Shown here: piece after piece, positions 1 to 64,000 of the stretch
How positions within the stretch are numbered: the first letter of the stretch is position 1
Layout of the letters: the number at the start of each line of letters is the position of its first letter
Source of the DNA: Halopiger aswanensis
GTDB lineage: Archaea > Halobacteriota > Halobacteria > Halobacteriales > Natrialbaceae
Length of the DNA: 64,000 nt
Direction: 5' to 3'
Assembly (NCBI RefSeq): GCF_003610195.1
Contig: NZ_RAPO01000002.1
Coordinates: 434,001 to 498,000 of the forward strand
Made by a program: the position numbers and the translations under genes
The notes under the pieces: generated by a model
The model's database searches: none
What the model was told of the DNA's origin: nothing
What the model saw: only the letters and a program-made list of their open reading frames with translations

Positions 1-37
1 GGAGTCGACGCTCGAGGCGACCGTACGCTCCGCCGCC

Positions 38-637
38 TCAGCGCCCCGTATCGTACTTGTACGTCGTCGACTCCGGATCGATCCCGAAGTCCTCCGGCGT
101 CTCCGTGTTCGAAACTTCGTCGCGGCCCTCCGGGGCCCGCTTGAACGCCTCGCGGAGCCGCTCGGGCATCCGGAATCGGTCCACCTCGAGCGCGTAGGGG
201 ACCGCCTCGGGGTCGACGCCGTCGCGCTTCTCCGAGAGTCGGTCCTGCAGCGGTCCCGGTAACTTCGATTCGTCGATCCGCCGGAAGCCGAACTGCGCGA
301 GGTAGGCACCCTCGCCCGTCAGCGCGTAGACGGTGTCGAACCCCTGATCGCCGGCGTACTCGACGAGCCGTTCGACGACGTGGGCGCCGACGCCCTGGCC
401 GCGCCACTCCTCGAGGACGCCGATGCTGGTCAGTTCGCAGACCTCGTCGGGTTCGTCCTCGCGCTCGCTGTCGGTCTTGTGAATCCGGATTCGGCCGAAG
501 CCGGCCTTCTCGTCGGATACCTCGTCGACGGCGAGGACGTAATCGCGCGAGCGGAACGCCGTCTCGTCGAGCCCCATCGACTCGATGTGGTCGAGCAGCC
601 AGACTTCCTCCCTGTTTTTCGCGTCCCGCACGTACAT
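38..637 (-). CDS. GNAT-family N-acetyltransferase
   Basis: Predicted 199-aa acetyl-CoA dependent N-acetyltransferase; substrate unknown. The middle of the protein carries the GNAT core: the strand with ELTSIGVLEEWRGQGVG, whose RGQGVG is the acetyl-CoA pyrophosphate loop (Q/RxxGxG/A), followed by the helix HVVERLVEYAGDQGF and a YLAQFGFRRID segment typical of GNAT strand 6-7. I chose the ATG at 637; the frame stays open for nine more codons to a TTG, but that start has nothing to recommend it. The roughly 60-residue C-terminal tail is acidic and unlike the GNAT core. It stands alone, divergent from the zinc protein gene to its right. Family call is firm, the substrate is not inferable. Confidence 0.85.
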   Translation of the reverse strand: MYVRDAKNREEVWLLDHIESMGLDETAFRSRDYVLAVDEVSDEKAGFGRIRIHKTDSEREDEPDEVCELTSIGVLEEWRGQGVGAHVVERLVEYAGDQGFDTVYALTGEGAYLAQFGFRRIDESKLPGPLQDRLSEKRDGVDPEAVPYALEVDRFRMPERLREAFKRAPEGRDEVSNTETPEDFGIDPESTTYKYDTGR

Positions 638-857
638 GCCGCCACGTAGGTCGCGTACGGCCAAAAGCGTTTGTGGGTTGCCACAATTTCGGGCCGCGGG
701 TCTGTCCCGTCGGATCGATCCGCGCGTCTCGAGTGGGTTCTCGCCGCAGCTCTCTGTCGGGATTCACCGCGCAACTCACAGCTGCTGATCGTTTGTCCAC
801 TAGCGGCGGGATTTAGTCGAGTAGAAGCACGACAATTGCACAGTTTGAGACCATACG

Positions 858-872
858 GGCAAACTATTTGCC
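858..872. promoter_or_regulatory. Inverted repeat, candidate operator
   Basis: GGCAAACTATTTGCC is a perfect inverted repeat with 6-bp arms and a 3-bp centre, ending 25 bp before the ATG of the zinc protein gene. That is where a haloarchaeal TATA/BRE region or an operator overlapping it would sit. No cognate regulator is identified. Confidence 0.4.
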
Positions 873-897
873 ACTTCGTGGTAGTGGTTATCACACT

Positions 898-1149
898 ATG
901 GCCGAATGCGACCGCTGCGGCGACGAGGTACCGCGCCTGTTCGAACACCACACTCGCACCGAAACCATGACGCACCGCCGAACGCGACGCGTCTGCGCGG
1001 ACTGCCACCCATCGGTTTCGAACGCGTCTCGGATTCCCGTTCCGGATGGCGGTATCCGTGGCGCGATCTGCCCGACGTGTTCCGGCGCTACCATCGAGCA
1101 CGACGGCGTCTACACCTGCCTCGAGTGTGGTTGGACGGGCTCGAGCTGA
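898..1149 (+). CDS. Small zinc-ribbon protein with four CxxC motifs
   Basis: An 83-aa protein with four CxxC pairs: CDRC at residues 4-7, CADC in the middle, then CPTC and CLEC near the C-terminus. The last two form a classical zinc ribbon ending CLECGWTGSS; the first two probably bind a second zinc. Proteins of this size and pattern are common in haloarchaea and generally lack assigned function; RNA, DNA or protein binding are all possible. The ATG at 898 places CDRC at the very N-terminus and is preferred over an in-frame codon at 868. A perfect 15-bp inverted repeat lies just upstream. Convergent with the M48 protease gene to its right. Confidence 0.75.
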   Translation: MAECDRCGDEVPRLFEHHTRTETMTHRRTRRVCADCHPSVSNASRIPVPDGGIRGAICPTCSGATIEHDGVYTCLECGWTGSS

Positions 1150-1180
1150 TTGCCGGGCTCCGTCCCGGCACCGCCGTCGA

Positions 1181-2146
1181 TCACTGAACGTCGATCCGCC
1201 GTCCCGTTCCACCGCCCGATTTTCGCGCCCGATCGACCAGCCGTTCGATTCGGTCGTCGGTCGACGGGTGTGTCGAGAAGAGTCGTGACCAGGCGTCCGC
1301 TCGCTCGTCCGTGTGGACGTACAGCGGCGAGAGCAGCCCGCGCTGGGTATCCGCAACGCGCTGAATCCGACGGAGTGCACGGGCGAGCGCGAGTGGATTG
1401 CCAGTTACCGTTGCGGCACGGTCGTCGGCAGCGTACTCCCGGCGTCGCGAATGGGCCCGAACCAGCGCCGTAACTGCGAGCAAAGCGACCGCGACGCCGC
1501 GCTCGGCCCCGCGCACCACGCGCCCGAAGATCGTCTCGGGCCAGGCCTGCGGGCGGCCCCGCATCCACGCGATCGAACGGGCGAGGCCCCCGATCAGGAG
1601 CAACGCCGGCAACAGTACCATGACGGCGAGCCCCGCAATCGTCCGGAAGACGCTGTACGCGAGCGTCTGGACGAAGGCATCGTACCCCTCGAGGTGGGCG
1701 AGTTCGTGGGCGACCAGCGCCTCGAGTTCCGCGGACGACAGCAGGCGAAAGAGCGAGCGATCGAGGACGACGATGCCGCCGGTCGCGCTCCCCAGCGCGA
1801 AGGCGTTCGGCGTCGGCAGTTGCGCGACCATCACGGTCGGCGGGTCGACGTCCATTCGCTCCGCGAGTCCGTCCAGCCGCCGATACAGCGTCGGCGCGCG
1901 CGATCGCGGGAGTTCGACGGCCTCGAGTTGCGAGAGCAGTTGGGTCCGTCCGAAGCGATAGCTCAGGTAGCCGACGACGAGTCCGACCGCGACGACGATC
2001 GCGAGCGTCGTCACCGGATCCGGCGCGGAGAGCCACAGCGTCGCGAGACCGAGGTAGGTCAGCGCCGCCAGCCCGGCGTAACAGCACAACACCGCGAGGC
2101 CGACCAGTACGAGGAGCACTCGCGGCGCCGCCCGGGTTGCACTCAT
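1181..2146 (-). CDS. M48-family (HtpX-like) membrane metalloprotease
   Basis: A 321-aa integral membrane zinc protease. Two hydrophobic segments lie near the N-terminus (about residues 8-30 and 37-58), the zinc-binding HELAH motif sits inside LVAHELAHLEGYDAF, and two more hydrophobic segments follow. The downstream RREYAADDRAA supplies the third zinc ligand (Glu) of the M48 family, and the C-terminal FSTHPSTDDRI is the usual HtpX-like ending. Such proteases degrade misfolded membrane proteins at the cytoplasmic face. The start at 2146 (MSATRA) is chosen because the longer frame upstream is Arg-rich and not protein-like. It ends convergently with the zinc protein gene and follows an unknown gene on the same strand. 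Confidence 0.9.
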   Translation of the reverse strand: MSATRAAPRVLLVLVGLAVLCCYAGLAALTYLGLATLWLSAPDPVTTLAIVVAVGLVVGYLSYRFGRTQLLSQLEAVELPRSRAPTLYRRLDGLAERMDVDPPTVMVAQLPTPNAFALGSATGGIVVLDRSLFRLLSSAELEALVAHELAHLEGYDAFVQTLAYSVFRTIAGLAVMVLLPALLLIGGLARSIAWMRGRPQAWPETIFGRVVRGAERGVAVALLAVTALVRAHSRRREYAADDRAATVTGNPLALARALRRIQRVADTQRGLLSPLYVHTDERADAWSRLFSTHPSTDDRIERLVDRARKSGGGTGRRIDVQ

Positions 2147-2270
2147 CGCGTGAACGTAGGGACGGGCGTCGCAAACGCGTTTCCGTTCACGTTCGGGACG
2201 AACGCGGGCACGGTCGACGCGTCGGCGTCCGCCGTTCTCGAGAGGGGACCTACCGAACCCGCAGAGCGCG

Positions 2271-3197
2271 TTAGTCGGCCGACAACGCCTCCTCGAGTCG
2301 ATCCTCGATCCGCTCGAGTTCGGTCTCGAGGGCCTCGCCCTCGGCACCCTCGAGGTCATCGATTCGGTCGGCGATCCCCTGCAGCCGCGAGTACTTCTCG
2401 TCCTCGTCGACGCCGGTCTTTTGCACGTAGACGTCTTCGTCGACGTCGTAGACCGCGTCCTCCTCGAGGTCGGTCACCGACAGCACGACGTCGAGTTTCT
2501 CCGCGTCGACGCCGAGCACCCACTCCCGGGGAATCCCGTGCTCGTCGAGGGCGTCCAGCACCGTCTCGTCGTCCTTCGGTCGCCGGCGCTCGCGGACCGT
2601 CCGCCGAACGGTGCCGTACCGACCGTGCAGCTCTTGGTCCGGCCCGAGCCGCTCGAGCAGCGGCTCCCGCGCCGACTTTCGGAGCCGATCGGCACCCCGC
2701 TGGACGTCCGAAGAGAGGACGTAGAGGTCCGTCAGCGGGTCCGTTTCCAGGGAGTCGGGGTCGTCGGGATCCGCGAGGCGCTCGAGGAGGGTCGCGAGCA
2801 ACAGCGCATCGTCGTGGACGCGCTCGGCGCGCGTGCGCGCTTCGGCCGACGGGATGAGGTACGGACTCTCGCCGGCCACGGCCGCGTCCGGGTCGCGCGT
2901 GATGAGATCGTTGACGACGGTGAACTCGTCGGCCAGCGTGAGCACGACGGCGTAGGGTTCGACCCCAGGTTGCAGATCGTCGACGGCGATCTGTCCCGCG
3001 TCGAGGCCGTCGACGAACACCTCGAACTGCTCGCGCCAGAGCGGCCGCTCCTCGTCGCTGTCGTCGAAGCGAACGATGATCCGATCGTCGGCCGACCTTA
3101 CGACGTGAAACCGGCGTTCCGATACCGGCGTTTCCAGCGCTGCGCCCGCCTCGAGGTTCGCACACTGTCGCGTGAGTGTCTCCCAAATGCCTTCCAT
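2271..3197 (-). CDS. Conserved hypothetical acidic protein
   Basis: A 308-aa soluble, very acidic protein that I cannot assign to a named family. The N-terminal part (residues 1-110) looks like a mixed alpha/beta domain; the middle (about 130-200) is helical; a segment near residue 230 reads LDEHGIPREWVLGVDAEKLDV; the last 40 residues form a heptad-rich helix (ELERIEDRLEEAL) that could be a coiled coil. No signal peptide or membrane segment is seen. The ATG at 3197 is preferred over an upstream TTG. It is transcribed away from the AOR gene, sharing a 160-bp promoter gap with it, and points to the M48 protease gene. Confidence 0.6.
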   Translation of the reverse strand: MEGIWETLTRQCANLEAGAALETPVSERRFHVVRSADDRIIVRFDDSDEERPLWREQFEVFVDGLDAGQIAVDDLQPGVEPYAVVLTLADEFTVVNDLITRDPDAAVAGESPYLIPSAEARTRAERVHDDALLLATLLERLADPDDPDSLETDPLTDLYVLSSDVQRGADRLRKSAREPLLERLGPDQELHGRYGTVRRTVRERRRPKDDETVLDALDEHGIPREWVLGVDAEKLDVVLSVTDLEEDAVYDVDEDVYVQKTGVDEDEKYSRLQGIADRIDDLEGAEGEALETELERIEDRLEEALSAD

Positions 3198-3358
3198 ACG
3201 CCGGCTCTCGCCGTATAGAATCAAAAATCAGCGGCACGCAAGTGCGGCTCACAGCGGCCACGATCGCGGTTAGCCCTGATGCGCTCTCGGTGACGGTCAC
3301 AGTTGCGACCTCAGTACCGGGTCACAGAACTAAGGCCAAGCATGTGGTCCGTGTGCAC

Positions 3359-5026
3359 ATGCTTCACTCGGTGGGTCCGATGCGCACCGTCGACGTCGGC
3401 GAGCGAACCACGCGCGAAACGTCGATCGACGACCTACTCGAGCGCGTCATCGGTGGCCGAGCAGCGGCAACTGCGCTTGCACACGATCGAATCCCCTTCG
3501 ACGCCGAACCGTTTGGCCCCGAAAACCGAGTCTACCTCTCGACCGGTCCGCTCCAGCAGTCCCGGATGTCCTTCACGGGTCGAATGAACATGACCGGGCT
3601 CTCGCCGCTAACCGACGGACTGCTCTCGGCCAACGCCGGCGGCTACCTCTCGCGCAACTTCGTCGGCACTGGCCTCAGCGTGCTCGAGATCGTCGGTGAG
3701 AGCGACGAATTGCTCGCGATCCACGTACGGGACGACGGCGTGACGTTCGAAGCGGTCCCAGAACTCGAGGGGGCGACGGTTCCCGAGACGTCGGACTACC
3801 TGCGGGAACAGCACGGCCTCGGCCCCGAACACTGCGTTGCGATCGGTCCGGCGGGAGAGAATCGAGTACGGTTCGCGGCGGCGATGACCTACGACTCGCG
3901 GGCCTTCGGTCGGGGCGGCCTGGGCGCGGTGCTGGGCGCGAAGAACGTCAAGTGCGTCACGTTCGAGGGCGACGTCGACCCACCGGTCGAAATTCCGGGT
4001 GCGCCACAGACCGAGATCCACCGCGCGGCGGCGCAATCGGACGACCAGCGGCGACGGCAGGGGACCGCCGGGAGTACGGAGTTCATCAACGACCACTTCT
4101 CGCTGCCCACGCGGTACTTCGCCGAGTCCGAGTTCGAGGGCGCCTCGAGCATCGGCGGCGAGGCGGTCGAGTCGAAGAAGTACGAGAAGGGGGCCTGTTC
4201 GGCCTGCGCCTACGCCTGCAAACTCCCGACGCGGGACGAGGAAACCGGTCTCGAGACCGAGGGGCCGGAGTTCGAGACCGTCTATTCGTTCGGGTCGCTG
4301 CAGGGGGTCGACGACGTCGTCGACGTCATGCGCGCGAACGAACTGTGCGACTCGCTGGGGATGGACACCATCTCGGCGGGCGTCACCGTCGCGGCCTACC
4401 TGGCGAGCGTCGACGAGTTCGGCAACGCAGCACTCGCACAGGAACTGACGGCGAAGATCGCCCGCCGCGAGGGGATCGGCGAGACGCTCGCGGAGGGGCT
4501 CGCCCGCTGTCACGACGACCTCGGCGTCGCGGACTACACGGTCAAAGGCATGGCGCTACCGGCCCACGACGGTCGCGTCCTCCACGGTCAGGGGCTGTCC
4601 TACGCCGTCTCGAACCGCGGTGCCGACCACCTCTACGCCAGCATGCTGTCCCTCGAGTACGGCGGCGAACTCGATCCGCAGGGGACGGTCGGGAAGGCCG
4701 CCCGTCTCGTCCACGAGGAGAACGTGGCCGCGCTGTTCGATACGGGCATCATCTGCGTTTTCGGTCGCGACTACGTCACCGAAGAATACCTCGAGACGCT
4801 GTTCGACGCCGACTACGAGGAGCTGCTCGAGGTGGGCGCGAAGACCGTGCTCCTCGAGCGCCACTTCAACAACCAGCGAGGGTTCGACCGCGAGGACGAT
4901 ACGCTGCCGTACGAGATCCCGGATCTCGAGGCGGCGATCACGGCGTACTACGAGGCGCGGGGGCTGAACGAGGACGGCATCGTACCGGAGTCGCCGCTCG
5001 AGGTGCGAATCGATGCGGCTGATTGA
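3359..5026 (+). CDS. Aldehyde:ferredoxin oxidoreductase family (tungsten enzyme)
   Basis: A 555-aa member of the AOR family, tungsten or molybdenum bis-pterin enzymes that oxidise aldehydes (or related carbonyls) to acids with ferredoxin as acceptor. The [4Fe-4S] ligands are visible: C280, C283 and C287 in CSACAYAC, with C466 as the likely fourth. The N-terminal half contains the pterin-binding stretch around GRGGLGAVLGAKNVK and the SFGSLQGVDD segment. Length is somewhat below the roughly 600 aa of classical AORs. The ATG at 3359 is the first plausible start; translation upstream is unlike AOR. Physiological substrate is unknown. The tungstate importer genes at 33-36 kb make tungsten the likely metal (inference). 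Confidence 0.88.
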   Translation: MLHSVGPMRTVDVGERTTRETSIDDLLERVIGGRAAATALAHDRIPFDAEPFGPENRVYLSTGPLQQSRMSFTGRMNMTGLSPLTDGLLSANAGGYLSRNFVGTGLSVLEIVGESDELLAIHVRDDGVTFEAVPELEGATVPETSDYLREQHGLGPEHCVAIGPAGENRVRFAAAMTYDSRAFGRGGLGAVLGAKNVKCVTFEGDVDPPVEIPGAPQTEIHRAAAQSDDQRRRQGTAGSTEFINDHFSLPTRYFAESEFEGASSIGGEAVESKKYEKGACSACAYACKLPTRDEETGLETEGPEFETVYSFGSLQGVDDVVDVMRANELCDSLGMDTISAGVTVAAYLASVDEFGNAALAQELTAKIARREGIGETLAEGLARCHDDLGVADYTVKGMALPAHDGRVLHGQGLSYAVSNRGADHLYASMLSLEYGGELDPQGTVGKAARLVHEENVAALFDTGIICVFGRDYVTEEYLETLFDADYEELLEVGAKTVLLERHFNNQRGFDREDDTLPYEIPDLEAAITAYYEARGLNEDGIVPESPLEVRIDAAD

Positions 5027-5234
5027 GCGATTCACCGCCGCTCGCGACCGTTGAGAGGCGTCGCGACATCGGACAGTGTCGCTCGCGCACTCGCATTCAA
5101 TATCGCAATATGGAATTTATCCTGTCCCTGCGCGGATCTGCAGCGGTAACGACGTATCTGCTGTGTGCCGGCTCAGGAGCGTCCCCTCGTCTGATTCACC
5201 GGACGGCAAAAATCGTGGTCGGGCTCGAGGCTGT

Positions 5235-5759
5235 CTACGGCGTCAGGCGATCCCACAGCGACTTCATCTCCGAGGCCGACTCCATCGCCGACAGCTCGCG
5301 GTAGGCCGACTTCTCCTCGTCGTAGTTCGACTCGAGGGGGTTAGTGATGTCGTTGCCGTAATCGAGTTTCTTCGCCATCGTCGTCAGCCCCTCGTAGGCC
5401 GTCATCTCGATGCGCTCGGTCATCATCCCGGCGTTGATGTACATCATGTTGAGGAGGTCGTCGTCCTCGATGGTGTCCTCCATCGTCTGGCGCTCGGTCT
5501 CGAGCGCGTCGAGGATCGGCGCCTCGCGACGCTCCGCCGGCCGGTCGAGGGCCGCGAAGACGTCCTCGAGCCGCTGGACGTGCTGGCGGGTTTCGTCGCG
5601 GTGGTCGGCAAAGCCCTGGCTGAGCCGGTCGTTGCTCGCGTTGATCGCCATCTCGTCTAACGTCTCGACGAGGGCCTGCTCGATGTGATACTGCTGGGCG
5701 AGCTTGTGGTGGAACAGTTCCTCGAGGTCGGTGATGCGGTCGGGGTTGGTCGTCGCCAT
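5235..5759 (-). CDS. DUF892 / YciE-like ferritin-fold protein
   Basis: A 174-aa all-helical protein of the DUF892 (YciF/YciE) family, small ferritin-like four-helix bundles linked to stress responses. Conserved features are ELFHHKLAQQYHIEQALVETL at the start, the HRDETRQHVQRLEDVFAAL helix with spaced His/Glu that can ligate a di-metal centre, and TERIEMTAYEGL. Metal binding is inferred from the family. It is monocistronic; the 208 bp between its stop and the AOR stop hold no gene I can support. A second paralogue lies at 11964-12494, slightly more divergent, so the cell keeps at least two. Confidence 0.88.
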   Translation of the reverse strand: MATTNPDRITDLEELFHHKLAQQYHIEQALVETLDEMAINASNDRLSQGFADHRDETRQHVQRLEDVFAALDRPAERREAPILDALETERQTMEDTIEDDDLLNMMYINAGMMTERIEMTAYEGLTTMAKKLDYGNDITNPLESNYDEEKSAYRELSAMESASEMKSLWDRLTP

Positions 5760-5847
5760 GTGTCGAGGTGGCGTCGGACAGGCGCATAACCGTGAGCCCC
5801 GAACACGCAGGCCGGCGCTCGGGTCCCGACTCCGATGCCGACTCGAG

Positions 5848-6405
5848 TTACGGCACGTCCTCGGGAACGTCGAAGTCGTGGAAGTGCTCGCCTTTCTCCT
5901 TGCTGAGGATATCTAGCGCCGCCGAAGCACCGTCGCCGGCGGCGATGACGGCCTGCCACTCCTCGTCGCGGACCATCGCACCCGTGGCGTACAAATCCTC
6001 GATGCTGGTCTCGGTGTCTAGATCCACGTCGACGGTGCCGTCGTCGGAAAAGTCTACCTCGAGATCCTCGGCGATCGACCGATCCGCGCCGGTCGCGAGA
6101 ACGACGTAGTCGGCATCGTAGGTGCCGTCCTCGGTTTCGATTTCGAACCCGTCGCCGGTCGGCTCGATGTCGGTGACTTCCTCGCCCTCGCGGACGTCCG
6201 AACCGCGGTCGCGGACCTGCCCGCGCGTGAGTTCCATGAACTCGCTGCCGCTGATGCTGCGAATCCCCGGGTAGTTGAAGAGGTGGGCCTTGTGCATCCA
6301 GGTCTCGTCCGTGTCGAAGACGACCGTCTCGAGGCCGTTCTTCCCGGTAAACAGTGCTGCGCTCAGGCCGGCTGGGCCGCCGCCGACGATTGCGACGTCT
6401 ACCAT
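5848..6405 (-). CDS. Short thioredoxin-reductase-like FAD/NAD(P) protein
   Basis: A 185-aa flavoprotein related to thioredoxin reductase. The N-terminus has the dinucleotide-binding GGGPAGLSAAL motif and the segment HLFNYPGIRSISG, equivalent to the NYPG region of TrxB, and the middle has VLATGADRS, the second FAD contact. The C-terminal GAMVRDEEWQAVIAAGDGASAAL matches the end of the FAD domain. The protein lacks the whole NADPH domain with its CxxC, so it cannot act as a normal thioredoxin reductase. It appears to be an intact short family rather than a broken gene, because FAD-domain N- and C-terminal parts are joined cleanly. Start ATG at 6405. Confidence 0.82.
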   Translation of the reverse strand: MVDVAIVGGGPAGLSAALFTGKNGLETVVFDTDETWMHKAHLFNYPGIRSISGSEFMELTRGQVRDRGSDVREGEEVTDIEPTGDGFEIETEDGTYDADYVVLATGADRSIAEDLEVDFSDDGTVDVDLDTETSIEDLYATGAMVRDEEWQAVIAAGDGASAALDILSKEKGEHFHDFDVPEDVP

Positions 6406-6546
6406 GGTCTCGCGTCAACGAACGGGCAGATAAAGGATTGTAACGGCGACGGTGACTGTAGCAGGTTGTAACACGCGTCGCTGCTCTCACTCACCACTGG
6501 TCGACGGCCGTGGACACCGGCACTCGAGCGGCTCGAACCCGGGGTG

Positions 6547-7851
6547 TCACCCCAGATCTTCGCCGATCGTCTCCTCGAGGCCCGGTTCCTCGCCGAGTCG
6601 CTTTTCGATGACCGGCGTCGCAGAGATGCCGAGCACCACCGCCGAGAGCAGGATCGACGTCGCGGCCACCGCCCAGAGTCGCTCCGCACCCGCGAAGGGA
6701 GCCTGGTTCAGCGCGTACGCGAGGTAGTAGAACGTTCCAATGCCGCGCAGCCCGTAGACCGAAATCGCCAGCCGCTCGCTCCAACTGCGGTCGAACCCGA
6801 GCAGGGCGACGATGCCGGCCACCGGCCGGACGAGGAAGACGATCGCGACCGCGGCGAGGAACAACTCGAGGGTCAGCGGCTCGAGGAGACCGCCGGCGAT
6901 GGCGCCGCCGAACAGCGTCATGATCGCGACCTGCAGGAGCTGTTCGGCCTTTTCGGAGAGGTCGTGCAAGGGCTCGTAGAAGACGTGGCGCCGCTCGTAG
7001 TCGCGAAGCACCGTCGCGGCGACGAACACGCCGATGAAGCCGTACCCGCCGAGGACCTCGACGATGCCGTACACCGCCAGGGTCCCGCCCAGCGCCTCGA
7101 GGCCGAGCATCGCCTTCGGAAGGGGCTCAGAGACGGGCGCGATAAACACCAATCGCGCCAGCAGCCAGCCTAACACGAGCGCGACGACGACGCCGACGAC
7201 GATTCGGTACACGACGTCGATGAGCAGCCACTCGCCGACCCAGTTGCCGGGCGCGACGCCGACCAGGGCCATCGCGACCGCCAGGTTCGTAAACGGGAAT
7301 GCGAAGCCGTCGTTCAGCCCGGACTCCCCCGAGAGCGCGAAGCGAACTTCGTCCTGCCGTCCGTCGGCTTCCGGCTTCGGTTGCTCCTCGCTGCTTCCGC
7401 CGGGACCTTCGACCTGCACCTCCGAAGCGACGACCGGGTCGGTCGGCGCGATCACGGCGCCGAGCAGGACCGCCGTCGGGATCGCGAAACCGGCCCACCA
7501 GCCGACCAGCGCCGACAGCCCGATCGTCACCGGCATCGTGATTCCGAGGAGCCGCCAGACGCTTTCCCACGATCGCAACCCCGGCGGCCGGTCGAGTTTC
7601 AGCCCGACGGTCATCAGCGCGATAATCACGCCGAGTTCGGTCAATCGCTCGGCCGTATGGCCCTGTGCGAGCGGATCCGGTTCGGGGATCCCGAGCGGGA
7701 GCGAGAACAGGATAAACCCATAGACGATATAGAAAATCGGGTCCGTGACGGGAACGTTCGAGATGAACCGCGGTAAAATTGCGATGCCGAGGATGGCGAT
7801 GCCGACGAAGATCAAGACGAGATTGTACAGCTGGAACAGCTCGAGGGCCAT
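6547..7851 (-). CDS. CPA1-type cation:proton antiporter
   Basis: A 434-aa membrane protein with about 12 hydrophobic segments, matching the monovalent cation/proton antiporter-1 family (NhaP-like). The two ion-site motifs are visible: APTDPVVASEV in the transmembrane helix 5 equivalent, and GESGLNDGFAFPF in the helix 6 equivalent, whose Asp residues carry the exchanged ions. The loop between them is unusually rich in polar residues (GGSSEEQPKPEADG). It probably exchanges Na+ or K+ for H+ across the cytoplasmic membrane, as expected for salt-in osmoadaptation. The stop codon lies in the short inverted repeat GGGGTGTCACCCC. No cytoplasmic regulatory domain is attached. Confidence 0.9.
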   Translation of the reverse strand: MALELFQLYNLVLIFVGIAILGIAILPRFISNVPVTDPIFYIVYGFILFSLPLGIPEPDPLAQGHTAERLTELGVIIALMTVGLKLDRPPGLRSWESVWRLLGITMPVTIGLSALVGWWAGFAIPTAVLLGAVIAPTDPVVASEVQVEGPGGSSEEQPKPEADGRQDEVRFALSGESGLNDGFAFPFTNLAVAMALVGVAPGNWVGEWLLIDVVYRIVVGVVVALVLGWLLARLVFIAPVSEPLPKAMLGLEALGGTLAVYGIVEVLGGYGFIGVFVAATVLRDYERRHVFYEPLHDLSEKAEQLLQVAIMTLFGGAIAGGLLEPLTLELFLAAVAIVFLVRPVAGIVALLGFDRSWSERLAISVYGLRGIGTFYYLAYALNQAPFAGAERLWAVAATSILLSAVVLGISATPVIEKRLGEEPGLEETIGEDLG

Positions 7852-8011
7852 TGGCTATCAAATCGGTATCTGAGCCGGCTCAAAAGGGATTGGCGTTGCA
7901 TATGACGCGAGTCGGCCTAGTAGCGACCGCCGCGCAGGTGCGCGGTGAAGCGTTTTCCGTCCGTCCGGAAAATACCCGGCAGCGACGCGAACCGGTCGTC
8001 TCTCGCCGACT

Positions 8012-8635
8012 ATGAATAGACGCCACCTGTTAACCCGATGTGCCGGTGCCAGTGCGGCACTGGTCGCCGTAAGCGGGTGCACCGAAGAGACGCTCGCGGA
8101 GACCGAGACGAAGCCGCCGTTCATCGAGATCGACGACGAGGAGATCGAGCTCCCGGTCGACCAGCAGGTCGAAGTGGTCGAAGCGGCCGTGCTCCGGGCG
8201 GACGGCACCGAGATCGAGACGATCGACGGCCTCGAGGCGTTCCTCGCGGACGAGGGCGTTCCGGTCGAGAGTCTCGAGGAGGTCGAGAAACCCATCGCGG
8301 AGAAACTCGAGACCGAGCGCGAGGACATCGACGAGATCGACAACGAGCCCCACGGCACGGGAACGGTCCTGGAGTTGGAGTACGTCCACCCCGACCGGGC
8401 CGAGATGGGGACGCTCGAGGCCGTCGGGCTCGTCGCCGGCGGCTACGCGGCGCTCGTCGCGTCGGGATACGACGCCGAACTGCTCGAGGCGACGATTCTC
8501 AACGACGCGGACGAGCCCTTCGGCAGCTTCCACGTGCTCACCGAGTGGGCCGAGGAGTACGACGAGGGGACGACGTCGGCGCGGAGTTACGGGACCAAGC
8601 CGTGGATGACGGTAAAAACGATCGCCGAACGGTGA
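8012..8635 (+). CDS. Predicted lipoprotein, unknown function
   Basis: A 207-aa protein with an Arg-rich N-terminus (MNRRHLLTRC), a hydrophobic segment and a lipobox-like AVSGC with Cys at residue 23, so it is probably exported (the RR pattern suggests the Tat route used by most haloarchaeal lipoproteins) and lipid-anchored. The mature part is acidic; residues 30-110 are charged with helical stretches, and residues 125-155 contain a Gly/Ala-rich segment VGLVAGGYAALVASG, reminiscent of a short hydrophobic hairpin. I do not recognise the family. It starts with an ATG 160 bp downstream of the divergent antiporter gene and is not part of an operon. Confidence 0.65.
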   Translation: MNRRHLLTRCAGASAALVAVSGCTEETLAETETKPPFIEIDDEEIELPVDQQVEVVEAAVLRADGTEIETIDGLEAFLADEGVPVESLEEVEKPIAEKLETEREDIDEIDNEPHGTGTVLELEYVHPDRAEMGTLEAVGLVAGGYAALVASGYDAELLEATILNDADEPFGSFHVLTEWAEEYDEGTTSARSYGTKPWMTVKTIAER

Positions 8636-8817
8636 CGTCTCGTGCTGTTCGCGACGACGTGGCCGTCGAAGCGATGCTCGAGAGCTCGAGTTCCCATCGA
8701 TGTTCCCGGGTTCGTCGGGCCGCCGACCCGCGTCCGATCCGATAGCCCGTAAGCGCCCGTCGCACGCCGGGCGGCGCAGTAACTCGCTGGCCGGCGTAGT
8801 GGTGACATCCGATCACC

Positions 8818-9903
8818 ATGCCCCGCGAGGACGTAGCCGAGTTTACTATCGAGTCCGTGCAGGTACTCGCCGAGGACGAAACGGTCGACGAGGAGTTGAT
8901 CCCCGACCTGAGCGACGAGCAGTTGCTCGAACTCTACGAGTCGATGAAACGCTCCCGGCGCCTCGACGAGCGCGCGATCGCCCTCCAGCGGCGCGGCGAA
9001 CTGGGGACGTACGCACCCGCGATCGGCCAAGAGGCGGCCCAGGTCGGCACCGCCTTCGCCATGGCCGACGGCGACTGGATCGTTCCCTCGTTTCGCGAAC
9101 AGCCCGCGCTCCTCGTCCGCGGAACGCCGCCCGAGCAGATCCTCCAGTACGCGCTGGGGATGGAGGAGGGCGCCGAGATTCCGGACGGTGAAGGCGCCCT
9201 GCCGCCGGCGATCCCCGTCGGAACCCAGCCGTTACACGCCGCCGGGATCGGCTGGGGAGAGGCGCTGCAGGACCGGGACAACGTCGCGGTCACGTACTTC
9301 GGCGACGGCGCGACCAGCGAGGGAGACGTCTACGAAGCGTTCAACTTCGCGGGCGTCTACGACGCCCAGACGGTCTTCGTCTGTCAGAACAACCGGTACG
9401 CCATCTCGACCGGAATCGAGAAACAGACCAGAGCGGAGACGTTCGCCCAGAAGGCCATCGCGGCCGGTATCGACGGCATTCGGGTCGACGGCAACGATAT
9501 CCTGGCAGTCTACCGCGTCGCCCAGGAGGCCATCGAACAGGCCCGCGACGGGGATCCGGTGCTCATCGAGGCGCTGACCTACCGCCGATCGATGCACACG
9601 ACCTCCGACGACCCCACCGCCTACCGCGAGAGCGAGGAGGAAGCCGAGTGGGAGGCTCGCGACCCCATCCTCCGGTTCCAGGTGTTCCTCGAGGACCGCG
9701 GGCTCCTCGATTCCGAGACGGAGGACGAAATCGACGAGCGCATCGAATCCGAACTGGCCGACGCGATCGATCAGGCCCGAACCGCGAACGAGGCGGTCGA
9801 CCCCGCGGACATGTTCCGCTACGTCTACGACGAGCTGCCGCCCTATCTGGAGGCACAACTCGAAGCCTTCGAGGCGGAACGCGGAGGTGAGACCGATGGC
9901 TGA
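8818..9903 (+). CDS. 2-oxoacid dehydrogenase E1 component, alpha subunit
   Basis: A 361-aa thiamine-diphosphate dependent E1 alpha subunit (pyruvate or branched-chain 2-oxoacid dehydrogenase type). The ThDP-binding motif is clear: GDGATSEGDVYEAFNFAG followed by VFVCQNNRYAIS. Other family signatures are IGQEAAQVGTAFAM, the active-site loop YRRSMHTTSDDPTAYR and the RFQVFLEDRGLL segment. It decarboxylates a 2-oxoacid and transfers the acyl group to lipoyl-E2. Its reading frame overlaps the beta-subunit gene by 8 bp, so the two are co-translated. No E2 or E3 gene follows, which is unusual for a complete complex. Substrate cannot be settled from sequence. Confidence 0.92.
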   Translation: MPREDVAEFTIESVQVLAEDETVDEELIPDLSDEQLLELYESMKRSRRLDERAIALQRRGELGTYAPAIGQEAAQVGTAFAMADGDWIVPSFREQPALLVRGTPPEQILQYALGMEEGAEIPDGEGALPPAIPVGTQPLHAAGIGWGEALQDRDNVAVTYFGDGATSEGDVYEAFNFAGVYDAQTVFVCQNNRYAISTGIEKQTRAETFAQKAIAAGIDGIRVDGNDILAVYRVAQEAIEQARDGDPVLIEALTYRRSMHTTSDDPTAYRESEEEAEWEARDPILRFQVFLEDRGLLDSETEDEIDERIESELADAIDQARTANEAVDPADMFRYVYDELPPYLEAQLEAFEAERGGETDG

Positions 9904-10861
9904 GCGTCTCCGGATGATCGAGGCGGTCGGCGAGACCCTCCGCTCGGAACTCGAGCGCGACGACGGCGTCGTCGTCTACGGCGAGGACGTGGGTCGGGCC
10001 GGCGGCGTGTTCCGGGCGACCGAGGGGCTGATCGACGACTACCCCGACCGCGTGTTCGACTCGCCGGTCGCGGAGGCGGGCATCGTCGGCGTCGGGGTCG
10101 GACTCGCGGCCACCGGAATGCGGCCCGTGCCGGAGATCCAGTTCCAGAGTTTCCTGTATCAGGGTTTTCACCAGCTCGCCCAGCACGTCGCGCGGATCCG
10201 GAGCCGTACTCGGGGAACGATCACCTGCCCGATGACGATCCGAACGCCCTACGGCGGCGGGATCCACGCCCTCGAGTTGCACTCCGAGAGCTTCGAAGCC
10301 GGCTTCTCGCACGTGCCGGGGTTGAAGGTCGCCATCCCGTCCTCGCCGGCCGAGACGGCGGGGCTGCTCAGGTCGTCCATCCGCAGCCCTGACCCGGTCG
10401 TGTTCATGGAGCCGACGCGGCTCTACCGCTCGTTCCGCGAGGAGGTGCCCGACGACCACGAGGTGCCGCTGGGCGAGGCCCGCGTGGTCGAGGACGGCGA
10501 CGACGTCACGGTCGTCGCGTGGGGCTCGATGCTCCGCGAGACGCTCGACGCCGTCGACGAGATCGACGCGAGCGTCGAGGTGATCGACCCCCGCACGCTC
10601 TACCCGCTCGACACGGAGACGATCGCCGACTCCGTGCGAAAGACCGGCCGCTGCGTCGTCGTCCACGAGGCGCCCCGCACCGGCGGGCTGGCCGGCGAGA
10701 TCACCGCCCGGATCAACGAGGAGGCGTTCCTCTACCTCGAGGCGCCGGTCGAGCGCGTCACCGGTTACGACGTTCCGGTCCCCCTGTTCGCCCGCGAGGA
10801 CGACTACCTGCCCGACGCGGATCGCATCGAAGACGGCATTCGCAGCGCGCTCGAGTTCTGA
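9896..10861 (+). CDS. 2-oxoacid dehydrogenase E1 component, beta subunit
   Basis: A 321-aa E1 beta subunit, partner of the preceding alpha subunit in an alpha2beta2 tetramer. Visible signatures are VVYGEDVGRAGGVFRATEGL near the N-terminus, SPVAEAGIVGVGVGLAATG, and PVPEIQFQSFLYQGFHQ, all characteristic of the transketolase-like pyrimidine domain; the C-terminal third holds VIDPRTLYPLDTETI and VVHEAPRTGGLAGEI of the transketolase C domain. The start at 9896 lies 7 bp after a GGAGGTGA ribosome-binding site located inside the alpha gene and is preferred over an ATG-like codon nine bases earlier. Likely expressed only with the alpha subunit. Confidence 0.92.
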   Translation: MAERLRMIEAVGETLRSELERDDGVVVYGEDVGRAGGVFRATEGLIDDYPDRVFDSPVAEAGIVGVGVGLAATGMRPVPEIQFQSFLYQGFHQLAQHVARIRSRTRGTITCPMTIRTPYGGGIHALELHSESFEAGFSHVPGLKVAIPSSPAETAGLLRSSIRSPDPVVFMEPTRLYRSFREEVPDDHEVPLGEARVVEDGDDVTVVAWGSMLRETLDAVDEIDASVEVIDPRTLYPLDTETIADSVRKTGRCVVVHEAPRTGGLAGEITARINEEAFLYLEAPVERVTGYDVPVPLFAREDDYLPDADRIEDGIRSALEF

Positions 10862-10930
10862 TCTCGACTCGAAACCGTGACGGCACTCTCGCGCCGGGGT
10901 TCTATCCCGATCCGGCGCGTGCATCGCGAC

Positions 10931-11872
10931 ATGAGCGAAACGGTTCTCATCACCGGCTGTTCGTCGGGAATCGGACGCGTCGCCGCCCACGCGTTCCTCG
11001 CCGACGGCTGGACGGTCTACGCGACGGCCCGCAACGTCGAGGCCCTGGCAGACCTCGAGGCCGCCGGCGCGAGGACGGCCCGGCTGGACGTCACCGCGGA
11101 CGCGGACGTGGAACGGGTGGTCGACCGGATCCTCGAGGAGCAGGGACGGCTCGACTGCCTGATCAACAACGCCGGATTCGGTCAGCTGGGGCCCGTCGAA
11201 GACGTCCCGATCGAGAAGGTCCTCGAGCAGTACGACGTGAACACCGTCGGGCCGCAGCGATTGATACGCGCCGTCCTTCCGCACATGCGCGCACAGGGAT
11301 CGGGCACGATCGTCAACGTCACGAGCATCACGGATCGGTTCCCGATCGCCGGCATGGGTGCGTACAACGGCTCGAAGTCGGCGCTCGCGACCGTCAGCGA
11401 GACCCTCCGCCAGGAGGTGCGCGACTTCGGAATCGACGTCGTCGTGATCGAACCGACGGTCGTCTCGACGGCCCTCTACGACCGGATCCGCGAGGAGCTC
11501 GTCGACGTCGATCACGATACGGCCTACACCGACCTCTACGAACTCCACGAACTGCTCCACACCGTCAAGAGCGGCGGCCTGGGGATCGCATCCCCCGAGG
11601 ACGTCGCGAGGGCCATGCTCGAGGCGGCGAACAGCGACGACCCGCGGCGGCGGTACACGGTCGGCTGGACGGGCAAAGTCGCGGCCCTGGTCGCGAGCGT
11701 GGTGCCGGAGCCGTGGCGGACGCCGCTGCTCGCCGCCGGGGTTCGAGCCGCGACCTCGCGGCCGGGAAAACGGCTCTTGCAGTGGTGGTTCACGCGAAAT
11801 CACCGGGCGGACCGGCCCGACTTGAGCGAGTCGGCGGCGACCGAACGACGCCGACAGCGTCGACGGCGCTGA
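10931..11872 (+). CDS. Short-chain dehydrogenase/reductase (SDR)
   Basis: A 313-aa classical SDR. The cofactor motif is TGCSSGIG near residues 8-15, the structural NNAG is in CLINNAGFG, and the catalytic set is present: Ser in VNVTSITDRF, then Tyr and Lys in AYNGSKSAL (YxxxK). The Arg at the end of the second strand (TARNVEAL) suggests NADP(H). The extended C-terminus of about 60 residues, including a hydrophobic VAALVASVVPEPW stretch, resembles SDRs acting on lipophilic substrates such as retinoids or sterols, but the substrate is unknown. It follows the E1 beta gene by 69 bp on the same strand; a functional link is not evident. Confidence 0.88.
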   Translation: MSETVLITGCSSGIGRVAAHAFLADGWTVYATARNVEALADLEAAGARTARLDVTADADVERVVDRILEEQGRLDCLINNAGFGQLGPVEDVPIEKVLEQYDVNTVGPQRLIRAVLPHMRAQGSGTIVNVTSITDRFPIAGMGAYNGSKSALATVSETLRQEVRDFGIDVVVIEPTVVSTALYDRIREELVDVDHDTAYTDLYELHELLHTVKSGGLGIASPEDVARAMLEAANSDDPRRRYTVGWTGKVAALVASVVPEPWRTPLLAAGVRAATSRPGKRLLQWWFTRNHRADRPDLSESAATERRRQRRRR

Positions 11873-11963
11873 CGGCGCGAGTTCCGGTTCTGCACTCGAG
11901 ACAGTCCGTCACGGCTGAAAAACTACTTTTTACCCGCTCGGCGAAGCGGTACCCGAGCACACC

Positions 11964-12494
11964 GTGAGCGAACGCCAGATCGAGCGCCGCGACGCCGAAG
12001 CCCTGTTCGTCTCCGAACTCGAGGCCGTCTACGACATGGAGGTGAAGTTAGTCGACGCCCTCGAGGAGATGGCCGAGGCGACGACGAACGACAACCTCAG
12101 CACGGGCTTCGCCGTCCACCGCACCGAGACGGAGCGACAGGTCGAGAACGTCGAGGCGGCGTTCGAAGCGCTCGGACGGGAGCCGACCCGTCGCGACAAC
12201 CCCACGGTCGACGGCCTGCTGGCGGAGCGAGAGCGGGTCACCGCCGACGTCGCGGACGACAGGCTGCTGAATCTCTACCACCTCAACGCGGCGATCAAGA
12301 CCGAGCGACTCGAGATCACGGGCTACGAGGGGCTGCTGGCGCTGGCGAGCGCGGCCGGACTCGCGGCCGACGTCACCGATCCGCTCGAGCGCAACCTCGC
12401 CCAAGAGGAGAAGACCCTGCGCAAACTCGAAGGGCTCGCCGGCGAGGGACCGCTCGAGTCGTTCTGGAAGCGGCTCACGGGCGGCTCGGGTTAG
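11964..12494 (+). CDS. DUF892 / YciE-like ferritin-fold protein (second copy)
   Basis: A 176-aa paralogue of the protein at 5235-5759, starting with GTG. It shares ELEAVYDMEVKLVDALEEMA, the HRTETERQVENVEAAFEALGREP helix, the NLYHLNAAIKTERLEITGYEGL segment and a C-terminal PLESFWKRLTG that matches the SLWDRLTP ending of the first copy. The fold is expected to be a small four-helix ferritin-like bundle with stress-related function; metal binding is inferred. A TATA-like CTACTTTTTA lies about 40 bp upstream, and the gap to the preceding SDR gene (91 bp) suggests its own promoter. Confidence 0.87.
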   Translation: MSERQIERRDAEALFVSELEAVYDMEVKLVDALEEMAEATTNDNLSTGFAVHRTETERQVENVEAAFEALGREPTRRDNPTVDGLLAERERVTADVADDRLLNLYHLNAAIKTERLEITGYEGLLALASAAGLAADVTDPLERNLAQEEKTLRKLEGLAGEGPLESFWKRLTGGSG

Positions 12495-12628
12495 ATCCAC
12501 GCAGGCGGTTGGGGAGAACGACGGGGGGTACGGCCGTCGGTTCGGCTCCGAGACGGGGCGCGGTCCTTTCGCTTCCACCCCGATTCCTTTTGCCGCCGTC
12601 CGTGGATAGGGAGAGGCGCTGATTCCCC

Positions 12629-14242
12629 ATGTCCGACGACCCCGCCGATACGAAGCCGGACGCGTACGCCGGTCCCGACCCCGCATCCTTCCGGCCCGAG
12701 TCGCTGTGGCTAGCCACGACGCCGACGACCGACTACGAACCGTTCGAGAACGGACTGGACGTCGACGTCGCCGTCGTCGGCGGCGGCATCACCGGCCTGA
12801 CGACCGCCATCGAACTCAAAGAAGCCGGGCGGTCCGTGGCCGTCCTCGAGTCGGACCGCATCGTCGAGAGCACGACGGGCCACACGACGGCGAAGCTCAC
12901 CTCCCAGCACGGGTTGCTCTACGACACCCTCCTTTCGGAGTTCACCGAGCGGAAGGCCCGGCAGTACGCCGACGCGAACGAGGCGGCGATCGAGGCGGTC
13001 GAACAGCGCGTCGACGAGCACGACATCGACTGCGACTTCCGGCGAACGGCCGCCTACACCTACGCGGCCTCGTCCGACGATATCGAGCAGATCGAGGACG
13101 AAGTGCAGGCGGCCCAGCGGCTCGGCTTGCCGGCCTCGTACGTCGAGGAGACGCCGCTGCCGTTCGACGCCGGCCCGGCCGTCCGCTTCGACGACCAGGC
13201 GGAGTTCCACCCGCGGAAGTACCTGCTCGCGATCGCCGAGGAAATTCACGGCGACGGCAGCTACGTCTTCGAGGAAACGCGGGCGCTCGACCTCGAGCCC
13301 GGGTCGCCATGCCGCCTCGAGACCGAGCGCGGGGAGGTCGTCGCCGACGACGTGGTGGTCGCGACGCACTTCCCGTTCCACGACCGGGCGGGCTACTTCT
13401 CGCGGATGCACCCTCACCGCGCGTACCTGCTCGCGGTTCGGATCGAGGAAGAGCCGCCCGAGGGGATGTACTACAACACCGCGTCGCCGCCCGCGACGAT
13501 GCGGACGCATCCGGCGGGCGACGCCGCGGCGGCGGACGAGGACGCAGCGCTCGACGCCGACGAGGAACTCCTCATCGTCGGCGGCCAGAGCCACAAACCG
13601 AGCGTCAGCGGCGTGCCGACCTCCGAGCGGTACCGCCGCTGCGAACGGTTCGCCCGCGAACACTTCTCGGTCGAATCGATCGAGTACCGCTGGTCGACGA
13701 TGGACTACTCGCCGGTCGATCGGGTGCCCTTCATCGGGAAGATCGATCCCTTCTCGAAGCACGTCTACGTCGGCACCGGGTTCAATGGCTGGGGGATGAC
13801 CGCCGGTACCGCCGCGGGGATGATCCTCTCCGATCTGATTACCGAGGGCTCGAGCCCCTGGGCCGATATTTTCAATCCGCAGCGGCTGCCGCCCAAATCC
13901 GCCGCGAAGACGTTTTTCGAGGAGAACAGCACGGTCGGCGGTAGCTTCGTCGGCGATCGGATCAAGTCGCTGCTTCGGTCGCTCGGCGGCGACGCGGCCG
14001 ATATGCCGGCGACGGGCGAGGCCAGCATCGTCCGACGGACGGGGCGACCGATGGGCCTCTACCGCGACGAGGACGACGCGATCCACGCCGTCTCCGCGGT
14101 CTGTCCGCACATGGGCTGTCTCGTCCGGTGGAACGACGCCGAGCGAACGTGGGACTGTCCCTGCCACGGCTCGCGGTTCACCCACGAGGGCGACGTCCTC
14201 TCGGGGCCGGCCCTCGAGGGGTTGCCGTACCGCGAACTGTGA
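12629..14242 (+). CDS. FAD-dependent oxidoreductase fused to a Rieske [2Fe-2S] domain
   Basis: A 537-aa fusion. Residues about 40-400 form a DAO-type FAD oxidoreductase: VAVVGGGITGLTTAIELK is the FAD fingerprint, STTGHTTAKLTSQHG a conserved following motif, and YVGTGFNGWGMTAGTAAG the C-terminal FAD contact. Residues about 435-537 are a Rieske domain with C492-x-H494 and C510-xx-H513 as cluster ligands; C497 and C512 are placed like the disulfide pair of bc1/b6f-type Rieske proteins, which raises redox potential. The family (YhfW-like) is known in bacteria and archaea but its substrate is not established. The protein has no signal peptide and is probably cytoplasmic. Confidence 0.9.
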   Translation: MSDDPADTKPDAYAGPDPASFRPESLWLATTPTTDYEPFENGLDVDVAVVGGGITGLTTAIELKEAGRSVAVLESDRIVESTTGHTTAKLTSQHGLLYDTLLSEFTERKARQYADANEAAIEAVEQRVDEHDIDCDFRRTAAYTYAASSDDIEQIEDEVQAAQRLGLPASYVEETPLPFDAGPAVRFDDQAEFHPRKYLLAIAEEIHGDGSYVFEETRALDLEPGSPCRLETERGEVVADDVVVATHFPFHDRAGYFSRMHPHRAYLLAVRIEEEPPEGMYYNTASPPATMRTHPAGDAAAADEDAALDADEELLIVGGQSHKPSVSGVPTSERYRRCERFAREHFSVESIEYRWSTMDYSPVDRVPFIGKIDPFSKHVYVGTGFNGWGMTAGTAAGMILSDLITEGSSPWADIFNPQRLPPKSAAKTFFEENSTVGGSFVGDRIKSLLRSLGGDAADMPATGEASIVRRTGRPMGLYRDEDDAIHAVSAVCPHMGCLVRWNDAERTWDCPCHGSRFTHEGDVLSGPALEGLPYREL

Positions 14243-14266
14243 GCGCAGCGCGGAGAATCGGTGCGG

Positions 14267-15034
14267 CTACTCGAGGGAAACGTTCTCGATGGCGATGCGT
14301 TTGGACTCGGGAACCGACGCGTCCGGCCCGCCGCCCGCAACGGCGTAGTCGCCCCGGTCGACGGTCGTCTCGGTCGCCGCCTCCGTCAGGACGATCACGC
14401 CCTCGGCCACCAGCGGCGCGATCACGCCCGCGATCGCGGCCTCGAGACTCGACAGCGGCGCGCGGACGACGACCCGCTCGCCCGGTTCGATCCCGTGCTC
14501 GTCGATCACGTCGCGGGCCGTCTCGAGCGCCTCGGCGTGGGTAACGGTCCGGTCGCCGTCGGTGAGGATCGCCGTCTCGGACTCGATCGACAGCGGCGGG
14601 AACGCCGGATTCTCGCTCCAGATTCCGGCGTCGAAGTTGTGGACGCCCGGTTCCTCGGGCTTGGCGCCGTAGCCGACGCGCTGGGCGCCCGGCGGCAGGT
14701 CGTAGGTGTCGGACTCGAGGTCGCGGGTGGGCGCAACCAGCGCGCGGAAGTCGTCCTCGTCCGCGAGGTCCGTCGGCGGCTCGAAGTAAGTGGTGCCCTC
14801 GAGCAGCGTCGTGCCGAAGAAGGCCAGCAGCGCCAGCGGGCCGTCGCCGACGACGCCGACGGTAATGCCCTCGCGGACCCCGGAGTGGCGCAGGAAGTTG
14901 CCGGCCTTCCACGAGGAGGTACAGAGCCAGTGGTAGTCGTACTCCCGCTCCGTCGCGTCGACGAGGGTCGTCCGGTCGTCGTACTCCTCGCGGAACTCGC
15001 GGGCGAGCAGGTCGGCGACTGTCGCGGCGGTCAT
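14267..15034 (-). CDS. Truncated acyl-CoA synthetase-like (ANL) protein
   Basis: A 255-aa protein resembling the N-terminal half of AMP-forming acyl-CoA synthetases: DDRTTLVDATEREYDYHWL, then FLRHSGVREGITVGVVGDGPLALLAFFGTTLLEGTTYF, matches the early substrate-domain strands. The phosphate-binding loop (Ser/Thr/Gly-rich TSGTTG type) and the C-terminal lid domain are absent, so it should not adenylate. The second half (GDRTVTHAEALETARDVIDEHGI and ERVVVRAPLSSLEAAIAGVIAPLVAEGVIVL) looks like a repeat of the same alpha/beta unit, so it may be a stand-alone family made of two such units rather than debris. The codon use and acidity match neighbouring genes. Function unknown. Confidence 0.6.
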   Translation of the reverse strand: MTAATVADLLAREFREEYDDRTTLVDATEREYDYHWLCTSSWKAGNFLRHSGVREGITVGVVGDGPLALLAFFGTTLLEGTTYFEPPTDLADEDDFRALVAPTRDLESDTYDLPPGAQRVGYGAKPEEPGVHNFDAGIWSENPAFPPLSIESETAILTDGDRTVTHAEALETARDVIDEHGIEPGERVVVRAPLSSLEAAIAGVIAPLVAEGVIVLTEAATETTVDRGDYAVAGGGPDASVPESKRIAIENVSLE

Positions 15035-15136
15035 ACCGCTAGCTCGGGAGCGAATCGAAAAAAGACCGCCGATAGCGGCGGCGCCTCGAGGGTCGATCGC
15101 CGCCGTATGACGGGTCGTCGAGCCGTAACCGTCCGA

Positions 15137-15730
15137 TCAATCGTCCGCGGCCGCCGGCTCGGCGTGATCGACCTCGGTTCCGAGTACGTCGAGGAACTCG
15201 GCGAGCCATTCGGGATGGTCGGGCCACGCCTGGGCCGTCACCAGGTTACCGTCCCGCGTCACGTCGTCCGCCCAGTTGCCGCCGGCCCCGCGCACGTCCG
15301 CCTCGAGCGCCGGGTACGCCGTACAGGTCCGGCCCTCGAGGACGTCCGCGGCCGCGAGGATCTGCAGGCCGTGACACAGCGCCGCGACGGGTTTGTCTTC
15401 CTCGAAGAAGTGGCGGACGATCTCGAGGACGTCGTCGTACGTGCGGAGGTACTCGGGCGCGCGACCGCCGGGGACGACCAAGGCGTCGTAGTCCGCAGGG
15501 TCGACCGCGTCGAAGTCGTGGTTCAGTTCGAAATTATGCCCCGGCTTCTCGGTGTAGGTCTGGTCCCCCTCGAAGTCGTGGATAGCGGTCGGACAGGCGT
15601 CGCCCGCCTCCTTCTCGGGACAGACGGCGTGGACCTCGTGGCCGACCATCTGCAGCGCCTGGAACGGGACCATTACCTCGTAGTCCTCGACGAAGTCGCC
15701 GGCGAGGAGCAGGATTCGTTTGTTGGCCAT
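15137..15730 (-). CDS. DJ-1/PfpI family protein
   Basis: A 197-aa member of the DJ-1/PfpI superfamily (glutamine amidotransferase-like fold). The nucleophile elbow is in [13 protein letters not shown], Cys followed by His-Gly, the typical ACHG-like arrangement, and the conserved acidic residue of the family is in [20 protein letters not shown] near the N-terminus. [16 protein letters not shown] is the strand and loop before the elbow. Members act as chaperones, deglycases or proteases; the split between these cannot be read here. It is followed after 102 bp by the ANL-like gene on the same strand. ATG at 15730. Confidence 0.88.
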
Positions 15731-15892
15731 GGGTATCCCCGTCCGAGCGTTCGACGCCGGCGGCTATAGCTGTGGTGGACGGTATCACGACACTCGCTAA
15801 AATCGGACCGAGCGATCGGGCGGCGACTCGAGGGAGTGGACCGGTTCGAAGCACGCGAATGCTACTGTCGCGGTAGGTCGTCCTCCCCTCAG

Positions 15893-16612
15893 CTACGGCG
15901 TCGATTGGGACGCGGCGGGTCGACTGTTACCGCCGCCGTGTTCGGGTCCCGCGTCGTCGAGCAGCGCCGTCGCCATCTGCCGAGCGACGTACGCGAACGC
16001 GTTCGAGAGGTGGAGGAGGAAAACGCCGATCGCCACCGCAACGGCGACGGCGAGGACGGCCTCCGGCAGCGTCTCGATCGACCACGTGATCGGCTCGTCG
16101 TTGACGGTCACCAACTCCGGCGCGTACGGATACTGGAGCGGCGCGGTCACGAGCGAGAGCGCGGTCAGCAGCGGAATCAACAGGACGACCGCGATGACGC
16201 CGAGCGGGAACTTGACCATGAGAAAGCCCAGTCCGCGCCAGGTCGAGGGCGCCTCGAGGTAGCTCTCGATCCGCGCCCGGATTCCCCGGTCTCGGCTCCG
16301 AGTCGACGCGACGTCGGTACCGTCCTCGGCCTCCAACTCGACGCCGAGCAGCGCGGTCGCGAGCCACCGCTCGAACCCGGCGAAGAGCCGAACGGTGAGC
16401 AGCGTCACGAACAGTACGACGAGCCCCACCCCGACCGGCGAGAGTAGTGCACCGATTACGAGCCCCATCGTGACGAACGTGTAGTACGTCATCCCGAGCG
16501 GCGCGGCGAGAATCAGGTAACAGAGATTCTTGTACGACTGCCGGTCGGCGACGATTCCGAAGACGTCACCGACTACGGAGCCATCGTCGTCCGTGCGAGC
16601 TTGCCTCGCCAT
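15893..16612 (-). CDS. Membrane protein with sensor-type domain
   Basis: A 239-aa membrane protein resembling the putative sensor domain that often precedes kinases or occurs alone in actinobacteria and haloarchaea. It has four to five hydrophobic segments: about residues 28-45 and 50-75 (YYTFVTMGLVIGALLSPVG), two after residue 115 (FPLGVIAVVLLIPLLTALSLV) and one near 190 (AVLAVAVAVAIGVFLLHLSNAF). The central loop of about 50 residues is polar. No kinase, HAMP or receiver domain is attached. A TATA-like TTATCATAC lies just upstream of the ATG at 16612, consistent with an independent leaderless transcript. Function is unknown; the family name is a similarity call. Confidence 0.6.
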   Translation of the reverse strand: MARQARTDDDGSVVGDVFGIVADRQSYKNLCYLILAAPLGMTYYTFVTMGLVIGALLSPVGVGLVVLFVTLLTVRLFAGFERWLATALLGVELEAEDGTDVASTRSRDRGIRARIESYLEAPSTWRGLGFLMVKFPLGVIAVVLLIPLLTALSLVTAPLQYPYAPELVTVNDEPITWSIETLPEAVLAVAVAVAIGVFLLHLSNAFAYVARQMATALLDDAGPEHGGGNSRPAASQSTP

Positions 16613-16698
16613 CCTACCCGATACTTATCATACGACTAAGAAATAGTTCCGACCGATTACCGAGCGAGAAACGACCCCAAAACTGCGCGACCGTCGGC

Positions 16699-17868
16699 TC
16701 AGAACGCTCGCTTGATCTTCTCGAAGAAGCCTTCCTTTACGTCGATCTCGTCGCCGCCGGCTTCGGCGAACGCCTCGAGCGCCTCGCGCTGTTCCTCGTT
16801 CAAACTCTCGGGCGTGACGACCTGGACCTGCACGTAGAGGTCGCCCTGCCCGCGGCCGCGCAGCCGCGGCATGCCCTTGCCCTCGAGGCGGAAGGTCTCG
16901 CCGCTCTGGGTGCCGTCGGGGATTTCGAACTCGGCCGCGCCGTCGAGAGTGGGGACTTCGACCGTATCGCCGAAGGTAGCCTGCGGGAAGGAGATCGGCA
17001 GCCGGTAGCGCAGATCGTCGCCCTCGCGCTCGAACTGCTCGTGTTCGCGGATCGTGACGTCGATCAGCAGATCGCCCTTCGGGCCGCCTTCGGGGCTCGG
17101 CGCACCCTCGCGCTCCATCCGGAGCGTCTGGCCGTCCTGGATGCCCGCGGGCACTTCGACGGTCAGCGTCGCCTCGTTGCGGACGTAGCCGTCGCCGCCG
17201 CAGTCGCCGCAGGTCTCCGAGTAGAGCGTCCCCTCGCCCTCGCAGCGCCGACAGGTGGTCGTCTGCTGGACCCGACCGAGCGGCGTCTGCTGGACCTGGC
17301 GCTTCTGCCCGCGACCCTGACACTCGGGGCAGGTTCGTGCGTCCGCGTCCGGCGGGTGGCCCTCGCCGTTACAGGTCTCGCAGGTTTCGGGCCGCTCGAT
17401 CGTGAACTGCTTCTCCGCGCCCTCGTAGGCTTCCTCGAGGTCGATCTCGAGATCCGTTCGAAGGTCCTGGCCCTTGCGCTGGCGGCGTCGTCCGCGGCCG
17501 CGGCCGCCGCCTCCGCCGAAAACCTGCTCGAAGATGTCGCCGAGACCGCCGCCCATACCGCCGCCGCCCATGCCGCCGAACGGGCCACCGCCCATGCCGC
17601 CGGCACCGGCGCCGCCCTCGCTCGCGTCGAAGCCGTGTTTCTCGGCCTGCTCGTAGCGGTCGTGGCCCATCCGGTCGTAGGCCTGGCGCTTTTCCTCGTC
17701 GGTCAGCACCTTCTTCGCCTTCTGGATCTTCTTGAACTTCTCTTCAGCGTCGGGGTCGTCGCTGACGTCCGGGTGGTATTCCGTGGCCTTCTCCCGGTAG
17801 GCCTTCTTGATCTCCTCGGTGGAGGCGTCCGGACTCACACCGAGCACGTCGTAAAAGTCCTCGCTCAT
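16699..17868 (-). CDS. dnaJ: Chaperone DnaJ (Hsp40)
   Basis: A 389-aa type I Hsp40, co-chaperone of DnaK. The N-terminal J domain (residues 1-70) carries the HPD motif in ATEYHPDVSDDP, which stimulates DnaK ATPase. A Gly-rich linker (GGMGGGPFGGMGGGG) follows, then a zinc domain with four CxxCxGxG repeats: CETCNGEG, CPECQGRG, CRRCEGEG and CGDCGGDG. Substrate-binding beta domains complete the protein. The start at 17868 (MSEDFYDVLGV) matches the family; an in-frame ATG ten codons earlier is less likely. It lies downstream of dnaK on the same strand, separated by 228 bp that contain a 12-bp palindrome, so it has its own promoter. Confidence 0.97.
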   Translation of the reverse strand: MSEDFYDVLGVSPDASTEEIKKAYREKATEYHPDVSDDPDAEEKFKKIQKAKKVLTDEEKRQAYDRMGHDRYEQAEKHGFDASEGGAGAGGMGGGPFGGMGGGGMGGGLGDIFEQVFGGGGGRGRGRRRQRKGQDLRTDLEIDLEEAYEGAEKQFTIERPETCETCNGEGHPPDADARTCPECQGRGQKRQVQQTPLGRVQQTTTCRRCEGEGTLYSETCGDCGGDGYVRNEATLTVEVPAGIQDGQTLRMEREGAPSPEGGPKGDLLIDVTIREHEQFEREGDDLRYRLPISFPQATFGDTVEVPTLDGAAEFEIPDGTQSGETFRLEGKGMPRLRGRGQGDLYVQVQVVTPESLNEEQREALEAFAEAGGDEIDVKEGFFEKIKRAF

Positions 17869-17903
17869 TCGTTGTCCGCCGCTACTCGCTTGCGCCACTT
17901 GAA

Positions 17904-17915
17904 ACGAACGTTCGT
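17904..17915. promoter_or_regulatory. 12-bp palindrome upstream of dnaJ
   Basis: ACGAACGTTCGT is a perfect palindrome 36 bp before the dnaJ ATG, just downstream of a minus-strand CAAAAAG tract that could serve as a TATA element. Its place near the expected transcription start fits an operator for heat-shock control. This is inference from position and symmetry only. Confidence 0.35.
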
Positions 17916-18096
17916 CAACGAACTTTTTGCGCCTCGGGTTCGCTCGCGTCGCTCACTCACCTCTCGGCGCAAAAACTTCGATGAAAAAGGCCGCTCGCTC
18001 ACTTCGTTCGCTCGCGGGTGCGACGCTTACACTGCAACCGCAACAGTGCCGTTTCCGTCTTCACTTTCCCGCGTTAGCTGACTGGTCGAAGACGAC

Positions 18097-20034
<1,938 letters not shown>

Positions 20035-20057
20035 TACGAGGGCATTGTGCGCACTTT

Positions 20058-20066
20058 GGTTTAAAC
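20058..20066 (-). promoter_or_regulatory. Putative dnaK TATA box
   Basis: GTTTAAACC (minus strand) begins about 24 bp upstream of the dnaK ATG. It is the only AT-rich element in the immediate upstream region and its spacing fits a haloarchaeal box A with a very short leader. Confidence 0.5.
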
Positions 20067-20250
20067 GTTACTAGCCCGTATGACGTCGCGAATAAAATCC
20101 GAAATCCGCGCCTCACACCTCCCTTACTCCCGAATTCGACACCTCCGTTTCTGGGCCGGTCGGTCACTCGAGAAGCGGGCAGAAACCGACTCGAGACTGC
20201 GACGAGATCAGGCTGATTCTGGCTGAAAATACCCCGCACGGAGACGCCGG

Positions 20251-21444
20251 TTACTCGTCGGTCGAATCGCCGTCCGCGTCGTCCTCGTCCGCGACTTCGC
20301 CGCCGAGTTCGATCGCGTCATCGTCATCGTCGTCTTCGGCGTCGACGTCGTCCGCACCGTCGGCGTTCGAATCCGTTTCCGCTTCGGCGCCGTCGGTTTC
20401 CGAACTCGAGTCCGCGGCGTCCGTCTCGTCGCCCTGCTCGTCGGCATCGCTCGCCGATTCGTCGTCGGCGCCGTCAGCGTCGGCGTCCGCGTCCGCGTTC
20501 GCATCCGTACCGTCCTCACCGTCGGCGGCGAGTTCGCCGTTCGAAACCGTCACCTGCGCGTTCTGGATGACCTTGTCGCCCATCTCGTAGCCGGCGGTGT
20601 AGACGTCGGCGATCGTCCCCTCGGGCTGGTCGCTGTCGACGCGCATCATGACCTCGTGGCGCTGCGGGTCGACCGCCGCGCCGGGGTCGGGATCGACCTC
20701 CGAGACGTTCTCGTCCTCGAGGACGCGGTCGAACTCCCGCATGGTCATCTCGACGCCTTCGCGCAGGCTCTCGACGTCGCCGCTTTCCTCCTCTAAGGCG
20801 CGTTTCAGGTTGTCTCGGACGTCGACGAGTCGCTCGACGAGGTCCTCGGTCGCGCGCTCTTTGATCTGGTCCTGGCGCTTCTTGGCGCGCTTCTTGTAGT
20901 TCTGGAAGTCGGCCTGCTTGCGCTTGAGGCGGCTCTTGAGATCCTCGACCTGCTCCTCGTACTCCGCGATCTCCTCGTCGCGCTCCTCGAGCGCCTGCTC
21001 GCGGGCCTCGAGTTCGTCCTGCAGGTCGCCGATCGTCTCGGCCTGGGACTCGACGCGCTCGGTCAGGTCCTCGAGTTCCTCGCGCTGGTGGTCGACGGTA
21101 CCCGAGAGGTCCCGAGCCTGCTCGACGATCGCGTTGACCTTCCGCGCGAGTTCGTCGTCGTACTCGGTGAGCCGATCCAGCACCGCCTGAACGTCCTCGC
21201 TCGTTTCGGGCGTGTCGCCGTCAGTACCAGCGTCGGAAGCGAGTGTCTCGTCCCCAGACTGGGCTGATTCGTCGCCAGCTGCCGATTCGGCAGCCTGGTC
21301 GCGGTCCGATTCCGGCGCCGACTGCGGTTCCGATCCTGATTCGTCGGGGGCGTTCGACGGATCGACGTCGGCCGTGTCGCCGTCTGCTGCCTCCTCGGAC
21401 GGGACACCCTGGGCCGAGGCGTTCGTGCCCTCGTCTTCGCTCAT
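20251..21444 (-). CDS. grpE: GrpE nucleotide exchange factor with long acidic extensions
   Basis: A 397-aa GrpE. The recognisable core spans about residues 150-290: a long coiled coil (EEYEEQVEDLKSRLKRKQADFQNYKKRAKKRQ contains the family helix), then LVERLVDVRDNLKRAL and the beta domain VDPQRHEVMMRVDSDQPEGTIADVYTAGYEMGDKVI. It releases ADP from DnaK. The N-terminal 90 residues and the last 85 residues are low-complexity and extremely rich in Asp, Glu, Ala and Ser; typical GrpEs are about half this length. The extensions may reflect adaptation to saturated salt. It is upstream of dnaK by 216 bp on the same strand. Confidence 0.95.
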   Translation of the reverse strand: MSEDEGTNASAQGVPSEEAADGDTADVDPSNAPDESGSEPQSAPESDRDQAAESAAGDESAQSGDETLASDAGTDGDTPETSEDVQAVLDRLTEYDDELARKVNAIVEQARDLSGTVDHQREELEDLTERVESQAETIGDLQDELEAREQALEERDEEIAEYEEQVEDLKSRLKRKQADFQNYKKRAKKRQDQIKERATEDLVERLVDVRDNLKRALEEESGDVESLREGVEMTMREFDRVLEDENVSEVDPDPGAAVDPQRHEVMMRVDSDQPEGTIADVYTAGYEMGDKVIQNAQVTVSNGELAADGEDGTDANADADADADGADDESASDADEQGDETDAADSSSETDGAEAETDSNADGADDVDAEDDDDDDAIELGGEVADEDDADGDSTDE

Positions 21445-21694
21445 GTGCGGGTCAACGAACAGCGGTAATAAAAGGGTTGAGGTACGCGCGACCGCTCGGC
21501 GAGCTGCGACGGATTGGGAAGTGATTCGGAATCGGCCCGCTTCCCGCTTGCTGCGTCTCGATCGGGCCGCTCCGTGGCGTCTCGAGGGTGTGATCCCGAA
21601 CCGAAGTAGAGCGGGAAGAGGACGATCGGATTCTGGACAATATCACAATTTGTTCTATATTCGGTTCAGTGACGTCGAATTTAGGGGCGATCCA

Positions 21695-21700
21695 CTTATA
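21695..21700 (+). promoter_or_regulatory. Putative TATA box of response regulator gene
   Basis: TTATAC lies 24 bp before the ATG at 21724, the spacing expected for a leaderless haloarchaeal transcript. The surrounding 100 bp are AT-richer than the neighbouring genes. Confidence 0.5.
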
Positions 21701-21723
21701 CACCCCCGCCTGCACGTTCAACC

Positions 21724-22176
21724 ATGGACGGCCGCCCTTCACACACCGCCGAGGCGCAAATACTGTTGGTCGAGGACAACCCCGGCGACGTCCGTCTCGT
21801 CGAAGAGGCCTTCCGAGACGGACACTTGATCAACCAGCTCCACTCCGTCACCGACGGTCAATCGGCGCTCGATTTCATTCACCGTCGCGGCGAGTACGAG
21901 TCGGCACCGCGTCCGGATATCGTCCTGCTGGATCTGAAACTGCCCCGCGTCGACGGCGAAGACGTGCTCCACGAGATCAAACACCACCCGGACCTCGGGG
22001 ACGTCCCGGTCGTCATCCTCACCGGAATGGACGAGGAACGCATCGAGTCGGAGGATCTCGATCACGACGCGGACGAGGACGCGGTCATTCAGAAGCCGAT
22101 CGACCCGGACGAATTCGTCGAGGTCATCCGCGAATTCGAAAACTTCCGACTGTCCGTCGTTCGAACCAACACTTAG
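21724..22176 (+). CDS. Receiver-only response regulator (Rcp1-like)
   Basis: A 150-aa single receiver domain. The acidic pocket is VEDNPGDVR (residues about 16-24), the phospho-acceptor is D70 in DIVLLDLKLP, and the switch Thr and Lys are in VVILTGMDEE and VIQKPIDPDEF. There is no output domain. The GDVRLVEEAF and DFIHRRGEYESAPRPDIVLLDLKLPR segments place it in the Rcp1-like group that often partners phytochrome-like or orphan histidine kinases, none of which is encoded nearby. A closely similar receiver gene lies convergently 52 bp downstream. A TATA-like element fits leaderless expression. Confidence 0.93.
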   Translation: MDGRPSHTAEAQILLVEDNPGDVRLVEEAFRDGHLINQLHSVTDGQSALDFIHRRGEYESAPRPDIVLLDLKLPRVDGEDVLHEIKHHPDLGDVPVVILTGMDEERIESEDLDHDADEDAVIQKPIDPDEFVEVIREFENFRLSVVRTNT

Positions 22177-22228
22177 CCGGTATCGACGCGCCAGGTCGAA
22201 TCTGCGCTGAGTGGGCCCTCGTCCCGTA

Positions 22229-22696
22229 CTACCTTCGATCCCGATTGTTATCGGACGGCGGCAACTCCACCCGATCGAACCAGAACTCCTCGAGCGTCCG
22301 GACCATCTCCACGAACTCGTCGGGCGCCCGCGGTTTCGTCAGGTACGCGTTCACGTGTTGCTCGTAACTCCGGCGGATGTCCTCGTCGGCCTCGGAACTG
22401 CTCAGGACCACCACCGGTAACTGCTCGAGGTCGGAGTCGTCACGAATCGCCTCGAGAACCTCGAAGCCGTCCTTTCGGGGTAGATTGAGATCTAACAGGA
22501 CGATATCGGGGCGCGGCGCCGACTCGTACTCGCCGTTTCGATGCAGAAACGCCATCGCTTCGACGCCGTCCGTGACGACGTGCAGGTCGGCATCGAACGA
22601 CGCGTCGCGAAAGGCTTCCTTCGTGAGTCGGACGTCGCCCGGGTTGTCCTCGATCAGCAGTACATCCGGGGCTGGAGTCGGGGAACTCGGATTCAC
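22229..22696 (-). CDS. Receiver-only response regulator (Rcp1-like)
   Basis: A 155-aa receiver domain starting with GTG. Phospho-acceptor D69 lies in DIVLLDLNLPRKDGFEVL, the acidic pair in LLIEDNPGDVR, the switch Ser in VVVLSSSEADED and the Lys in AYLTKPRAPDEF. GEYESAPRPDIVLLDL is identical to the neighbouring receiver at 21724-22176, so the two are likely paralogues. No output domain or kinase gene is adjacent. It could relay phosphate to another protein or act by protein-protein contacts. The two genes are convergent, so they are regulated independently. Confidence 0.93.
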   Translation of the reverse strand: MNPSSPTPAPDVLLIEDNPGDVRLTKEAFRDASFDADLHVVTDGVEAMAFLHRNGEYESAPRPDIVLLDLNLPRKDGFEVLEAIRDDSDLEQLPVVVLSSSEADEDIRRSYEQHVNAYLTKPRAPDEFVEMVRTLEEFWFDRVELPPSDNNRDRR

Positions 22697-22944
22697 AGTT
22701 GGTACGGCTTGACCGGCGTATCCGTCCGCCGTCGGTATTCGTTACTCCCACCCCAGCTACATAAGGTCGCGTGCCAATTGGTTTGGGTACTCTGTCCGGC
22801 GATTCGAGCGGTTCGACGACACGGTCGACATCGACCGCATGGACACGACACGAATCGCGACGAAACGATGCGACCGTCCCGCCGAACGGTCGCTGAACGA
22901 CGAGAGCGAAACCGTGTTTACGCGGCCGCCCGTGGTCGCCGGTA

Positions 22945-24393
22945 GTGACGCAGGCGCGAGCTGACGATTCGTCTCCCATCGAACTCCGGTACGAGGACGG
23001 GACGGTCCGCATCGACGGCCTCGAGGAGACGACCGTCCGGCCGATCCGCGAGTCCGTCCCCGAACTCGAGGCGGATCCGCGAACCGACGGCTGGCGCGTC
23101 CCGGCGTTCCGGTACGCCGCCCTTCGCCGAGCGCTGGCCGGCGTCGACGCGCCACTCGAGGACGACGTGCTCGATCTCGACGGGGAGCGCGTCGCGGCGC
23201 TGCACTCGGCCTATGAACTCCGCGATTATCAGCGCGAGGCGCTGTCGGCGTGGCTCGAGCGCGACCGCTGGGCGGACGGGCCGGCCGCCGTAGCTGCCGG
23301 GGCCGCCGTCGACGCCGCACCCGCCGGCGTCCTCGAACTCCCCACCGGCAGCGGGAAGACCGTCATCGCCCTGAAGGCCATCGAACGACTCGCGACGCCC
23401 ACGCTGATCGTCGTCCCCACCATCGACCTGCTCGAGCAGTGGATCGGCGAACTCGAGACCGAATTCGGTCGACCGATCGGGCGCTTCGGCGGCGGCGAGC
23501 AACGGCTCGAACCGATCACCGTCTCGACGTACGATTCGGCGTACCTGAAGGCCGACTCGGTCGGCGACCGGTTCGGGCTCGTCGTCTTCGACGAGGTCCA
23601 CCACCTCGGCGGCGAGGGGTACCGCGAGATCGCGCGGCTGCTGGCGGCACCCGCGCGGCTGGGACTCACCGCAACGTTCGAACGGCCGGACGGCGCCCAC
23701 GAGGTGATCGAGGAAATCGTCGGCCCGCTGGTTCACCGCGTCGACGTCGACGAACTCGCCGGCGACCACCTCGCGTCCTACGACGTCAAGCGCCTCGAGG
23801 TCGACCTCACACCGGAAGAGCGCGAGGCGTACGAGCGGGCACAGGAGACGTTCTCGGACTACCTCGCTAAATCGAACATCCGGATGCAGAGCGGCTCGGA
23901 CTACCAGGAACTCGTCAAGCGGTCCGGCTCGGATCCCGAGGCCCGCGAGGCGCTGCTGGCCCGCCAGCGCGCCCGCGAGATCGCCCGCGGCAGCGACGCC
24001 AAGATCGAGGCCCTCGAGGGGATCCTCGACGACCACCGCGGCGAGCGCACGATCGTCTTCACGGCGTACAACGACGTCGCGTACGACGTCAGCGAACGGT
24101 TTCTGATCCCGACGATCACCCACCAAACGCCCGCCGGGGAGCGGCGAGAGGTTCTCGAGCGGTTCCGCGAGGGGACCTACAGCCGGATCGCGACCTCGAA
24201 CGTGTTAGACGAGGGCGTCGACGTGCCCGACGCCTCCGTCGCGGTCGTGCTCTCGGGCAGCGGCAGCGAGCGGGAGTTCACCCAGCGACTCGGCCGGATC
24301 CTGCGGCCGAAGGACGACGGCGGGCGAGCGCTGCTGTACGAGATCGTCGCAGCGGGAACGAGCGAGGAGCGGACGGCGCAGCGGCGACGGTAG
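22945..24393 (+). CDS. rad25: XPB/Rad25-like DNA helicase (SF2)
   Basis: A 482-aa superfamily 2 helicase of the archaeal XPB type, starting with GTG. It has an N-terminal damage-recognition-like region (residues 1-85, including WRVPAFRYAALRRAL), then the Q/I region YELRDYQREAL, Walker A LPTGSGKTVIALKAIE, Walker B VFDEVHHLGG (DEVH box), LGLTATFERPDG, and the C-terminal RecA domain with FREGTYSRIATSNVLDEGVD and QRLGRILRPK (motif VI). XPB opens DNA in nucleotide excision repair and works with the Bax1 nuclease in archaea; the Bax1 gene lies at 25176-26786, separated only by dacZ on the other strand. Confidence 0.92.
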   Translation: MTQARADDSSPIELRYEDGTVRIDGLEETTVRPIRESVPELEADPRTDGWRVPAFRYAALRRALAGVDAPLEDDVLDLDGERVAALHSAYELRDYQREALSAWLERDRWADGPAAVAAGAAVDAAPAGVLELPTGSGKTVIALKAIERLATPTLIVVPTIDLLEQWIGELETEFGRPIGRFGGGEQRLEPITVSTYDSAYLKADSVGDRFGLVVFDEVHHLGGEGYREIARLLAAPARLGLTATFERPDGAHEVIEEIVGPLVHRVDVDELAGDHLASYDVKRLEVDLTPEEREAYERAQETFSDYLAKSNIRMQSGSDYQELVKRSGSDPEAREALLARQRAREIARGSDAKIEALEGILDDHRGERTIVFTAYNDVAYDVSERFLIPTITHQTPAGERREVLERFREGTYSRIATSNVLDEGVDVPDASVAVVLSGSGSEREFTQRLGRILRPKDDGGRALLYEIVAAGTSEERTAQRRR

Positions 24394-24425
24394 GGCGGCG
24401 TGGCCGCGGCCCGGGCGGCGTCGAG

Positions 24426-24995
24426 TCAGTACCGCTCGACGTTCCACTCGCCGCCCAGCGCCCGCCGCTCGGCCGTCTCCATCGTCCCGTTTTCGAACAC
24501 CGAGACGCGGCCGGTCTCCTCGCTCAGCGTCAGCGTCGCCACCACGTTCGCTCGCCTCGAGGTGTCTAAGGCGCTCATGTGGCGCGAGCCCATCCAGTCC
24601 TCGTACTCGGTGCGCTGGGGAGCGAGATCATCGCATTCGTCGGGCACCGGATCCGCAAAGCGAACCATCCGCCGCTGGACGACGCCGTCGACGCTGACAA
24701 CCACCGCGCCGTCACGCGACCGGGCGACATCACTGGTCGTCTCGAAGAAGTTCTGCAGGTCGAGACAGACGCTGCGGCAGCGATCGACGGGCCACTCGTT
24801 GCCGCCCATCGGGTCCGCGAACCGCTCGATCGACGGTCCCGTGACGACCGCGACGTAGAGCCCCGGCCCCTTGACGAACTCCTCGTTCCAGCGGTCGAAC
24901 GAGAGGCTGATTCCCTCGAGCGTATAGCGGAGGCAATCGGTCAACTCCCGGACGCCGTCGTGGTCCTCGTAGGGAATCCGTAACTCGCTGCCCAT
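24426..24995 (-). CDS. dacZ: Diadenylate cyclase DacZ (c-di-AMP synthase)
   Basis: A 189-aa protein with a DisA_N/DAC domain that makes cyclic di-AMP from two ATP. The catalytic motifs are visible: DGAVVVSVDGVVQ (the DGA motif) at about residues 95-107 and GSRHMSALDTSRRANVV (the RHx motif), followed by VVATLTLSEETGRVSVFENG. The N-terminal 90 residues form the archaeal DacZ-specific domain (MGSELRIPYEDHDGVRELT). c-di-AMP is essential and level-controlled in Haloferax, where it affects osmotic balance (established for the family). The ATG at 24995 fits the family start. It lies on the minus strand between the XPB and Bax1 genes, convergent with the first and divergent from the second. Confidence 0.9.
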   Translation of the reverse strand: MGSELRIPYEDHDGVRELTDCLRYTLEGISLSFDRWNEEFVKGPGLYVAVVTGPSIERFADPMGGNEWPVDRCRSVCLDLQNFFETTSDVARSRDGAVVVSVDGVVQRRMVRFADPVPDECDDLAPQRTEYEDWMGSRHMSALDTSRRANVVATLTLSEETGRVSVFENGTMETAERRALGGEWNVERY

Positions 24996-25175
24996 ACCCG
25001 GTTTTCGGCCCGAACGTCCGTAGTTCCCGCGACTGATGGGGATGGAACGGGACGAAACGGGATGGGACGGTGTCGGCGAGTGACCGGTCATCCCTCGAGC
25101 GGAGACGGACACCGAGGGAGGCGCGACCGCTCGGTTCGGACGACTTTTGGCGATGCCGCGCCGATTCCCACGCGG

Positions 25176-26786
25176 ATGCTGACGAAGGACCTGCTTCGCG
25201 TCTCGCGGGCCGGCGGGGGCTACCACCCGCAGTTCGCGGACCGCTCGCACCGGCCGCTGGCCGCCCGCGTCATCGGCACCTACCAGGGCCACGTCGGCGA
25301 GCAACGGGGCGAGCTCGAGGACGCCCTCGAGTCCCTCGAGCGCGAGAGCGACGACTTCAAACTCGTCCGCGGGTTCGCCGCGCTCCTCGAGCGCGAAGCG
25401 ACCTTCGAGACCGACGCCGAAATCGAGCCCGAGCGCGCGCGGACGGCGGCATTCGAGGCCGCCGAAGCCGTCGGCGTCGTCGACGAAGACGACCGAGCCG
25501 TGGCGCTGATCCGCGCCGCCGAACCCCTCGAGGTGTCCGCGGACGACCTCGAGCGGGCGCTGTACGCCGACCTCGAGGATCGACAGGTGCTCGCCGGGGT
25601 CGAACCGCGCTGGGATCCGGACGGACTGCTCGATCAGTACAACCTCTCGCTCGCCCAGACGGCCCTCTTTGATGCAACCGAGGTGCGCGTGCGCTCGAGC
25701 GATCCGAAGGCGCTGGTGTCGGCGATCAAGCGGCTGCGGTTGATGTACGAGATTCGCAGGCCCAACGACGAGATTCGCAGGCCCAACGACGAGACGAGAA
25801 CCGGGTCAGCCGACCTCGCCAGCGACCGCGAAGTCGTCGTTACCGGCCCCACCCACCTCTTTCGGGCCACCCGGCGCTACGGCACCCGGTTCGCGCGGCT
25901 CCTGCGGACCGTCGCGAGCGCCGAGTCGTGGTACCTCGAGGCGACGATCGACGACCGCGGCACCGAGCGTACCCTCGAGTTGTCCCACGCGGACCCCGTC
26001 GCGGTCCCCGATGCCGAGCCCGTCACTGACGTGCAGTTCGACAGCGGCGTCGAGGCAGATTTCGCCGCCCGGATCGAGAATCTGGACCTCGACTGGCGAC
26101 TCGTGCGCGAACCCGAGCCGCTCGCGACGGGGACGCGGGTGATGATCCCCGACTTCGCGTTCGAGTACGACCACGGGGTTCCCGATGTCGACGCAGTCGA
26201 CTCGGGAGCAGGGAGCGCTTCGCGCGACCGTGACTTCCGCGTCTACCTCGAGATCATGGGCTTCTGGACGCCCGACTATGTGAAAAAGAAGCTCGCCCAA
26301 CTCGAGGGGCTCGAGGACGTCGACCTGCTCGTCGCCGTCGACGAGTCGCTGGGCGTCGGCGAGGAGATCGCCGCGCGAGACCACCGGGCGATCCCCTACT
26401 CGGGCTCGGTGCGGGTCAAGGACGTCGTCGACGTCCTGCAGGAGTACGAGCGCGATCTGGTCGCCGAGAGCGCGGCCGCTCTCCCGGCCGAACTCGTCCC
26501 CGAGGACGACGTCGTGGGTCTCGAGTCGCTGGCGGCCCGCCACGGCGTGAGCGCGGACGCGCTCGCGGCGAAAACGTTCCCCGAGCACGAGCGCGTCGGT
26601 CGGACGCTCGTTCGGCCGGGCGTCCTCGAGGCGTTGGCGGCGAAGATCGAACCCGGAATGGCGCTCGGAGAGGTAGAATCGATCCTCGAGGAACGCGGAC
26701 TGTCGGACTCGAGCGCCCTCCTCTCGCAACTGGGCTACCGCGTCGAGTGGGAGGGGCTGGGCGGCGGCACGGTCGTCGAGCGGTGA
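25176..26786 (+). CDS. Bax1-like nuclease (DUF790), XPB partner
   Basis: A 536-aa DUF790 protein, the archaeal XPB-binding nuclease Bax1. The N-terminus MLTKDLLRVSRAGGGYHPQF is diagnostic; the C-terminal half carries a restriction-enzyme-like nuclease fold, with PDFAFEYD and VYLEIMGFWTPDYVKKKLAQLEG giving the Asp...Glu...Lys pattern of the active site. It incises DNA opened by XPB. The start at 25176 is chosen for the family motif; translation upstream is Arg-rich. Near residues 192-205 a heptapeptide IRRPNDE occurs twice in tandem, from an exact 21-bp duplication. XPB and Bax1 genes are usually neighbours, and here dacZ sits between them. Confidence 0.9.
   Translation: MLTKDLLRVSRAGGGYHPQFADRSHRPLAARVIGTYQGHVGEQRGELEDALESLERESDDFKLVRGFAALLEREATFETDAEIEPERARTAAFEAAEAVGVVDEDDRAVALIRAAEPLEVSADDLERALYADLEDRQVLAGVEPRWDPDGLLDQYNLSLAQTALFDATEVRVRSSDPKALVSAIKRLRLMYEIRRPNDEIRRPNDETRTGSADLASDREVVVTGPTHLFRATRRYGTRFARLLRTVASAESWYLEATIDDRGTERTLELSHADPVAVPDAEPVTDVQFDSGVEADFAARIENLDLDWRLVREPEPLATGTRVMIPDFAFEYDHGVPDVDAVDSGAGSASRDRDFRVYLEIMGFWTPDYVKKKLAQLEGLEDVDLLVAVDESLGVGEEIAARDHRAIPYSGSVRVKDVVDVLQEYERDLVAESAAALPAELVPEDDVVGLESLAARHGVSADALAAKTFPEHERVGRTLVRPGVLEALAAKIEPGMALGEVESILEERGLSDSSALLSQLGYRVEWEGLGGGTVVER
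25750..25791 (+). repeat. Exact 21-bp tandem duplication inside bax1
   Basis: Positions 25750-25770 and 25771-25791 are identical 21-mers, adding seven residues in frame (EIRRPND twice). The unit starts GAGATTCGCAGG and ends CCCAACGAC. The duplication lies in a polar linker before the nuclease-like half, so it probably does not break the protein. Confidence 0.95.
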
Positions 26787-26879
26787 GCCGGGCGAGTCCG
26801 TGGACGCACACGGGCAGTTCCGCGTCCTGTACTCGCGTTCACACGGACCGTTATTCCGCTCGAGCGCGTACGAACCGAT

Positions 26880-27848
26880 ATGCCCGAGGAGACACGTGGC
26901 ATCCACCACGTCACCGCGATCGCCAGCGATCCCGAGCGCAACTACGCCTTTTACACCGAGACGCTCGGTCTGCGACTCGTCAAGCGAAGCGTCAACCAAG
27001 ACGACGTCTCGGTCTACCACCTCTTCTACGCCGACCACGAGGGCACGCCGGGAACGAGCATGACCTTCTTTCCGTACGTCGACGCCCGTTCGGGCCAGGT
27101 CGGGACTGGCCAGGTTAGCACCGTCTCCTTCCTCGTCCCCGAGGGGTCGATCGACTACTGGCGCGACCGCCTCGAGAACGCGGGCGCCGAGCCCGACGAC
27201 CCGTTCGAGCGGTTCGGCGACACCGTCCTCCCCTTTACCGATCCCGACGGCCTGCCGCTGGAACTGGTCGCGCAGGCGGACGCGCCGCCGGCGAACCTGC
27301 CCGAGAGTCCGGTCCCCGAGGAGCACGCGATCCGCGGCTTTTTCGGCGTGACGCTCTCGCTGACCAGCGCCGATCCGACCGTGGACCTGCTCGAGGATAT
27401 GGGCTATCAGGAGACCGGCCACGAACCCGGAACCGAGGGCGGCGGCCCCCGACGCCGGTTCGAAGCCGACGGCGAGCTGGGCTTCGTCGTCGACGTCGAG
27501 GAGGACCCGCAGGCTCCGCAGGGACTGCCCGGCGCCGGCACGGTCCACCACGTCGCCTTCGAGGTCCGGGAGGACGAACAGGAGGACTGGCGCGAGTTCC
27601 TGATCGACAGGGGGCTCCGCCCGACCGAGATCATCGATCGGAAGTGGTTCAAGTCGGTCTACACCCGCGAGTACGGGAACGTGCTCTTCGAGTTCGCCAC
27701 GAAGGAGCCGGGGTACACCGTCGACGAGGATCTCGAGGAACTGGGCGAGCGACTGGTGTTGCCCGAGTGGCTCGAGGACCGCCGCGGGGAGATCGAAGCC
27801 GGGTTGCCGAAGCTGTCGGCTGCGGCGGAGTCGGAGCCGCAGTCCTGA
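26880..27848 (+). CDS. VOC-superfamily ring-cleaving dioxygenase-like protein
   Basis: A 322-aa protein with two glyoxalase/extradiol-dioxygenase (VOC) halves. GIHHVTAIASDPERNYAFYTETLGLRLVKRSVNQDD opens the first half, with the His metal ligand in GIHHV; DGLPLELV carries a second ligand; the second half starts GFFGVTLSLTSADPTVDLL and has TVHHVAFEV and LFEFATKEPGY, giving further His and Glu ligands. The family (PcpA/MhqO-like) is annotated as hydroquinone-type ring-cleaving dioxygenase; the actual substrate is unknown. It is followed after 65 to 80 bp by an alpha/beta hydrolase gene on the same strand, a pairing common in ring degradation, though also compatible with chance. Confidence 0.87.
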   Translation: MPEETRGIHHVTAIASDPERNYAFYTETLGLRLVKRSVNQDDVSVYHLFYADHEGTPGTSMTFFPYVDARSGQVGTGQVSTVSFLVPEGSIDYWRDRLENAGAEPDDPFERFGDTVLPFTDPDGLPLELVAQADAPPANLPESPVPEEHAIRGFFGVTLSLTSADPTVDLLEDMGYQETGHEPGTEGGGPRRRFEADGELGFVVDVEEDPQAPQGLPGAGTVHHVAFEVREDEQEDWREFLIDRGLRPTEIIDRKWFKSVYTREYGNVLFEFATKEPGYTVDEDLEELGERLVLPEWLEDRRGEIEAGLPKLSAAAESEPQS

Positions 27849-27913
27849 CCGCGGCTACCCGAACCGACCACGGCACGAGCGCGTCCAACCGTTTTGCGTC
27901 TCGCTCCCGTCCG

Positions 27914-28783
27914 ATGGCTCGAGACCCTATGTCTGTATCCGACGCACGAACGGTAACCGAGACCGGACAGTTCGCGGATCTGTACCCCTACCTCCGGATC
28001 GGCACCGGCCCGAAGACGCTGCTGGTGATCCCCGGCCTCGGCGACGCGATGTTCGACGGCGAGTACGGCCGGCAGGAAACGTGGTTCTTCAAGCGGCTGT
28101 TCGACGCCTTCCGCGACGAGTACACGGTCTACGTGGTCAGCCGACCGCGCGGCCTCGGCGACGACTACTTCATCGAGGCGATGGCCCAGGACTACGCCCG
28201 CGTCCTCGAGTCCGATATCGGCTCGGCGTCAGTGTTCGGGCTGTCGATGGGCGGCCTGATCGCTCAGGAAGTCGCGCGAGAACGACCCGACCTCGTCGAG
28301 CGACTCGTCGTCGGCGTCTCGGGCTGTCGCCTCGCGGCGAACGGCCGCCCGCTCGTCCGCCAACTGCGCAGTTTCGCGCTCGAGGAGGACTGGCTCGCGC
28401 TCCGATCGCGCCTCTACGAGCACATGTTCACCGGCGCGCGCGGACGCCTCTATCCGCTGCTCTCGCGAACGGTCGGCCGACTGCAGCCGCCGACGCCGGC
28501 CGCGCCGGGCGACGTGGTTACCTCCGTAGACGCCGTCCTCGAGTACGACGGCAGCGATCGGCTGGGTGAGATAGAGCCCCGAACGCTCGTCATCGGCGCG
28601 GCCGAGGATCCGTTCTTCACCGAGGCGATCCTCCGTGAGACCCACGCCGGCCTGCCGGACTCGCAACTTGCGATGTACCAGAACGGGAAACACGGCGTCT
28701 TCCTCGAGCAGCGGGCTGGGTTTACGGGGTGGATCAGGCGGTTTCTGGAGGGCGAGACGGCTCGCGTGCCACAGCGATCGTAG
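27914..28783 (+). CDS. Alpha/beta-fold hydrolase
   Basis: A protein of 289 aa (284 if the ATG at 27929 is used). The nucleophile elbow GLSMGG with Ser as nucleophile is at SVFGLSMGGLIAQEVA; the oxyanion-hole region is LLVIPGLGDAMFDG; the acid is likely Asp in GAAEDPFF and the catalytic His is in NGKHGVFLEQRAGF near the C-terminus. This is a complete catalytic triad. Substrate is unknown. It follows the VOC dioxygenase-like gene and may be cotranscribed with it. The two candidate ATGs are both in frame; nothing in the sequence strongly decides between them. Confidence 0.85.
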   Translation: MARDPMSVSDARTVTETGQFADLYPYLRIGTGPKTLLVIPGLGDAMFDGEYGRQETWFFKRLFDAFRDEYTVYVVSRPRGLGDDYFIEAMAQDYARVLESDIGSASVFGLSMGGLIAQEVARERPDLVERLVVGVSGCRLAANGRPLVRQLRSFALEEDWLALRSRLYEHMFTGARGRLYPLLSRTVGRLQPPTPAAPGDVVTSVDAVLEYDGSDRLGEIEPRTLVIGAAEDPFFTEAILRETHAGLPDSQLAMYQNGKHGVFLEQRAGFTGWIRRFLEGETARVPQRS

Positions 28784-28791
28784 CGATCGTT

Positions 28792-29133
28792 CTAGGGGCG
28801 CAGGTACGCGTACCCCTCCTCGCTCTGCAGTCGCGTCACTTCGACGGCACCTTCGGGAACGGTCTCGATGCCGTCGACGAGGTCCGATTCTTCGAGATCG
28901 AGCATCTCGAGCGTGTTGCTGCAGGCCCTGAACGCGACGTCGTCGTTCAGTAGTTCCTGCACTTGATCAGCGTTTTCGCCGTCGGCTGTGACCGCCTGCA
29001 TGCCGTCCGCCTGGACGACGATCGCGACCTCGTCGATCCTATCGGTCTCGTCGTCGAGGAGGTTGCGAGCGATGGCGAGGGCGGTTTCCTGTTCGGCGTC
29101 GTCTCCGGAGAGGAGGTGGACGACAGTCTTCAT
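28792..29133 (-). CDS. DsrE/DsrF-like small protein
   Basis: A 113-aa protein of the DsrE/F-like family: KTVVHLLSGDDAEQETALAIARNLL is the N-terminal strand-helix, IDEVAIVVQADGMQAV the second, and VAFRACSNTLEML places a Cys where sulfur-carrier members have their active Cys. It may take part in sulfur transfer or be a structural homologue without that activity. It ends 8 bp after the convergent hydrolase stop and is followed upstream by a 110-bp gap and the RNA-methyltransferase companion gene on the same strand. Confidence 0.8.
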   Translation of the reverse strand: MKTVVHLLSGDDAEQETALAIARNLLDDETDRIDEVAIVVQADGMQAVTADGENADQVQELLNDDVAFRACSNTLEMLDLEESDLVDGIETVPEGAVEVTRLQSEEGYAYLRP

Positions 29134-29243
29134 GCCCTCGAGAACACGCGCGGCGCGGTAGAAGAGGTAGTGCTTGCGAACGGCGCCACGTTCCGCCTCG
29201 AGCGACGGTCTCGAGCGGTCGGACGTCGGTCTGCGGCGGCGGA

Positions 29244-29822
29244 CTACAGGTCTCGGCGGCGCCCCTTCGGCACCAGCGAGCGGAGTTCGCCGTGCAGGTA
29301 GAGACCGACGCCGAGGGGCTCGAGATCGCCTCCTTCGACGGCTTCGCCGTCCTCATCTGGTCGGCCCGCCGGCCCGGCCCCGACTTCGTGGGCGGCGATC
29401 AAATACCCCCAATCGCCCTCCCAGCGCTCTATGTCTTGATCCTCGCCGGCGGCGAACTTCCGGGCTTCCTCACGTTCGAGTTCGATCACGCACTCGTCGG
29501 CGTACTTGCCGAAGCGCTGGACGAAGTCCGTGGTCGGCTTCCAGTGCTCTTGCCGGGTCCGCAGACAGGTCATGCCGATCGACTCGATCTTCACCGGCGT
29601 CGGCGCCTCGCCGGCGTAGATCCAGATCTTGCCGGCGCCTTTCTCCCAGAAGGTGTGGTCGTCGAAGGTGTCGCGCGGAATGCCGAATCGATCTTCGAAG
29701 TACTCGAGGACTTCCTCGCGGCTGACGCGGCCCTCGACGGTTCGCTCGTCGGGGGTCGACGGGAGGCGGTCGAACCGCTGGCCGTCGTTTTGCTCGAGTT
29801 CTGATTCCGTTTCGTCCCCCAT
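29244..29822 (-). CDS. Companion protein of RNA m5C methyltransferase
   Basis: A 192-aa soluble protein whose start codon overlaps the stop of the upstream RNA methyltransferase by one base (TGATG), with GGAGGTGA about 9 bp before it, so the two are translationally coupled. Residues 35-150 form a compact alpha/beta region (VLEYFEDRFGIPRDTFDDHTFWEKG, KIWIYAGEAPTPVKIESIGMTCLRTRQEHWKPTTDFVQRFG); the C-terminus LGVGLYLHGELRSLVPKG resembles the end of PUA-like RNA-binding domains. A role as RNA-binding partner of the methyltransferase is an inference from coupling and this resemblance. No membrane segment or signal peptide. Confidence 0.65.
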   Translation of the reverse strand: MGDETESELEQNDGQRFDRLPSTPDERTVEGRVSREEVLEYFEDRFGIPRDTFDDHTFWEKGAGKIWIYAGEAPTPVKIESIGMTCLRTRQEHWKPTTDFVQRFGKYADECVIELEREEARKFAAGEDQDIERWEGDWGYLIAAHEVGAGPAGRPDEDGEAVEGGDLEPLGVGLYLHGELRSLVPKGRRRDL

Positions 29823-30730
29823 CAGGCGGTCACCTCCAACTTCGCGACGAAGAAGCCGCCCGTATCGTTGTGGTGCGGGTAGATCCGGGCCGCCTTCTCG
29901 AGGCTCGAGTCGTACTCGTCGCCCTCCCACTCGGTGAGCCCGGGTGCGTACTCGAGGTCGAGATCGAAGTCGACGACGCGACAGTTCTCCTCCTCGAGGG
30001 CGTGCTGGACGACGGCCTCGTTCTCCTCGGGGGCGAACGTACACGTCGAGTAGACGACGGTGCCGCCCTCGCGGGTGGCCTGGATCGCCCGGCGGAGGAT
30101 GCCCTTCTGGATGCCCGAGACCGAGGCGAGGTGGTCCTCGGACCAGTCCTCGAGCGCGTCGGGGTTCTTCCGGATCGTCCCCTCACAGGAACAGGGCGCG
30201 TCGACGAGCGTCCGGTCGAACTCGTCGAACGAGAACCGCTGCAGCGAGTAGTTTCGGGCGTCCTCGTTGGTGACCGCGAGGCTGGTCGCCCCGAGACGCT
30301 CGGCGTTGAACCGCAGCGCGGAGATCCGGCCGAGGTTGCTGTCGTTCGCGACGACCGTCCCCTCGTCGTCCATCAGCGCCGCGATCTGGGTCGCCTTTCC
30401 GCCGGGCGCAGCACAGCAGTCCCAGACGCGCTCCCCCGGCTGGGGATCGAGGACGACCGGCGGCACCGCCGAGACCTCCTCCTGCCCGTGGGTAAACCCG
30501 TGGAACGAGGTCCACGTCGACCCGGGCGAGTCCGTTTCGAGGCGCAGCACGCGCGGGTTCCAGTCGGCTTGCTCGTAGCCGACGGCCTCCTGATCGAGGG
30601 CCTCGAGCGTCCGCTCGACGGACGCCTTGATCGTGTTGATCCGGACGGCGTTGCCCAGCGGCCGCTCGCAGGCCTCCAGAAACGCGTCGAAATCGTCGAT
30701 AATCGGTCGATACCGCTCGAGTGGCTCCAT
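29822..30730 (-). CDS. RsmB/NOP2-family RNA (cytosine-5) methyltransferase
   Basis: A 302-aa SAM-dependent RNA m5C methyltransferase. The SAM-binding motif is VWDCCAAPGGKATQIAAL; motif IV with the conserved Cys is TLVDAPCSCEGTIRKNPD (PCS), and motif VI is VVYSTCTFAPEENEAVV (STC, the catalytic Cys). The first 90 residues are the usual NOP2/RsmB N-terminal cap. Target rRNA or tRNA cannot be told. The ATG at 30730 is chosen; the frame upstream reads into the promoter. It shares a 147-bp AT-rich gap with the divergent methyltransferase gene at 30878 and is coupled to the companion gene downstream. Confidence 0.92.
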   Translation of the reverse strand: MEPLERYRPIIDDFDAFLEACERPLGNAVRINTIKASVERTLEALDQEAVGYEQADWNPRVLRLETDSPGSTWTSFHGFTHGQEEVSAVPPVVLDPQPGERVWDCCAAPGGKATQIAALMDDEGTVVANDSNLGRISALRFNAERLGATSLAVTNEDARNYSLQRFSFDEFDRTLVDAPCSCEGTIRKNPDALEDWSEDHLASVSGIQKGILRRAIQATREGGTVVYSTCTFAPEENEAVVQHALEEENCRVVDFDLDLEYAPGLTEWEGDEYDSSLEKAARIYPHHNDTGGFFVAKLEVTA

Positions 30731-30877
30731 TACCGCCGAATTCGAACGCCCGGCGTTTGTGGGTTTCGAAGCGGTCGACTCAGAGGCGGCTTGTTCCGGG
30801 AAAGTAACGAACATACTTGTCCACCAGAATACATATTTATACAACGGTAGCCATAACTGTGGGCCAAGATATCCGTA

Positions 30878-31576
30878 ATGACCGACTCGACGAAATTCGA
30901 AGTCACCGACTGCGCCGTTATCGGCCGCACGTTCGAGGAGTATCTGGCGATGTTCGACCTCGAGCCGGCCGAACTCGAGGGACGGCGCGTGCTCGATTGC
31001 CCGTCCGGGGTTGCGTCGTTCGTCGCCACCGCGACCGACCGCGGCGTCGACGCCGTCGGCGCCGACGTGATCTACGAGCGGGCGCGGGACGAACTCGCCG
31101 GACGGTGTCGCGACGACCGGGAATCGGTCGCCGACCAGATCCTCGAGAAACCGGGCCTGTTCGCGTGGTCATTTTACGAGTCGCCCGCCGACCGGCGTCG
31201 GTACCTGCGGCGGGCGTCCGAGCGCTTCCTCGACGACTACGCTGACGGGCGGCGGGACGGTCGGTACGTCACCGCCGCGCTCCCGACGCTGCCCTTTGCG
31301 AGCGATTCGTTCCCGCTGGTCCTCTCGGCGCACTTCCTCTTTCTCTACGGGGATCGGTTCGGCGCGGCCTTCCACCGCGAGGCGCTGCGGGAACTCTGTC
31401 GCGTCGCGACCGACGAGGTCCGGATCTACCCGCTGCAGGGGCTCGACGCCGAACCCTCGCCACACCTCGAGACAGTCTTGCCGGCGCTCGAGGCCGAAGG
31501 ATACGAGCCGACCCGCGTACCGGTCCCCTTCGAGTTTCAACGCGGTTCGACGGAGATGCTCGTCCTCTCGCCGTGA
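30878..31576 (+). CDS. SAM-dependent methyltransferase-like protein
   Basis: A 232-aa class I methyltransferase-like protein. Motif I is VLDCPSGVASFVATATDRG, where the usual acidic E/DxGxGxG is altered to LDCPSGVAS, and motif IV-V is ASDSFPLVLSAHFLFLYGDRFG, as in several small-molecule methyltransferases. The region around RVATDEVRIYPLQGLDAEP matches post-motif strand order. Substrate unknown. The ATG at 30878 has an AT-rich promoter (CATATTTATAC at about 30831-30841). It is divergent from the RNA methyltransferase gene and 57 bp upstream of the PAC2 gene. Confidence 0.8.
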   Translation: MTDSTKFEVTDCAVIGRTFEEYLAMFDLEPAELEGRRVLDCPSGVASFVATATDRGVDAVGADVIYERARDELAGRCRDDRESVADQILEKPGLFAWSFYESPADRRRYLRRASERFLDDYADGRRDGRYVTAALPTLPFASDSFPLVLSAHFLFLYGDRFGAAFHREALRELCRVATDEVRIYPLQGLDAEPSPHLETVLPALEAEGYEPTRVPVPFEFQRGSTEMLVLSP

Positions 31577-31633
31577 CTACGGTCCGTCCCATCGTGGCCG
31601 CAATTTTATGAGCGCGCCACAACTCGTTGGAAT

Positions 31634-32377
31634 ATGGCCCAAATCCACACGCGCGATGTCGATGTCGACCTCGAGAGTCCGACCCTCGTCGAGGGGTTCC
31701 CCGGCGTCGGCCTCGTCGGGAAAATCGCGACCGACCACCTCGTCGAGCGACTCGAGATGGAGTACTTCGCGAGCGTCGACTGTAACGGGCTCCCCCGGAT
31801 CGGCGTCTACCGCGGCGGCCACCAGCAGGCCCGGCCGCCGGTCCGACTCTACGCCAGCGAGGAGCACGACCTGCTCGCGCTGCAGAGCGACGCGCCGATC
31901 TCCTCGCAGGCCGTCTCGAACGTCGCGGAGTGCATCACCGGGTGGATCGTCGAGCAGAACGCGACGCCGATCTACCTCAGCGGCCTCCCCGCCGAACGCG
32001 AGGAGGGCCGGCCGGGTATCTACGGGATCGGAACCGGCGCGTCCATCGAAACGCTCGAGCGCCACGACATCGCGGCCCCGCCCGAGGACGGCGTCGTCAC
32101 CGGGCCGACGGGGGCGCTGATCAACCGCGCCGCCCAGCGCGAACTCGACTCGCTCGGCATCGTCGTCGAGTGCAGCCGACAGTTCCCCGATCCCGAGGCC
32201 GCGAGCGTCCTGCTCGAGGACGCCATCGGGCCGATCGCGGACGTCGAGATCGACGTTTCGGACCTCCTCGAGCGCGCGGAAGAGATCCGCGAGAAGCGCG
32301 AGCAGTTCGCCCAACAGATGCAGGCGATCGCGGAGGACGAGAGTTCGCAAGCCCAGCCGCTGCGGATGTACCAGTAA
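31634..32377 (+). CDS. PAC2-family proteasome assembly chaperone-like protein
   Basis: A 247-aa PAC2 (ATP-grasp-like proteasome assembly chaperone family) protein. PTLVEGFPGVGLVGKIATDHLVERL is the signature N-terminus; GPTGALINRAAQRELDSLGIVVEC is the second conserved block; the C-terminal 35 residues form a helix rich in charged residues (ERAEEIREKREQFAQQMQ). The family is universal in haloarchaea and is linked by homology to eukaryotic proteasome assembly; the archaeal role is not well established. A TATA-like ATTTTATGAG precedes the ATG at 31634 by about 25 bp, giving it its own promoter. Confidence 0.9.
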   Translation: MAQIHTRDVDVDLESPTLVEGFPGVGLVGKIATDHLVERLEMEYFASVDCNGLPRIGVYRGGHQQARPPVRLYASEEHDLLALQSDAPISSQAVSNVAECITGWIVEQNATPIYLSGLPAEREEGRPGIYGIGTGASIETLERHDIAAPPEDGVVTGPTGALINRAAQRELDSLGIVVECSRQFPDPEAASVLLEDAIGPIADVEIDVSDLLERAEEIREKREQFAQQMQAIAEDESSQAQPLRMYQ

Positions 32378-32509
32378 CGCGAGCGCCGTGCTCGTCTGCG
32401 ACCGGCGGTCCGCAGGGTGATGGTCCTCGAGCGCGGTCGATCTCGGCTCGTTCAGGCTCGTCTCGGTTCTCCCGGTTCGTCTCGGTTCGTTCTGCCCAGT
32501 CCCGTCGAC

Positions 32510-32800
32510 TCAGGCGACGACCTCCTCGATGTATTCGCGCTCCCACGACTCGCGGTCCTGCAGCGCTTCCTTGCCGTCCGCAGTAATCTCGTAGTAGTTC
32601 GTTCGCCGATCGAGTTGCCCTTTCTCGACGAGTCCCTGGTTGACCAGCGTATCGAGATTGGGATAGAGCCGACCGTGGTTGATGTCTACGCCGGCGTCGT
32701 CCTCGATGTTCTCCTTGATCGTCTGTCCCGACGGCTGATCGAGTCCGGCGATGACGACGAGTAGGTCGCGCTGAAAGCCGGTCAGTTCGAATAGTGTCAT
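32510..32800 (-). CDS. PadR-family transcriptional regulator
   Basis: A 96-aa winged-helix regulator of the PadR family. LTGFQRDLLVVIAGLDQPSGQTIKENIE is the first helices and recognition region; GRLYPNLDTLVNQGLVEKGQLDRRTNYYEITADGKEAL is the diagnostic wing segment. The ligand is unknown. It is divergent from the tungstate importer operon across 331 bp, so it could regulate itself or the importer, although a ModE-like regulator at the far end of the operon is a better candidate for the latter. The ATG at 32800 matches the family start. Confidence 0.9.
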   Translation of the reverse strand: MTLFELTGFQRDLLVVIAGLDQPSGQTIKENIEDDAGVDINHGRLYPNLDTLVNQGLVEKGQLDRRTNYYEITADGKEALQDRESWEREYIEEVVA

Positions 32801-32985
32801 CGTTTGACGCACGAAACCATCCAACGGTGTTAGTTGTCGGGTTTGGGACTGCTATTGCAGGGCCCGGCGTCGGACCGCCGTCTCGGGGTTCGGTTTTCCA
32901 ACGGCGCTCGAGGTATTGCTCGGCGGACACCACCCGGCGGTTCCGTTCGATTCGCCGTCGTGCTGTTTGATCATCCCGCTGAACA

Positions 32986-33001
32986 TAACCGTGACCGGTT
33001 A
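32986..33001. promoter_or_regulatory. Inverted repeat upstream of tupA (distal)
   Basis: TAACCGTGACCGGTTA has perfect 6-bp arms (TAACCG/CGGTTA) around TGAC, and one more nearly symmetric pair outside. The TAACC/GGTTA arms are faintly like ModE-type operator arms. Placed 130 bp before tupA and 186 bp before padR, so it could serve either gene. Confidence 0.4.
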
Positions 33002-33102
33002 CGCCGGATCGGTGTTGCGGGTCAACGTATCGACCTAGTCGCGTTTGAGTGCAGTTCCCGAGTCGTCCTCAACCGCTTTCGATTACGTCGACATCCAAAG
33101 GT

Positions 33103-33129
33103 ATATCATGTTTCGTCATGTCGTGATAT
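33103..33129. promoter_or_regulatory. Inverted repeat overlapping tupA start region
   Basis: ATATCATG at 33103-33110 and CGTGATAT at 33122-33129 match in seven of eight inverted positions around an 11-bp spacer, 2 bp before the tupA ATG. It covers the place where a transcription start or ribosome would be, so binding there should block expression: a candidate tungstate-dependent operator. Confidence 0.45.
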
Positions 33130-33131
33130 CT

Positions 33132-34118
33132 ATGCCGATACAACGACGAAAATTCATCGCTGCGGTGGGGAGTGCCGCTGCCGCGGGACTCGCCGGCTGT
33201 TCGGCACAGGACGGCGGCAACGGCAACGGGAACGGGAACCAGAGCGGAAACGAAAGCGACGGCGGAAGCGGCGGCAGTCAACCGGAAATCAGCGGCGAAA
33301 CGCTGACGCTGACCACGACGACCAGCACCTACGACACGGGGCTGCTCGACGAACTCAACGCCCCCTTCCAGGAACGGTACGGCGTCGAGGTCGACGCCGT
33401 CGCACAGGGGACCGGCGCCGCCCTCGAGACGGCCCGCAACGGCGACTCGGACGTCGTAATGGTCCACGCCCGCTCGCTCGAGGACGAGTTCATGCAGGAA
33501 GGGTACGGCGTGAACCGCCGCGACATCATGTTCAACGACTTCGTGGTCGTCGGCGGCGCCGACGATCCGGCCGGGATCGAGGGCAACGAGGAGGTGACGA
33601 GCGCGTTCCAGGCGATCGCGGACGCGGAAGCGCAGTTCGTCTCCCGGGGCGACAACTCGGGGACCCACACCAAGGAACTCGCCATCTGGGAGGAGGCCGG
33701 ACTCGATCCGGACGACTTCGGCGAGTGGTACATGGCCGCCGGCCAGGGGATGGGCGAGGTGCTCACCCAGGCCAGCCAGCAGGGCGCGTACACGTTAGCC
33801 GACCGCGGAACCTACCTCTCGATGCAGAGCGACATCAACCTCGAGATTCTCGTCGAGGGACCGATCGAGGGCGGACCGGAACTGCTATCGAACCCCTACG
33901 GGATCATCGCCGTCAACCCGGCCGTCCACGACAACGCCAACTACGACCTCGCGATGGCCTACATCGGCTACATCACGAGCCCCGAGGCCCAGGACATCAT
34001 CGAGAACTACACCGTCGAGGACGAGCAGTTGTTCTTCCCGCAGGCGCTGTCGGAGGAGCCGAACTTCCAGCAGTACGTCCCCGAGGGGTGGAGCGCGTCG
34101 GACGGCGACGACTCCTAA
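33132..34118 (+). CDS. tupA: Tungstate ABC transporter, substrate-binding lipoprotein (TupA-like)
   Basis: A 328-aa solute-binding lipoprotein. The N-terminus [13 protein letters not shown] is a Tat-type signal, with the lipobox GLAGC and Cys at residue 23; a Gly/Asn/Ser linker follows. The binding domain opens [18 protein letters not shown], the Thr/Ser-rich oxyanion-binding loop of the TupA group, and has [19 protein letters not shown] and [18 protein letters not shown], matching tungstate rather than phosphate binding proteins. It captures tungstate outside the cell. The ATG at 33132 is chosen for the signal peptide. The permease gene follows after 6 bp. Confidence 0.88.
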
Positions 34119-34124
34119 CTCACC

Positions 34125-34850
34125 ATGCTACTCGCACTCGAGCGCATCGCTACGGACCCGCTCGTGCTCGCCGAGTTCCCCTTCGAGTGGAACTACGTTC
34201 GGAGTATCGTCCGGGTCTCGCTGTACGTAAGCCTCGCGGCGGTAACGCTGAGCACCCTGTTCAGCCTCCCGGTCGCGCTCGTCGTCGGGTTCAAGGAGTT
34301 CCCCGGGAAGGGGTTGCTCACGTCGATCATCAACACCGGGATGGGCTTTCCCAGCGTCGTCGTCGGGCTCGTGGTCCTCTTTACGGTCTCAAACCAGGGG
34401 CCGCTGGGGTCGCTCGAGCTCATCTTCACACCGGAGGCCATGATCATGTCGCAGTTCGTGCTCGCGGCGCCGGTCATCACCGGCGTCAGCCTCGCCGCGG
34501 TCAGTAGCGTCGAACAGAACGTCCGCGACGCCGCCTACGCGATGGGCGGCACCCGCCTCGACGTAGCGCTCGTAACGATCAAGGAGGCCCGCTACGGCAT
34601 CGCGACGGCGGTGCTCGCGGGTTTCGGCCGCGCGATCAGCGAGGTCGGCTCCGTGCTCATCGTCGGCGGCAACATCGCCGGCCCCAACGGCACCTCCAAG
34701 ACGCGGACGCTCACGACCGCGATCCAACTCGAGGCGCGACAGGGCCGGTACGAGACGGCGATGGTGCTCGGTGTGATCCTCGTCGTGCTCGTACTGGTCG
34801 TCAACGCGATCGTGGTCCGACTGGGCAGTGACGAAGGGGGGCGATACTGA
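34125..34850 (+). CDS. tupB: Tungstate ABC transporter, permease (TupB-like)
   Basis: A 241-aa permease with five to six transmembrane segments. The ABC-permease EAA loop is [25 protein letters not shown], which contacts the ATPase, and [34 protein letters not shown] is typical of the TupB/WtpB group. It is 6 bp downstream of tupA and its stop overlaps the start of tupC by one base (ATACTGATGACG), so all three are one operon. It forms the membrane channel for tungstate in the cytoplasmic membrane. Confidence 0.9.
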
Positions 34851-35617
34851 TGACGCTCGCTGCAACCGACGTCCACCACGGCTACGCGGACGAGACCGTC
34901 TTCGAGGGCGTCTCCCTGTCGGTGACGCCCGGCGAGGTGGTCGCGATCATCGGCCCCTCCGGCGTCGGCAAGTCGACGCTGCTGCGGCTGCTCGCGCTGT
35001 TCGACGCCCCCGACAGCGGGACGGTCGAGTACGAGGGCGTCGACGTCTGGAACGCGCCCGAACGGGAGCGACTCGAGTACCGCCGACAGATCGGGATGGT
35101 CTTTCAGGACGCGAGCCTCTTCGACGCGAGCGTCCGGCGCAACGCCGAGTACGGCCTCCGGGTGCGGAAATCGTGGCCCGAACGGCTCCAGCACGAACTC
35201 GTGAGTCTCGTCGGCAAGCGAAACGGTACCGGCGACGCGATCGAGGCGCTCGAGACGGTCGGTCTCGCCGAGAAGGCCGACCAGAACGCGGACTCGCTCT
35301 CCGGCGGCGAGGCCCAGCGGGTTGCGTTCGCCCGCGCGCTCGCGTACGATCCCGACGTCCTCCTGCTCGACGAGCCCACGTCGGATCTCGACCCCAGAAA
35401 CACCGCGGTGATCGAAGACGCGGTGCTCGAGGCGCGAGCACAGGGAATCGGCGTCGCGATTGCGACCCACGACATGCACCAGGCCGAGCGGATCGCGGAT
35501 CGCGTCGCGGTGTTGCTCGGCGACGGGATCATCGAGATCGGACCGACCGACCGGGTGTTCGACGAGCCGGACGACAATCGAACCCGGAAATTTATCGAAG
35601 GAGAGCTGATATACTGA
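34850..35617 (+). CDS. tupC: Tungstate ABC transporter, ATP-binding protein (TupC-like)
   Basis: A 255-aa ABC ATPase. Walker A is IIGPSGVGKSTLLRLLAL, the Q-loop GMVFQDASLF, the ABC signature SLSGGEAQRVAFARAL, Walker B VLLLDEPTSDLD and the switch His in ATHDMHQAERI. It lacks a C-terminal TOBE domain, which is instead present in the separate regulator downstream. It powers uptake through TupB. Its ATG overlaps the tupB stop by one base. The regulator gene follows after 72 bp. Confidence 0.92.
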   Translation: MTLAATDVHHGYADETVFEGVSLSVTPGEVVAIIGPSGVGKSTLLRLLALFDAPDSGTVEYEGVDVWNAPERERLEYRRQIGMVFQDASLFDASVRRNAEYGLRVRKSWPERLQHELVSLVGKRNGTGDAIEALETVGLAEKADQNADSLSGGEAQRVAFARALAYDPDVLLLDEPTSDLDPRNTAVIEDAVLEARAQGIGVAIATHDMHQAERIADRVAVLLGDGIIEIGPTDRVFDEPDDNRTRKFIEGELIY

Positions 35618-35689
35618 GGAACCCGCGCCGATAGCGGCGATCGAATTTGAGCGCCAGCCGCTCCGACGACGGACGACTCACGACCGACT

Positions 35690-36427
35690 ATGACGATCGA
35701 ACGGGAATACACCACGAAGCTCGCGGTCGACGACGTCACGATCGACCGACGCGACATCGAGATGCTCGACGCGATCGAGCAGTACGGCTCGATGCACCGC
35801 GCGGCCGACGAACTGGGTCGCTCCTACGCGCGGCTGCAGAACCGCGTCGTCGAGATCGAGGAAGCCGTCGGCCAGATCACCGAGCGGAAACGCGGCGGCA
35901 GCGGCGGCGGCGGGACGGAACTGACCGAGACGGCCCGCGACCTTCGCCGACAGTTCGACCGCCACGACGCCGCACTCGACGGCGTCGCACGCGTGACCGA
36001 ATCCGTCTTCGCTGGGACCGTCCGGGACCGAACCGGCGAACTTGCCACCGTCGAGACGGCAGTCGGACCGATCGTCGCGCTCGCACCGGAGGGCGCGAGC
36101 GACGTCCAGATCACCGTCCGATCCGACGCCGTCGTGTTGACCGATCCCGACGAAACGCCGCGAGCGGACGGCACCAGCCTTCGGAACCAGTTCCAGGGTA
36201 CCGTCGCACGGCTCGAGCCCGGCGACGCGATCAGCCGCGTCACGATCGATCTCGAGGCCGACAGCGATTCGGACGGCGATTCGAATCCAAGCGAAACGGT
36301 ACTCGAGGCACTAGTCACGAAAGGGAGCGTAGACCGGTTAGCGCTGGAGTCGGGCCGGGCGATTACGGCGTCGTTCAAGGCGACGGCCGCACGCGCGATC
36401 GACGTCGACGACGATAGTTCGGCGTGA
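35690..36427 (+). CDS. ModE-like HTH/TOBE regulator of tungstate uptake
   Basis: A 245-aa protein with an N-terminal LysR/ModE-type winged helix (RRDIEMLDAIEQYGSMHRAADELGRSYARLQNRVVEIEEAVG) and two C-terminal TOBE-like halves (about residues 100-165 and 175-240; SVFAGTVRDRTGELATVETAVGPIVALAPEG and the GTVARLEPGDAISRVTIDLE region) that would bind tungstate or molybdate. A Gly-rich joint GGSGGGG separates DNA-binding and ligand parts. This architecture is that of ModE, a repressor of molybdate/tungstate uptake. Immediate placement after tupABC makes it their probable regulator (inference). Confidence 0.82.
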   Translation: MTIEREYTTKLAVDDVTIDRRDIEMLDAIEQYGSMHRAADELGRSYARLQNRVVEIEEAVGQITERKRGGSGGGGTELTETARDLRRQFDRHDAALDGVARVTESVFAGTVRDRTGELATVETAVGPIVALAPEGASDVQITVRSDAVVLTDPDETPRADGTSLRNQFQGTVARLEPGDAISRVTIDLEADSDSDGDSNPSETVLEALVTKGSVDRLALESGRAITASFKATAARAIDVDDDSSA

Positions 36428-36503
36428 TCGGGCTCGATATCCCGAGCCGCTCACTTCGAAAAATGACTGCCCGCGAGCGGAAGGTATCGTCGTGTCGATT
36501 CGG

Positions 36504-36647
36504 TTACGCCGTAACGTCGAGTGCCTCGGGGTCCTCGAGTTCGTCGTCGGAGTAGGCGGCGCGCAGTTCGTCCTCGTCGTGCTCCTCGAGGAGTTCCTCA
36601 CGCTCGGCCTCGCTCAGTTCTTCCACGGGTTCGAAGTGGTGACACAT
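36504..36647 (-). CDS. 47-aa acidic protein (MCHHFEP-type)
   Basis: A very small protein, MCHHFEPVEELSEAEREELL at its N-terminus, ending LDVTA. It is almost all charged residues after the Cys-His-His start, with predicted helix, and the CHH cluster could bind a metal. I recall similar short N-terminally Cys-His-His proteins in haloarchaea; function is unknown. Support for a real gene: a TATA-like GCTTTTATGC at about 36671-36680 on the minus strand lies 25 bp from the ATG, fitting a leaderless transcript, and the frame is uninterrupted and acidic like the other proteins here. Confidence 0.7.
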   Translation of the reverse strand: MCHHFEPVEELSEAEREELLEEHDEDELRAAYSDDELEDPEALDVTA

Positions 36648-36671
36648 AGCACACGTCGGTAGCGTACTGCA

Positions 36672-36680
36672 GCATAAAAG
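36672..36680 (-). promoter_or_regulatory. Putative TATA box of the 47-aa gene
   Basis: CTTTTATGC (minus strand) is centred about 29 bp from the ATG at 36647, the usual distance for leaderless haloarchaeal genes. Confidence 0.5.
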
Positions 36681-36846
36681 CACACACCCGGATCACACAA
36701 GGGCAGCAGTGGATGGCTGATGCGAGGGCTCTCTCGTCGCTCTGTCGTTCGAGACCGACCTAGTTACGATCACGTGAACGCGACTCGAGACGCGTAGAAC
36801 TCGCGTGTACGGTCCCGCTACTCGGCGACAATAGAATCGAGGGAGT

Positions 36847-36920
36847 GCTCCGTCTGGGATTTGAACCCAGGTCATCGGCTCGAAAGGCCGAAATGATTGG
36901 CCGGACTACACCAACGGAGC
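36847..36920 (-). tRNA. tRNA-Glu (UUC)
   Basis: A 74-nt tRNA on the minus strand. The acceptor stem is GCTCCGT paired with ACGGAGC, the anticodon stem is TCGGC/GCCGA around the loop CTTTCGA (anticodon TTC), and the T arm is CTGGG TTCAAAT CCCAG. No intron and no encoded CCA. A TATA-like CTTTTTACTA at about 36998-37007 lies upstream on the minus strand. tRNA-Glu is heavily used in acidic proteomes. Confidence 0.96.
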
Positions 36921-37251
36921 GTTCACTGCGTGCTCGCTCCGAGCCCAGCGTGCTTCCGCGGGCACCGGAACGTACGCATCCAATCGTTGCGGAGGGCTAG
37001 TAAAAAGCGTTCCGTTCCGAAGGCGCAGTGGCAGTTACTGACGCACACTCAGTTCGATCGAATCCGATCGGGCAGCACGGCCACGCGCGCTCGAGAACCC
37101 GCCGACACGCTCGAGGCACATGCGTTGTCGAACGGGAGAGAAATTCGAAATCCGACCTCGTTGTGGCCGTTGCGATGACGAATCGGGAACGATCCCTGCG
37201 AACGCCGCCGAGATCTCAAGGTTTTTCTCACCCCCGATACAATCGTCGATC
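36921..37251. other. Gap between tRNA-Glu and FAH-family gene
   Basis: 331 bp. It holds the tRNA promoter (minus-strand CTTTTTACTA near 37000) and, just before the FAH gene, a T-rich GGTTTTTCTC about 25-33 bp from its ATG that probably acts as TATA element. No open frame here has protein-like composition. Confidence 0.5.
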
Positions 37252-37989
37252 ATGAAATACGTCCGCTTCCGCGATCCGGCCGGCGCGGTCCGGCGCGGCC
37301 GCCTCGAGGACGACCGCGTCCGCTTTGGCAACGCGACGTACAGTCTCGACGATGACGAAATCGACGTGCTGCCGCCGTCCGAGCCGTCGAAAATCGTCTG
37401 TATCGGCCGCAACTACGCCGATCACGCCGACGAGATGGGCAACGATGTGCCGGATCGGCCGCTGCTGTTCCTGAAGCCGCCGAATACGGTGGCGAGTCAC
37501 GGCGATACGATCACCGCGCCCGCCGGGAAGGAGCGGATCGACTACGAGGCCGAACTCGGCGTCGTCATCGGCGAGCAGTGTCGCCACGTCCCCGTCTCCG
37601 ACGCGATGGACGTCGTCGAGGGCTTTACCTGCGTCAACGACATTTCCAACCGCGACGACCAGGAGAAAGAACAGAACTGGGTCCGCGGGAAGGCCTTCGA
37701 CGGCGCCGCGCCGCTCGGGCCGGTGCTCGCGACCCCCGACGAGGTGCCCGAGGACGCCTCGGTCCAGTCCCGCGTCAACGGCGACCTGCGCCAGGACGGC
37801 ACCCGCGAGCAGCTCATCTTCCCGATCTCCGAACTGATCGCGGAGATCACTACCTACCTGACGCTGGAACCGGGCGACGTCATCGCGACGGGCACGCCCG
37901 AGGGCGTCGGTCCGCTCGAGGACGGCGACACGGTCGAGATCGAGGTCGAAGGCGTCGGGGCCCTCGAGAACACGGTCCGGTTACCCTAA
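37252..37989 (+). CDS. Fumarylacetoacetate hydrolase (FAH) family protein
   Basis: A 245-aa member of the FAH family. The family catalytic region begins KIVCIGRNYADHADEMG and PLLFLKPPNTV; the metal ligands are in YEAELGVVIG (E-x-E pattern) and the later VNDISNRDDQ (Asp), and EPGDVIATGTPEGVGPL closes the active site. Members hydrolyse or decarboxylate 2-oxo acids such as fumarylpyruvate or 2-hydroxyhepta-dienedioate; the substrate is open. The N-terminal 45 residues form the small FAH N domain. It has its own upstream promoter and is convergent with the DUF357 gene. Confidence 0.92.
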   Translation: MKYVRFRDPAGAVRRGRLEDDRVRFGNATYSLDDDEIDVLPPSEPSKIVCIGRNYADHADEMGNDVPDRPLLFLKPPNTVASHGDTITAPAGKERIDYEAELGVVIGEQCRHVPVSDAMDVVEGFTCVNDISNRDDQEKEQNWVRGKAFDGAAPLGPVLATPDEVPEDASVQSRVNGDLRQDGTREQLIFPISELIAEITTYLTLEPGDVIATGTPEGVGPLEDGDTVEIEVEGVGALENTVRLP

Positions 37990-38050
37990 CGGCCGACATC
38001 GCAGGCGCCTCTCCTCGATTCGCGACTGCTTTTTCAGCCGACGACGCGCG

Positions 38051-38338
38051 CTACTCGACGGTGAACAGGTGGCCCTCCGTCGGCACGTCGAACAACCCAA
38101 CGCGTGCGCCCGCGTCGAGCCACGCGTGCCCGTAGGAAAAGGAGGCCAGCGCGTTGACCGGATCGTCGTGTTCGCGGAAGTGACGCCCGTCCTCGAGGTA
38201 GGATTCAGCCATTTCGTAACACTCCGCGGCGGCCTCGGCCATCGGCGTTCCCTCGGGCGGTGCGATCGTCGCCTCCGCGAGCGCCTCGGCGAGTAGCTCC
38301 CCGTAACGGTCGGTCTTCTCCTCGAGATCGGCGGGCAT
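38051..38338 (-). CDS. DUF357-family small protein
   Basis: A 95-aa all-helical protein of the archaea-specific DUF357 family. YGELLAEALAEATIAPPEGTPMAEAAAECYEMAESYLEDGRHF and ALASFSYGHAWLDAGARVGLF are the conserved blocks; the second looks like a tetratricopeptide-type helix pair. Function unknown. It ends convergent with the FAH gene and its start is 123 bp from the divergent DUF389 gene. Confidence 0.88.
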   Translation of the reverse strand: MPADLEEKTDRYGELLAEALAEATIAPPEGTPMAEAAAECYEMAESYLEDGRHFREHDDPVNALASFSYGHAWLDAGARVGLFDVPTEGHLFTVE

Positions 38339-38461
38339 GCTCTAGTCGAGGGTTGCTCGGGAGCGCCGTAAGTGCGTCGTCGCGCGTTACGCAGGTGCGC
38401 CGGTTGGGTGGGGCTTCGGGTGTACGCTCTCGATACCGACGGTAACGACCGAATAGGCTTC

Positions 38462-39799
38462 ATGCAGGTCGTCGAGGAGACGAGCGTGCGACTGATCGAG
38501 GTGTTCGTGCCCGACGATAAGCGCGAGGAGGCGCTGCGCGTCCTCGAGACCGAGAACCTCGACTACGTCCGGACCGTCGAGAACAGCGAAGGGACCGACG
38601 GCGAACTCGTCAGCTTCCCCGTGCCGCCCCAGGCGGTCGAGCACGTCCTCTCGTCGCTGCGCGACGTCGGCATCGACGACGACTTCGTCGTCGTCTCCTC
38701 GATCGAGACGGCGCGAACGCCCCGGATCGACGATCTCGAGGACCGGTACGTCAACGGACAGGAGGAAGACGACAGCATCGCCCGCGAGGAGATCCGCTCC
38801 CGGGCGCTGAACATGACGCCGGGGCGGCTCACCTACTACGCGATGACCGTGTTGAGCGCGCTCGTCGCGACCGCAGGGTTATTGCTCGACTCGCCGGCGA
38901 TCGTCGTCGGCTCGATGGTGATCGCCCCGCAGGTCAGCGCGGCGCTGACCGGCACCGTCGGCCTCGTACTCGACGATCGGAAGATGGTCGCCGATGGTCT
39001 GTTCGCGCTGGTTAGCGGCTTAATCGTGGCGATCGCCAGCGCGTTCGCGTTCGCGTGGTTGATCCGTTCGGGCGGGTTCGTCCCCTCGACGATCGACATC
39101 ACCGCGATCGTGCAGGTTCAGAACCGCATCTCGCCGGGACCGCTCGCGATCGTCGTCGGCATCTGTGCGGGTGCCGCGGGCGCGTTCGGCCTCGCGACGG
39201 CGATCCCCGTCTCGCTGGTCGGCGTGATGATCGCCGTCGCCCTCATCCCGGCCGCCGCGGCGGTCGGGATCGGCCTCGCGTGGGGAAACGCGTCCGTGGC
39301 GCTCGGCGCAGCCACCCTCGTCGCGGTCAACGCCACGTCGATCCCGCTGGCCGGCCTCGTCGTGTTCTGGTATCTGGGCTACCGGCCCGACGGCTGGACG
39401 ACCGGCACGATCCGCGGCAACGTCTCCGGCGGCCGGATGAGTACGCTCGCCGTCGTCCTCGCCTGTGGGCTGGCCGTCCTCGCCGGTGCCGGGTTCGTGC
39501 TCGGCACCCACGTCGCCTTCCAGAGCGCCGTCAACGACGAAGTTCGGACCGTCCTCGAGGACGACCCCTACGAGGAACTGACGCTGGCGGACGTCCAGAC
39601 CGATTTCCACGACGGCGGTCTGGTCGCCGACGAGACGTCGGTCACGGTCGTCGTCCAGCGCCCCGCCGACGCTCCCTATCCCGCTCTCGCCGCCGATCTC
39701 GAGGCTCGACTCGAGGAGCGAACCGGCCACGAGATCGCGGTCGCCGTCGAGTTCGTGGATCGGTCAACTGCCCGGCACGACGGCAGTGAGGCGTCGTAG
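38462..39799 (+). CDS. DUF389 / TIGR00341-family membrane protein
   Basis: A 445-aa protein of the DUF389 family. Residues 1-95 form a soluble alpha/beta region (VRLIEVFVPDDKREEALRVL) with ACT-like order; then about six to eight transmembrane segments follow, including SPAIVVGSMVIAPQVSAALTGTVG, a conserved family block, and IPVSLVGVMIAVALIPAAAAVGIGLAWGN. The last 110 residues are soluble again. Transport is likely but no substrate is established. The ATG at 38462 matches the family start. Convergent-divergent neighbours suggest single-gene expression. Confidence 0.87.
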   Translation: MQVVEETSVRLIEVFVPDDKREEALRVLETENLDYVRTVENSEGTDGELVSFPVPPQAVEHVLSSLRDVGIDDDFVVVSSIETARTPRIDDLEDRYVNGQEEDDSIAREEIRSRALNMTPGRLTYYAMTVLSALVATAGLLLDSPAIVVGSMVIAPQVSAALTGTVGLVLDDRKMVADGLFALVSGLIVAIASAFAFAWLIRSGGFVPSTIDITAIVQVQNRISPGPLAIVVGICAGAAGAFGLATAIPVSLVGVMIAVALIPAAAAVGIGLAWGNASVALGAATLVAVNATSIPLAGLVVFWYLGYRPDGWTTGTIRGNVSGGRMSTLAVVLACGLAVLAGAGFVLGTHVAFQSAVNDEVRTVLEDDPYEELTLADVQTDFHDGGLVADETSVTVVVQRPADAPYPALAADLEARLEERTGHEIAVAVEFVDRSTARHDGSEAS

Positions 39800-39859
39800 G
39801 CGACGTTCGGTATTGCTGAGAACGCAAGGGGTTTAGGCCCCGTATTCTAACTATGGGCC

Positions 39860-41182
39860 ATGAGTGAGCAGCCTCGGGTCGAGATCTATACGAAGGAAGA
39901 CTGCCCGTACTGCGAGAAGGCCAAGGACCTCTTCGACAGCAAGGGGATCGAGTACGAGACGTACAACGTCACCGGCGACGACGATCTCTTCGAGGAGATG
40001 GTCGAGCGCGCCGACGGCCGCAAGACCGCACCCGAAGTCTTCATCGACGACGAACTGATCGGCGGCTGGGACGACACCAGCGCGCTCGAGGAGACAGGCG
40101 AACTCGACGAGAAGTTGGGTATCGCCGAGGACGACGGAGACGAAATCGTCGAACATCGAAAGCTCATCATCGCCGGCACCGGCATCGCCGGTCTCACCGC
40201 TGCGATCTACGCCGGCCGCGCGAACAACGAGCCGCTGGTCATCGAGGGCGACGAGCCCGGCGGCCAGCTCACCCTCACCACGGACGTCGCGAACTACCCC
40301 GGCTTCCCCGAGGGCATCAACGGGTCGGAACTCGTGAACAACATGAAAGAGCAGGCCCGCCAGTTCGGCGCCGACCTGAAAAACGGCATCATCGAGTCGG
40401 TCGACGACTCCCAGCGGCCGTTCCGCGTCGAACTCACGAACGGCGACGTCTACACCGCCGACGCCGTCATCGCCGCCTCCGGGGCCAGCGCCCGGACGCT
40501 CGAGATTCCCGGTGAGGACGAACTGATGGGCTACGGGCTCTCGACCTGTGCGACCTGCGACGGCGCCTTCTTCCGCGGCGAAGACATGCTCGTCGTCGGC
40601 GGCGGCGACGCCGCGATGGAGGAAGCTACCTTCCTCACGAAGTTCGCCGATACCGTCTACATCGCCCACCGCCGCGAGGAGTTCCGCGCGGAGGACTACT
40701 GGGTCGACCGCGTCCACGAAAAGGTCGAGGAGGGCGACATCGAGATCATGAAGAATACCGAACTCGTGGAGGTCCACGGTTCCCAGGAGGAGGGCGTCGA
40801 CCACGTCACCCTCGTGCAAAACGATAAGGGCCACCCGACAGACCGACTGGACGACCCCGAGACCGAGGAGTTCGATTTCGACGTCGGCGCCGTCTTCTAC
40901 GCGATCGGCCACACGCCGAACACGACCTACCTCGAGGACACCGGCGTCGAGCTTGACGACGACGGCTACCTGAAGACCACGGGCGGCACGGGGGGCGGCC
41001 AGACCGAGACCCACGTCCCCGGCATCTTCGGCGCCGGCGACGTCGTCGACTACCACTACCAGCAGGCCGTCACCGCGGCGGGGATGGGCTCGAAGGCCGC
41101 GCTCGACGCCGACGAGTATCTCGAGGACCTCGAGCGAGCCGAGGCGACGGGCGAGGCGGAAGCGGCTGCGGCTGACGACTAA
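39860..41182 (+). CDS. trxB: Glutaredoxin-thioredoxin reductase fusion
   Basis: A 440-aa fusion. Residues 1-85 are a glutaredoxin-like domain with CPYC (C15, C18) and the TAPEVFIDDELIGGWDD cis-Pro/glutathione-site block; an acidic linker follows; residues about 98-430 are a low-molecular-weight thioredoxin reductase with FAD motif GTGIAGLTAAIYAGRA, redox pair C230-C233 in STCATCDGAFF, NADPH motif VVGGGDAAMEEATFL with HRREEFRAE, and GIFGAGDVVDY. The reductase could pass NADPH electrons to its own glutaredoxin domain. Haloarchaea use gamma-glutamylcysteine rather than glutathione, so the partner thiol may be that (inference). ATG at 39860; convergent with the TetR gene. Confidence 0.93.
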   Translation: MSEQPRVEIYTKEDCPYCEKAKDLFDSKGIEYETYNVTGDDDLFEEMVERADGRKTAPEVFIDDELIGGWDDTSALEETGELDEKLGIAEDDGDEIVEHRKLIIAGTGIAGLTAAIYAGRANNEPLVIEGDEPGGQLTLTTDVANYPGFPEGINGSELVNNMKEQARQFGADLKNGIIESVDDSQRPFRVELTNGDVYTADAVIAASGASARTLEIPGEDELMGYGLSTCATCDGAFFRGEDMLVVGGGDAAMEEATFLTKFADTVYIAHRREEFRAEDYWVDRVHEKVEEGDIEIMKNTELVEVHGSQEEGVDHVTLVQNDKGHPTDRLDDPETEEFDFDVGAVFYAIGHTPNTTYLEDTGVELDDDGYLKTTGGTGGGQTETHVPGIFGAGDVVDYHYQQAVTAAGMGSKAALDADEYLEDLERAEATGEAEAAAADD

Positions 41183-41247
41183 CGGAAGTAGAATCCGAAT
41201 TTCGTCTCAGTACTCGCTGTTTTCGTGCGTTTCACGTCAGCTTGATT

Positions 41248-41266
41248 CCGAGTTACGCCAACTCGG
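41248..41266. terminator. Stem-loop between convergent genes
   Basis: CCGAGTT and AACTCGG form a perfect 7-bp stem around a 5-nt loop (ACGCC) in the 173-bp gap between the stops of the TrxR fusion and the TetR gene. Position suits a bidirectional terminator, but there is no clear T-run, and archaeal terminators often do not need hairpins. Confidence 0.35.
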
Positions 41267-41355
41267 TTGCGGATGGTCAGAACCCAATCAGCGTCTCAGT
41301 GCCGGTAGTAGACTTGCTCGTACTGTCGGCAACCGTGTTTCAGCGGCTGGTGGCC

Positions 41356-41967
41356 TCACGGTTCGTCTTCGAAGAGCCCGTCGACGATCACGTCGATTAG
41401 CGTACTGCGAATCTCGTCGTAGGGCACGCCCTCGCTTTCCGACTTGAGATCCTTGCACCGCGTGACGAACACGAGTGCCTCGAACAACTCCTCGATGAGC
41501 CGCGGGTCCTCGTACTTGAAGGCGTCCCCGTCGGTCCACTCGTCGACCGGGCCGAAAATCCCCTCGCCGAACTGGTCGACGACGTCCTGATAGCTCGAGT
41601 CGGGAAGCTGCGACTGCAGCGCATCGAGCTCGCCCTCGATGATGAGGTTCCGTACGATCGGATTCGATTCGACCTCGTCGAACGTCTGCTGGAGCGTGAT
41701 CCGGACCTGCTCGCGCGGATCGTCGACGTCGTCGACGGCTGACTCGAGATCCGCCGAAAATCGTTCGATCTCCCGAAGGAGTACTTCGAGATAGAGGTGC
41801 TCCTTGGAGTCAAAGAACTGGTAGAAGGTGCTCGTCCCGATGTCGACTTCGGCGGTGATGTCCTTGATTCGAGTCCGTTCCAGCCCGTACTGGATGAACA
41901 GTTCGCGACCCGACGTGATCAGCTCAGTCCTGATCCGGTCTCGCTCTTCGTCACTGAATCCTTTCAT
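41356..41967 (-). CDS. TetR/AcrR-family transcriptional regulator
   Basis: A 203-aa TetR-family regulator. The N-terminal helix-turn-helix is GRELFIQYGLERTRIKDITAEVDIGTSTFYQFFDSKEHLYLEVL, a textbook TetR sequence; the C-terminal 140 residues form a ligand and dimer domain with a hydrophobic helix set. It is divergent from the first CARDB/RND module across 291 bp, so it very likely regulates that module, probably sensing an exported compound. An 18-bp palindrome in front of the second module at 46489-46506 may be another target (inference). Confidence 0.92.
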   Translation of the reverse strand: MKGFSDEERDRIRTELITSGRELFIQYGLERTRIKDITAEVDIGTSTFYQFFDSKEHLYLEVLLREIERFSADLESAVDDVDDPREQVRITLQQTFDEVESNPIVRNLIIEGELDALQSQLPDSSYQDVVDQFGEGIFGPVDEWTDGDAFKYEDPRLIEELFEALVFVTRCKDLKSESEGVPYDEIRSTLIDVIVDGLFEDEP

Positions 41968-42258
41968 TTGTCGTGATTGCTTTGAGGGTGGTAATCCGCG
42001 TCAGTACATTAATTCGTTCCTGTCGAATCGATCGTCTCCGAATCGGCAGCGGATCGATCGAGAAGTTCGTCCGTCCTTCCCTACTCACGAATCTATGAAT
42101 GGAAAGGTTCTTTATTTTTCTATTCGCAGACCAGATATGGGAGATAGAATGATAGTCTGTACTGGGACACTCTCGAACCGTGTCAGTCGGACGTTCGCCA
42201 GCAGCGGCCCTAAGACAGGGGATCAGCGAACGACCAGATACTCCACAGGTGATGGAGC

Positions 42259-43887
42259 ATGAGGAGCCGATCGGTGCTTGCGGCCGCGATCGGGCTGTTG
42301 GTACTCTCCTCGAGCGTCGGCCTCGCCGGCGTCGGACTAGTTCAGACCGTTGCGGGACAGCAACAGGGAACCGCGACGACCACGGTGGCACACGGGGAAC
42401 CGGACCTGAATCTACGGGTCCCGAACCCGATCGTCCAACCCGGCCAAACGAACGAAGTAACGGTTCAGGTGACCAACAGGGGCGAGTTCGAGCGGGGTAC
42501 GTCCGATATGCGCGACGCCGTAACGACCGCCCGAAACGTCGAGATCGAAGCTGAGGCGGACGATACGCCCTTTACCGTCCGGAGCGGGACGCTCTCTGTC
42601 GGACCGGTAACGGCGATGAAGCCGGGCGAAGCGCCGCTCGCGATCGACGTACCGGCGGACGTCGACGCGGGCACGTACACGATCGACGTCGACGTCACCT
42701 ACTCGTACACGTACCGGGAGAGCCTGACGTCGAACGTGTACGAGCGCACCGAGACGGACTCCATGTCGATCGACCTCGTCGTCGACGACGACGCGCGCTT
42801 CGAAATCGTCGACGTGTCGACCGATGCGCAGATCGGCGATACGGGGACGCTTGCAGCCACCGTCAAGAACATCGGTGACGAGACGGCGACGGATATCGGC
42901 GTCACTCTCGAGTCGCTGAGCAGTGGCGTCGTATTCGGTGAGACGACACAGGACACGGCCCATATCACCGAACTGCAGGCGAACGAGACGGCGACCGTCG
43001 TCTACGACGTGTCGATCCAGCCGGACACCTCGAAGCGTCAGTACATGTTGGACGGGACCGTCTCGTTCAAAACGGCCGACGGACTCCAGCGGGTCGACAA
43101 GAGTCCGGCGGCCGGCGTGATACCGCTGGCAGAACAGCAGTTCAGCGTTAGCGACGTCGAATCCGACCTCCACGTCGGCGAGGAAGGCGATATTCGCGGC
43201 GTCGTCACGAACGACGGGCCGACCGCCGCTGCAAACGTCGTCGTTACCGTTACCGACGAATCCCGGACCGTCGTCCCGATCGAGCGCAGCGTCGCCGTCG
43301 GAACGCTCGAGTCCGGCGAATCGGCACCGTTCCGACTGCCGGTCGATGTCAGCGGCGAGGCCGAGCCGATCAACCGAACGATCGACCTCGGCGTCCAGTA
43401 CCGGAACACCGATTTCGAGCAGCGGCTCTACGAGGACCTCGAGATCGTGACCGAGGTCGACGAGCAGCGCGATCAATTTCTGGTGAACGTCACCGACCGC
43501 GAAATTGCCGCCGGCGGCGAGGAGACGATCGACGTCGAAGTGACGAACAATCTCGATCAGTCGGTCACCGACATCGAAGCGAGTCTGTTCGCCGACGAAC
43601 CGCTCGACAGTTCCGACGACGAGGCGTTCGTCAAGGAACTCGAGCCCGGCGAAACCGCGACGATGACGTTCGCGCTGTCGGCCGACGAGGGCGCGACCGC
43701 GAAGACCCATCCGATTTCGTTCGACTTCCGGTACGACGACGAGAGCGGCACCAGCAAACTGTCCGATACGACCCGGGTCGCGATCGACGTCGTCGAGAGC
43801 GAGGGTGGATTACCCGTGTCTACGATCGTCATCGTCGGCCTCACGATCGTCGGTTCGGGTGCGTTCATCTACCAACAGAGGAGATAG
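42259..43887 (+). CDS. Secreted CARDB/COG1361-type repeat protein, module 1
   Basis: A 542-aa secreted protein anchored to the outside of the membrane. Residues 1-33 are a signal peptide (LAAAIGLLVLSSSVGLAGVGL), the middle has about three to four immunoglobulin-like beta repeats of the CARDB/COG1361 type (NEVTVQVTNRGEFERG, GTLAATVKNIGDETATDIG, GGEETIDVEVTNNLDQSVTDIEA), and the end is one transmembrane helix (STIVIVGLTIVGSGAFI) plus basic residues. The RND exporter gene starts directly after its stop with GAGGAGATAG as ribosome site. Probable role: extracytoplasmic partner of the exporter, a loose counterpart of a membrane-fusion protein. Export route and role are inference. Confidence 0.85.
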   Translation: MRSRSVLAAAIGLLVLSSSVGLAGVGLVQTVAGQQQGTATTTVAHGEPDLNLRVPNPIVQPGQTNEVTVQVTNRGEFERGTSDMRDAVTTARNVEIEAEADDTPFTVRSGTLSVGPVTAMKPGEAPLAIDVPADVDAGTYTIDVDVTYSYTYRESLTSNVYERTETDSMSIDLVVDDDARFEIVDVSTDAQIGDTGTLAATVKNIGDETATDIGVTLESLSSGVVFGETTQDTAHITELQANETATVVYDVSIQPDTSKRQYMLDGTVSFKTADGLQRVDKSPAAGVIPLAEQQFSVSDVESDLHVGEEGDIRGVVTNDGPTAAANVVVTVTDESRTVVPIERSVAVGTLESGESAPFRLPVDVSGEAEPINRTIDLGVQYRNTDFEQRLYEDLEIVTEVDEQRDQFLVNVTDREIAAGGEETIDVEVTNNLDQSVTDIEASLFADEPLDSSDDEAFVKELEPGETATMTFALSADEGATAKTHPISFDFRYDDESGTSKLSDTTRVAIDVVESEGGLPVSTIVIVGLTIVGSGAFIYQQRR

Positions 43888-46365
43888 ATGACGGAACTCG
43901 GAGCGCGGATCGAGGCGGCCACGGAGCGCGTCAACGAGACGGTCGTCGCTCGACCGAGAGCCGTAATTCTGGCCTTCCTGGTGGTCACCGCCGTGTTCGC
44001 GGTCGGTACGACCGCCGTCGAGACGGACACGGGCGCGACCGACTCGTTCACCGAGGGCCTCCCCGAACAGGAAGCGCTCGACTCGGTCAACGAGGAGTTC
44101 CAGGGACCGTTCACCGCGGACGACGAAACGACCCAACTCGTCCACACCGGTTCCGACGTGCTGACTCGCGAGGCGTTGCTCCAAGAGCTACGCATTCTCG
44201 AGCGCGTCGAAGGGGATCCGACCCTACGGATGGAATCTGCGGACGGCCCGGCGACGATTGTCGCGCAAATCATCGACGAAGACGCTAGGACGGCGACCCA
44301 ACAGCGGCGGGTGATCGAATCGGCGTCGGATCGGGAGATCAGACGAGCGGTGCAGGCGGCGGCCGAGGATCCGTCGTTCTCGCGGATCGTCTCGGACGAT
44401 TTCAACGTCGACGAAGCGTCGGCATCCGCCTCGATAACCGTCATCTCCCACGACGTGCCGCCCGAATTCGGCGACGACGACGTGACGGAACTGCAGACGG
44501 AGATCGAGTCGATCGCGAACGAGGAAGCGACGGACGTTCGCGTCTTCGGCGGCGGCGTCATCGATCAGGAGTTCGAGAGCATCATCGGGGATTCGATGGC
44601 CATCGTGATGCCCGTCGTCGTCGTCCTCCTGCTCGCGTTTCTCGTCGTGGCCTACCGCGATCCGATCGACCTCGCGCTCGGCCTCGTTGCCTTGCTGATG
44701 ACGGTCGTCTGGACGTTCGGGTTCCTCGGCTTCTCCGGGATTCCGTTCGGACAGATGATGATCGCCGTGCCGGTCCTGCTGTTGGCGGTCGGTGTCGACT
44801 TCGGAATCCATATCATCAACCGCTACCGTGAGGAGACGGTCCAGGGATACGAACCGATCCCGGCGATGCGAACCGCGAACAATCAGCTGATGATCGCGTT
44901 CATCATCGTCACCGCGACGACCGTGTTCGGATTCGGTGCGAACGTCATCTCAGACCTCGATCCGATTCGAAACATGGGCATCGCCTCGTCGGTCGGTATC
45001 ACGTTTACGTTCCTCATCTTCGGATTCTTCCTCCCCGCGGCGAAACTCGAGACCGACCGACTCCGGGATCACTACGGCGTTCCGGAGTTCAACTCTTCGC
45101 CGATCGCATCCGACGACTCGGCCTTCGGACGGATCCTGGCGGTGCCCGCGACGGTGAGCCAACATGCACCCGTCGTCTTCGTCATCGTCTTGCTCTTGCT
45201 CGGAGCCGGCATGGGCGTCTACGGCATGGGCGTCGACACCTCCTTCGAGCAAGCGGACTTCCTTCCACCGGAGGACCAACCCGGGTACGTCGAATACATT
45301 CCCGAACCGTTTGCCCCCGGTGAGTACACCGTCACGGAGACACTCAACCTGCTCGAGGATCGCTTCGAAGCGAACCAAGACGAGACGCTAACACTGTACG
45401 TCGAAGGGCCATTCGAGGAATCCCACGCGCTCGAGGCGCTCGCGAAGCCCAACGACGACCCGCCGGAGAGCGTAGCGGTCGGTGACGGCGGGCAGGCCGA
45501 GGCACAGAGCATCGTGACGGTCATCCAGTCGTACACCCAGCAGGACGACGAGTTCGCTGCCCTCGTCGCTCGAAACGATGAGGATGGAGATGGGATCCCG
45601 GATCGTAACCTCGATCGGATCTACGACGAACTGTTCGCGTCGCCCGCGGGTTCGCAGGCGGCCCAGTACCTCACGGAGGACCGCCGAAGCGCGAAGATCG
45701 AGTACTCGGTCGACGCCGAGGCGTCCCAGCAGGAAGTAGCGGCCGACGGCGCCCAGTTCGCCGACCGCTTCCGCTACAGCGCGACTGCCACGGGAACGAT
45801 AGTAGTCTTCGACGCCGTGACAACCGTCATCTTCGAGTCAGCAGTTCAGGGTCTCGTACTCGCGGTCGGACTGACCGCGGTGTTTCTCGTCCTCTCGTAC
45901 GCCATTCTCGAGGGGCGACCGCTGTTGGGGATCGTCAACGTGTTTCCGATCGCGATCTCCGTGGCGGCGCTGATCGGAACCATGCGGTTGCTCGGGATGT
46001 CGCTGAACGCATTAACGGCGACGATCCTGTCGATATCGATCGGCCTCGGGATCGCCTACTCCGTCCACACGACCGCCCGGTTCATCGACGAGTACGATGG
46101 ATACGATCGGATTCAGGACGCGCTCACGACGACGCTCTCGGGAACCGGCGGGGCGCTTGCGGGGAGCATGCTCACGACGTCGATCGGGACGGGCGCGCTC
46201 GCACTCGCCATTACGCCGGTGCTCGGCGACTTCGGCCTGCTCATGGCCATCAGCGTGTTCTATTCGTTTGTCACCTCGATTGTCGCGCTCCCCCCTGCGT
46301 TCTACCTCTGGGGACGATTCGACGAGGCTGATCTCGGTTACAATTGGCTACTCCAACGAGCCTAA
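43888..46365 (+). CDS. RND/MMPL-family exporter, module 1
   Basis: An 825-aa RND superfamily (MMPL-like, HAE3-type) exporter with 12 predicted transmembrane segments in two halves. Segment 1 is VILAFLVVTAVFAVGTTAV; after a large outer loop, the first half has VVVLLLAFLVVAYRDPIDLALGLVALLM and GVDFGIHIINRYREE, the conserved RND Asp-containing helix; the second half repeats this with LSISIGLGIAYSVHTTARFIDEY. It begins in contact with the stop of the CARDB-like gene and is cotranscribed. It would use proton flux to export lipids or hydrophobic compounds; no substrate can be inferred. A closely similar paralogue is at 48223-50883. Confidence 0.92.
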   Translation: MTELGARIEAATERVNETVVARPRAVILAFLVVTAVFAVGTTAVETDTGATDSFTEGLPEQEALDSVNEEFQGPFTADDETTQLVHTGSDVLTREALLQELRILERVEGDPTLRMESADGPATIVAQIIDEDARTATQQRRVIESASDREIRRAVQAAAEDPSFSRIVSDDFNVDEASASASITVISHDVPPEFGDDDVTELQTEIESIANEEATDVRVFGGGVIDQEFESIIGDSMAIVMPVVVVLLLAFLVVAYRDPIDLALGLVALLMTVVWTFGFLGFSGIPFGQMMIAVPVLLLAVGVDFGIHIINRYREETVQGYEPIPAMRTANNQLMIAFIIVTATTVFGFGANVISDLDPIRNMGIASSVGITFTFLIFGFFLPAAKLETDRLRDHYGVPEFNSSPIASDDSAFGRILAVPATVSQHAPVVFVIVLLLLGAGMGVYGMGVDTSFEQADFLPPEDQPGYVEYIPEPFAPGEYTVTETLNLLEDRFEANQDETLTLYVEGPFEESHALEALAKPNDDPPESVAVGDGGQAEAQSIVTVIQSYTQQDDEFAALVARNDEDGDGIPDRNLDRIYDELFASPAGSQAAQYLTEDRRSAKIEYSVDAEASQQEVAADGAQFADRFRYSATATGTIVVFDAVTTVIFESAVQGLVLAVGLTAVFLVLSYAILEGRPLLGIVNVFPIAISVAALIGTMRLLGMSLNALTATILSISIGLGIAYSVHTTARFIDEYDGYDRIQDALTTTLSGTGGALAGSMLTTSIGTGALALAITPVLGDFGLLMAISVFYSFVTSIVALPPAFYLWGRFDEADLGYNWLLQRA

Positions 46366-46369
46366 CGGC

Positions 46370-46385
46370 GGCGCAGTTTTGCGCC
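46370..46385 (+). terminator. Stem-loop after RND module 1
   Basis: GGCGCA GTTT TGCGCC, a perfect 6-bp stem with a 4-nt loop, starts 5 bp after the RND stop codon. It could mark the end of module 1. T content downstream is only moderate. Confidence 0.3.
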
Positions 46386-46488
46386 TTGCGGCGGAGTTTT
46401 CGATAAATTCGCTTTCCGATGCAAGTCACGATCAGTTTGCCTTCGGTAGTTGTAGCCTTCGTCTCGTCAGCTACTCCCCGCCCGTTTT

Positions 46489-46506
46489 TGATTGAACGTT
46501 CAATCA
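46489..46506. promoter_or_regulatory. Perfect 18-bp palindrome, candidate TetR operator
   Basis: TGATTGAACGTTCAATCA is a perfect palindrome, 120 bp before the module 2 CARDB-like start, with an ATTATAT TATA-like element a few bases downstream. Size and symmetry match TetR-type operators. The only TetR gene nearby is 41356-41967. Confidence 0.6.
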
Positions 46507-46626
46507 GAACCATTATATCCGACGCGTCAATATATCGGTTAATGAGTAGTTACAGAGCGGCGAATCGAGGAGACTGGTTAGAGAGATGTCATTTAATCCA
46601 GTCGAGTGAGATTGGTTGGTGGAACG

Positions 46627-48213
46627 ATGACTAGTCGAAAGCACGGAGCGGTGTTGATAGTCGTCTTCCTCACTGTTGCCGGGATGGGGCTCCCAACGAT
46701 TGTCAGTGCGGCCGAAGTCGGCGAGCCGAACCTTTCGGTGTACGCACCGGACAATGAGATTCAACCCGGAACCGAGAACAGTATCAATCTCAAGATCAAG
46801 AACGATGCGGAACTGAAAGCCGGAAGTGACTCCCGGATGCTGACGGCGAACGGCGTCACCGTCGAACTCGAGGATACCGGGCCGTTCGAGGCAAAATCAG
46901 CTGAAACGCCGGTTGGGCCGATACAAGACGGCCAGCTGGTCGAGGTCCCACAGCGGATCGAAGTGCCGGATGACGTCGAACCCGGAAAGTACGAGGTGAC
47001 GGTCCGAGTTCGGTACTCACACTGGAACCGGATTTCCGATCTAGAGCGACAGACAGAGAGCAAAAAGTACGATGTCACGCTCGTTGTGCCCGACGAACCG
47101 CGCTTCGACGTGGCTACCGTCAAAAGCGATGTCGAACCCGGAGCGAGCGGCGAGGCGACGATCGAAATCACCAACACGGGAACCGAACGAGCGAACGAGA
47201 CTCGAGCGACCATTTCCGGCGGCACCGGCGTCACGGTCGACGGCGCGACCGCCGAGGCGCCAGCACAGGAAGCGATCGGCGACCTCGAACCGGGTGAGAC
47301 GACGACGACGACGATCGACGTCACGCTCGCCAAGTCGATAAGCGTCGGCGAGAAGCCGATCGAAGTCGGCTTCACGTACCGCGATACTGCGGGTATCGAA
47401 CGAGAAGCTCCCGTTGAGATCACCACCCTCACTCCGGCTCCCGAACAGTCCTTCTCGATTGCTACCCTCGAGGACACCCTCTCGGTCGGGTACGAGGGCG
47501 AAATCTCGGGCGAGATCACCAACGACGGGCCGCGATCGATCGACGACGCCGTACTGGTCGTCGAACCGATGAGCGAATCGCTGTTCATCGAGGACACTCG
47601 CTACGCTCTTCCGACGCTCAAGCCCGGTGAAACGGCGTCGTTCCGGTATCCGACTGACGTCAGCGGTCAGGCTGATGCCGGGCCTCGACAGCTCCAGTTC
47701 TCCGTCGAGTACACCGGGCCGAGCGGCGAGGCAACCCTTTCCGACGGACCGATGAGCAAGCGCGTCGTCGTCGACGAACGTCAGGACGAGTTTTCGATCG
47801 CTGACGATGGTGTTACCGTCCAGCAGGGGAAAACCACCGAGTTTGCACTCACGATCACCAACGAACGCGACCAGACGCTGTCGAACATCGACGCTCGACT
47901 GTACGCTGACAGTCCGCTCTCGACGAACAACGACGAGGCGTTCGTCCCCGAACTCGAGCCCGGCGAGTCCGCCGAGATCACCTTCGATATTTCGGCGAGC
48001 AGCGCCGCTGCGACCGAACTGCATCCAGTCGAACTCGACTTCGAGTACGAGACCGAACGCGGCGAGTCGACGCTCTCGGACGTTTATCAGCACCCGATCG
48101 AGGTCGTCCCCGCCGAGTCTGACGGCGGCGGATTCCTCGGATCGCTCGCCCCCGCGATGTTCGGCCTAACGATCGTCGGCCTCGGCGGCGTCGCGTGGTG
48201 GCGTCGGACGTGA
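46627..48213 (+). CDS. Secreted CARDB/COG1361-type repeat protein, module 2
   Basis: A 528-aa paralogue of the protein at 42259-43887. It has a signal peptide (KHGAVLIVVFLTVAGMGLPTIVSA), several CARDB-like beta repeats (ENSINLKIKNDAELKAGSD, SGEATIEITNTGTERANE, KTTEFALTITNERDQTLSNIDA), and a C-terminal transmembrane helix (LAPAMFGLTIVGLGGVAWW) followed by RRT. Shared blocks with module 1 include an NDEAFVPELEPGESAEITF stretch matching DDEAFVKELEPGETATMTF. The ATG at 46627 has GGTTGGTGG just before it and is preferred over the GTG at 46606. The RND gene follows after 9 bp. Same inferred role as in module 1. Confidence 0.85.
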   Translation: MTSRKHGAVLIVVFLTVAGMGLPTIVSAAEVGEPNLSVYAPDNEIQPGTENSINLKIKNDAELKAGSDSRMLTANGVTVELEDTGPFEAKSAETPVGPIQDGQLVEVPQRIEVPDDVEPGKYEVTVRVRYSHWNRISDLERQTESKKYDVTLVVPDEPRFDVATVKSDVEPGASGEATIEITNTGTERANETRATISGGTGVTVDGATAEAPAQEAIGDLEPGETTTTTIDVTLAKSISVGEKPIEVGFTYRDTAGIEREAPVEITTLTPAPEQSFSIATLEDTLSVGYEGEISGEITNDGPRSIDDAVLVVEPMSESLFIEDTRYALPTLKPGETASFRYPTDVSGQADAGPRQLQFSVEYTGPSGEATLSDGPMSKRVVVDERQDEFSIADDGVTVQQGKTTEFALTITNERDQTLSNIDARLYADSPLSTNNDEAFVPELEPGESAEITFDISASSAAATELHPVELDFEYETERGESTLSDVYQHPIEVVPAESDGGGFLGSLAPAMFGLTIVGLGGVAWWRRT

Positions 48214-48222
48214 TCACGACCG

Positions 48223-50883
48223 ATGACTGACGACGGCACCGCCGACGAGTCCGACCCGCGTCGCGCCGAAGAGCGTTCGAACGACGCGGACGGGAGTGGC
48301 ATCTTCGGCCTCGATTTCGATCTTGATCTCGGCTTCGGAGGCGATGCTGAGACCGACGACGGAACCAGTCGCTTCCGCGGCGACCGCGCGGACGATACCG
48401 ACGGGGAACTGGGCGACGACCCGTTCACGCGCCGGGTCAACCCGCTGATCACGAACCGACCCTGGACCGTCGTGATCGCCTTCCTGCTGGTGACGGCCCT
48501 CTTCCTCGGCGGCGCCGCCGCGGGCGGCGGCGGACAGGAAGCCGGTACCGACCAGTTTACCGAGGACACCGAGGCCCAGGAGGCCTACGAGAACATGCAG
48601 GAGGACTTCAATCGCGGTAGCCGCGATTCCGGGGGCACGACCGCGCAGTTGTTTCTCACGGCCGACCGCAACGCGATCTCGAAACCGAACCTGGTGCGGC
48701 TGCTCGAGTTCCAGGATCGGATCGAGAACGACGCCGGTCTGCGGGTCGCGTCGTCGACCAGTCCGGCCTCACTGATCGCGACCCAACTCGATCCCGAGGC
48801 GACGACCCGCGAGGAACAACGTCGGGCCGTCGAACGGGCCTCCGAACGGCAACTCGAGGAGGCAGTTGCAACGGCCGACGAAACGATGGGGCTGCCGGTG
48901 AGTACCGACTTTACGCGCGAATCGGCGGCCGCTGACGTCGCGCAAGTGGCGATCACGTACGATACGCCGTCGAACGCGGATACCGACGATCACGCAGCGC
49001 TTATCCGCGAGACGGAAGCCGTCGCGAACGAGATCGACGGCTTCGATTCGGACGACAACATCGTCGTCTTCGGTAGCGCCATCACCGAGCAGGAGACGCT
49101 GCAGTTGCTCGGCGACACGGCGATCGTCGTCTTCCCGGCGGCGCTGATTCTCATTCTACTATTTTTGATCATCGCCTACCGGGATCCGATCGACCTCACC
49201 CTCGGGCTCGTCGCGCTCCTCATGTCGATGATCTGGACGTTCGGCTTCATGGGATTTGCGGGAATTCCCTTCTCCGACTCGCTACTGACCGTCTTCCCCT
49301 TACTGCTAGCAGTGGGGATCGACTTCGGGATCCACATCATCAACCGCTACCGCGAGGAGCGGTCGACGGGCGCACCGATCGGTGACGCGATGGGCATCAC
49401 GACCCGTCAGCTCACGACCGCGCTGTTGATCGTCACCCTCACGACGGTCTTCGGCTTCGCGGCGAACCTGACCAGCGAGATGACCCAGGACTTCGGGATC
49501 GTCGCCGCGGCCGGGATCAGCTTCACGTTCCTCATCTTCGGGGTCTTCCTCCCTGCGGGGAAGGTCGGGCTCGACCGGCTTCGCGAGGGAACGCGGTTCC
49601 CGTCGTTCGGAACCGAGCCGCTGGGGAGCGAGGAGTCGCGGCTCGGACGGGTGCTCCCCGTCGGCGTGCACATTGCACGCGTCATCCCCGTCGTCTTCCT
49701 CGTTGCGATGCTCGTGTTCGGAGCCGGCGCCGCCGCGTACGGAACCGGTGTCAGCACGCAGTTCGATCAGGAGGCGTTCTTCCCCGACGAGAATCGCCTC
49801 GAGCAGTACGAGTCTCTGCCCGGGCCGCTCGCTCCGTCGGAGTATACCTTCATCACTGTCCTCGACATCATGGAGGAAGACTTCGATCAGGGGATGCAAG
49901 GCTCGGTGACGATTTACGTCGATGATCCGGCGTTGCGTGACGACGGCGCGCTCAGAGAAATCGACCGCACGCTCGAGAAGCCGCCGGACGCATTCAAGAC
50001 GGACGGCCGCCAGGCCGACGCGACCAGCATCCTCGACGTGATCGACGAGCAGGCCGCGGCGAACCCGGAGTTTGCAGGGACGGTCAAGCGGTACGATAGC
50101 ACTGGCGACGGAGTTCCGGATCGAGACGTCGACGCAGTCTACGACAAGATGTTCGCCGTCGCCGAGGACGAGACGGCCAATCGCCTGACCACCGACCGCA
50201 GCGCGACGCGGATCGACATTCAGGTTGAGGCCGACGCCGAGCAGGCGGAAGCCGTCGCTGCCGCACGCGAGGTCGCCGACCGCATGGGAATGGACGCGAC
50301 CGCGACCGGCCAACTGGTTATCTTCGAAAGCGTCGTCGAGAAGATCGGCGACTCGGCGATCACTAGCCTCTTCGTTGCATTCCTGCTGACGATCGTCCTG
50401 CTCGTCCTCTCGTACTGGTGGCTCGAGGGGCGAGCGATCTACGGCGTGATTAACCTCGTACCGGTGTTGCTGGCCGTCGCGATGCTCGCGGGCTCGATGC
50501 GGTACTTCGACGTGCCGTTGAGCCCGATCAACGCGCCGATCCTCTCGGTTTCGATCGGGTTGGGCGTCGACTACACGGTGCACCTCATGCATCGGTTCGT
50601 CGACGAGTACGAGGAACGGGGCGACGTCGACGAGGCGCTGATGGTGACCGTCCGCGGAACCGGCGGTGCCCTCACCGGGAGCATGCTCACGACCGTCTGC
50701 GGGCTCGGTGTGCTGTACTTCGCGCTGATCCCGCTGATCATGGAGTTCGGTCTCCTGCTGGCGCTAGGAGTCTTCTACTCCTGGCTCACCTCCATCATCG
50801 TGCTTCCCTCGGTGATCGTCGTCTGGGACCGCCTCGAGGCAAAGTACGGAAGGCTTTCGATCGGGCGGCTCGTCCCCGAATAA
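48223..50883 (+). CDS. RND/MMPL-family exporter, module 2
   Basis: An 886-aa paralogue of the exporter at 43888-46365. It carries an extra acidic N-terminus of about 75 residues (SNDADGSGIFGLDFDLDLGFGG...) before segment 1 (WTVVIAFLLVTALFLGGAAAG). Matching core blocks are FLIIAYRDPIDLTLGLVALL, VGIDFGIHIINRYREE and LSVSIGLGVDYTVHLMHRFVDEY. It has 12 predicted transmembrane segments in two halves, and would function with the module 2 CARDB-like protein. The acidic N-tail is cytoplasmic by topology and could be regulatory. The origin-like region begins 92 bp beyond its stop. Confidence 0.92.
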   Translation: MTDDGTADESDPRRAEERSNDADGSGIFGLDFDLDLGFGGDAETDDGTSRFRGDRADDTDGELGDDPFTRRVNPLITNRPWTVVIAFLLVTALFLGGAAAGGGGQEAGTDQFTEDTEAQEAYENMQEDFNRGSRDSGGTTAQLFLTADRNAISKPNLVRLLEFQDRIENDAGLRVASSTSPASLIATQLDPEATTREEQRRAVERASERQLEEAVATADETMGLPVSTDFTRESAAADVAQVAITYDTPSNADTDDHAALIRETEAVANEIDGFDSDDNIVVFGSAITEQETLQLLGDTAIVVFPAALILILLFLIIAYRDPIDLTLGLVALLMSMIWTFGFMGFAGIPFSDSLLTVFPLLLAVGIDFGIHIINRYREERSTGAPIGDAMGITTRQLTTALLIVTLTTVFGFAANLTSEMTQDFGIVAAAGISFTFLIFGVFLPAGKVGLDRLREGTRFPSFGTEPLGSEESRLGRVLPVGVHIARVIPVVFLVAMLVFGAGAAAYGTGVSTQFDQEAFFPDENRLEQYESLPGPLAPSEYTFITVLDIMEEDFDQGMQGSVTIYVDDPALRDDGALREIDRTLEKPPDAFKTDGRQADATSILDVIDEQAAANPEFAGTVKRYDSTGDGVPDRDVDAVYDKMFAVAEDETANRLTTDRSATRIDIQVEADAEQAEAVAAAREVADRMGMDATATGQLVIFESVVEKIGDSAITSLFVAFLLTIVLLVLSYWWLEGRAIYGVINLVPVLLAVAMLAGSMRYFDVPLSPINAPILSVSIGLGVDYTVHLMHRFVDEYEERGDVDEALMVTVRGTGGALTGSMLTTVCGLGVLYFALIPLIMEFGLLLALGVFYSWLTSIIVLPSVIVVWDRLEAKYGRLSIGRLVPE

Positions 50884-50977
50884 GGTGGTCGACGACGGTG
50901 GACCGCTTCCACCGTCGACGGTCGTACGGTAACCTGACTGGATCCCCAGGGTGAAACAGCTCCCCCTCGAGGGTGGG

Positions 50978-50994
50978 AGTAGATTTCGTGTGCT
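50978..50994 (+). repeat. ORB-like element 1
   Basis: AGTAGATTTCGTGTGCT, preceded by GGTGGG. Identical to elements 2, 3 and (inverted) 4. Flanking GGGAG...CTCCC also makes the ends of this copy symmetric. Confidence 0.85.
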
Positions 50995-51119
50995 CCCGCT
51001 CGCGTGACTGGACACGGGTCGGTCGCCCACGAGTACGAGGAGACGTCGGATCGGACACGGGTGGCTGCGAGAGCGAGAATCGATTGCGGCTCGAAGCAAA
51101 CCGAGCGGAACTGTGGGAG

Positions 51120-51136
51120 AGTAGATTTCGTGTGCT
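51120..51136 (+). repeat. ORB-like element 2
   Basis: AGTAGATTTCGTGTGCT, preceded by GTGGGAG. Exact match to element 1 over 17 bp; 142 bp downstream of it in the same orientation. Confidence 0.85.
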
Positions 51137-51303
51137 TTCGGGAGTCCCGGAGACCAGCCGACACTGACGGCTCACTCCTGATCCGACAGCAAAATCGATA
51201 ACACCATACCGGCGAGCGAACACCACACGGACGACAGACTACTGGACCGACGAAACACCACTCCAACTTCGGGGTTTTGCAAGTGTGGAGAGCAGAGACG
51301 GAG

Positions 51304-51320
51304 AGTAGATTTCGTGTGCT
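51304..51320 (+). repeat. ORB-like element 3
   Basis: AGTAGATTTCGTGTGCT, preceded by GACGGAG. The copy sits between inverted arms ACGGAG (51298-51303) and CTCCGT (51319-51324). 132 bp before the orc1 ATG. Confidence 0.85.
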
Positions 51321-51374
51321 CCGTTCTCACGACCGGGCACAGTATCTCTGTTTGCGTCGGTATTCCTGACGTAT

Positions 51375-51430
51375 TACTAGAACGAATCCAAGCACACGAA
51401 ACAGACGAAAGCAGGTTTTAAGTTCTAGTA
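51375..51430. promoter_or_regulatory. Inverted repeat and degenerate ORB in the orc1 promoter
   Basis: TACTAGAAC (51375-51383) and GTTCTAGTA (51422-51430) are perfect inverted 9-mers, and matches continue with small mismatches outside. Between them lie AGCACACGAAA (51391-51401), 11 bases of the ORB core inverted, and a TTTTAAG TATA-like stretch. This could let Orc1 repress its own gene or form a hairpin at the unwinding site. Confidence 0.5.
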
Positions 51431-51451
51431 GTAACCAGTCGTCAGTACCGA

Positions 51452-52648
51452 ATGTCTGGACCGTTTAGCGATCTTACGGACACTCTCTTTGCCGATAAGT
51501 CGGTCCTCAGTGAGAGCTATCAGCCCGAGGAGATCCTCGAGCGCGACGAGGAAATCGAGGCGTTCAGTCACGCGCTCCAGGACGTCCTCTTCGGTCGCGA
51601 ACCCGAGAACATCTTCCTCTACGGGAAAGCCGGCCTCGGAAAGACGGCCGTCACGAAGTATATGATGGGCGAACTGCAGTCAGAAGTCGTCGAACGGGAG
51701 GCGGCGGACGACCTTCACGTTCACGAGATCAACTGCAACGGAAAGACGCTGTTCATGGTCGTCCGGCGGCTCGTCAACGAGTTATTACCCGCCGACGCGA
51801 GTCAGTTTCCGAAACGCGGGCTCGGGACCGGCGACGCCTTCGACGAACTCTACGCGCAACTCGATCGGATCGGCGGCACGCACCTGATCGTCTTCGACGA
51901 GATCGACCACCTCGACGACGTCGATACGTTGCTCTACGAACTGCCGCGGGCGCGGTCGAACGGCCACATTACGGAGTCGCTGGTCGGGATCATCGGCATC
52001 AGCAACAACTACACGTTCCGACAGTCGCTGTCGGCGAAGGTCAAGGATACCCTCATGGAGACCGAGATTTCGTTCAGTCCCTACGATGCCGGCGAACTCC
52101 GGACGATTCTCCACGATCGCGCCGAGCGGGCGTTCGTCGACGGCGCCTGCGACGAATCCGCGATCGCGAAGGCGGCGGCGCTTTCGGCACAGGACATGGG
52201 GAACGCTCGCCAGGCGATCGACCTCCTCCGCGTCGGTGCCGAGGTCGCCGAACGCGAGGGCGACGAGACTGTCACCGACGACCACATCGAGGACGCGCGC
52301 ACCCTCGTCCAGCGTGGCCGACTGCGAAACAAGATCCGCGACCAGACCGAACACGCCCAGTACATCCTCGAGACGATCGCGAAACTCGAGGAACGGAACG
52401 AGGTACCGGCCCGCTCGAAGGAGATCCAGGAGGGGTACGAGCGGGTCGCCGAAGCCTACGGCGCGACGCCGTTGACGACGCTAAAGAGCATTCAGGACCA
52501 CCTTTCCGATCTGCACATGTTGGGGTTCCTCGTACGTCACGAGCGCAACAAGGGACTCAGCGGCGGCCAGTACTACGAGTACGAACTGGATCTGGATCCG
52601 ATGATCGTCCTCGAGACGAGAGAGGAGATCGTACAGGCGGCCGACTGA
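51452..52648 (+). CDS. orc1: Orc1/Cdc6 replication initiator
   Basis: A 398-aa AAA+ initiator. Walker A is YGKAGLGKTAV, Walker B LIVFDEIDHLDD, sensor 1 IIGISNN, and the sensor 2 region is DMGNARQAIDLLRVGAEVAEREG; the C-terminal winged helix (about residues 300-398) contains EIQEGYERVAEAYGATPLTTLKSIQDHLSDLHMLGF. It binds origin repeats, melts DNA and loads MCM. The gene stands between arrays of identical 17-bp elements pointing toward it from both sides, so it is probably the cognate initiator of this origin. Haloarchaea carry several orc genes; which family this is would need comparison. ATG at 51452. Confidence 0.95.
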   Translation: MSGPFSDLTDTLFADKSVLSESYQPEEILERDEEIEAFSHALQDVLFGREPENIFLYGKAGLGKTAVTKYMMGELQSEVVEREAADDLHVHEINCNGKTLFMVVRRLVNELLPADASQFPKRGLGTGDAFDELYAQLDRIGGTHLIVFDEIDHLDDVDTLLYELPRARSNGHITESLVGIIGISNNYTFRQSLSAKVKDTLMETEISFSPYDAGELRTILHDRAERAFVDGACDESAIAKAAALSAQDMGNARQAIDLLRVGAEVAEREGDETVTDDHIEDARTLVQRGRLRNKIRDQTEHAQYILETIAKLEERNEVPARSKEIQEGYERVAEAYGATPLTTLKSIQDHLSDLHMLGFLVRHERNKGLSGGQYYEYELDLDPMIVLETREEIVQAAD

Positions 52649-52678
52649 ACGGCGGGAGTTTCGGTCGGCTGCCCGTTC

Positions 52679-52747
52679 CTCATACCTGTTCTCCATACCC
52701 GAACTCCATATCTCTATACCCGCACTCCATACCCGTGCTCGTACCCG
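52679..52747 (+). repeat. Degenerate CTCCATACCCG direct repeats
   Basis: About six units with a period of roughly 11-13 bp: CTCATACCTG, CTCCATACCCG (52691), CTCCATATC, TCTATACCCG, CTCCATACCCG (52725), CTCGTACCCG. One edge lies 31 bp after the orc1 stop and the other 17 bp before ORB-like element 4. Confidence 0.75.
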
Positions 52748-52763
52748 ATTCGGGCATGACAAA

Positions 52764-52780
52764 AGCACACGAAATCTACT
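52764..52780 (-). repeat. ORB-like element 4 (inverted)
   Basis: AGCACACGAAATCTACT on the plus strand, the exact reverse complement of elements 1-3. The G-rich flank is retained on the minus strand (GGGAGGG). Confidence 0.85.
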
Positions 52781-52843
52781 CCCTCCCAGTGTCGGAGCTC
52801 GGTGCCGGAGTCGTCGACAGTCCGAGTCGGACTCGAGACGGAA

Positions 52844-52860
52844 AGCACACGAAATGTACT
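52844..52860 (-). repeat. ORB-like element 5 (inverted, one mismatch)
   Basis: AGCACACGAAATGTACT on the plus strand; differs from element 4 at one base. The minus-strand G-rich flank (AAGGGAG) is kept. Confidence 0.8.
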
Positions 52861-53007
52861 CTCCCTTCCTTCGTATCACCGGACTACGAGGCCCAGCACG
52901 CGTCGAGACCATCGGTACGGGCGTGATTCGAGGTGTGACGCGAATCGATCGACGCAGTTCGCATAAGCAGTCCATTATTATGGCCGTTCGGGGAGTTCGA
53001 GACGGAT

Positions 53008-55998
53008 ATGTCAGTCCCGCGCTCCGTCCGTCGATGTTGCCGACGGGAGCCGTCCGACGCTGGCGGACGGTCCGCAGCGTCGACGAAAGCGACCTTCGGG
53101 CCCACCGTGCGATGCGTGTCTGCCGGACAACGGTCCGAACGCGGCACGTGGGCCGGTCTCGGTTTGGGTCCGGGTCTCCTGTACGGCGGCCTCGCAACCG
53201 GGACTCTCGGGCAGATTCAGTGGGGCGAACGCGGTCTCGAGTTATCTCCCGGCGCCGCCGTCGTGATCGGCCTCGTGCTGTTCGCCGGCGTTGGCGCGGC
53301 CGTGCTCTCCCTCACGAGACGGAACAGGCAATTCGAGGAGAGCGACGGTGATCGACTCGAGTCCGAAACCGAGGCCGAGACCGATCCTCCGGCGGTGCTC
53401 ACCGGTGACGCGATCGAAGGAACGCAGGTCGCGCTCCGGCGCGACGACGGCGACTGGCAGTGGCGCGTGCTTCGCCGCGAGGCGCTCGCCGAGAGTCCCA
53501 CACGGGCTTCGACGCAGTCGACGGCGACGGACCGAATCGAACGGACGCGAGACGCGATCGATACTGCCGGGCTCCGGGAAGTAACCGACGCTGCAGTGCG
53601 CGTCTATCGCGACGAGGACGGGATATGGCGATGGACGCTCGTCCGTGCGGACGGCAGCCGCGTTGCCACCGCAGCCGAGGGCTACGACGACCGCGAGAGC
53701 GCTGAAGCGGCAGTGAGTCTCGTCAAAGACTGCGGCCCCGAAGCCGACGTCGTCGATATCGAGGCGGCGGCGATTACGATCGCCACGCACCACGATCGAT
53801 GGCAGTGGCAACTGGTCGACGACGAGCGAAGGCCGCTGGCCACCGGCGCAGACGAGTACGAACGGCGCGCCGACGCCGTAGCTGCCGCCGATACGTTCGT
53901 CGATCGGATCTCGGACGCACGCGTCCTCGACATCGACGCGTTCGGCGTCGAACTCTACGAGACCGGAGCCGTTGTGTCGGGATCAGAGTCGAAATCCGAG
54001 TCCGACGAAGAGTCGGAAGCCGAACCGGGAGAGGAGGAGGAGGACGGCACGTGGGCCTGGCGGCTCGTCGATGAGAACAGCGATATCATCGCCGACGCAC
54101 CCACGACTTTCGAGACTCGACCAGCCGCCGAAGATGCCGCGACGGCGGCGCTCGCGGCCCTCGAGGACGCTGCGGTCACCGACGCGGGAGACCCTGCGTT
54201 CGAACGGTATCCCGATCCCAATATCGACAGTACCGGTGGCGCTGATGCCGGTAGTGACGGCGATGGCTGGCGCTGGCGACTCGTCGACGATGCCGGCCGA
54301 ACCGTCGCTCGAGCGCCGAGGACCGCGTCGACGGCCGACGGGGCCGAACGAGCCACCGAACTGATCCGCGAGGCGGCGCCCGATGCGCCCGTGCTCGAGA
54401 TCGACGAGGCGGCGTACGAGGTGTATGCCGACCCCGATGCCGCGCCGGAAGACGACTCCGTTGCGGACCGCACGAAGGTGGACGCGGATGACGACTCGAG
54501 CAGTGGCGAAAGCGACGCGGCCGAGGAGGCTACCGCCGTCACCGACGGCTCGGGAACCGAGCCGGTCGATGAGGGGTGGCGCTGGCGGCTCGTCACGACC
54601 GAGCGCGATGTCGTTGCCGAGGGCGCGGCGTCATACGGCGACGCGGGGACAGCGACGACGGCGCTCGAGCGAATCCGCGAGGACGCCCGCGAGGCCGACG
54701 TCCTCGCGTTCGAGACGGCCGCATTCCGCGTTTACGAGAACGACGGCGACTGGCGCTGGCGACTGCTCGACGAGGGCGGGACCGTCCTCGCCGACAGCGA
54801 CGGTGAGCACGACTCCCGCAACGAGGCCATCGAGGCGATGCTGACGCTCAAGGAGCGCGCGCCCGACGCCGACGTGGTGGAAATCGATGCGCCCGAATTC
54901 GAACTGGTCGCCGAGGGCGACGGCGAGGGTGACGGCGACGGCGAGGACGCGGAGGGCTGGTCCTGGCGATTGATCGACGCCGCCGGGCGCCGCGTCGCGA
55001 CGGCGCCGACGACCTACGCGAGTCGAGCGGACGCTCGAGCGGCGGTAGATCGCTTCCGGGAGCAGTCGAACGGTTCCATCCACACGGTCGAGAGCGCGAC
55101 GTTCCAGCCCTCCGCGACGGACGATGCGTGGCGCTGGCGACTGATCCGCCCGTCGGGCGAGACGCTGGCGGTCTCCGGAAGCGAGTACGCGACGCGAGAC
55201 GAACTCGACGACCGGATCGACGACGTGCGGGAGACGGCGGCCGCCGCTCGGGCGTATACGACGGGCGCAGTAACGATCCAACTCGTCGGCAGCGAGACCT
55301 GGCGCTGGCGGCTGCTCGATCGCGAGCGCGAGCCGATCCTCGAGTCGACGACGGCCTATCCCAGCCGAGCGGCAGCCCGGGACGCCGTCGACGATCTCGA
55401 GCAGGCCTCGACGTCGGACGTTCCGATCTTCGCGATCGACGCCGGAGCAGCCGCGGTCTGGCTCGAGCAGGCTGCGGACGGCTGGCGCTGGGACCTGATC
55501 GATCGCGACCGGACGGTCCTCGCGACCGCGGCCGACGCGGCCGACAAATCCGGTGCGACGGCGGCCGTCGACGACGTCCAGCGGCTGGCGCCCCTCGCCG
55601 AGCGGATCGACGTCACCGAGGCGTCGTTCGACATCGTCGAGCGAGACGGCGGCTGGCGCTGGCGGCTCCTCGACGATGACGGCCATCCCGTCGCGATCGG
55701 CGAGGAGGCGACGGCGACGAAAGCGGCTGCGCACGAGGCGATCGACGACGTTCGGTCGCTCCTCGAGGTGGCCAGCGTCTTCGAACTCGAGGGGACCGCG
55801 TTCGAACGGTATCGGACGGACGGGGATGCGGACGCGGACGGCGACGACGAGAACCCGTGGCAGTGGCGACTCGTCGACGGGAACGGTGAGACGTTGCTCG
55901 AGAGCACACAGGCCTACGAAACCCGGGAAGCGACACAAGATGCAATTGCCGCGCTGCAATCGCACGCCACCGACGGCGAGTTGACGGTCGCCGAGTGA
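53008..55998 (+). CDS. Giant multi-repeat YegP/HVO_2922-like (DUF1508) protein
   Basis: A 996-aa protein built of about 13 repeats of 65-80 residues. Each repeat has a WxWRL strand and a following 'D..g..lA....Y..r..A..A' helix block, as in DUF1508/YegP/HVO_2922 small proteins. WxWxL-like motifs are GDWQWRVL, GIWRWTLV, DRWQWQLV, GTWAWRLV, DGWRWRLV, EGWRWRLV, GDWRWRLL, EGWSWRLI, DAWRWRLI, ETWRWRLL, DGWRWDLI, GGWRWRLL and NPWQWRLV. Residues about 50-105 include two hydrophobic segments (LGPGLLYGGLATGTL and AAVVIGLVLFAGVGAAVLSL), so it is probably membrane-anchored. Function is unknown. A TATA-like CCATTATTA and the lack of a leader support ATG 53008, although the Arg-rich first 45 residues make the start uncertain. 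Confidence 0.85.
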   Translation: MSVPRSVRRCCRREPSDAGGRSAASTKATFGPTVRCVSAGQRSERGTWAGLGLGPGLLYGGLATGTLGQIQWGERGLELSPGAAVVIGLVLFAGVGAAVLSLTRRNRQFEESDGDRLESETEAETDPPAVLTGDAIEGTQVALRRDDGDWQWRVLRREALAESPTRASTQSTATDRIERTRDAIDTAGLREVTDAAVRVYRDEDGIWRWTLVRADGSRVATAAEGYDDRESAEAAVSLVKDCGPEADVVDIEAAAITIATHHDRWQWQLVDDERRPLATGADEYERRADAVAAADTFVDRISDARVLDIDAFGVELYETGAVVSGSESKSESDEESEAEPGEEEEDGTWAWRLVDENSDIIADAPTTFETRPAAEDAATAALAALEDAAVTDAGDPAFERYPDPNIDSTGGADAGSDGDGWRWRLVDDAGRTVARAPRTASTADGAERATELIREAAPDAPVLEIDEAAYEVYADPDAAPEDDSVADRTKVDADDDSSSGESDAAEEATAVTDGSGTEPVDEGWRWRLVTTERDVVAEGAASYGDAGTATTALERIREDAREADVLAFETAAFRVYENDGDWRWRLLDEGGTVLADSDGEHDSRNEAIEAMLTLKERAPDADVVEIDAPEFELVAEGDGEGDGDGEDAEGWSWRLIDAAGRRVATAPTTYASRADARAAVDRFREQSNGSIHTVESATFQPSATDDAWRWRLIRPSGETLAVSGSEYATRDELDDRIDDVRETAAAARAYTTGAVTIQLVGSETWRWRLLDREREPILESTTAYPSRAAARDAVDDLEQASTSDVPIFAIDAGAAAVWLEQAADGWRWDLIDRDRTVLATAADAADKSGATAAVDDVQRLAPLAERIDVTEASFDIVERDGGWRWRLLDDDGHPVAIGEEATATKAAAHEAIDDVRSLLEVASVFELEGTAFERYRTDGDADADGDDENPWQWRLVDGNGETLLESTQAYETREATQDAIAALQSHATDGELTVAE

Positions 55999-56036
55999 GC
56001 CGAGCGACGGCGCAACGAGACGCGACCGTCAACCGG

Positions 56037-57155
56037 TCAATCCTGCTCCTCGCCGGCGCCGGAGACCTGCCCCTGGCCCTGCCACGGAACGTCGTCGCTC
56101 GTTGTCGTCGTCTGCGAGCCCGGTGCGTTCTCGTAGAGCTGCTCGAGGTGGACGAGCGTCTGTTCGACCGAGTACTGTTCGACCGCGGCTCGAGTCTCCC
56201 AGTCGGCCGCGAGACAGTCCTCGATAGTCGCGGCCATTTCCTCGAGATCGCCGTACTCGAATCGCATCCCGTTTTCGGGGCCGATCGTCTCGTCGAACGG
56301 CGGGACGTCGGCGGCGACGACTGGCGTCCCGCAGGCGTTGGCCTCGAGCGTCGACAGGCCCAACGTATCGCCCCGCGAGGCGGTCACGAAGGCGTCGATC
56401 GAGGAGTAGAAGATCGGCAGTTCCTCCCGGGGGAGGAAATCGCGCAGCGTTACGTTGTCGGGCGCCTCGGCCTCGAGGTGCTCGCGGCGGGGGCCTTCGC
56501 CGACGACGACGAACTCGTACTCGGGGCGTTCCGCGGCGACGCGGAGGATTTCCTCGACGTTTTTCTCCATGCTGAGCCGGCCGCTGTAGCCGATGACCGT
56601 CTGCTCGGGGTCGGGGTACCAGTCGGTCGCGGTCGGCTGGAAAAAGTCCATGTCGATGCCGACCGGGAGCTGGACGTGGCTCACGTTGCGGTCGATTCGA
56701 TTCGTCGAGGCGGTGACGACGTCGAAACTTCGGAGGAAGGCGGTCTCAGCGGGGACGTAGCAACTCTTGAGCAGCCCCGCGATCGCCTTCGATTTCACGC
56801 TCTGATGGAAGTACTCCTCGATCGGCGTGTGGTGCGTGTAGACCGACGGCAGATCGCGTTTCCAGGCGTAGTAGCGACCGAGCAGGCCGACCGGTGCCGG
56901 CCCGTGACAGTGAACGACGTCGAGTTCCGGCAGCGCGGACGGCCGTTTGAACGTCGGAATCCGGTACCCGGAATAGAAGGGGTTCGGCAGCGATCGCACG
57001 GGGATCTCGCGGTCGTCGGGCTCGTAGTCGCCGTCGGGGTAGACGACGTACACCTCGTGGCCACGGCGCTCGAGTTCTTCGCGCCAGAGGTCGATCGTGT
57101 ACGTTACGCCGTCGATTTCGGGGAAGTAACTGTCGGTGAAGAAACCGATCTTCAT
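56037..57155 (-). CDS. GT4-family glycosyltransferase
   Basis: A 372-aa family 4 glycosyltransferase. MKIGFFTDSYFPEIDGVTYTIDLWREELERRGHEV is the N-terminal acceptor domain, VIGYSGRLSMEKNVEEILRVA opens the donor domain, and EANACGTPVVAADVPPFDETI with the E-x7-E pair closes it. It transfers a sugar from a nucleotide donor to a lipid or glycan. It is the last of three genes on the minus strand: its ATG follows the upstream glycosyltransferase stop directly, and a perfect GGAGGTGATC ribosome site sits at the end of that gene. Probably surface-glycan or glycolipid synthesis. Confidence 0.9.
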   Translation of the reverse strand: MKIGFFTDSYFPEIDGVTYTIDLWREELERRGHEVYVVYPDGDYEPDDREIPVRSLPNPFYSGYRIPTFKRPSALPELDVVHCHGPAPVGLLGRYYAWKRDLPSVYTHHTPIEEYFHQSVKSKAIAGLLKSCYVPAETAFLRSFDVVTASTNRIDRNVSHVQLPVGIDMDFFQPTATDWYPDPEQTVIGYSGRLSMEKNVEEILRVAAERPEYEFVVVGEGPRREHLEAEAPDNVTLRDFLPREELPIFYSSIDAFVTASRGDTLGLSTLEANACGTPVVAADVPPFDETIGPENGMRFEYGDLEEMAATIEDCLAADWETRAAVEQYSVEQTLVHLEQLYENAPGSQTTTTSDDVPWQGQGQVSGAGEEQD

Positions 57156-58190
57156 TCAGATCACCTCCGCGTACAGCTGCTCGTACGCCTGTGCGATCGT
57201 CTCGAGCGAGAACTCCTCGCTGCGCTCTCGCGCGTTCGCACCGAGTCGCTCCCGAACGTCGGGATCACGCAGCCGTTCGATGGCATCGACGAACGACGTC
57301 GGACCGCCGTCGGTTGCGACGGCCGTGTTCGCGTTCGCATTCGCAGCGCTCGAGCCCGCCGCACCGACCTTCAGACAGTCCTCGCCGTCCTCGAGCCACG
57401 TGAACGTCTCGATATCCCGGACGACGACGGCTTTGCCGGCTGTCATCGCCTCGAGCAGAGCAATCCCCTCGTTCTCCTCGTGGGTCGGGAAGAAGAAGAT
57501 ATCCCCCGCTGCGTATGCACCGCGGATGTCGTCGATAAAGCCGGTGAAGGTGCAGTTGTCGGGCGAGGAATCGATCAACTGCTTCGTCTCTCGCCCCTTC
57601 AGCGAGCGGTCGATCGGCCCGAACCACGCGAAGTCGACCTCGGGCAACTGGCGGGCCGTCTCGACGAACGTCTCGAGGCCCTTGCGCTTGATCACGTGAC
57701 CGACGAGGAAGACGACCGGCGGCTCGAGGTCGTACCGTTCCAAGTACTCCTCGCGGAGCGACTCGAATCCCTCGAGTTTCTCCCGGTCGACGCCGTTCGA
57801 GATGACTCGGGTCGGGACATCGGCGTAGTCCTCGATCAGTCCCTGATTGTACTCGGAGGGGCAGACGAGCGCGTCGGCCAGTCCGTACGCGCGCTCGAGG
57901 TACGGACGCAGCGGCTTCGCGAGGGCGTTCGTAAACCGGAAGCTGTCGCCGAAGTCCTCGGCGGTGACGTGCGTGTGGGCGACGACCGGCACGCCCCGTT
58001 TGCGGGCTCGTCTGGCGTACCAGACCGACCGGGGGCCCATGAGGTTGCAGTGGAAGACGTCGGCCTCGAGGGTCGGCTCGGTCGTGTACTCGAGGTCGAG
58101 CCGATCCAGCATCTTCCGCTGGTGAGCGACGGACTCGCGGATGCCGCCGGTGACGTGGTCCTCGAACTCGAAGTAGTGGCTGATTTTCAT
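57156..58190 (-). CDS. GT4-family glycosyltransferase
   Basis: A 344-aa family 4 glycosyltransferase. GGIRESVAHQRKMLDRL and VPVVAHTHVTAEDFGDSF are in the acceptor domain, ALVCPSEYNQGLIEDYADVPTRVISNGVDREKLEGF marks the domain junction, VVFLVGHVIKRKGLETFVETARQLPEVDFAWFG the donor domain, and ENEGIALLEAMTAGKAVVVRDI carries the E-x7-E motif. A Ser/Ala/Asn-rich insertion (SSAANANANTAVATDGG) near residue 290 is unusual. Middle gene of the three-gene operon with the AlkP-superfamily gene 49 bp upstream. GTGATC just before the ATG at 58190 is a good ribosome site. Confidence 0.9.
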   Translation of the reverse strand: MKISHYFEFEDHVTGGIRESVAHQRKMLDRLDLEYTTEPTLEADVFHCNLMGPRSVWYARRARKRGVPVVAHTHVTAEDFGDSFRFTNALAKPLRPYLERAYGLADALVCPSEYNQGLIEDYADVPTRVISNGVDREKLEGFESLREEYLERYDLEPPVVFLVGHVIKRKGLETFVETARQLPEVDFAWFGPIDRSLKGRETKQLIDSSPDNCTFTGFIDDIRGAYAAGDIFFFPTHEENEGIALLEAMTAGKAVVVRDIETFTWLEDGEDCLKVGAAGSSAANANANTAVATDGGPTSFVDAIERLRDPDVRERLGANARERSEEFSLETIAQAYEQLYAEVI

Positions 58191-58239
58191 GGGATCACTC
58201 GTGGCACTCGCGGTGCGAATTCGTGGTCGTGCGGATCGG

Positions 58240-59091
58240 CTACTCGACGGTCAGCCACGGGACCTCCATGAGCGGCGGGATGTAGGTCTCGATGTGGTGT
58301 TCCCAGACCCCCTCCTCCCCGAAGGCCTCGCCGTGGTCGGCCGTGACGACGACCGTCCCGTCGAGTTCCTCGACCAACTCGGCGACCGACTCGAGGGCGA
58401 TCCGCAGATTCTCCTCGTAAAGCGCCATCGCGGCCTCGCGCGTCCCGCTCTGGACGAGGTCCTTGGGATCGAGCTCGAGCCACAGGCCCGCTTTCTGGGC
58501 GATCTCCTTGCCGTCGAGGGCGGATTCAATTTTCGGTCGGACGGCGTCGCCCAGCGAAGCGAGCACGCCGTCGTCCTCATCGTCGCTCTCGCCCTGCTTT
58601 TTGATCCCCTTCTGGATCTGCTCGAGCTTCTGGCCCTTTCCGCGTGCGAGGTAGGGCGCGTGGGGCTGCATGTAGTGGAGCACCGTCCGATCGGCTTCCT
58701 CGACGAGGTCGCGGTGCTGATCGAACGACTCCGCGAGGCTGTCCGGCGGGACCGTCCCGAGGTCGTCGTCCCAGCCGTGATCCCAGACGTCGACGACCTC
58801 GCTGATGTGGTCGCCGGCAGTCCATTCGTAATCACAACTGGCACCCCACTTGAGTTCGTTCAGCGGGATCCCGAGGTCGTTGATAAACGGGTTCCCGGAG
58901 AAGTACGCGATATCGTGATCACCCGTGAAGGTGCGGTACGCCCACTCCGGTGTCGACGACCCCTTACTCCGTCGTTTTTCGAGCGAGCCGTCGAGGAACT
59001 CGTCGTAGATGTCGCTGAACACGTCGTACCGGCACGCGTCCAGGACCAGACAGTAGTCCCACTCGGACTCGAGAAACCGCTGGGCTTTCAT
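58240..59091 (-). CDS. AlkP-superfamily (sulfatase-like) hydrolase
   Basis: A 283-aa alkaline phosphatase/sulfatase superfamily protein. VLDACRYDVFSDIYDEF near the N-terminus gives the metal and nucleophile region, LHYMQPHAPYLARGKG the second motif, and VVVTADHGEAFGEEG the DHG metal-binding motif. Members of this haloarchaeal group sit in surface glycan clusters and may cleave or transfer phosphate or sulfate esters. It is shorter than full sulfatases. It has no signal peptide, so it may act inside the cell. First gene of the three-gene minus-strand operon, with a TATA-like AGTAAAGATATGGG upstream. Confidence 0.85.
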   Translation of the reverse strand: MKAQRFLESEWDYCLVLDACRYDVFSDIYDEFLDGSLEKRRSKGSSTPEWAYRTFTGDHDIAYFSGNPFINDLGIPLNELKWGASCDYEWTAGDHISEVVDVWDHGWDDDLGTVPPDSLAESFDQHRDLVEEADRTVLHYMQPHAPYLARGKGQKLEQIQKGIKKQGESDDEDDGVLASLGDAVRPKIESALDGKEIAQKAGLWLELDPKDLVQSGTREAAMALYEENLRIALESVAELVEELDGTVVVTADHGEAFGEEGVWEHHIETYIPPLMEVPWLTVE

Positions 59092-59475
59092 CGGTTAGTC
59101 GTTCTTTCTATCCGATTCCCATATCTTTACTGGTCTGGACTATCTTTCAATGTTACTTGTTTTCGAAATCGAGTCGGTCAGGATCCGCAAACTGAGCGGC
59201 TGAGACGACGTACGTGCCGGTTGACCTCAAAGAGCGTGTATAACGTGATCGGTTTCGAAACCGCCGAGTCCGTGCTTTGAACCGTAGCGACTCCTGTCGC
59301 TCGACCCACCCCTCAGCTGCAGTGACTCTCGTTTCCTCAAATCGCCTGAAACGCGTATCAAACGGGACGAGAAGACCTATATGCGGATCGATCCGGGATG
59401 TAGCTACCTGGTCGTGATCGAACCGTCTCCCGATCCGATACTGGACCGACACCGTACGAAACGAGGTGATCGCGT
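59092..59475. other. Divergent gap upstream of the glycan operon
   Basis: 384 bp. Contains the minus-strand promoter of the AlkP-like gene and, near 59374-59381, a CCTATATG TATA-like element for the membrane protein to the right, with a leader of about 70 nt that ends in a strong Shine-Dalgarno at 59463-59471. The middle is unremarkable; no coding sequence or IS end is recognised. Confidence 0.5.
59463..59471 (+). promoter_or_regulatory. Shine-Dalgarno deciding a non-canonical start
   Basis: GAGGTGATC matches the anti-SD end of 16S rRNA perfectly over 9 nt. Four bases later stands ATC, in frame with the next coding region; no ATG, GTG or TTG is in frame before residue 41. Confidence 0.6.
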
Positions 59476-60711
59476 ATCGAACGACAGACGCTGATCGCAC
59501 TCCTCGCGGTTGCCGTCGTTCTCGTCGGGCTCGGACTCGGGCTCGGCTCGACCGGCGCCGCGTCGTCCGACAGCCCCGCCGCGGACGTCGAACCGATGGT
59601 GGCACCCGACGACGATTCCGTGCTGTGGCCGTACACGAGCAAGGCGCCGGCGTTCGAGGAGCGGACGCTGCCGCTCAACGTTTTGATCGAGGGCCATCCG
59701 GAAGAGACGCGCCGCCAGTTCCTCGAGCAGGGGCAGGGAACGTGGAACGAAACGACCCCTGAACAGGAGGATCTCACCGAGGGAGAGGCCGACGAGCGCG
59801 CCGCGCAGACGACCGCGTGGCGGAGCGCCGACGGCTCGACGCGGTACACGTACGTCGCCGAGAACGGGTCGGCCGGCGGGCTGTGGCTCGACGAGCACTA
59901 CCAGCTCCACGACGGCGAGTATCTCGGCTCGCGCCACCACATTCGGGCGTACGCGTCGCCCGACGACGGCGACGAGTGGACGGCGATTCAGGCCCACAGC
60001 GAACACTGGGACTGGTTTCGGCTGAGCCACACGGTCGACAGCGTCGAGCGGTCCCAACGCTACGTCGAACGCGAGTTCATGAGCCGCGACACGGCGGGCG
60101 TCACGCGCGTCCACCTGGGCAACGATCACGGCTCCGACGCCAACGGGTGGGTGACGACCGTGGGCTTCGAGGACGGGGTGCCGGTTCACTTCGCCGCTCT
60201 CGCGCTGGTTCCGGGCGCGATCCTCACGCGTCGAACGTCGGCGCTGCGACCGATCCGCGACGCGGTCAGCGCGCGACTCGCTCGAGCAATTGCGTTAGCG
60301 GGATCGCTGCTCGGGCTCTACCTCTCAGTTCGGTTCGGGGCGATCGCCGCCGAGACGCGAACCCCGCATCTCGATCCGCGCCTCATCGCGGGTGCGTTCT
60401 ACCCGCTCATCGCGATCGGATTGCCCTGCTGTACGTACTATCTGTCCCGATCGCTGGATCGGACGACGGCCTTTACCGCCACCGCGGTCGGGTTTTCGCT
60501 CGCGATCCTCCTCGATTACACGCTGTTGGGCGTCACGCGGCTGCCGCTCAACGTCTTCGTTCACCGGTTCTCGACGGCGATCGCGCTCGGATTCGTCGCC
60601 GTCGGGGCGTCCCACACGGTCCGCATCGATCCGGAAGATCACGACTATCTCCGGCTCGGCGTGCTCCTCTGGACCGTGACGTTACTCGTTCCGCTGCTTC
60701 GATTCCTGTGA
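59476..60711 (+). CDS. Membrane protein with large outer domain, AUC (non-canonical) start
   Basis: A 411-aa protein if read from the ATC at 59476; 371 aa if the first ATG (59596) is used. From ATC the N-terminus is a clean signal-anchor (IERQTLIALLAVAVVLVGLGL) followed by GSTGAASSDSP, whereas the ATG start would remove it and leave a soluble start. The middle 200 residues are polar and extracytoplasmic; five to six transmembrane segments follow from about residue 245. I do not recognise the family. A perfect GAGGTGATC at 59463-59471 sits 4 nt before ATC. Either this gene starts at AUC, or the base is an error or mutation of ATG. Confidence 0.7.
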   Translation: MERQTLIALLAVAVVLVGLGLGLGSTGAASSDSPAADVEPMVAPDDDSVLWPYTSKAPAFEERTLPLNVLIEGHPEETRRQFLEQGQGTWNETTPEQEDLTEGEADERAAQTTAWRSADGSTRYTYVAENGSAGGLWLDEHYQLHDGEYLGSRHHIRAYASPDDGDEWTAIQAHSEHWDWFRLSHTVDSVERSQRYVEREFMSRDTAGVTRVHLGNDHGSDANGWVTTVGFEDGVPVHFAALALVPGAILTRRTSALRPIRDAVSARLARAIALAGSLLGLYLSVRFGAIAAETRTPHLDPRLIAGAFYPLIAIGLPCCTYYLSRSLDRTTAFTATAVGFSLAILLDYTLLGVTRLPLNVFVHRFSTAIALGFVAVGASHTVRIDPEDHDYLRLGVLLWTVTLLVPLLRFL

Positions 60712-60751
60712 GCGCCGTCGGGGCTCACCCGCCTCGGCCTCGGCTTCGACC

Positions 60752-61078
60752 TCACTCGAGATCGTCCGGGCTCAGATACGGACGCGACCACGGCGACGTT
60801 ACTCGAGTGTAGCCGACGACGCCGGCGAAGGTAGCGGCGTAACAGAGCCACCGCGGGAGTCCGAACGCGTGGATCCAGACGGTCGCGACCAGCGCCCACA
60901 CGCCCAGAACGACCACGTCGCGGCAGATCCGTTCGCCGTTGTGGCGCAGGTACGCGAGTAATCGACGCCGTCGCGACGCGACGATCGGACGGCGGTCGCG
61001 CTCCGGTTCGTCGGGCCGCGCTCGCTCCGTCTCGGCGTCCGGATCGGGGCGAGAGCGGATTTCGTTCGCGTTACTCAC
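60752..61078 (-). CDS. Small two-helix membrane protein
   Basis: A 108-aa protein with a charged N-terminus (VSNANEIRSRPDPDAETERARPDEPERDRRP) and two hydrophobic helices near the C-terminus (VVVLGVWALVATVWIHAFG and WLCYAATFAGVVGYTRV). Function unknown. I chose the GTG at 61078; an ATG ten codons upstream is possible, but a CAAAAAG box-like run just before that ATG would place transcription start downstream of it. It is convergent with the membrane protein gene to the left and divergent from the arylsulfotransferase-like gene. Confidence 0.65.
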   Translation of the reverse strand: MSNANEIRSRPDPDAETERARPDEPERDRRPIVASRRRRLLAYLRHNGERICRDVVVLGVWALVATVWIHAFGLPRWLCYAATFAGVVGYTRVTSPWSRPYLSPDDLE

Positions 61079-61252
61079 GGTTGTTCCGGTGTTCGGGACC
61101 GGTCGCATACGCTTTTTGGTCCGGCGTAGCCGGGTCGACGGCCCAGCAGACCGGCGACGGAATCGAGAGTAGAAAAAACACTAATATCTCGCTCAGGAAA
61201 CGAAATCCGATGCGTACACAGTTGCCGTCTCGAGACGCGAGGGTGACCGGCC

Positions 61253-62647
61253 GTGACTGATCGTTCGATCCCCACCCGCCGCCGAGTGCGGTCGGCGCTC
61301 TCGCGCAATCGGCTTCGGCTCGTCTTCGTCGCGGTCTTGGTCCTCTCCGGGGCCGTCCTCGCCACATCGGCGTCTAACACGCTGTCGACGGCGACCGAAG
61401 CGGACGTTCCGGACGCGCCCGAGACGACCAACCACACGGTCGTCACCGAGTCCGGACGCGCCGGGACGATCACCGCGTACGCGCCCGACGGCGACGTACT
61501 GTACTACAACAACACGCGAACGAAGTACTTCGACGTCGATCCCGTCGACGGCGATCCGCTGACCGTCGAGTACGCCGCGACGGACACGATCCACAGTTCG
61601 GGGCCGAACTGTCAGGATCCGCCCTGCGCGTTGAACGTCCTCGAGCGCGCCGATCTCGAGACCGGCGAGGTCGAGGTCCTCTACGAGCGCTACGACTACA
61701 AGGAACACGCCGGCGAGTGGCACGACGTCGATCGGCTCAACGAGACGCACGTCCTCGTCGCCGACATCGTCGCCGATCAGGTGTTTATCGTCAACACCGA
61801 GACCGAGATCGTCGACTGGCTCTGGGACGCCCAAAGCGACTTCCCGGTCGAGGGCGGCGGGCCGTATCCGGGCGACTGGGCGCACATCAACGACGTCGAG
61901 TACATCGAGGAGGGCGTCCACGAGGGCCACGTGATGGTCAGTCTCCGGAACCAGGACCAGGTCGTCTTCATCGATCTCGAGGAGGGGCTGCTCGAGGATT
62001 GGACGCTCGGCAGCGAGGACGAGTACGAGGTCATGTACGAGCAGCACAATCCGGATTACGTCCCCGAGTCGCGGGGCGGGCCGGCGATCGTCGTCTCCGA
62101 CTCCGAGAACGGCCGCGTCGAGGAGTTCCAGCGCGAGGACGGCGAGTGGACCCGCACGTGGGAGTGGGCCGACGAGCGCATGCAGTGGCCCCGGGACGCC
62201 GACCGGCTGCCGAACGGCAACACTCTCGTCACCGACACGCACGGCAACCGCGTCGCGGAGATCGCACCGAACGGCGAGATCGTCTGGCAGGTCGAGTCGA
62301 CGCTGCCCTACGAGGCCGAACGACTCGAGACCGGCGACGAGAGCGCGGGCGGTCACAGCGCACAGGAACTGGGACTCGAGTCGCAGACGGTCGACGCCGC
62401 CGGCGATGACGACGACGGGCTCGGCGTCCTCGCGGCGCTCAGCAACATTGTCGACGCGATCGTCCCCCACCGGATCCAGAACGGGATCCTCTTCGCCGCG
62501 CCGGTCTGGATGGGGCGGCTCGAGTTCGCCGTCGTCGGCGTCGCCCTGCTAACGGGGCTGACCTGGGCCGGCCTCGAGACCAGGTGGCGCCTTCACGATG
62601 CGGGGATCGGCTTCCGCAGCCCGATTCGCCGACGCGGCAGCGACTGA
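61253..62647 (+). CDS. Arylsulfotransferase (ASST)-like protein
   Basis: A 464-aa protein of the Arylsulfotran_2 type, starting with GTG. Residues 20-42 form a signal-anchor (NRLRLVFVAVLVLSGAVLATSAS), then a beta-propeller-like region with GEWHDVDRLNETHVLVADIVADQVFIVN, DWAHINDVEYIEEG, EYEVMYEQHNPDYV and MQWPRDADRLPNGNTLVTDTHGNRVAEI, containing the His residues expected of the ASST active site. A C-terminal transmembrane helix (LEFAVVGVALLTGLTWAGL) ends the protein. The propeller faces outside. Sulfotransferase activity is uncertain in archaea; many such proteins have unknown function. Confidence 0.82.
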   Translation: MTDRSIPTRRRVRSALSRNRLRLVFVAVLVLSGAVLATSASNTLSTATEADVPDAPETTNHTVVTESGRAGTITAYAPDGDVLYYNNTRTKYFDVDPVDGDPLTVEYAATDTIHSSGPNCQDPPCALNVLERADLETGEVEVLYERYDYKEHAGEWHDVDRLNETHVLVADIVADQVFIVNTETEIVDWLWDAQSDFPVEGGGPYPGDWAHINDVEYIEEGVHEGHVMVSLRNQDQVVFIDLEEGLLEDWTLGSEDEYEVMYEQHNPDYVPESRGGPAIVVSDSENGRVEEFQREDGEWTRTWEWADERMQWPRDADRLPNGNTLVTDTHGNRVAEIAPNGEIVWQVESTLPYEAERLETGDESAGGHSAQELGLESQTVDAAGDDDDGLGVLAALSNIVDAIVPHRIQNGILFAAPVWMGRLEFAVVGVALLTGLTWAGLETRWRLHDAGIGFRSPIRRRGSD

Positions 62648-62711
62648 GGGGGCCACGACCCTCGTTGACAGATCCCAAGATACGTGGCGGTCGCGTTCGA
62701 AGGACCGTTCG

Positions 62712-63164
62712 ATGGAGGGAGCACGAGCCCTGTTTCTCGCCGGTGCGCTGTCAACGCATTCCCTCGTCGGGTACGCTCTCGTTCGGGGGTTTACCGACGC
62801 CGATCCGCGCTTGGGCGCCCTTTTCGGTCTCGTTCCCGACGCCGACTTCCTGTTTCCCGCGGCGTGGGGGTGGCCGTTCGTCCACCGCGGGCTCACGCAC
62901 GCGCCGCTGTTCGCGGCGGCGCTCGTCGCCGGCGCGTACGCGATCCGCCGGGATCGGGACCTCCCGCTCGCCGTCGGGCTGGCGGTCGGTTCCCACATCG
63001 CCGTCGACTCGGTGTCGCCGGCGGGGATTCCGTGGTTGTTTCCGCTCGAGGCGAGTCCGAGTCTCGGCCTCCCCGTTCACGGCCCGGCGGCGACGGCGCT
63101 GCTCTGGGCCGGCGCTATCGGCATCCTCGCGAGTCGGAGGACCGACCTGCCGTCGATCCGCTGA
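62712..63164 (+). CDS. YdjM-like membrane-bound metal-dependent hydrolase
   Basis: A 150-aa membrane protein. THSLVGYAL, LVPDADFLF, VHRGLTHAPLF and GSHIAVDSVSPAGIPWLFPL are the His/Asp motifs of the DUF457/YdjM family, spread over four short hydrophobic helices. The role is unknown; in bacteria family members (LexA-regulated YdjM) are inner-membrane proteins. The ATG at 62712 matches the family start. It is convergent with another member of the family at 63234-63743; the two are related in motif order but not closely similar. Confidence 0.82.
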   Translation: MEGARALFLAGALSTHSLVGYALVRGFTDADPRLGALFGLVPDADFLFPAAWGWPFVHRGLTHAPLFAAALVAGAYAIRRDRDLPLAVGLAVGSHIAVDSVSPAGIPWLFPLEASPSLGLPVHGPAATALLWAGAIGILASRRTDLPSIR

Positions 63165-63233
63165 CGGGGTTTCCGTCCGGTTCCCGATTTCCGGTCGGCC
63201 TCGAGCGGCGGTCGAACCCGAGCCGAGGGCCGA

Positions 63234-63743
63234 TCAGATCGGCGGAGCGCCCGCCGACGAGAAGCTGATCGTCAGGACCAGCGAGACGAGCAACGCGCTC
63301 GAGCCGAGGAGCAGCACTGCCCTGTTGATCCGACCGTGCTTAGACGGGAACAAATCGAGCGTCACGTGGGCCGCCGACACGGGGGAGAACGGGCTGATTC
63401 CCATCGGCGTCACGATGTCGCCGGCCAGATGGGCGAGTACGCTGCCGGTCCCGAGGGCGAAGCCGAAGGGAAACGCGGACGCGGTCGCAGTCGGGGTCGC
63501 GTCGACGAGAAGCGTCGTTCCGACGCCGACGAACAACCCGACGAGAACGGCGAACCAGACCGTATGCGTCGGTCCACGGTGAGCTATCTGCGGAAGCAGC
63601 TGATCGATATCCGGAAGGGGTGCCAGTCCGACGACGAGTACCGTCCCCAGCACCGCCGTCTCGAGCGACCAGCGGGCGCTCACCAACGGGACGAACGGGG
63701 CGTACAACAGCGCGTTAAATCCGATATGGCCGTCCTTGTACAT
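63234..63743 (-). CDS. YdjM-like membrane-bound metal-dependent hydrolase (second)
   Basis: A 169-aa membrane protein of the same family as the gene at 62712-63164. YKDGHIGFNALLYAPF, APLPDIDQLLPQIAHRGPTHTVWF (D-x-D, HRGxTH) and HLAGDIVTPMGISPFSP are the conserved motifs. Four hydrophobic helices are predicted. It is the fuller family form with the DIDxxxP motif. The ATG at 63743 is chosen for the MYKDGH start. A membrane protein gene continues on the same strand to the right. Confidence 0.85.
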   Translation of the reverse strand: MYKDGHIGFNALLYAPFVPLVSARWSLETAVLGTVLVVGLAPLPDIDQLLPQIAHRGPTHTVWFAVLVGLFVGVGTTLLVDATPTATASAFPFGFALGTGSVLAHLAGDIVTPMGISPFSPVSAAHVTLDLFPSKHGRINRAVLLLGSSALLVSLVLTISFSSAGAPPI

Positions 63744-63870
63744 GCCGACACACGGGGTGGATACGCAATCGTCCGGGCCGAACGGGGATGAACTGCTCGC
63801 TCTCGAGACGTTCGCAACGGTCGAACGTTCGAGAGGCCCGTGACCCTCGAGACGTTCGAAGCCCAACCGA

Positions 63871-64000
63871 TCACGCCAGCAAGTGCCCGCCGAGTAAGTA
63901 CAACGCGGCGAGGATCGACTGGAACGACAGCGAGCCGATCGCCGAAAGGACGACGAACGATCGCCCGCTCATCTCGGAGAGTCCCGCCGGAATCGTGACC
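63871..64000 (-). CDS. C-terminal end of a membrane protein (partial)
   Basis: The last 43 codons of a gene that begins beyond the right edge. The visible protein has a hydrophobic run around FVVLSAIGSLSFQSILAALYL and ends GGHLLA. Too short to assign a family. It is upstream of the second YdjM-like gene on the same strand with a gap of 127 bp. Confidence 0.55.
   Translation of the reverse strand, partial: VTIPAGLSEMSGRSFVVLSAIGSLSFQSILAALYLLGGHLLA

Follow-up and report, generated by a model that had tools for sequence, protein, structure and literature searches.

A predicted Orc1/Cdc6 replicator-initiator cassette of Halopiger aswanensis and the covariation of its boxes with a winged-helix residue among haloarchaea

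The stretch of DNA analysed, here called the window, is the 64,000 nt at positions 434001-498000 of contig NZ_RAPO01000002.1 of Halopiger aswanensis (genome 4.87 Mb). On its plus strand at 51452-52648 lies a gene for a protein of 398 aa, hereafter Orc, which the original prediction had rightly taken for orc1: TIGR02928 (E 1e-121), PF22703 and PF09079 all score above their cut-offs, and the AAA+ domain, Cdc6 lid, C-terminal winged helix (wH) and length of more than 300 aa are those of an archaeal Orc1/Cdc6 initiator. It does not belong to the oriC1 family, scoring under all ORC1-type equivalog cut-offs, and among phage records there is no close homolog. The best PDB matches of a predicted model (pLDDT 83) are 2QBY and 2V1U, and the model places residues 364-375 between the wing strands 360-363 and 376-379. 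The proposed specificity positions are residue R122 in the initiator-specific motif (ISM) and L369 in the wing.

Around the gene the 17-mer AGTAGATTTCGTGTGCT occurs five times, four times exactly and once with a single mismatch, three copies lying upstream on the plus strand and two downstream on the minus strand such that every copy faces orc; in number, place and direction the copies are as had been predicted. Upstream are the distal ORB copy 1 (50978-50994), ORB copy 2 (51120-51136, full form GGGAGAGTAGATTTCGTGTGCTTTC, the inverted-repeat partner of the downstream copies) and the proximal ORB copy 3 (51304-51320), all of them exact, and the last sits at the position, some 146-152 nt ahead of orc, at which a box is kept in most orthologs. 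Downstream are ORB copy 4 (52764-52780, exact) and ORB copy 5 (52844-52860, AGTACATTTCGTGTGCT), the single mismatch of the latter falling at a position where C is common among relatives. Repeats arising by chance are ruled out by the five sites, against 0.04 matches expected in the window with up to three mismatches allowed. The G-rich 5' flank of the original prediction is indeed G/A-rich (GGGAG, GGAGAG), with 2-3 consecutive Gs at the Halopiger aswanensis locus, but departs from the canonical G-string of haloarchaea, in place of which the boxes carry, family-wide, GAGAGT without a G run.

Between ORB copy 3 and orc the DNA at 51341-51430 is AT-richer, modestly so (58-60% A+T against 32-50% farther upstream, in 50-nt windows), and from its composition is a candidate unwinding region. 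At 51390-51409 it reads AAGCACACGAAACAGACGAA, the minus strand of which forms two tandem half-sites, TTCGTCTG-TTTCGTGTGCTT, and so a degenerate sixth site; alignment of orthologs finds this double half-site (TTCGTCTGTTTCGTGTGCTT on the minus strand) conserved directly before the putative BRE/TATA-like promoter element of orc, GGTTTTAA (51414-51421, plus strand), which is near-invariant in a 15-sequence alignment. The double half-site was missed by the original prediction, and it and the wing covariation described below go beyond what was observed there. Degenerate short direct repeats ATACCCGnACTCC, with spacings of 13 and 21, lie at 52669-52740, past the stop codon of orc and ahead of the downstream boxes. 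Directly upstream of the predicted origin, at 43888-50883, a NEW3/CARDB-domain protein is encoded between two MMPL/patched-type transporters, and on the other side the origin is adjoined by a gene (53008-55998) for a protein of 996 aa that carries six or more DUF1508 repeats, a 43-45% relative of which stands beside the orc ortholog in two other Halobiforma only.

A cluster of the 17-mer only here had been named as a sign of a dedicated origin, and in a whole-genome scan the orc locus is its sole cluster with no scatter of many copies: the rest of the genome holds one site with two mismatches (C2:924550) and five with three, a reversed control pattern giving two. The two-mismatch site, present also in two related genomes, was considered as a second target and rejected, as it falls within a coding sequence judged glutamate-synthase-like by reading its translation. 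A search of the genome with this Orc gives 18 matches, and around most of the other paralogs a de novo search finds different repeats, for example CACTGTTGCAAGTGAA, CCACTATGTCCGCTGT, GCTTCGGAAACGGTGG and CACTCTGAACGAGGGG, which fits the arrangement of one initiator with one box (PMC3528665) that has been genetically tested in Haloarcula hispanica (PMC3936714). The claim of a distinct initiator-element pair thus holds with respect to the other Orc paralogs of the genome, and in the covariation, but the pair is of a known kind (PMC3528665) and is common to many haloarchaea. A thermophile-like wing is present in the genome on another paralog (L021).

Origins adjacent to orc/cdc6 genes in haloarchaea were catalogued by Wu et al. 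2012, with boxes on both sides for cdc6E, orc10 and orc8 (PMC3528665), and like these the locus has an orc1/cdc6 gene with flanking inverted repeats and a box belonging to its own Orc family. Inverted box repeats lie in the intergenic regions beside orc and an AT-rich region, if a modest one, lies near or between the boxes, both being features that Wu et al. used as criteria; in contrast the boxes of that catalogue required a G-string (PMC3528665), and the present family has GAGAGT instead. The oriC2-cdc6E locus of H. hispanica likewise has boxes upstream of the initiator gene and a cluster downstream (PMC3936714), although its downstream oriC2D cluster numbers 11 boxes against two here, and the likeness is one of layout. 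In that organism each Cdc6 is origin-specific, and the downstream ORB array of oriC2D restrains initiation, probably by titration (PMC3936714). A more distant analogy, cited in PMC3936714, is with dnaA autoregulation and datA titration in E. coli, where initiator sites likewise lie in the initiator's own promoter with extra sites nearby; the DnaA protein and its boxes are unrelated to this system, and the corresponding role at the window locus is a proposed one.

Orthologs at 70-94% identity are encoded in Halobiforma, Halopenitus, Natrinema, Natronococcus, Halovivax, Halorubrum, Natronomonas, Halococcus, Halobellus, Halogranum, Halobacterium salinarum DSM 3754 and Haloarcula amylolytica, and 72 of 392 genomes of the order have an Orc match at E<=1e-130. 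The flanks of the orthologs bear GAGAGTNNNTTTCGTNTG boxes, which in a re-oriented set face orc in 246 of 262 cases (upstream 130 toward and 8 away, downstream 116 toward and 8 away), a few loci of the two collections in the set being from the same genome. Of 243 genomes 56 have the pattern GAGAGTNNNTTTCGTNTGYT, none having the reversed control, and among the matches listed 102 of the 150 exact sites in those genomes are within 2 kb of an ortholog; some of the matches away from orthologs are box clusters where orc is missing or truncated. The same layout with orthologous Orcs across the haloarchaeal order makes this an initiator/box pair of the kind predicted in 2012 and no isolated novelty. 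The exact box family does not turn up in the body text of the papers searched, where the core sequence gave unrelated matches only. Outside Halobiforma no synteny of flanking genes is seen, and since the neighbour genes are common to other Halobiforma only, orc and its boxes seem to have travelled together as one cassette. In H. salinarum the ortholog (L048, 72% identity) matches no knockout primers of NRC-1 orc1-orc10 (PMC1906834), those of orc10, the Orc type that at 80% identity or more marks the oriCa family, included; by this comparison, made with no positive-control locus, it apparently is none of those ten genes, and NRC-1 may lack the box/Orc family altogether.

Several relatives depart from the complete arrangement. 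Seven fetched stretches (L170, L172, L173, L174, L176, L178 and L179) have box clusters with no orc ortholog, and in Natronococcus jeotgali (L177, 962-1911) a cluster is accompanied only by a 110-aa orc remnant; box clusters of this sort suggest origins that have lost their initiator. In L030/L142 and L153, Halobiforma haloterrestris included, the orc ortholog has an in-frame stop (TAG, TAA) and the boxes are intact. On pHTUR04 of H. turkmenica (L119) boxes of the family at 3629, 3871 and 4067 lack the cognate Orc and are interleaved with boxes of another kind, ACTCGGTACGAGGTGTG, that go with an unrelated Orc (31.7% identity), along with a CACATCGATAGCGGGGTGTC box resembling yet another family, and the locus is either a mosaic origin or a graveyard. 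A sister-clade locus (L155) has an array of 8-base units (CACAAGCG/CACAAGAG) some 11-195 nt after orc. In one assembly (G142:C2) seemingly the same orc and boxes occur near both ends of a 598 kb contig (3882-5000 and 573014-574195), with further box positions matching 20 kb on, pointing to a terminal duplication or an assembly overlap.

The box tail, meaning the two bases that follow TTTCGTNTG, was left free in the search pattern, and it varies with the residue at wing position 369. Across 64 non-redundant Orcs the pairings are L with CT (22), R, Q or K with TT (24), E with TC (15) and R with CT (1), the two others being incompletely scored (one L row with its first base unresolved, and Halogranum, with V and mixed tails). 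The wing rule of L with TGCT, R/Q/K with TGTT and E with TGTC is thus obeyed in 61 of 62 fully scored Orcs (the Orc of the window has L369), and per site holds for 94/96 (L, CT), 64/66 (E, TC) and 91/100 (R and Q, TT). The sole fully scored exception is from Halococcus, with wing R and TGCTA; in the Halococcus loci L045 and L102 the wing is R and the origin boxes end TGCT(A/C), while at the promoter the half-site has the ending TGTTT, in line with the rule. The rule was found from looking at the alignment, so that later loci and the promoter site are its fairer tests: all six non-redundant Orcs fetched once it had been stated obey it, and the promoter half-site follows it in 25/27 (L, CT), 15/17 (E, TC) and 28/35 (R/Q/K, TT). 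Two paralogs of the genome itself with other cores, at 42-43% identity, also fit, L014 having wing R and CTGTT, and L015 wing L and AAGCT. This covariation of residue and base ties the box element to the Orc of the window. The predicted binding of Orc to these boxes has the support of the comparative evidence as a whole.

In structural terms the Orc resembles A. pernix ORC1 bound to its ORB (2V1U) and S. solfataricus Orc1-1/Orc1-3 (2QBY) in fold, domain order and the equivalent of wing position 369, and is likened to these complexes, in which the DNA is contacted in a bipartite manner by the wH and by the AAA+/ISM. L369 aligns with chain residue R357 of 2V1U, which we take to be R369 in the protein's own numbering given the offset of 12 seen between R345/R346 and chain R333/R334; the DNA-proximal arginines of A. 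pernix ORC1 are R345, R346, R367 and R369 (PMC9738581). S. islandicus Orc1-2, which recognises an ANTTTC core, is reported to require the wing pair R381/R383 alone for binding specifically (PMC9738581). The wing residue is Arg in the 2V1U/2QBY systems and Leu here, and their boxes are unrelated to the present ones save in the bipartite plan.

The other half of the box seems to vary with a different part of the protein. A sister clade at around 60% identity bears ACACCCCTCRTTTCGTCTGTTC, with core and tail identical to those of the window family, and in sister clades the C-string CACCCCTC is on the box side where the window family has GAGAGT, which puts a G-string on the opposite strand. ISM position 122 is T in 11/11 scored C-string Orcs and R or K in 75/75 others, an association weaker than the wing rule given how few evolutionary switches underlie it. 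These sequence comparisons suggest a two-part box, its halves read separately by the AAA+/ISM and the wH, and such separate reading agrees with 2V1U, where the ISM is in contact with the G-track (PMC9738581). On balance we lean slightly towards a two-point code, in which wing 369 reads the last two bases (L, CT; R/Q/K, TT; E, TC) and ISM 122, the residue preceding the invariant glycine, selects the other half (T, C-string/G-string; R/K, GAGAGT), by which paralogs would discriminate origins and which would extend beyond the window family.

At the promoter 80 of 103 unique orthologs keep the double half-site with 0-3 mismatches, whereas shuffled upstream controls have 6-10 and mostly 8-9. Overlapping the orc promoter as it does, it implies autoregulation, and Orc may well bind its own promoter for that purpose, or as an inner origin site, or both. 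Overall the locus is probably an archaeal replicator-initiator cassette of Orc1/Cdc6 type, complete in itself, in which Orc would bind the GGGAGAGTAGATTTCGTGTGCT boxes with its winged helix on the TTTCGTGTGCT half, wing L369 reading the final CT, and with its AAA+ domain on the GAGAGT half via the initiator-specific motif around R122-G123-L124. Once Orc had occupied ORB copies 1-3 and the half-sites at the promoter, the AT-rich stretch would melt and MCM could be loaded. The two inward-facing downstream boxes would probably titrate Orc, as oriC2D does in H. hispanica, and Orc at the promoter would probably repress orc and so limit its own synthesis.

As to the direct reading of the box tail by residue 369, the contrary view is that both traits travel with clades, by phylogenetic hitchhiking, which we consider unlikely. 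On an Orc tree from which the wing columns were left out there are ten changes of the tail and eleven of the wing class, and over five independent contrasts on well-supported branches 4.8 on average are concordant and 0.0 opposed; so few contrasts cannot reach p 0.05, the sign test giving no better than about 0.06. Residue 369 shares 6/10 tail changes in a branch co-change count (p 2.5e-4 before correction over 398 columns), and these figures and the Halococcus exception leave the hitchhiking account some room. Against it, residue 369 ranks first of the 398 columns in this count and also in lowering tail entropy (1.49 to 0.10 bits in a 58-Orc subset, the next column reaching 0.40), it is a DNA-proximal position in a solved homologue, and the rule is kept at most promoter sites, in the later Orcs and in the two paralogs.

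Whether the cassette now fires is a separate matter. The predicted origin, well supported in its anatomy, may be dormant: some haloarchaeal origins with boxes are (PMC3528665, PMC4595724), and a dormant or relic origin, with Orc still on its boxes, other origins driving replication and the cassette an inactive passenger, is rather unlikely here. There are documented cases with intact boxes and cdc6 genes (PMC4595724), relatives such as the one with the 110-aa remnant where orc is lost or truncated, and a same-family ortholog with an in-frame stop. The many Orc paralogs of the genome also count against an active origin, as does a G-string that is not in its usual form, the canonical one being essential in H. 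hispanica oriC1 (PMC3936714). The GC skew near the locus, skew having been proposed as a check on the original prediction of a probable origin, gives a weak local minimum of the cumulative curve near 480-485 kb of the contig and a skew step that ranks at the 95th percentile for 50 kb and at the 90th for 100 kb, and so lends weak support to an origin of which the anatomy is that of an archaeal Orc1/Cdc6 type. Yet orc, the five boxes and the promoter site are intact at the locus and in a same-genus genome (98% identity), and boxes and reading residue stay matched across several switches, which implies continued binding. That Orc mainly regulates its own gene, the boxes being operator or titration sites and no origin at all, is very unlikely, even with conserved half-sites abutting the BRE/TATA box and with Saccharolobus Orc1-2 as a non-initiator regulator having an ANTTTC core (PMC9738581), as inverted multi-box arrays beside the gene are typical of origins (PMC3528665) and the genome has no other element cluster to regulate. 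An integrated plasmid or mobile element with surviving iterons, quite unlikely in our estimate, would accord with related Orcs (57-62% identity) on haloarchaeal plasmids and with neighbour genes unshared beyond Halobiforma; this concerns the source of the cassette and not a different function, an origin that came with its own replicon being an origin all the same, and it is compatible with the replicator-initiator cassette as the main explanation.

Haloarchaeal genomes have ten or more Orc1/Cdc6 paralogs, those examined being tied to their own origins, and Orc co-crystal structures have only four or five base-specific contacts (PMC5333045), a setting that raises the question of how paralogs tell origins apart. 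Of the results, the covariation of residue and base has the greatest interest, since with it the discrimination of origins by archaeal initiators can be put directly to the test: in around 100 orthologs a single residue of the wing switches time and again along with two bases, and the effect of mutating it can be asked directly. A feedback loop acting on the level of the initiator is suggested by the half-sites conserved at the promoter, and the GAGAGT version of the box suggests that the G-string half is replaceable. If the two-point code is true, box sequences would be predictable from the Orc protein sequence.

Follow-up and report, generated by a model that had tools for sequence, protein, structure and literature searches.

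The array gene and its surroundings

Within the window, the 64,000-nucleotide stretch of Halopiger aswanensis DNA analyzed here, a gene for a 996-residue protein with tandem DUF1508 units begins about 360 bp downstream of an orc1/cdc6 gene. An earlier note, made from the letters of the sequence, had placed this gene beside a replication origin. In the window genome this is true: orc1 is flanked by inward-pointing ORB-like repeats, which were found again on both sides of the gene in the nine loci scanned. Origins located next to orc/cdc6 genes are well documented in haloarchaea (PMC3528665). The features of the region, other than the repeat units, are as follows.

50979..50994, + strand: ORB-like repeat, upstream of orc1
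51121..51136, + strand: ORB-like repeat, upstream of orc1
51305..51320, + strand: ORB-like repeat, upstream of orc1
51452..52648, + strand: neighbouring orc1/cdc6 gene, not part of the array (TIGR02928, 406 bits)
52764..52779, - strand: ORB-like repeat, inverted, between orc1 and the array
52844..52859, - strand: ORB-like repeat, inverted, with one mismatch, downstream of orc1
52974..52981, + strand: TATA-like box ATTATTAT, about 30 nt 5' of the ATG; putative promoter element
53008..55998, + strand: whole array gene, 996 aa, pI 4.2 (open reading frame list, translation, Pfam, motif count)
53008..53247, + strand: N-terminal part, aa 1-80, with an MSVPRSVRR-type start, then a variable low-confidence tail and a weak hydrophobic stretch at aa 49-67
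53248..53325, + strand: predicted transmembrane helix, aa 81-106 (AF2 helix 81-106; KD 2.56 at aa 84-102)
53326..53418, + strand: flexible acidic tether, aa 107-137 (low pLDDT at 106-129 and 131-135; 11 D/E in 31 residues)

The array gene is under purifying selection (dN/dS 0.281 against the same-genus orthologue), and a chance open reading frame is excluded by profile score, conservation and dN/dS. Residues 1-47 have a dN/dS of 1.48, that is, they are without amino-acid constraint, which raised the idea of a start 3' of 53008; relatives, however, share a similar start preceded by a TATA-like box, and on that ground the idea was ruled out and the start at 53008 kept. A like box at like spacing, read by eye, precedes the gene in all seven paralogs compared, and its position is consistent with a leaderless transcript. 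The region around the membrane segment (aa 48-110) has a dN/dS of 0.10. Of the two hydrophobic segments claimed earlier, that at aa 84-102 is strong (KD 2.56), whereas that at aa 49-67 is only weakly hydrophobic (KD 1.02); the membrane tethering suggested at the time is borne out by the one strong predicted helix. The positive residues beside this helix suggest that the array lies on the cytoplasmic side.

Thirteen units in register and their predicted pairing

DUF1508, found in bacteria and archaea, is a domain that has yet to be characterised. The window protein scores 267.9 bits with the Pfam model (DUF1508/UPF0339, PF07411), far over its cut-off of 22, and 11 stretches pass on their own, so that the tandem DUF1508 identity proposed in the earlier note holds. 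It also scores 224.9 bits, summed over the repeats, with the NCBIfam HVO_2922 model (NF041908; cut-off 90), and the NCBI model would probably name it an HVO_2922 family protein. It failed the size test for that family, however, as the model covers about one 54-residue unit and the window protein has 996 residues and 13 units; it is a multi-domain relative and not an HVO_2922 equivalog. The repeat number, estimated in the earlier note as about 13, is exactly 13, both by WxWx[LV] motifs and by an HMM built from the family's own units, which scores 36.6 to 79.0 bits for each, and this agreement excludes chance for the repeats. Sequence relatives in the PDB are 6q2z (HVO_2922), 3bid (E 0.039) and 2k7i (E 0.75); a match to FtsQ_DivIB_C, at 19.8 bits, falls under its cut-off of 21. 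The units, with the evidence for each and their predicted partners, are:

53419..53583, + strand: unit 1 (AF2, family HMM); predicted partner unit 13, the pairing inferred from structure alignment
53587..53760, + strand: unit 2 (best Pfam stretch, aa 202-250; YegP pair match, model range 190..931); predicted partner unit 12
53764..53934, + strand: unit 3 (AF2, structure alignment, family HMM); predicted partner unit 11
53935..54186, + strand: unit 4, acidic insertion in the beta1-beta2 turn (AF2, family HMM); predicted partner unit 10, a pair with no direct alignment row
54187..54402, + strand: unit 5, acidic insertion (AF2, fragment alignment, family HMM); predicted partner unit 9
54403..54711, + strand: unit 6, 47-residue acidic insertion (AF2, structure alignment, family HMM); predicted partner unit 8
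54715..54885, + strand: unit 7, predicted unpaired tip and the family's most conserved unit (unit comparison, family HMM)
54889..55089, + strand: unit 8, short acidic insertion (AF2, family HMM)
55093..55260, + strand: unit 9 (AF2, fragment alignment, family HMM)
55264..55422, + strand: unit 10 (AF2, family HMM)
55447..55614, + strand: unit 11 (AF2, family HMM)
55618..55788, + strand: unit 12 (AF2, structure alignment, family HMM)
55792..55992, + strand: unit 13, acidic insertion (AF2, family HMM)

The acidic stretches, described earlier as linkers between units, were mostly mislocated: in the AF2 model five of them (aa 320-347, 404-419, 476-522, 637-649 and 937-950) lie within units 4, 5, 6, 8 and 13, each inserted in the beta1-beta2 turn.

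The number and order of the units are nearly invariant. Among distinct family proteins, once the short arrays L019, L035 and L036 and any rows identical over the region compared had been set aside, 110 of 113 have exactly 13 units by the family HMM; the exceptions are L091 (11 units), which reaches its contig end, L071 (12), which is cut by the end of the sequence stretch used, and L093 (9). The conserved aromatic motif is found in nearly all units. When units are compared across 48 proteins, a unit's best match carries its own number in 24385 of 28584 comparisons, where chance would give about 1 in 13; for the window protein the figure is 490 of 603. The ancient divergence of the repeats claimed in the earlier note is borne out: units match one-to-one in relatives, so the unit duplications predate the family's spread through these haloarchaeal families.

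AF2 modelled the window protein (48 alignment rows) with a mean pLDDT of 82.0 and a pTM of 0.66, with 609 of the 996 residues at 90 or above, and the secondary structure of the model has the beta-beta-beta-alpha fold of DUF1508; the possibility that the repeats fold as a different domain, raised at the outset, is not borne out by the model or by structure alignment. Foldseek searches with the whole model returned YegP, SO3888 and HVO_2922 at probability 1.00, with modest E-values (2.0e-3 to 7.6e-3); the rows ranked over them are low-TM repeat matches, and beta-propellers (TolB, WD40 and others), at TM-scores of about 0.04 to 0.15, were taken as repeat artefacts. In VIA-align, HVO_2922 (6q2z) aligned with unit 3 alone (Z 8.1, 59 residues, 2.2 A), YegP (2k8e) over the range 190..931 (Z 15.4, 115 residues, 3.2 A) and SO3888 (2k49) over 194..933 (Z 15.0, 113 residues, 2.3 A). 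A 115-residue body running from residue 190 to residue 931 must be made of distant pieces, which we read as units 2 and 12. Units 4-10 modelled alone (aa 303-812; mean pLDDT 86.3, pTM 0.81) again matched 2k8e (Z 15.5, 113 residues, 2.6 A), over the range 90..453, equal to window aa 392..755 and to units 5 and 9, as well as 2k49 (Z 15.0, range 92..471, the end reaching unit 10). In these predicted models, units 2/12 and 5/9 would pack as YegP-like pseudo-dimers.

In both pairs the unit numbers sum to 14. Low-scoring rows for the whole model (Z 2.5 to 3.4) run over 187..987 (units 1/13), 304..858 (3/11), 460..742 (5/9) and 562..687 (6/8); no whole-model row shows the pair 4/10, and one row, 568..742 (units 7-9; Z 4.2, rmsd 10.0), does not fit the rule. 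The pairing is read from the first and last aligned residues of each row, not from a contact map, the strong alignments support pairs 2-12 and 5-9 only, and the two AF2 models are not fully independent, because they share alignment rows. On this evidence, a hairpin in which the chain folds back on itself, with unit i packed against unit 14-i and unit 7 left unpaired, is somewhat more probable than not. Of the 50 highest-ranking pairs by mutual information over 82 rows, 10 fell on the i/14-i diagonal with the full alphabet and six with a reduced one, against 4.8 expected; with 113 rows there was no i/14-i excess at the top 25, 50 or 100. Coevolution by region gave p values of 0.029 and 0.046 among nine tests, uncorrected. 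Suggestive in the smaller set and weak by region, the coevolution signal did not prove the pairing.

Unit 7 also stands apart by its sequence. Its mean pairwise identity over 110 proteins is 0.75, against 0.41-0.60 for the other units, and it scores 58.6 bits with a single-domain HMM built from nine single-domain haloarchaeal units (two of them identical), the next best unit scoring 37.7. It is the unit nearest to single-domain proteins in 105 of 110 arrays; the window protein is an exception, its unit 2 (49.1 bits) being more single-domain-like than its unit 7 (42.1). Its conservation singles out unit 7 independently of the hairpin models.

Family spread and descent of the window copy

The earlier note set the array against the one or two copies usual for DUF1508, but it is not singular: it is a common haloarchaeal protein. 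The window genome itself carries a second long array on contig C1 (frame of 995 aa) and, on contig C3, a protein ending in one DUF1508 unit. DUF1508 was found in 20 of 21 genomes (its own and 20 relatives), many with frames of about 935-995 aa, and 14 long array proteins align along their whole length. The window protein is matched in 87 of 125 Natrialbaceae genomes (E up to 1e-100), and the family profile in 37 of 145 genomes of the class Halobacteria at 1e-60 and in 103 of 391 at 1e-100; of the 58 loci that turned up in named genomes, 55 are haloarchaeal. We found no printed description of tandem DUF1508 arrays in open-access PubMed Central, the literature covered.

The main form of the family, represented by P0002 of the same genome, begins with a DUF7139 domain (133.5 bits) that has four hydrophobic, transmembrane segments. 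The DUF7139 model (PF23600) has one to six matches per genome in 280 of the 292 Halobacteria genomes searched, and none in the window protein (P0001) at E up to 1. A quick tree, which carries a warning about long branches and deviating composition in the paralog rows, places the window protein in a seven-row paralog clade (SH-aLRT 100); with more genomes, this becomes a 16-row paralog clade (FastTree support 1.0), and the paralog clades are nested among main-type rows. The window array shares descent with the main form and is a Natrialbaceae paralog of it, and the alignment suggests that, of the main form's membrane head, only the final portion survives in the paralog. The paralog evolves faster than the main form: between two congeneric genomes, dN/dS is 0.281 for the paralog and 0.09 for the main form (orc1, 0.029; a neighbouring glycosyltransferase, 0.1).

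A proposed membrane rod, its alternatives and its relatives

We tentatively favour, at a little short of an even chance, the view that the family is a membrane-anchored cytoplasmic scaffold of exactly 13 units, built as a hairpin rod with unit 7 as its docking tip; its architecture is moderately supported, and the function we infer. The N-terminal helix is predicted to hold the array in the membrane, and, by the two AF2 models, each unit i would pack on unit 14-i as the halves of E. coli YegP do on each other; the resulting six pairs would form a rod whose two ends lie near the membrane, with the unpaired unit 7 at the far tip. Because unit 7 has kept the sequence seen in free-standing DUF1508 proteins, we propose that it docks in trans via the DUF1508 dimer face, either with the unit 7 of a second array or with a soluble protein that has a single DUF1508 domain; this would link membrane sites or recruit a partner. 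Given the hairpin, the chances of such a docking role are about evenly balanced. The window gene is a faster-evolving paralog with a simple anchor in place of the four-segment DUF7139 head.

The earlier note offered a scaffold or a binding array, and the former fares better: with units that differ from one another and are specific to their positions, a structural rod is likelier than an array of equivalent binding sites. A beads-on-a-string or sequentially paired array, each unit or pair binding a peptide or protein so that avidity matters, would suit the aromatic motif kept in nearly all units and the flexible loops that the acidic insertions provide. However, both AF2 models place YegP-like pairs between distant units, the units are not equivalent, and their count is fixed, whereas avidity arrays usually vary in length; we regard this reading as rather unlikely. 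The family might instead act in the making of coenzyme A, for instance as a membrane anchor for pantoate kinase and phosphopantothenate synthetase, with the window paralog as a detached copy. Among 56 main-type loci (5 duplicates, 7 paralogs and short arrays set aside), 44 have a pantoate-kinase-like GHMP gene upstream on the same strand, 44 have PPS (4-phosphopantoate-beta-alanine ligase) downstream, with a gap under 200 bp in most, and 39 have both; the kinase gene is only "like" because it scores 177.9 against the NCBIfam pantoate-kinase cut-off of 380, PPS scoring 316.1 against 300. Yet CoA is essential and the array is absent from 38 of 125 Natrialbaceae genomes (E 1e-100) and from 288 of 391 Halobacteria genomes. 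Moreover, seven of the 56 loci have neither gene (one of these, L091, has no room on either side), as do all seven paralog loci compared, and a CoA role seems improbable.

Two further readings start from the neighbours of the paralog. It could work with cell-surface sugar enzymes encoded nearby, since sugar-nucleotidyltransferase, epimerase, GlmS or glycosyltransferase genes lie within about 7 kb at 10 of 14 paralog loci and at none of 48 main-type loci. These probe genes, however, were picked after viewing the paralog loci (the window, L148 and L151), and six of ten remain when those and the window orthologue L023 are left aside; four loci (L145, L146, L154 and L155) have no sugar genes, and the window's own genome has 7 NTP_transferase and 33 Epimerase matches. 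Because the probes were drawn from paralog loci and the loci are related by descent, the neighbourhood is a lead only, and we give a sugar role quite low credence. A role in replication, the product tethering the adjacent origin or Orc1 to the membrane, would account for an array that follows orc1 so closely, with ORB-like repeats between them, in six genomes of three genera (G000, G001, G094, G096, G108 and G109). A survey of the kind that the earlier note suggested, however, shows that the array is not always next to this Orc1, which occurs in 16 of 125 Natrialbaceae genomes (E up to 1e-120) and adjoins the array in 6 of the 16, 12 of which were examined (all but G026, G027, G037 and G130). 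No array lies beside Orc1 at the six further examined Orc1 loci, and this Orc1 is absent from nine other paralog loci (L144-L151 and L153, the last cut by a contig end). A single seven-row subclade (support 0.997) contains all six linked copies, so that one event suffices, and we take the linkage as one neighbourhood inherited within that subclade, not as evidence of a replication role. Origin-linked function was accordingly rejected as the main reading and is highly improbable.

Under the favoured reading, that of an anchored hairpin rod, the near-invariant 13 would reflect two requirements, a fixed reach and one unit without a partner. That this amounts to a new architecture, a fold-back hairpin of a counted, odd number of units showing one dimerisation face at the tip of an anchored rod, is a serious possibility, if on balance somewhat doubtful. 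If the hairpin is right, it would show how a homodimeric domain can, by a simple route, become a rod of defined length that docks through one tip only. The fixed count, the positional identity of the units and the conserved central unit offer a direct way to probe the DUF1508 pairing face.

Among the closest known systems is the main-type DUF7139-DUF1508 array itself, which is about 45% identical to the window protein and has 13 units in the same order and a membrane anchor. It differs in its four-segment head and in usually lying beside CoA genes, the window paralog having one strong transmembrane segment. Five-unit haloarchaeal DUF1508 proteins (L035, L036 and L037) also carry several tandem units, and two of them, L035 and L036, begin, by eye, with a YGYW membrane segment like that of the main form; the prediction that their middle unit would be the most single-domain-like did not hold, the end units being so, in contrast to unit 7 in the 13-unit family. 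HVO_2922 of Haloferax volcanii (PDB 6q2z, NF041908), one unit of 60 aa that forms a soluble dimer, has the same domain and aligns with single array units. HVO_2922 appears as a putative YegP protein in a published list of DNA-repair genes that perchlorate induces (PMC12175516). Finally, the two-unit fold of YegP of E. coli (2k8e) and SO3888 of Shewanella (2k49) superposes on the model pairs 2/12 and 5/9, but in these small proteins, which have no anchor, the two units are adjacent, whereas in the window array distant units would be brought together in an anchored chain.

Surroundings of orc1 and the paralogous array

The orc1 gene that adjoins the array is flanked on either side by ORB-like repeats facing inward (50979-52859 in the window), and the same inward-facing arrangement was found at all nine of the loci scanned. 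An Orc1 of the window type is encoded in 16 of the 125 Natrialbaceae genomes. In Halobiforma haloterrestris (G094; L075 / L156), the array-adjoining orc1 carries an in-frame TAG and the array frame is open; another genome, G095, retains much of the array/orc1 neighbourhood, without an orc1 of the window type. Upstream of orc1 lies a gene pair that is also retained at the orthologous locus L023, as well as at L154 and L155:

46606-50883, NEW3/CARDB-domain protein and MMPL transporter

Sugar-related genes close to the paralog

A sugar nucleotidyltransferase-like gene is found near the paralog, the Natrialbaceae clade that includes the window array, at four loci (L148, L149, L150 and L151). In the window, two glycosyltransferase genes precede the following:

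58243-59091, weak sulfatase-like protein (20.3 bits, below the cut-off of 25)
59596-60708, protein without a Pfam match

Main-type arrays and shorter DUF1508 proteins

The main-type, DUF7139-headed 13-unit gene is flanked by a pantoate-kinase-like gene and PPS, a gene of CoA synthesis, in 39 of 56 loci, those of L013 and its relatives:

L013, 7145-10120, main-type 13-unit gene

At G089:C51:27698-30686, two overlapping frames together make up one main-type array, the split being likely due to a frameshift or an assembly error. Shorter proteins, at L035, L036 and L037, have five DUF1508 units each, and one protein, possibly a soluble partner, has a single unit:

L014, 5092-5856, protein with a single C-terminal DUF1508 unit
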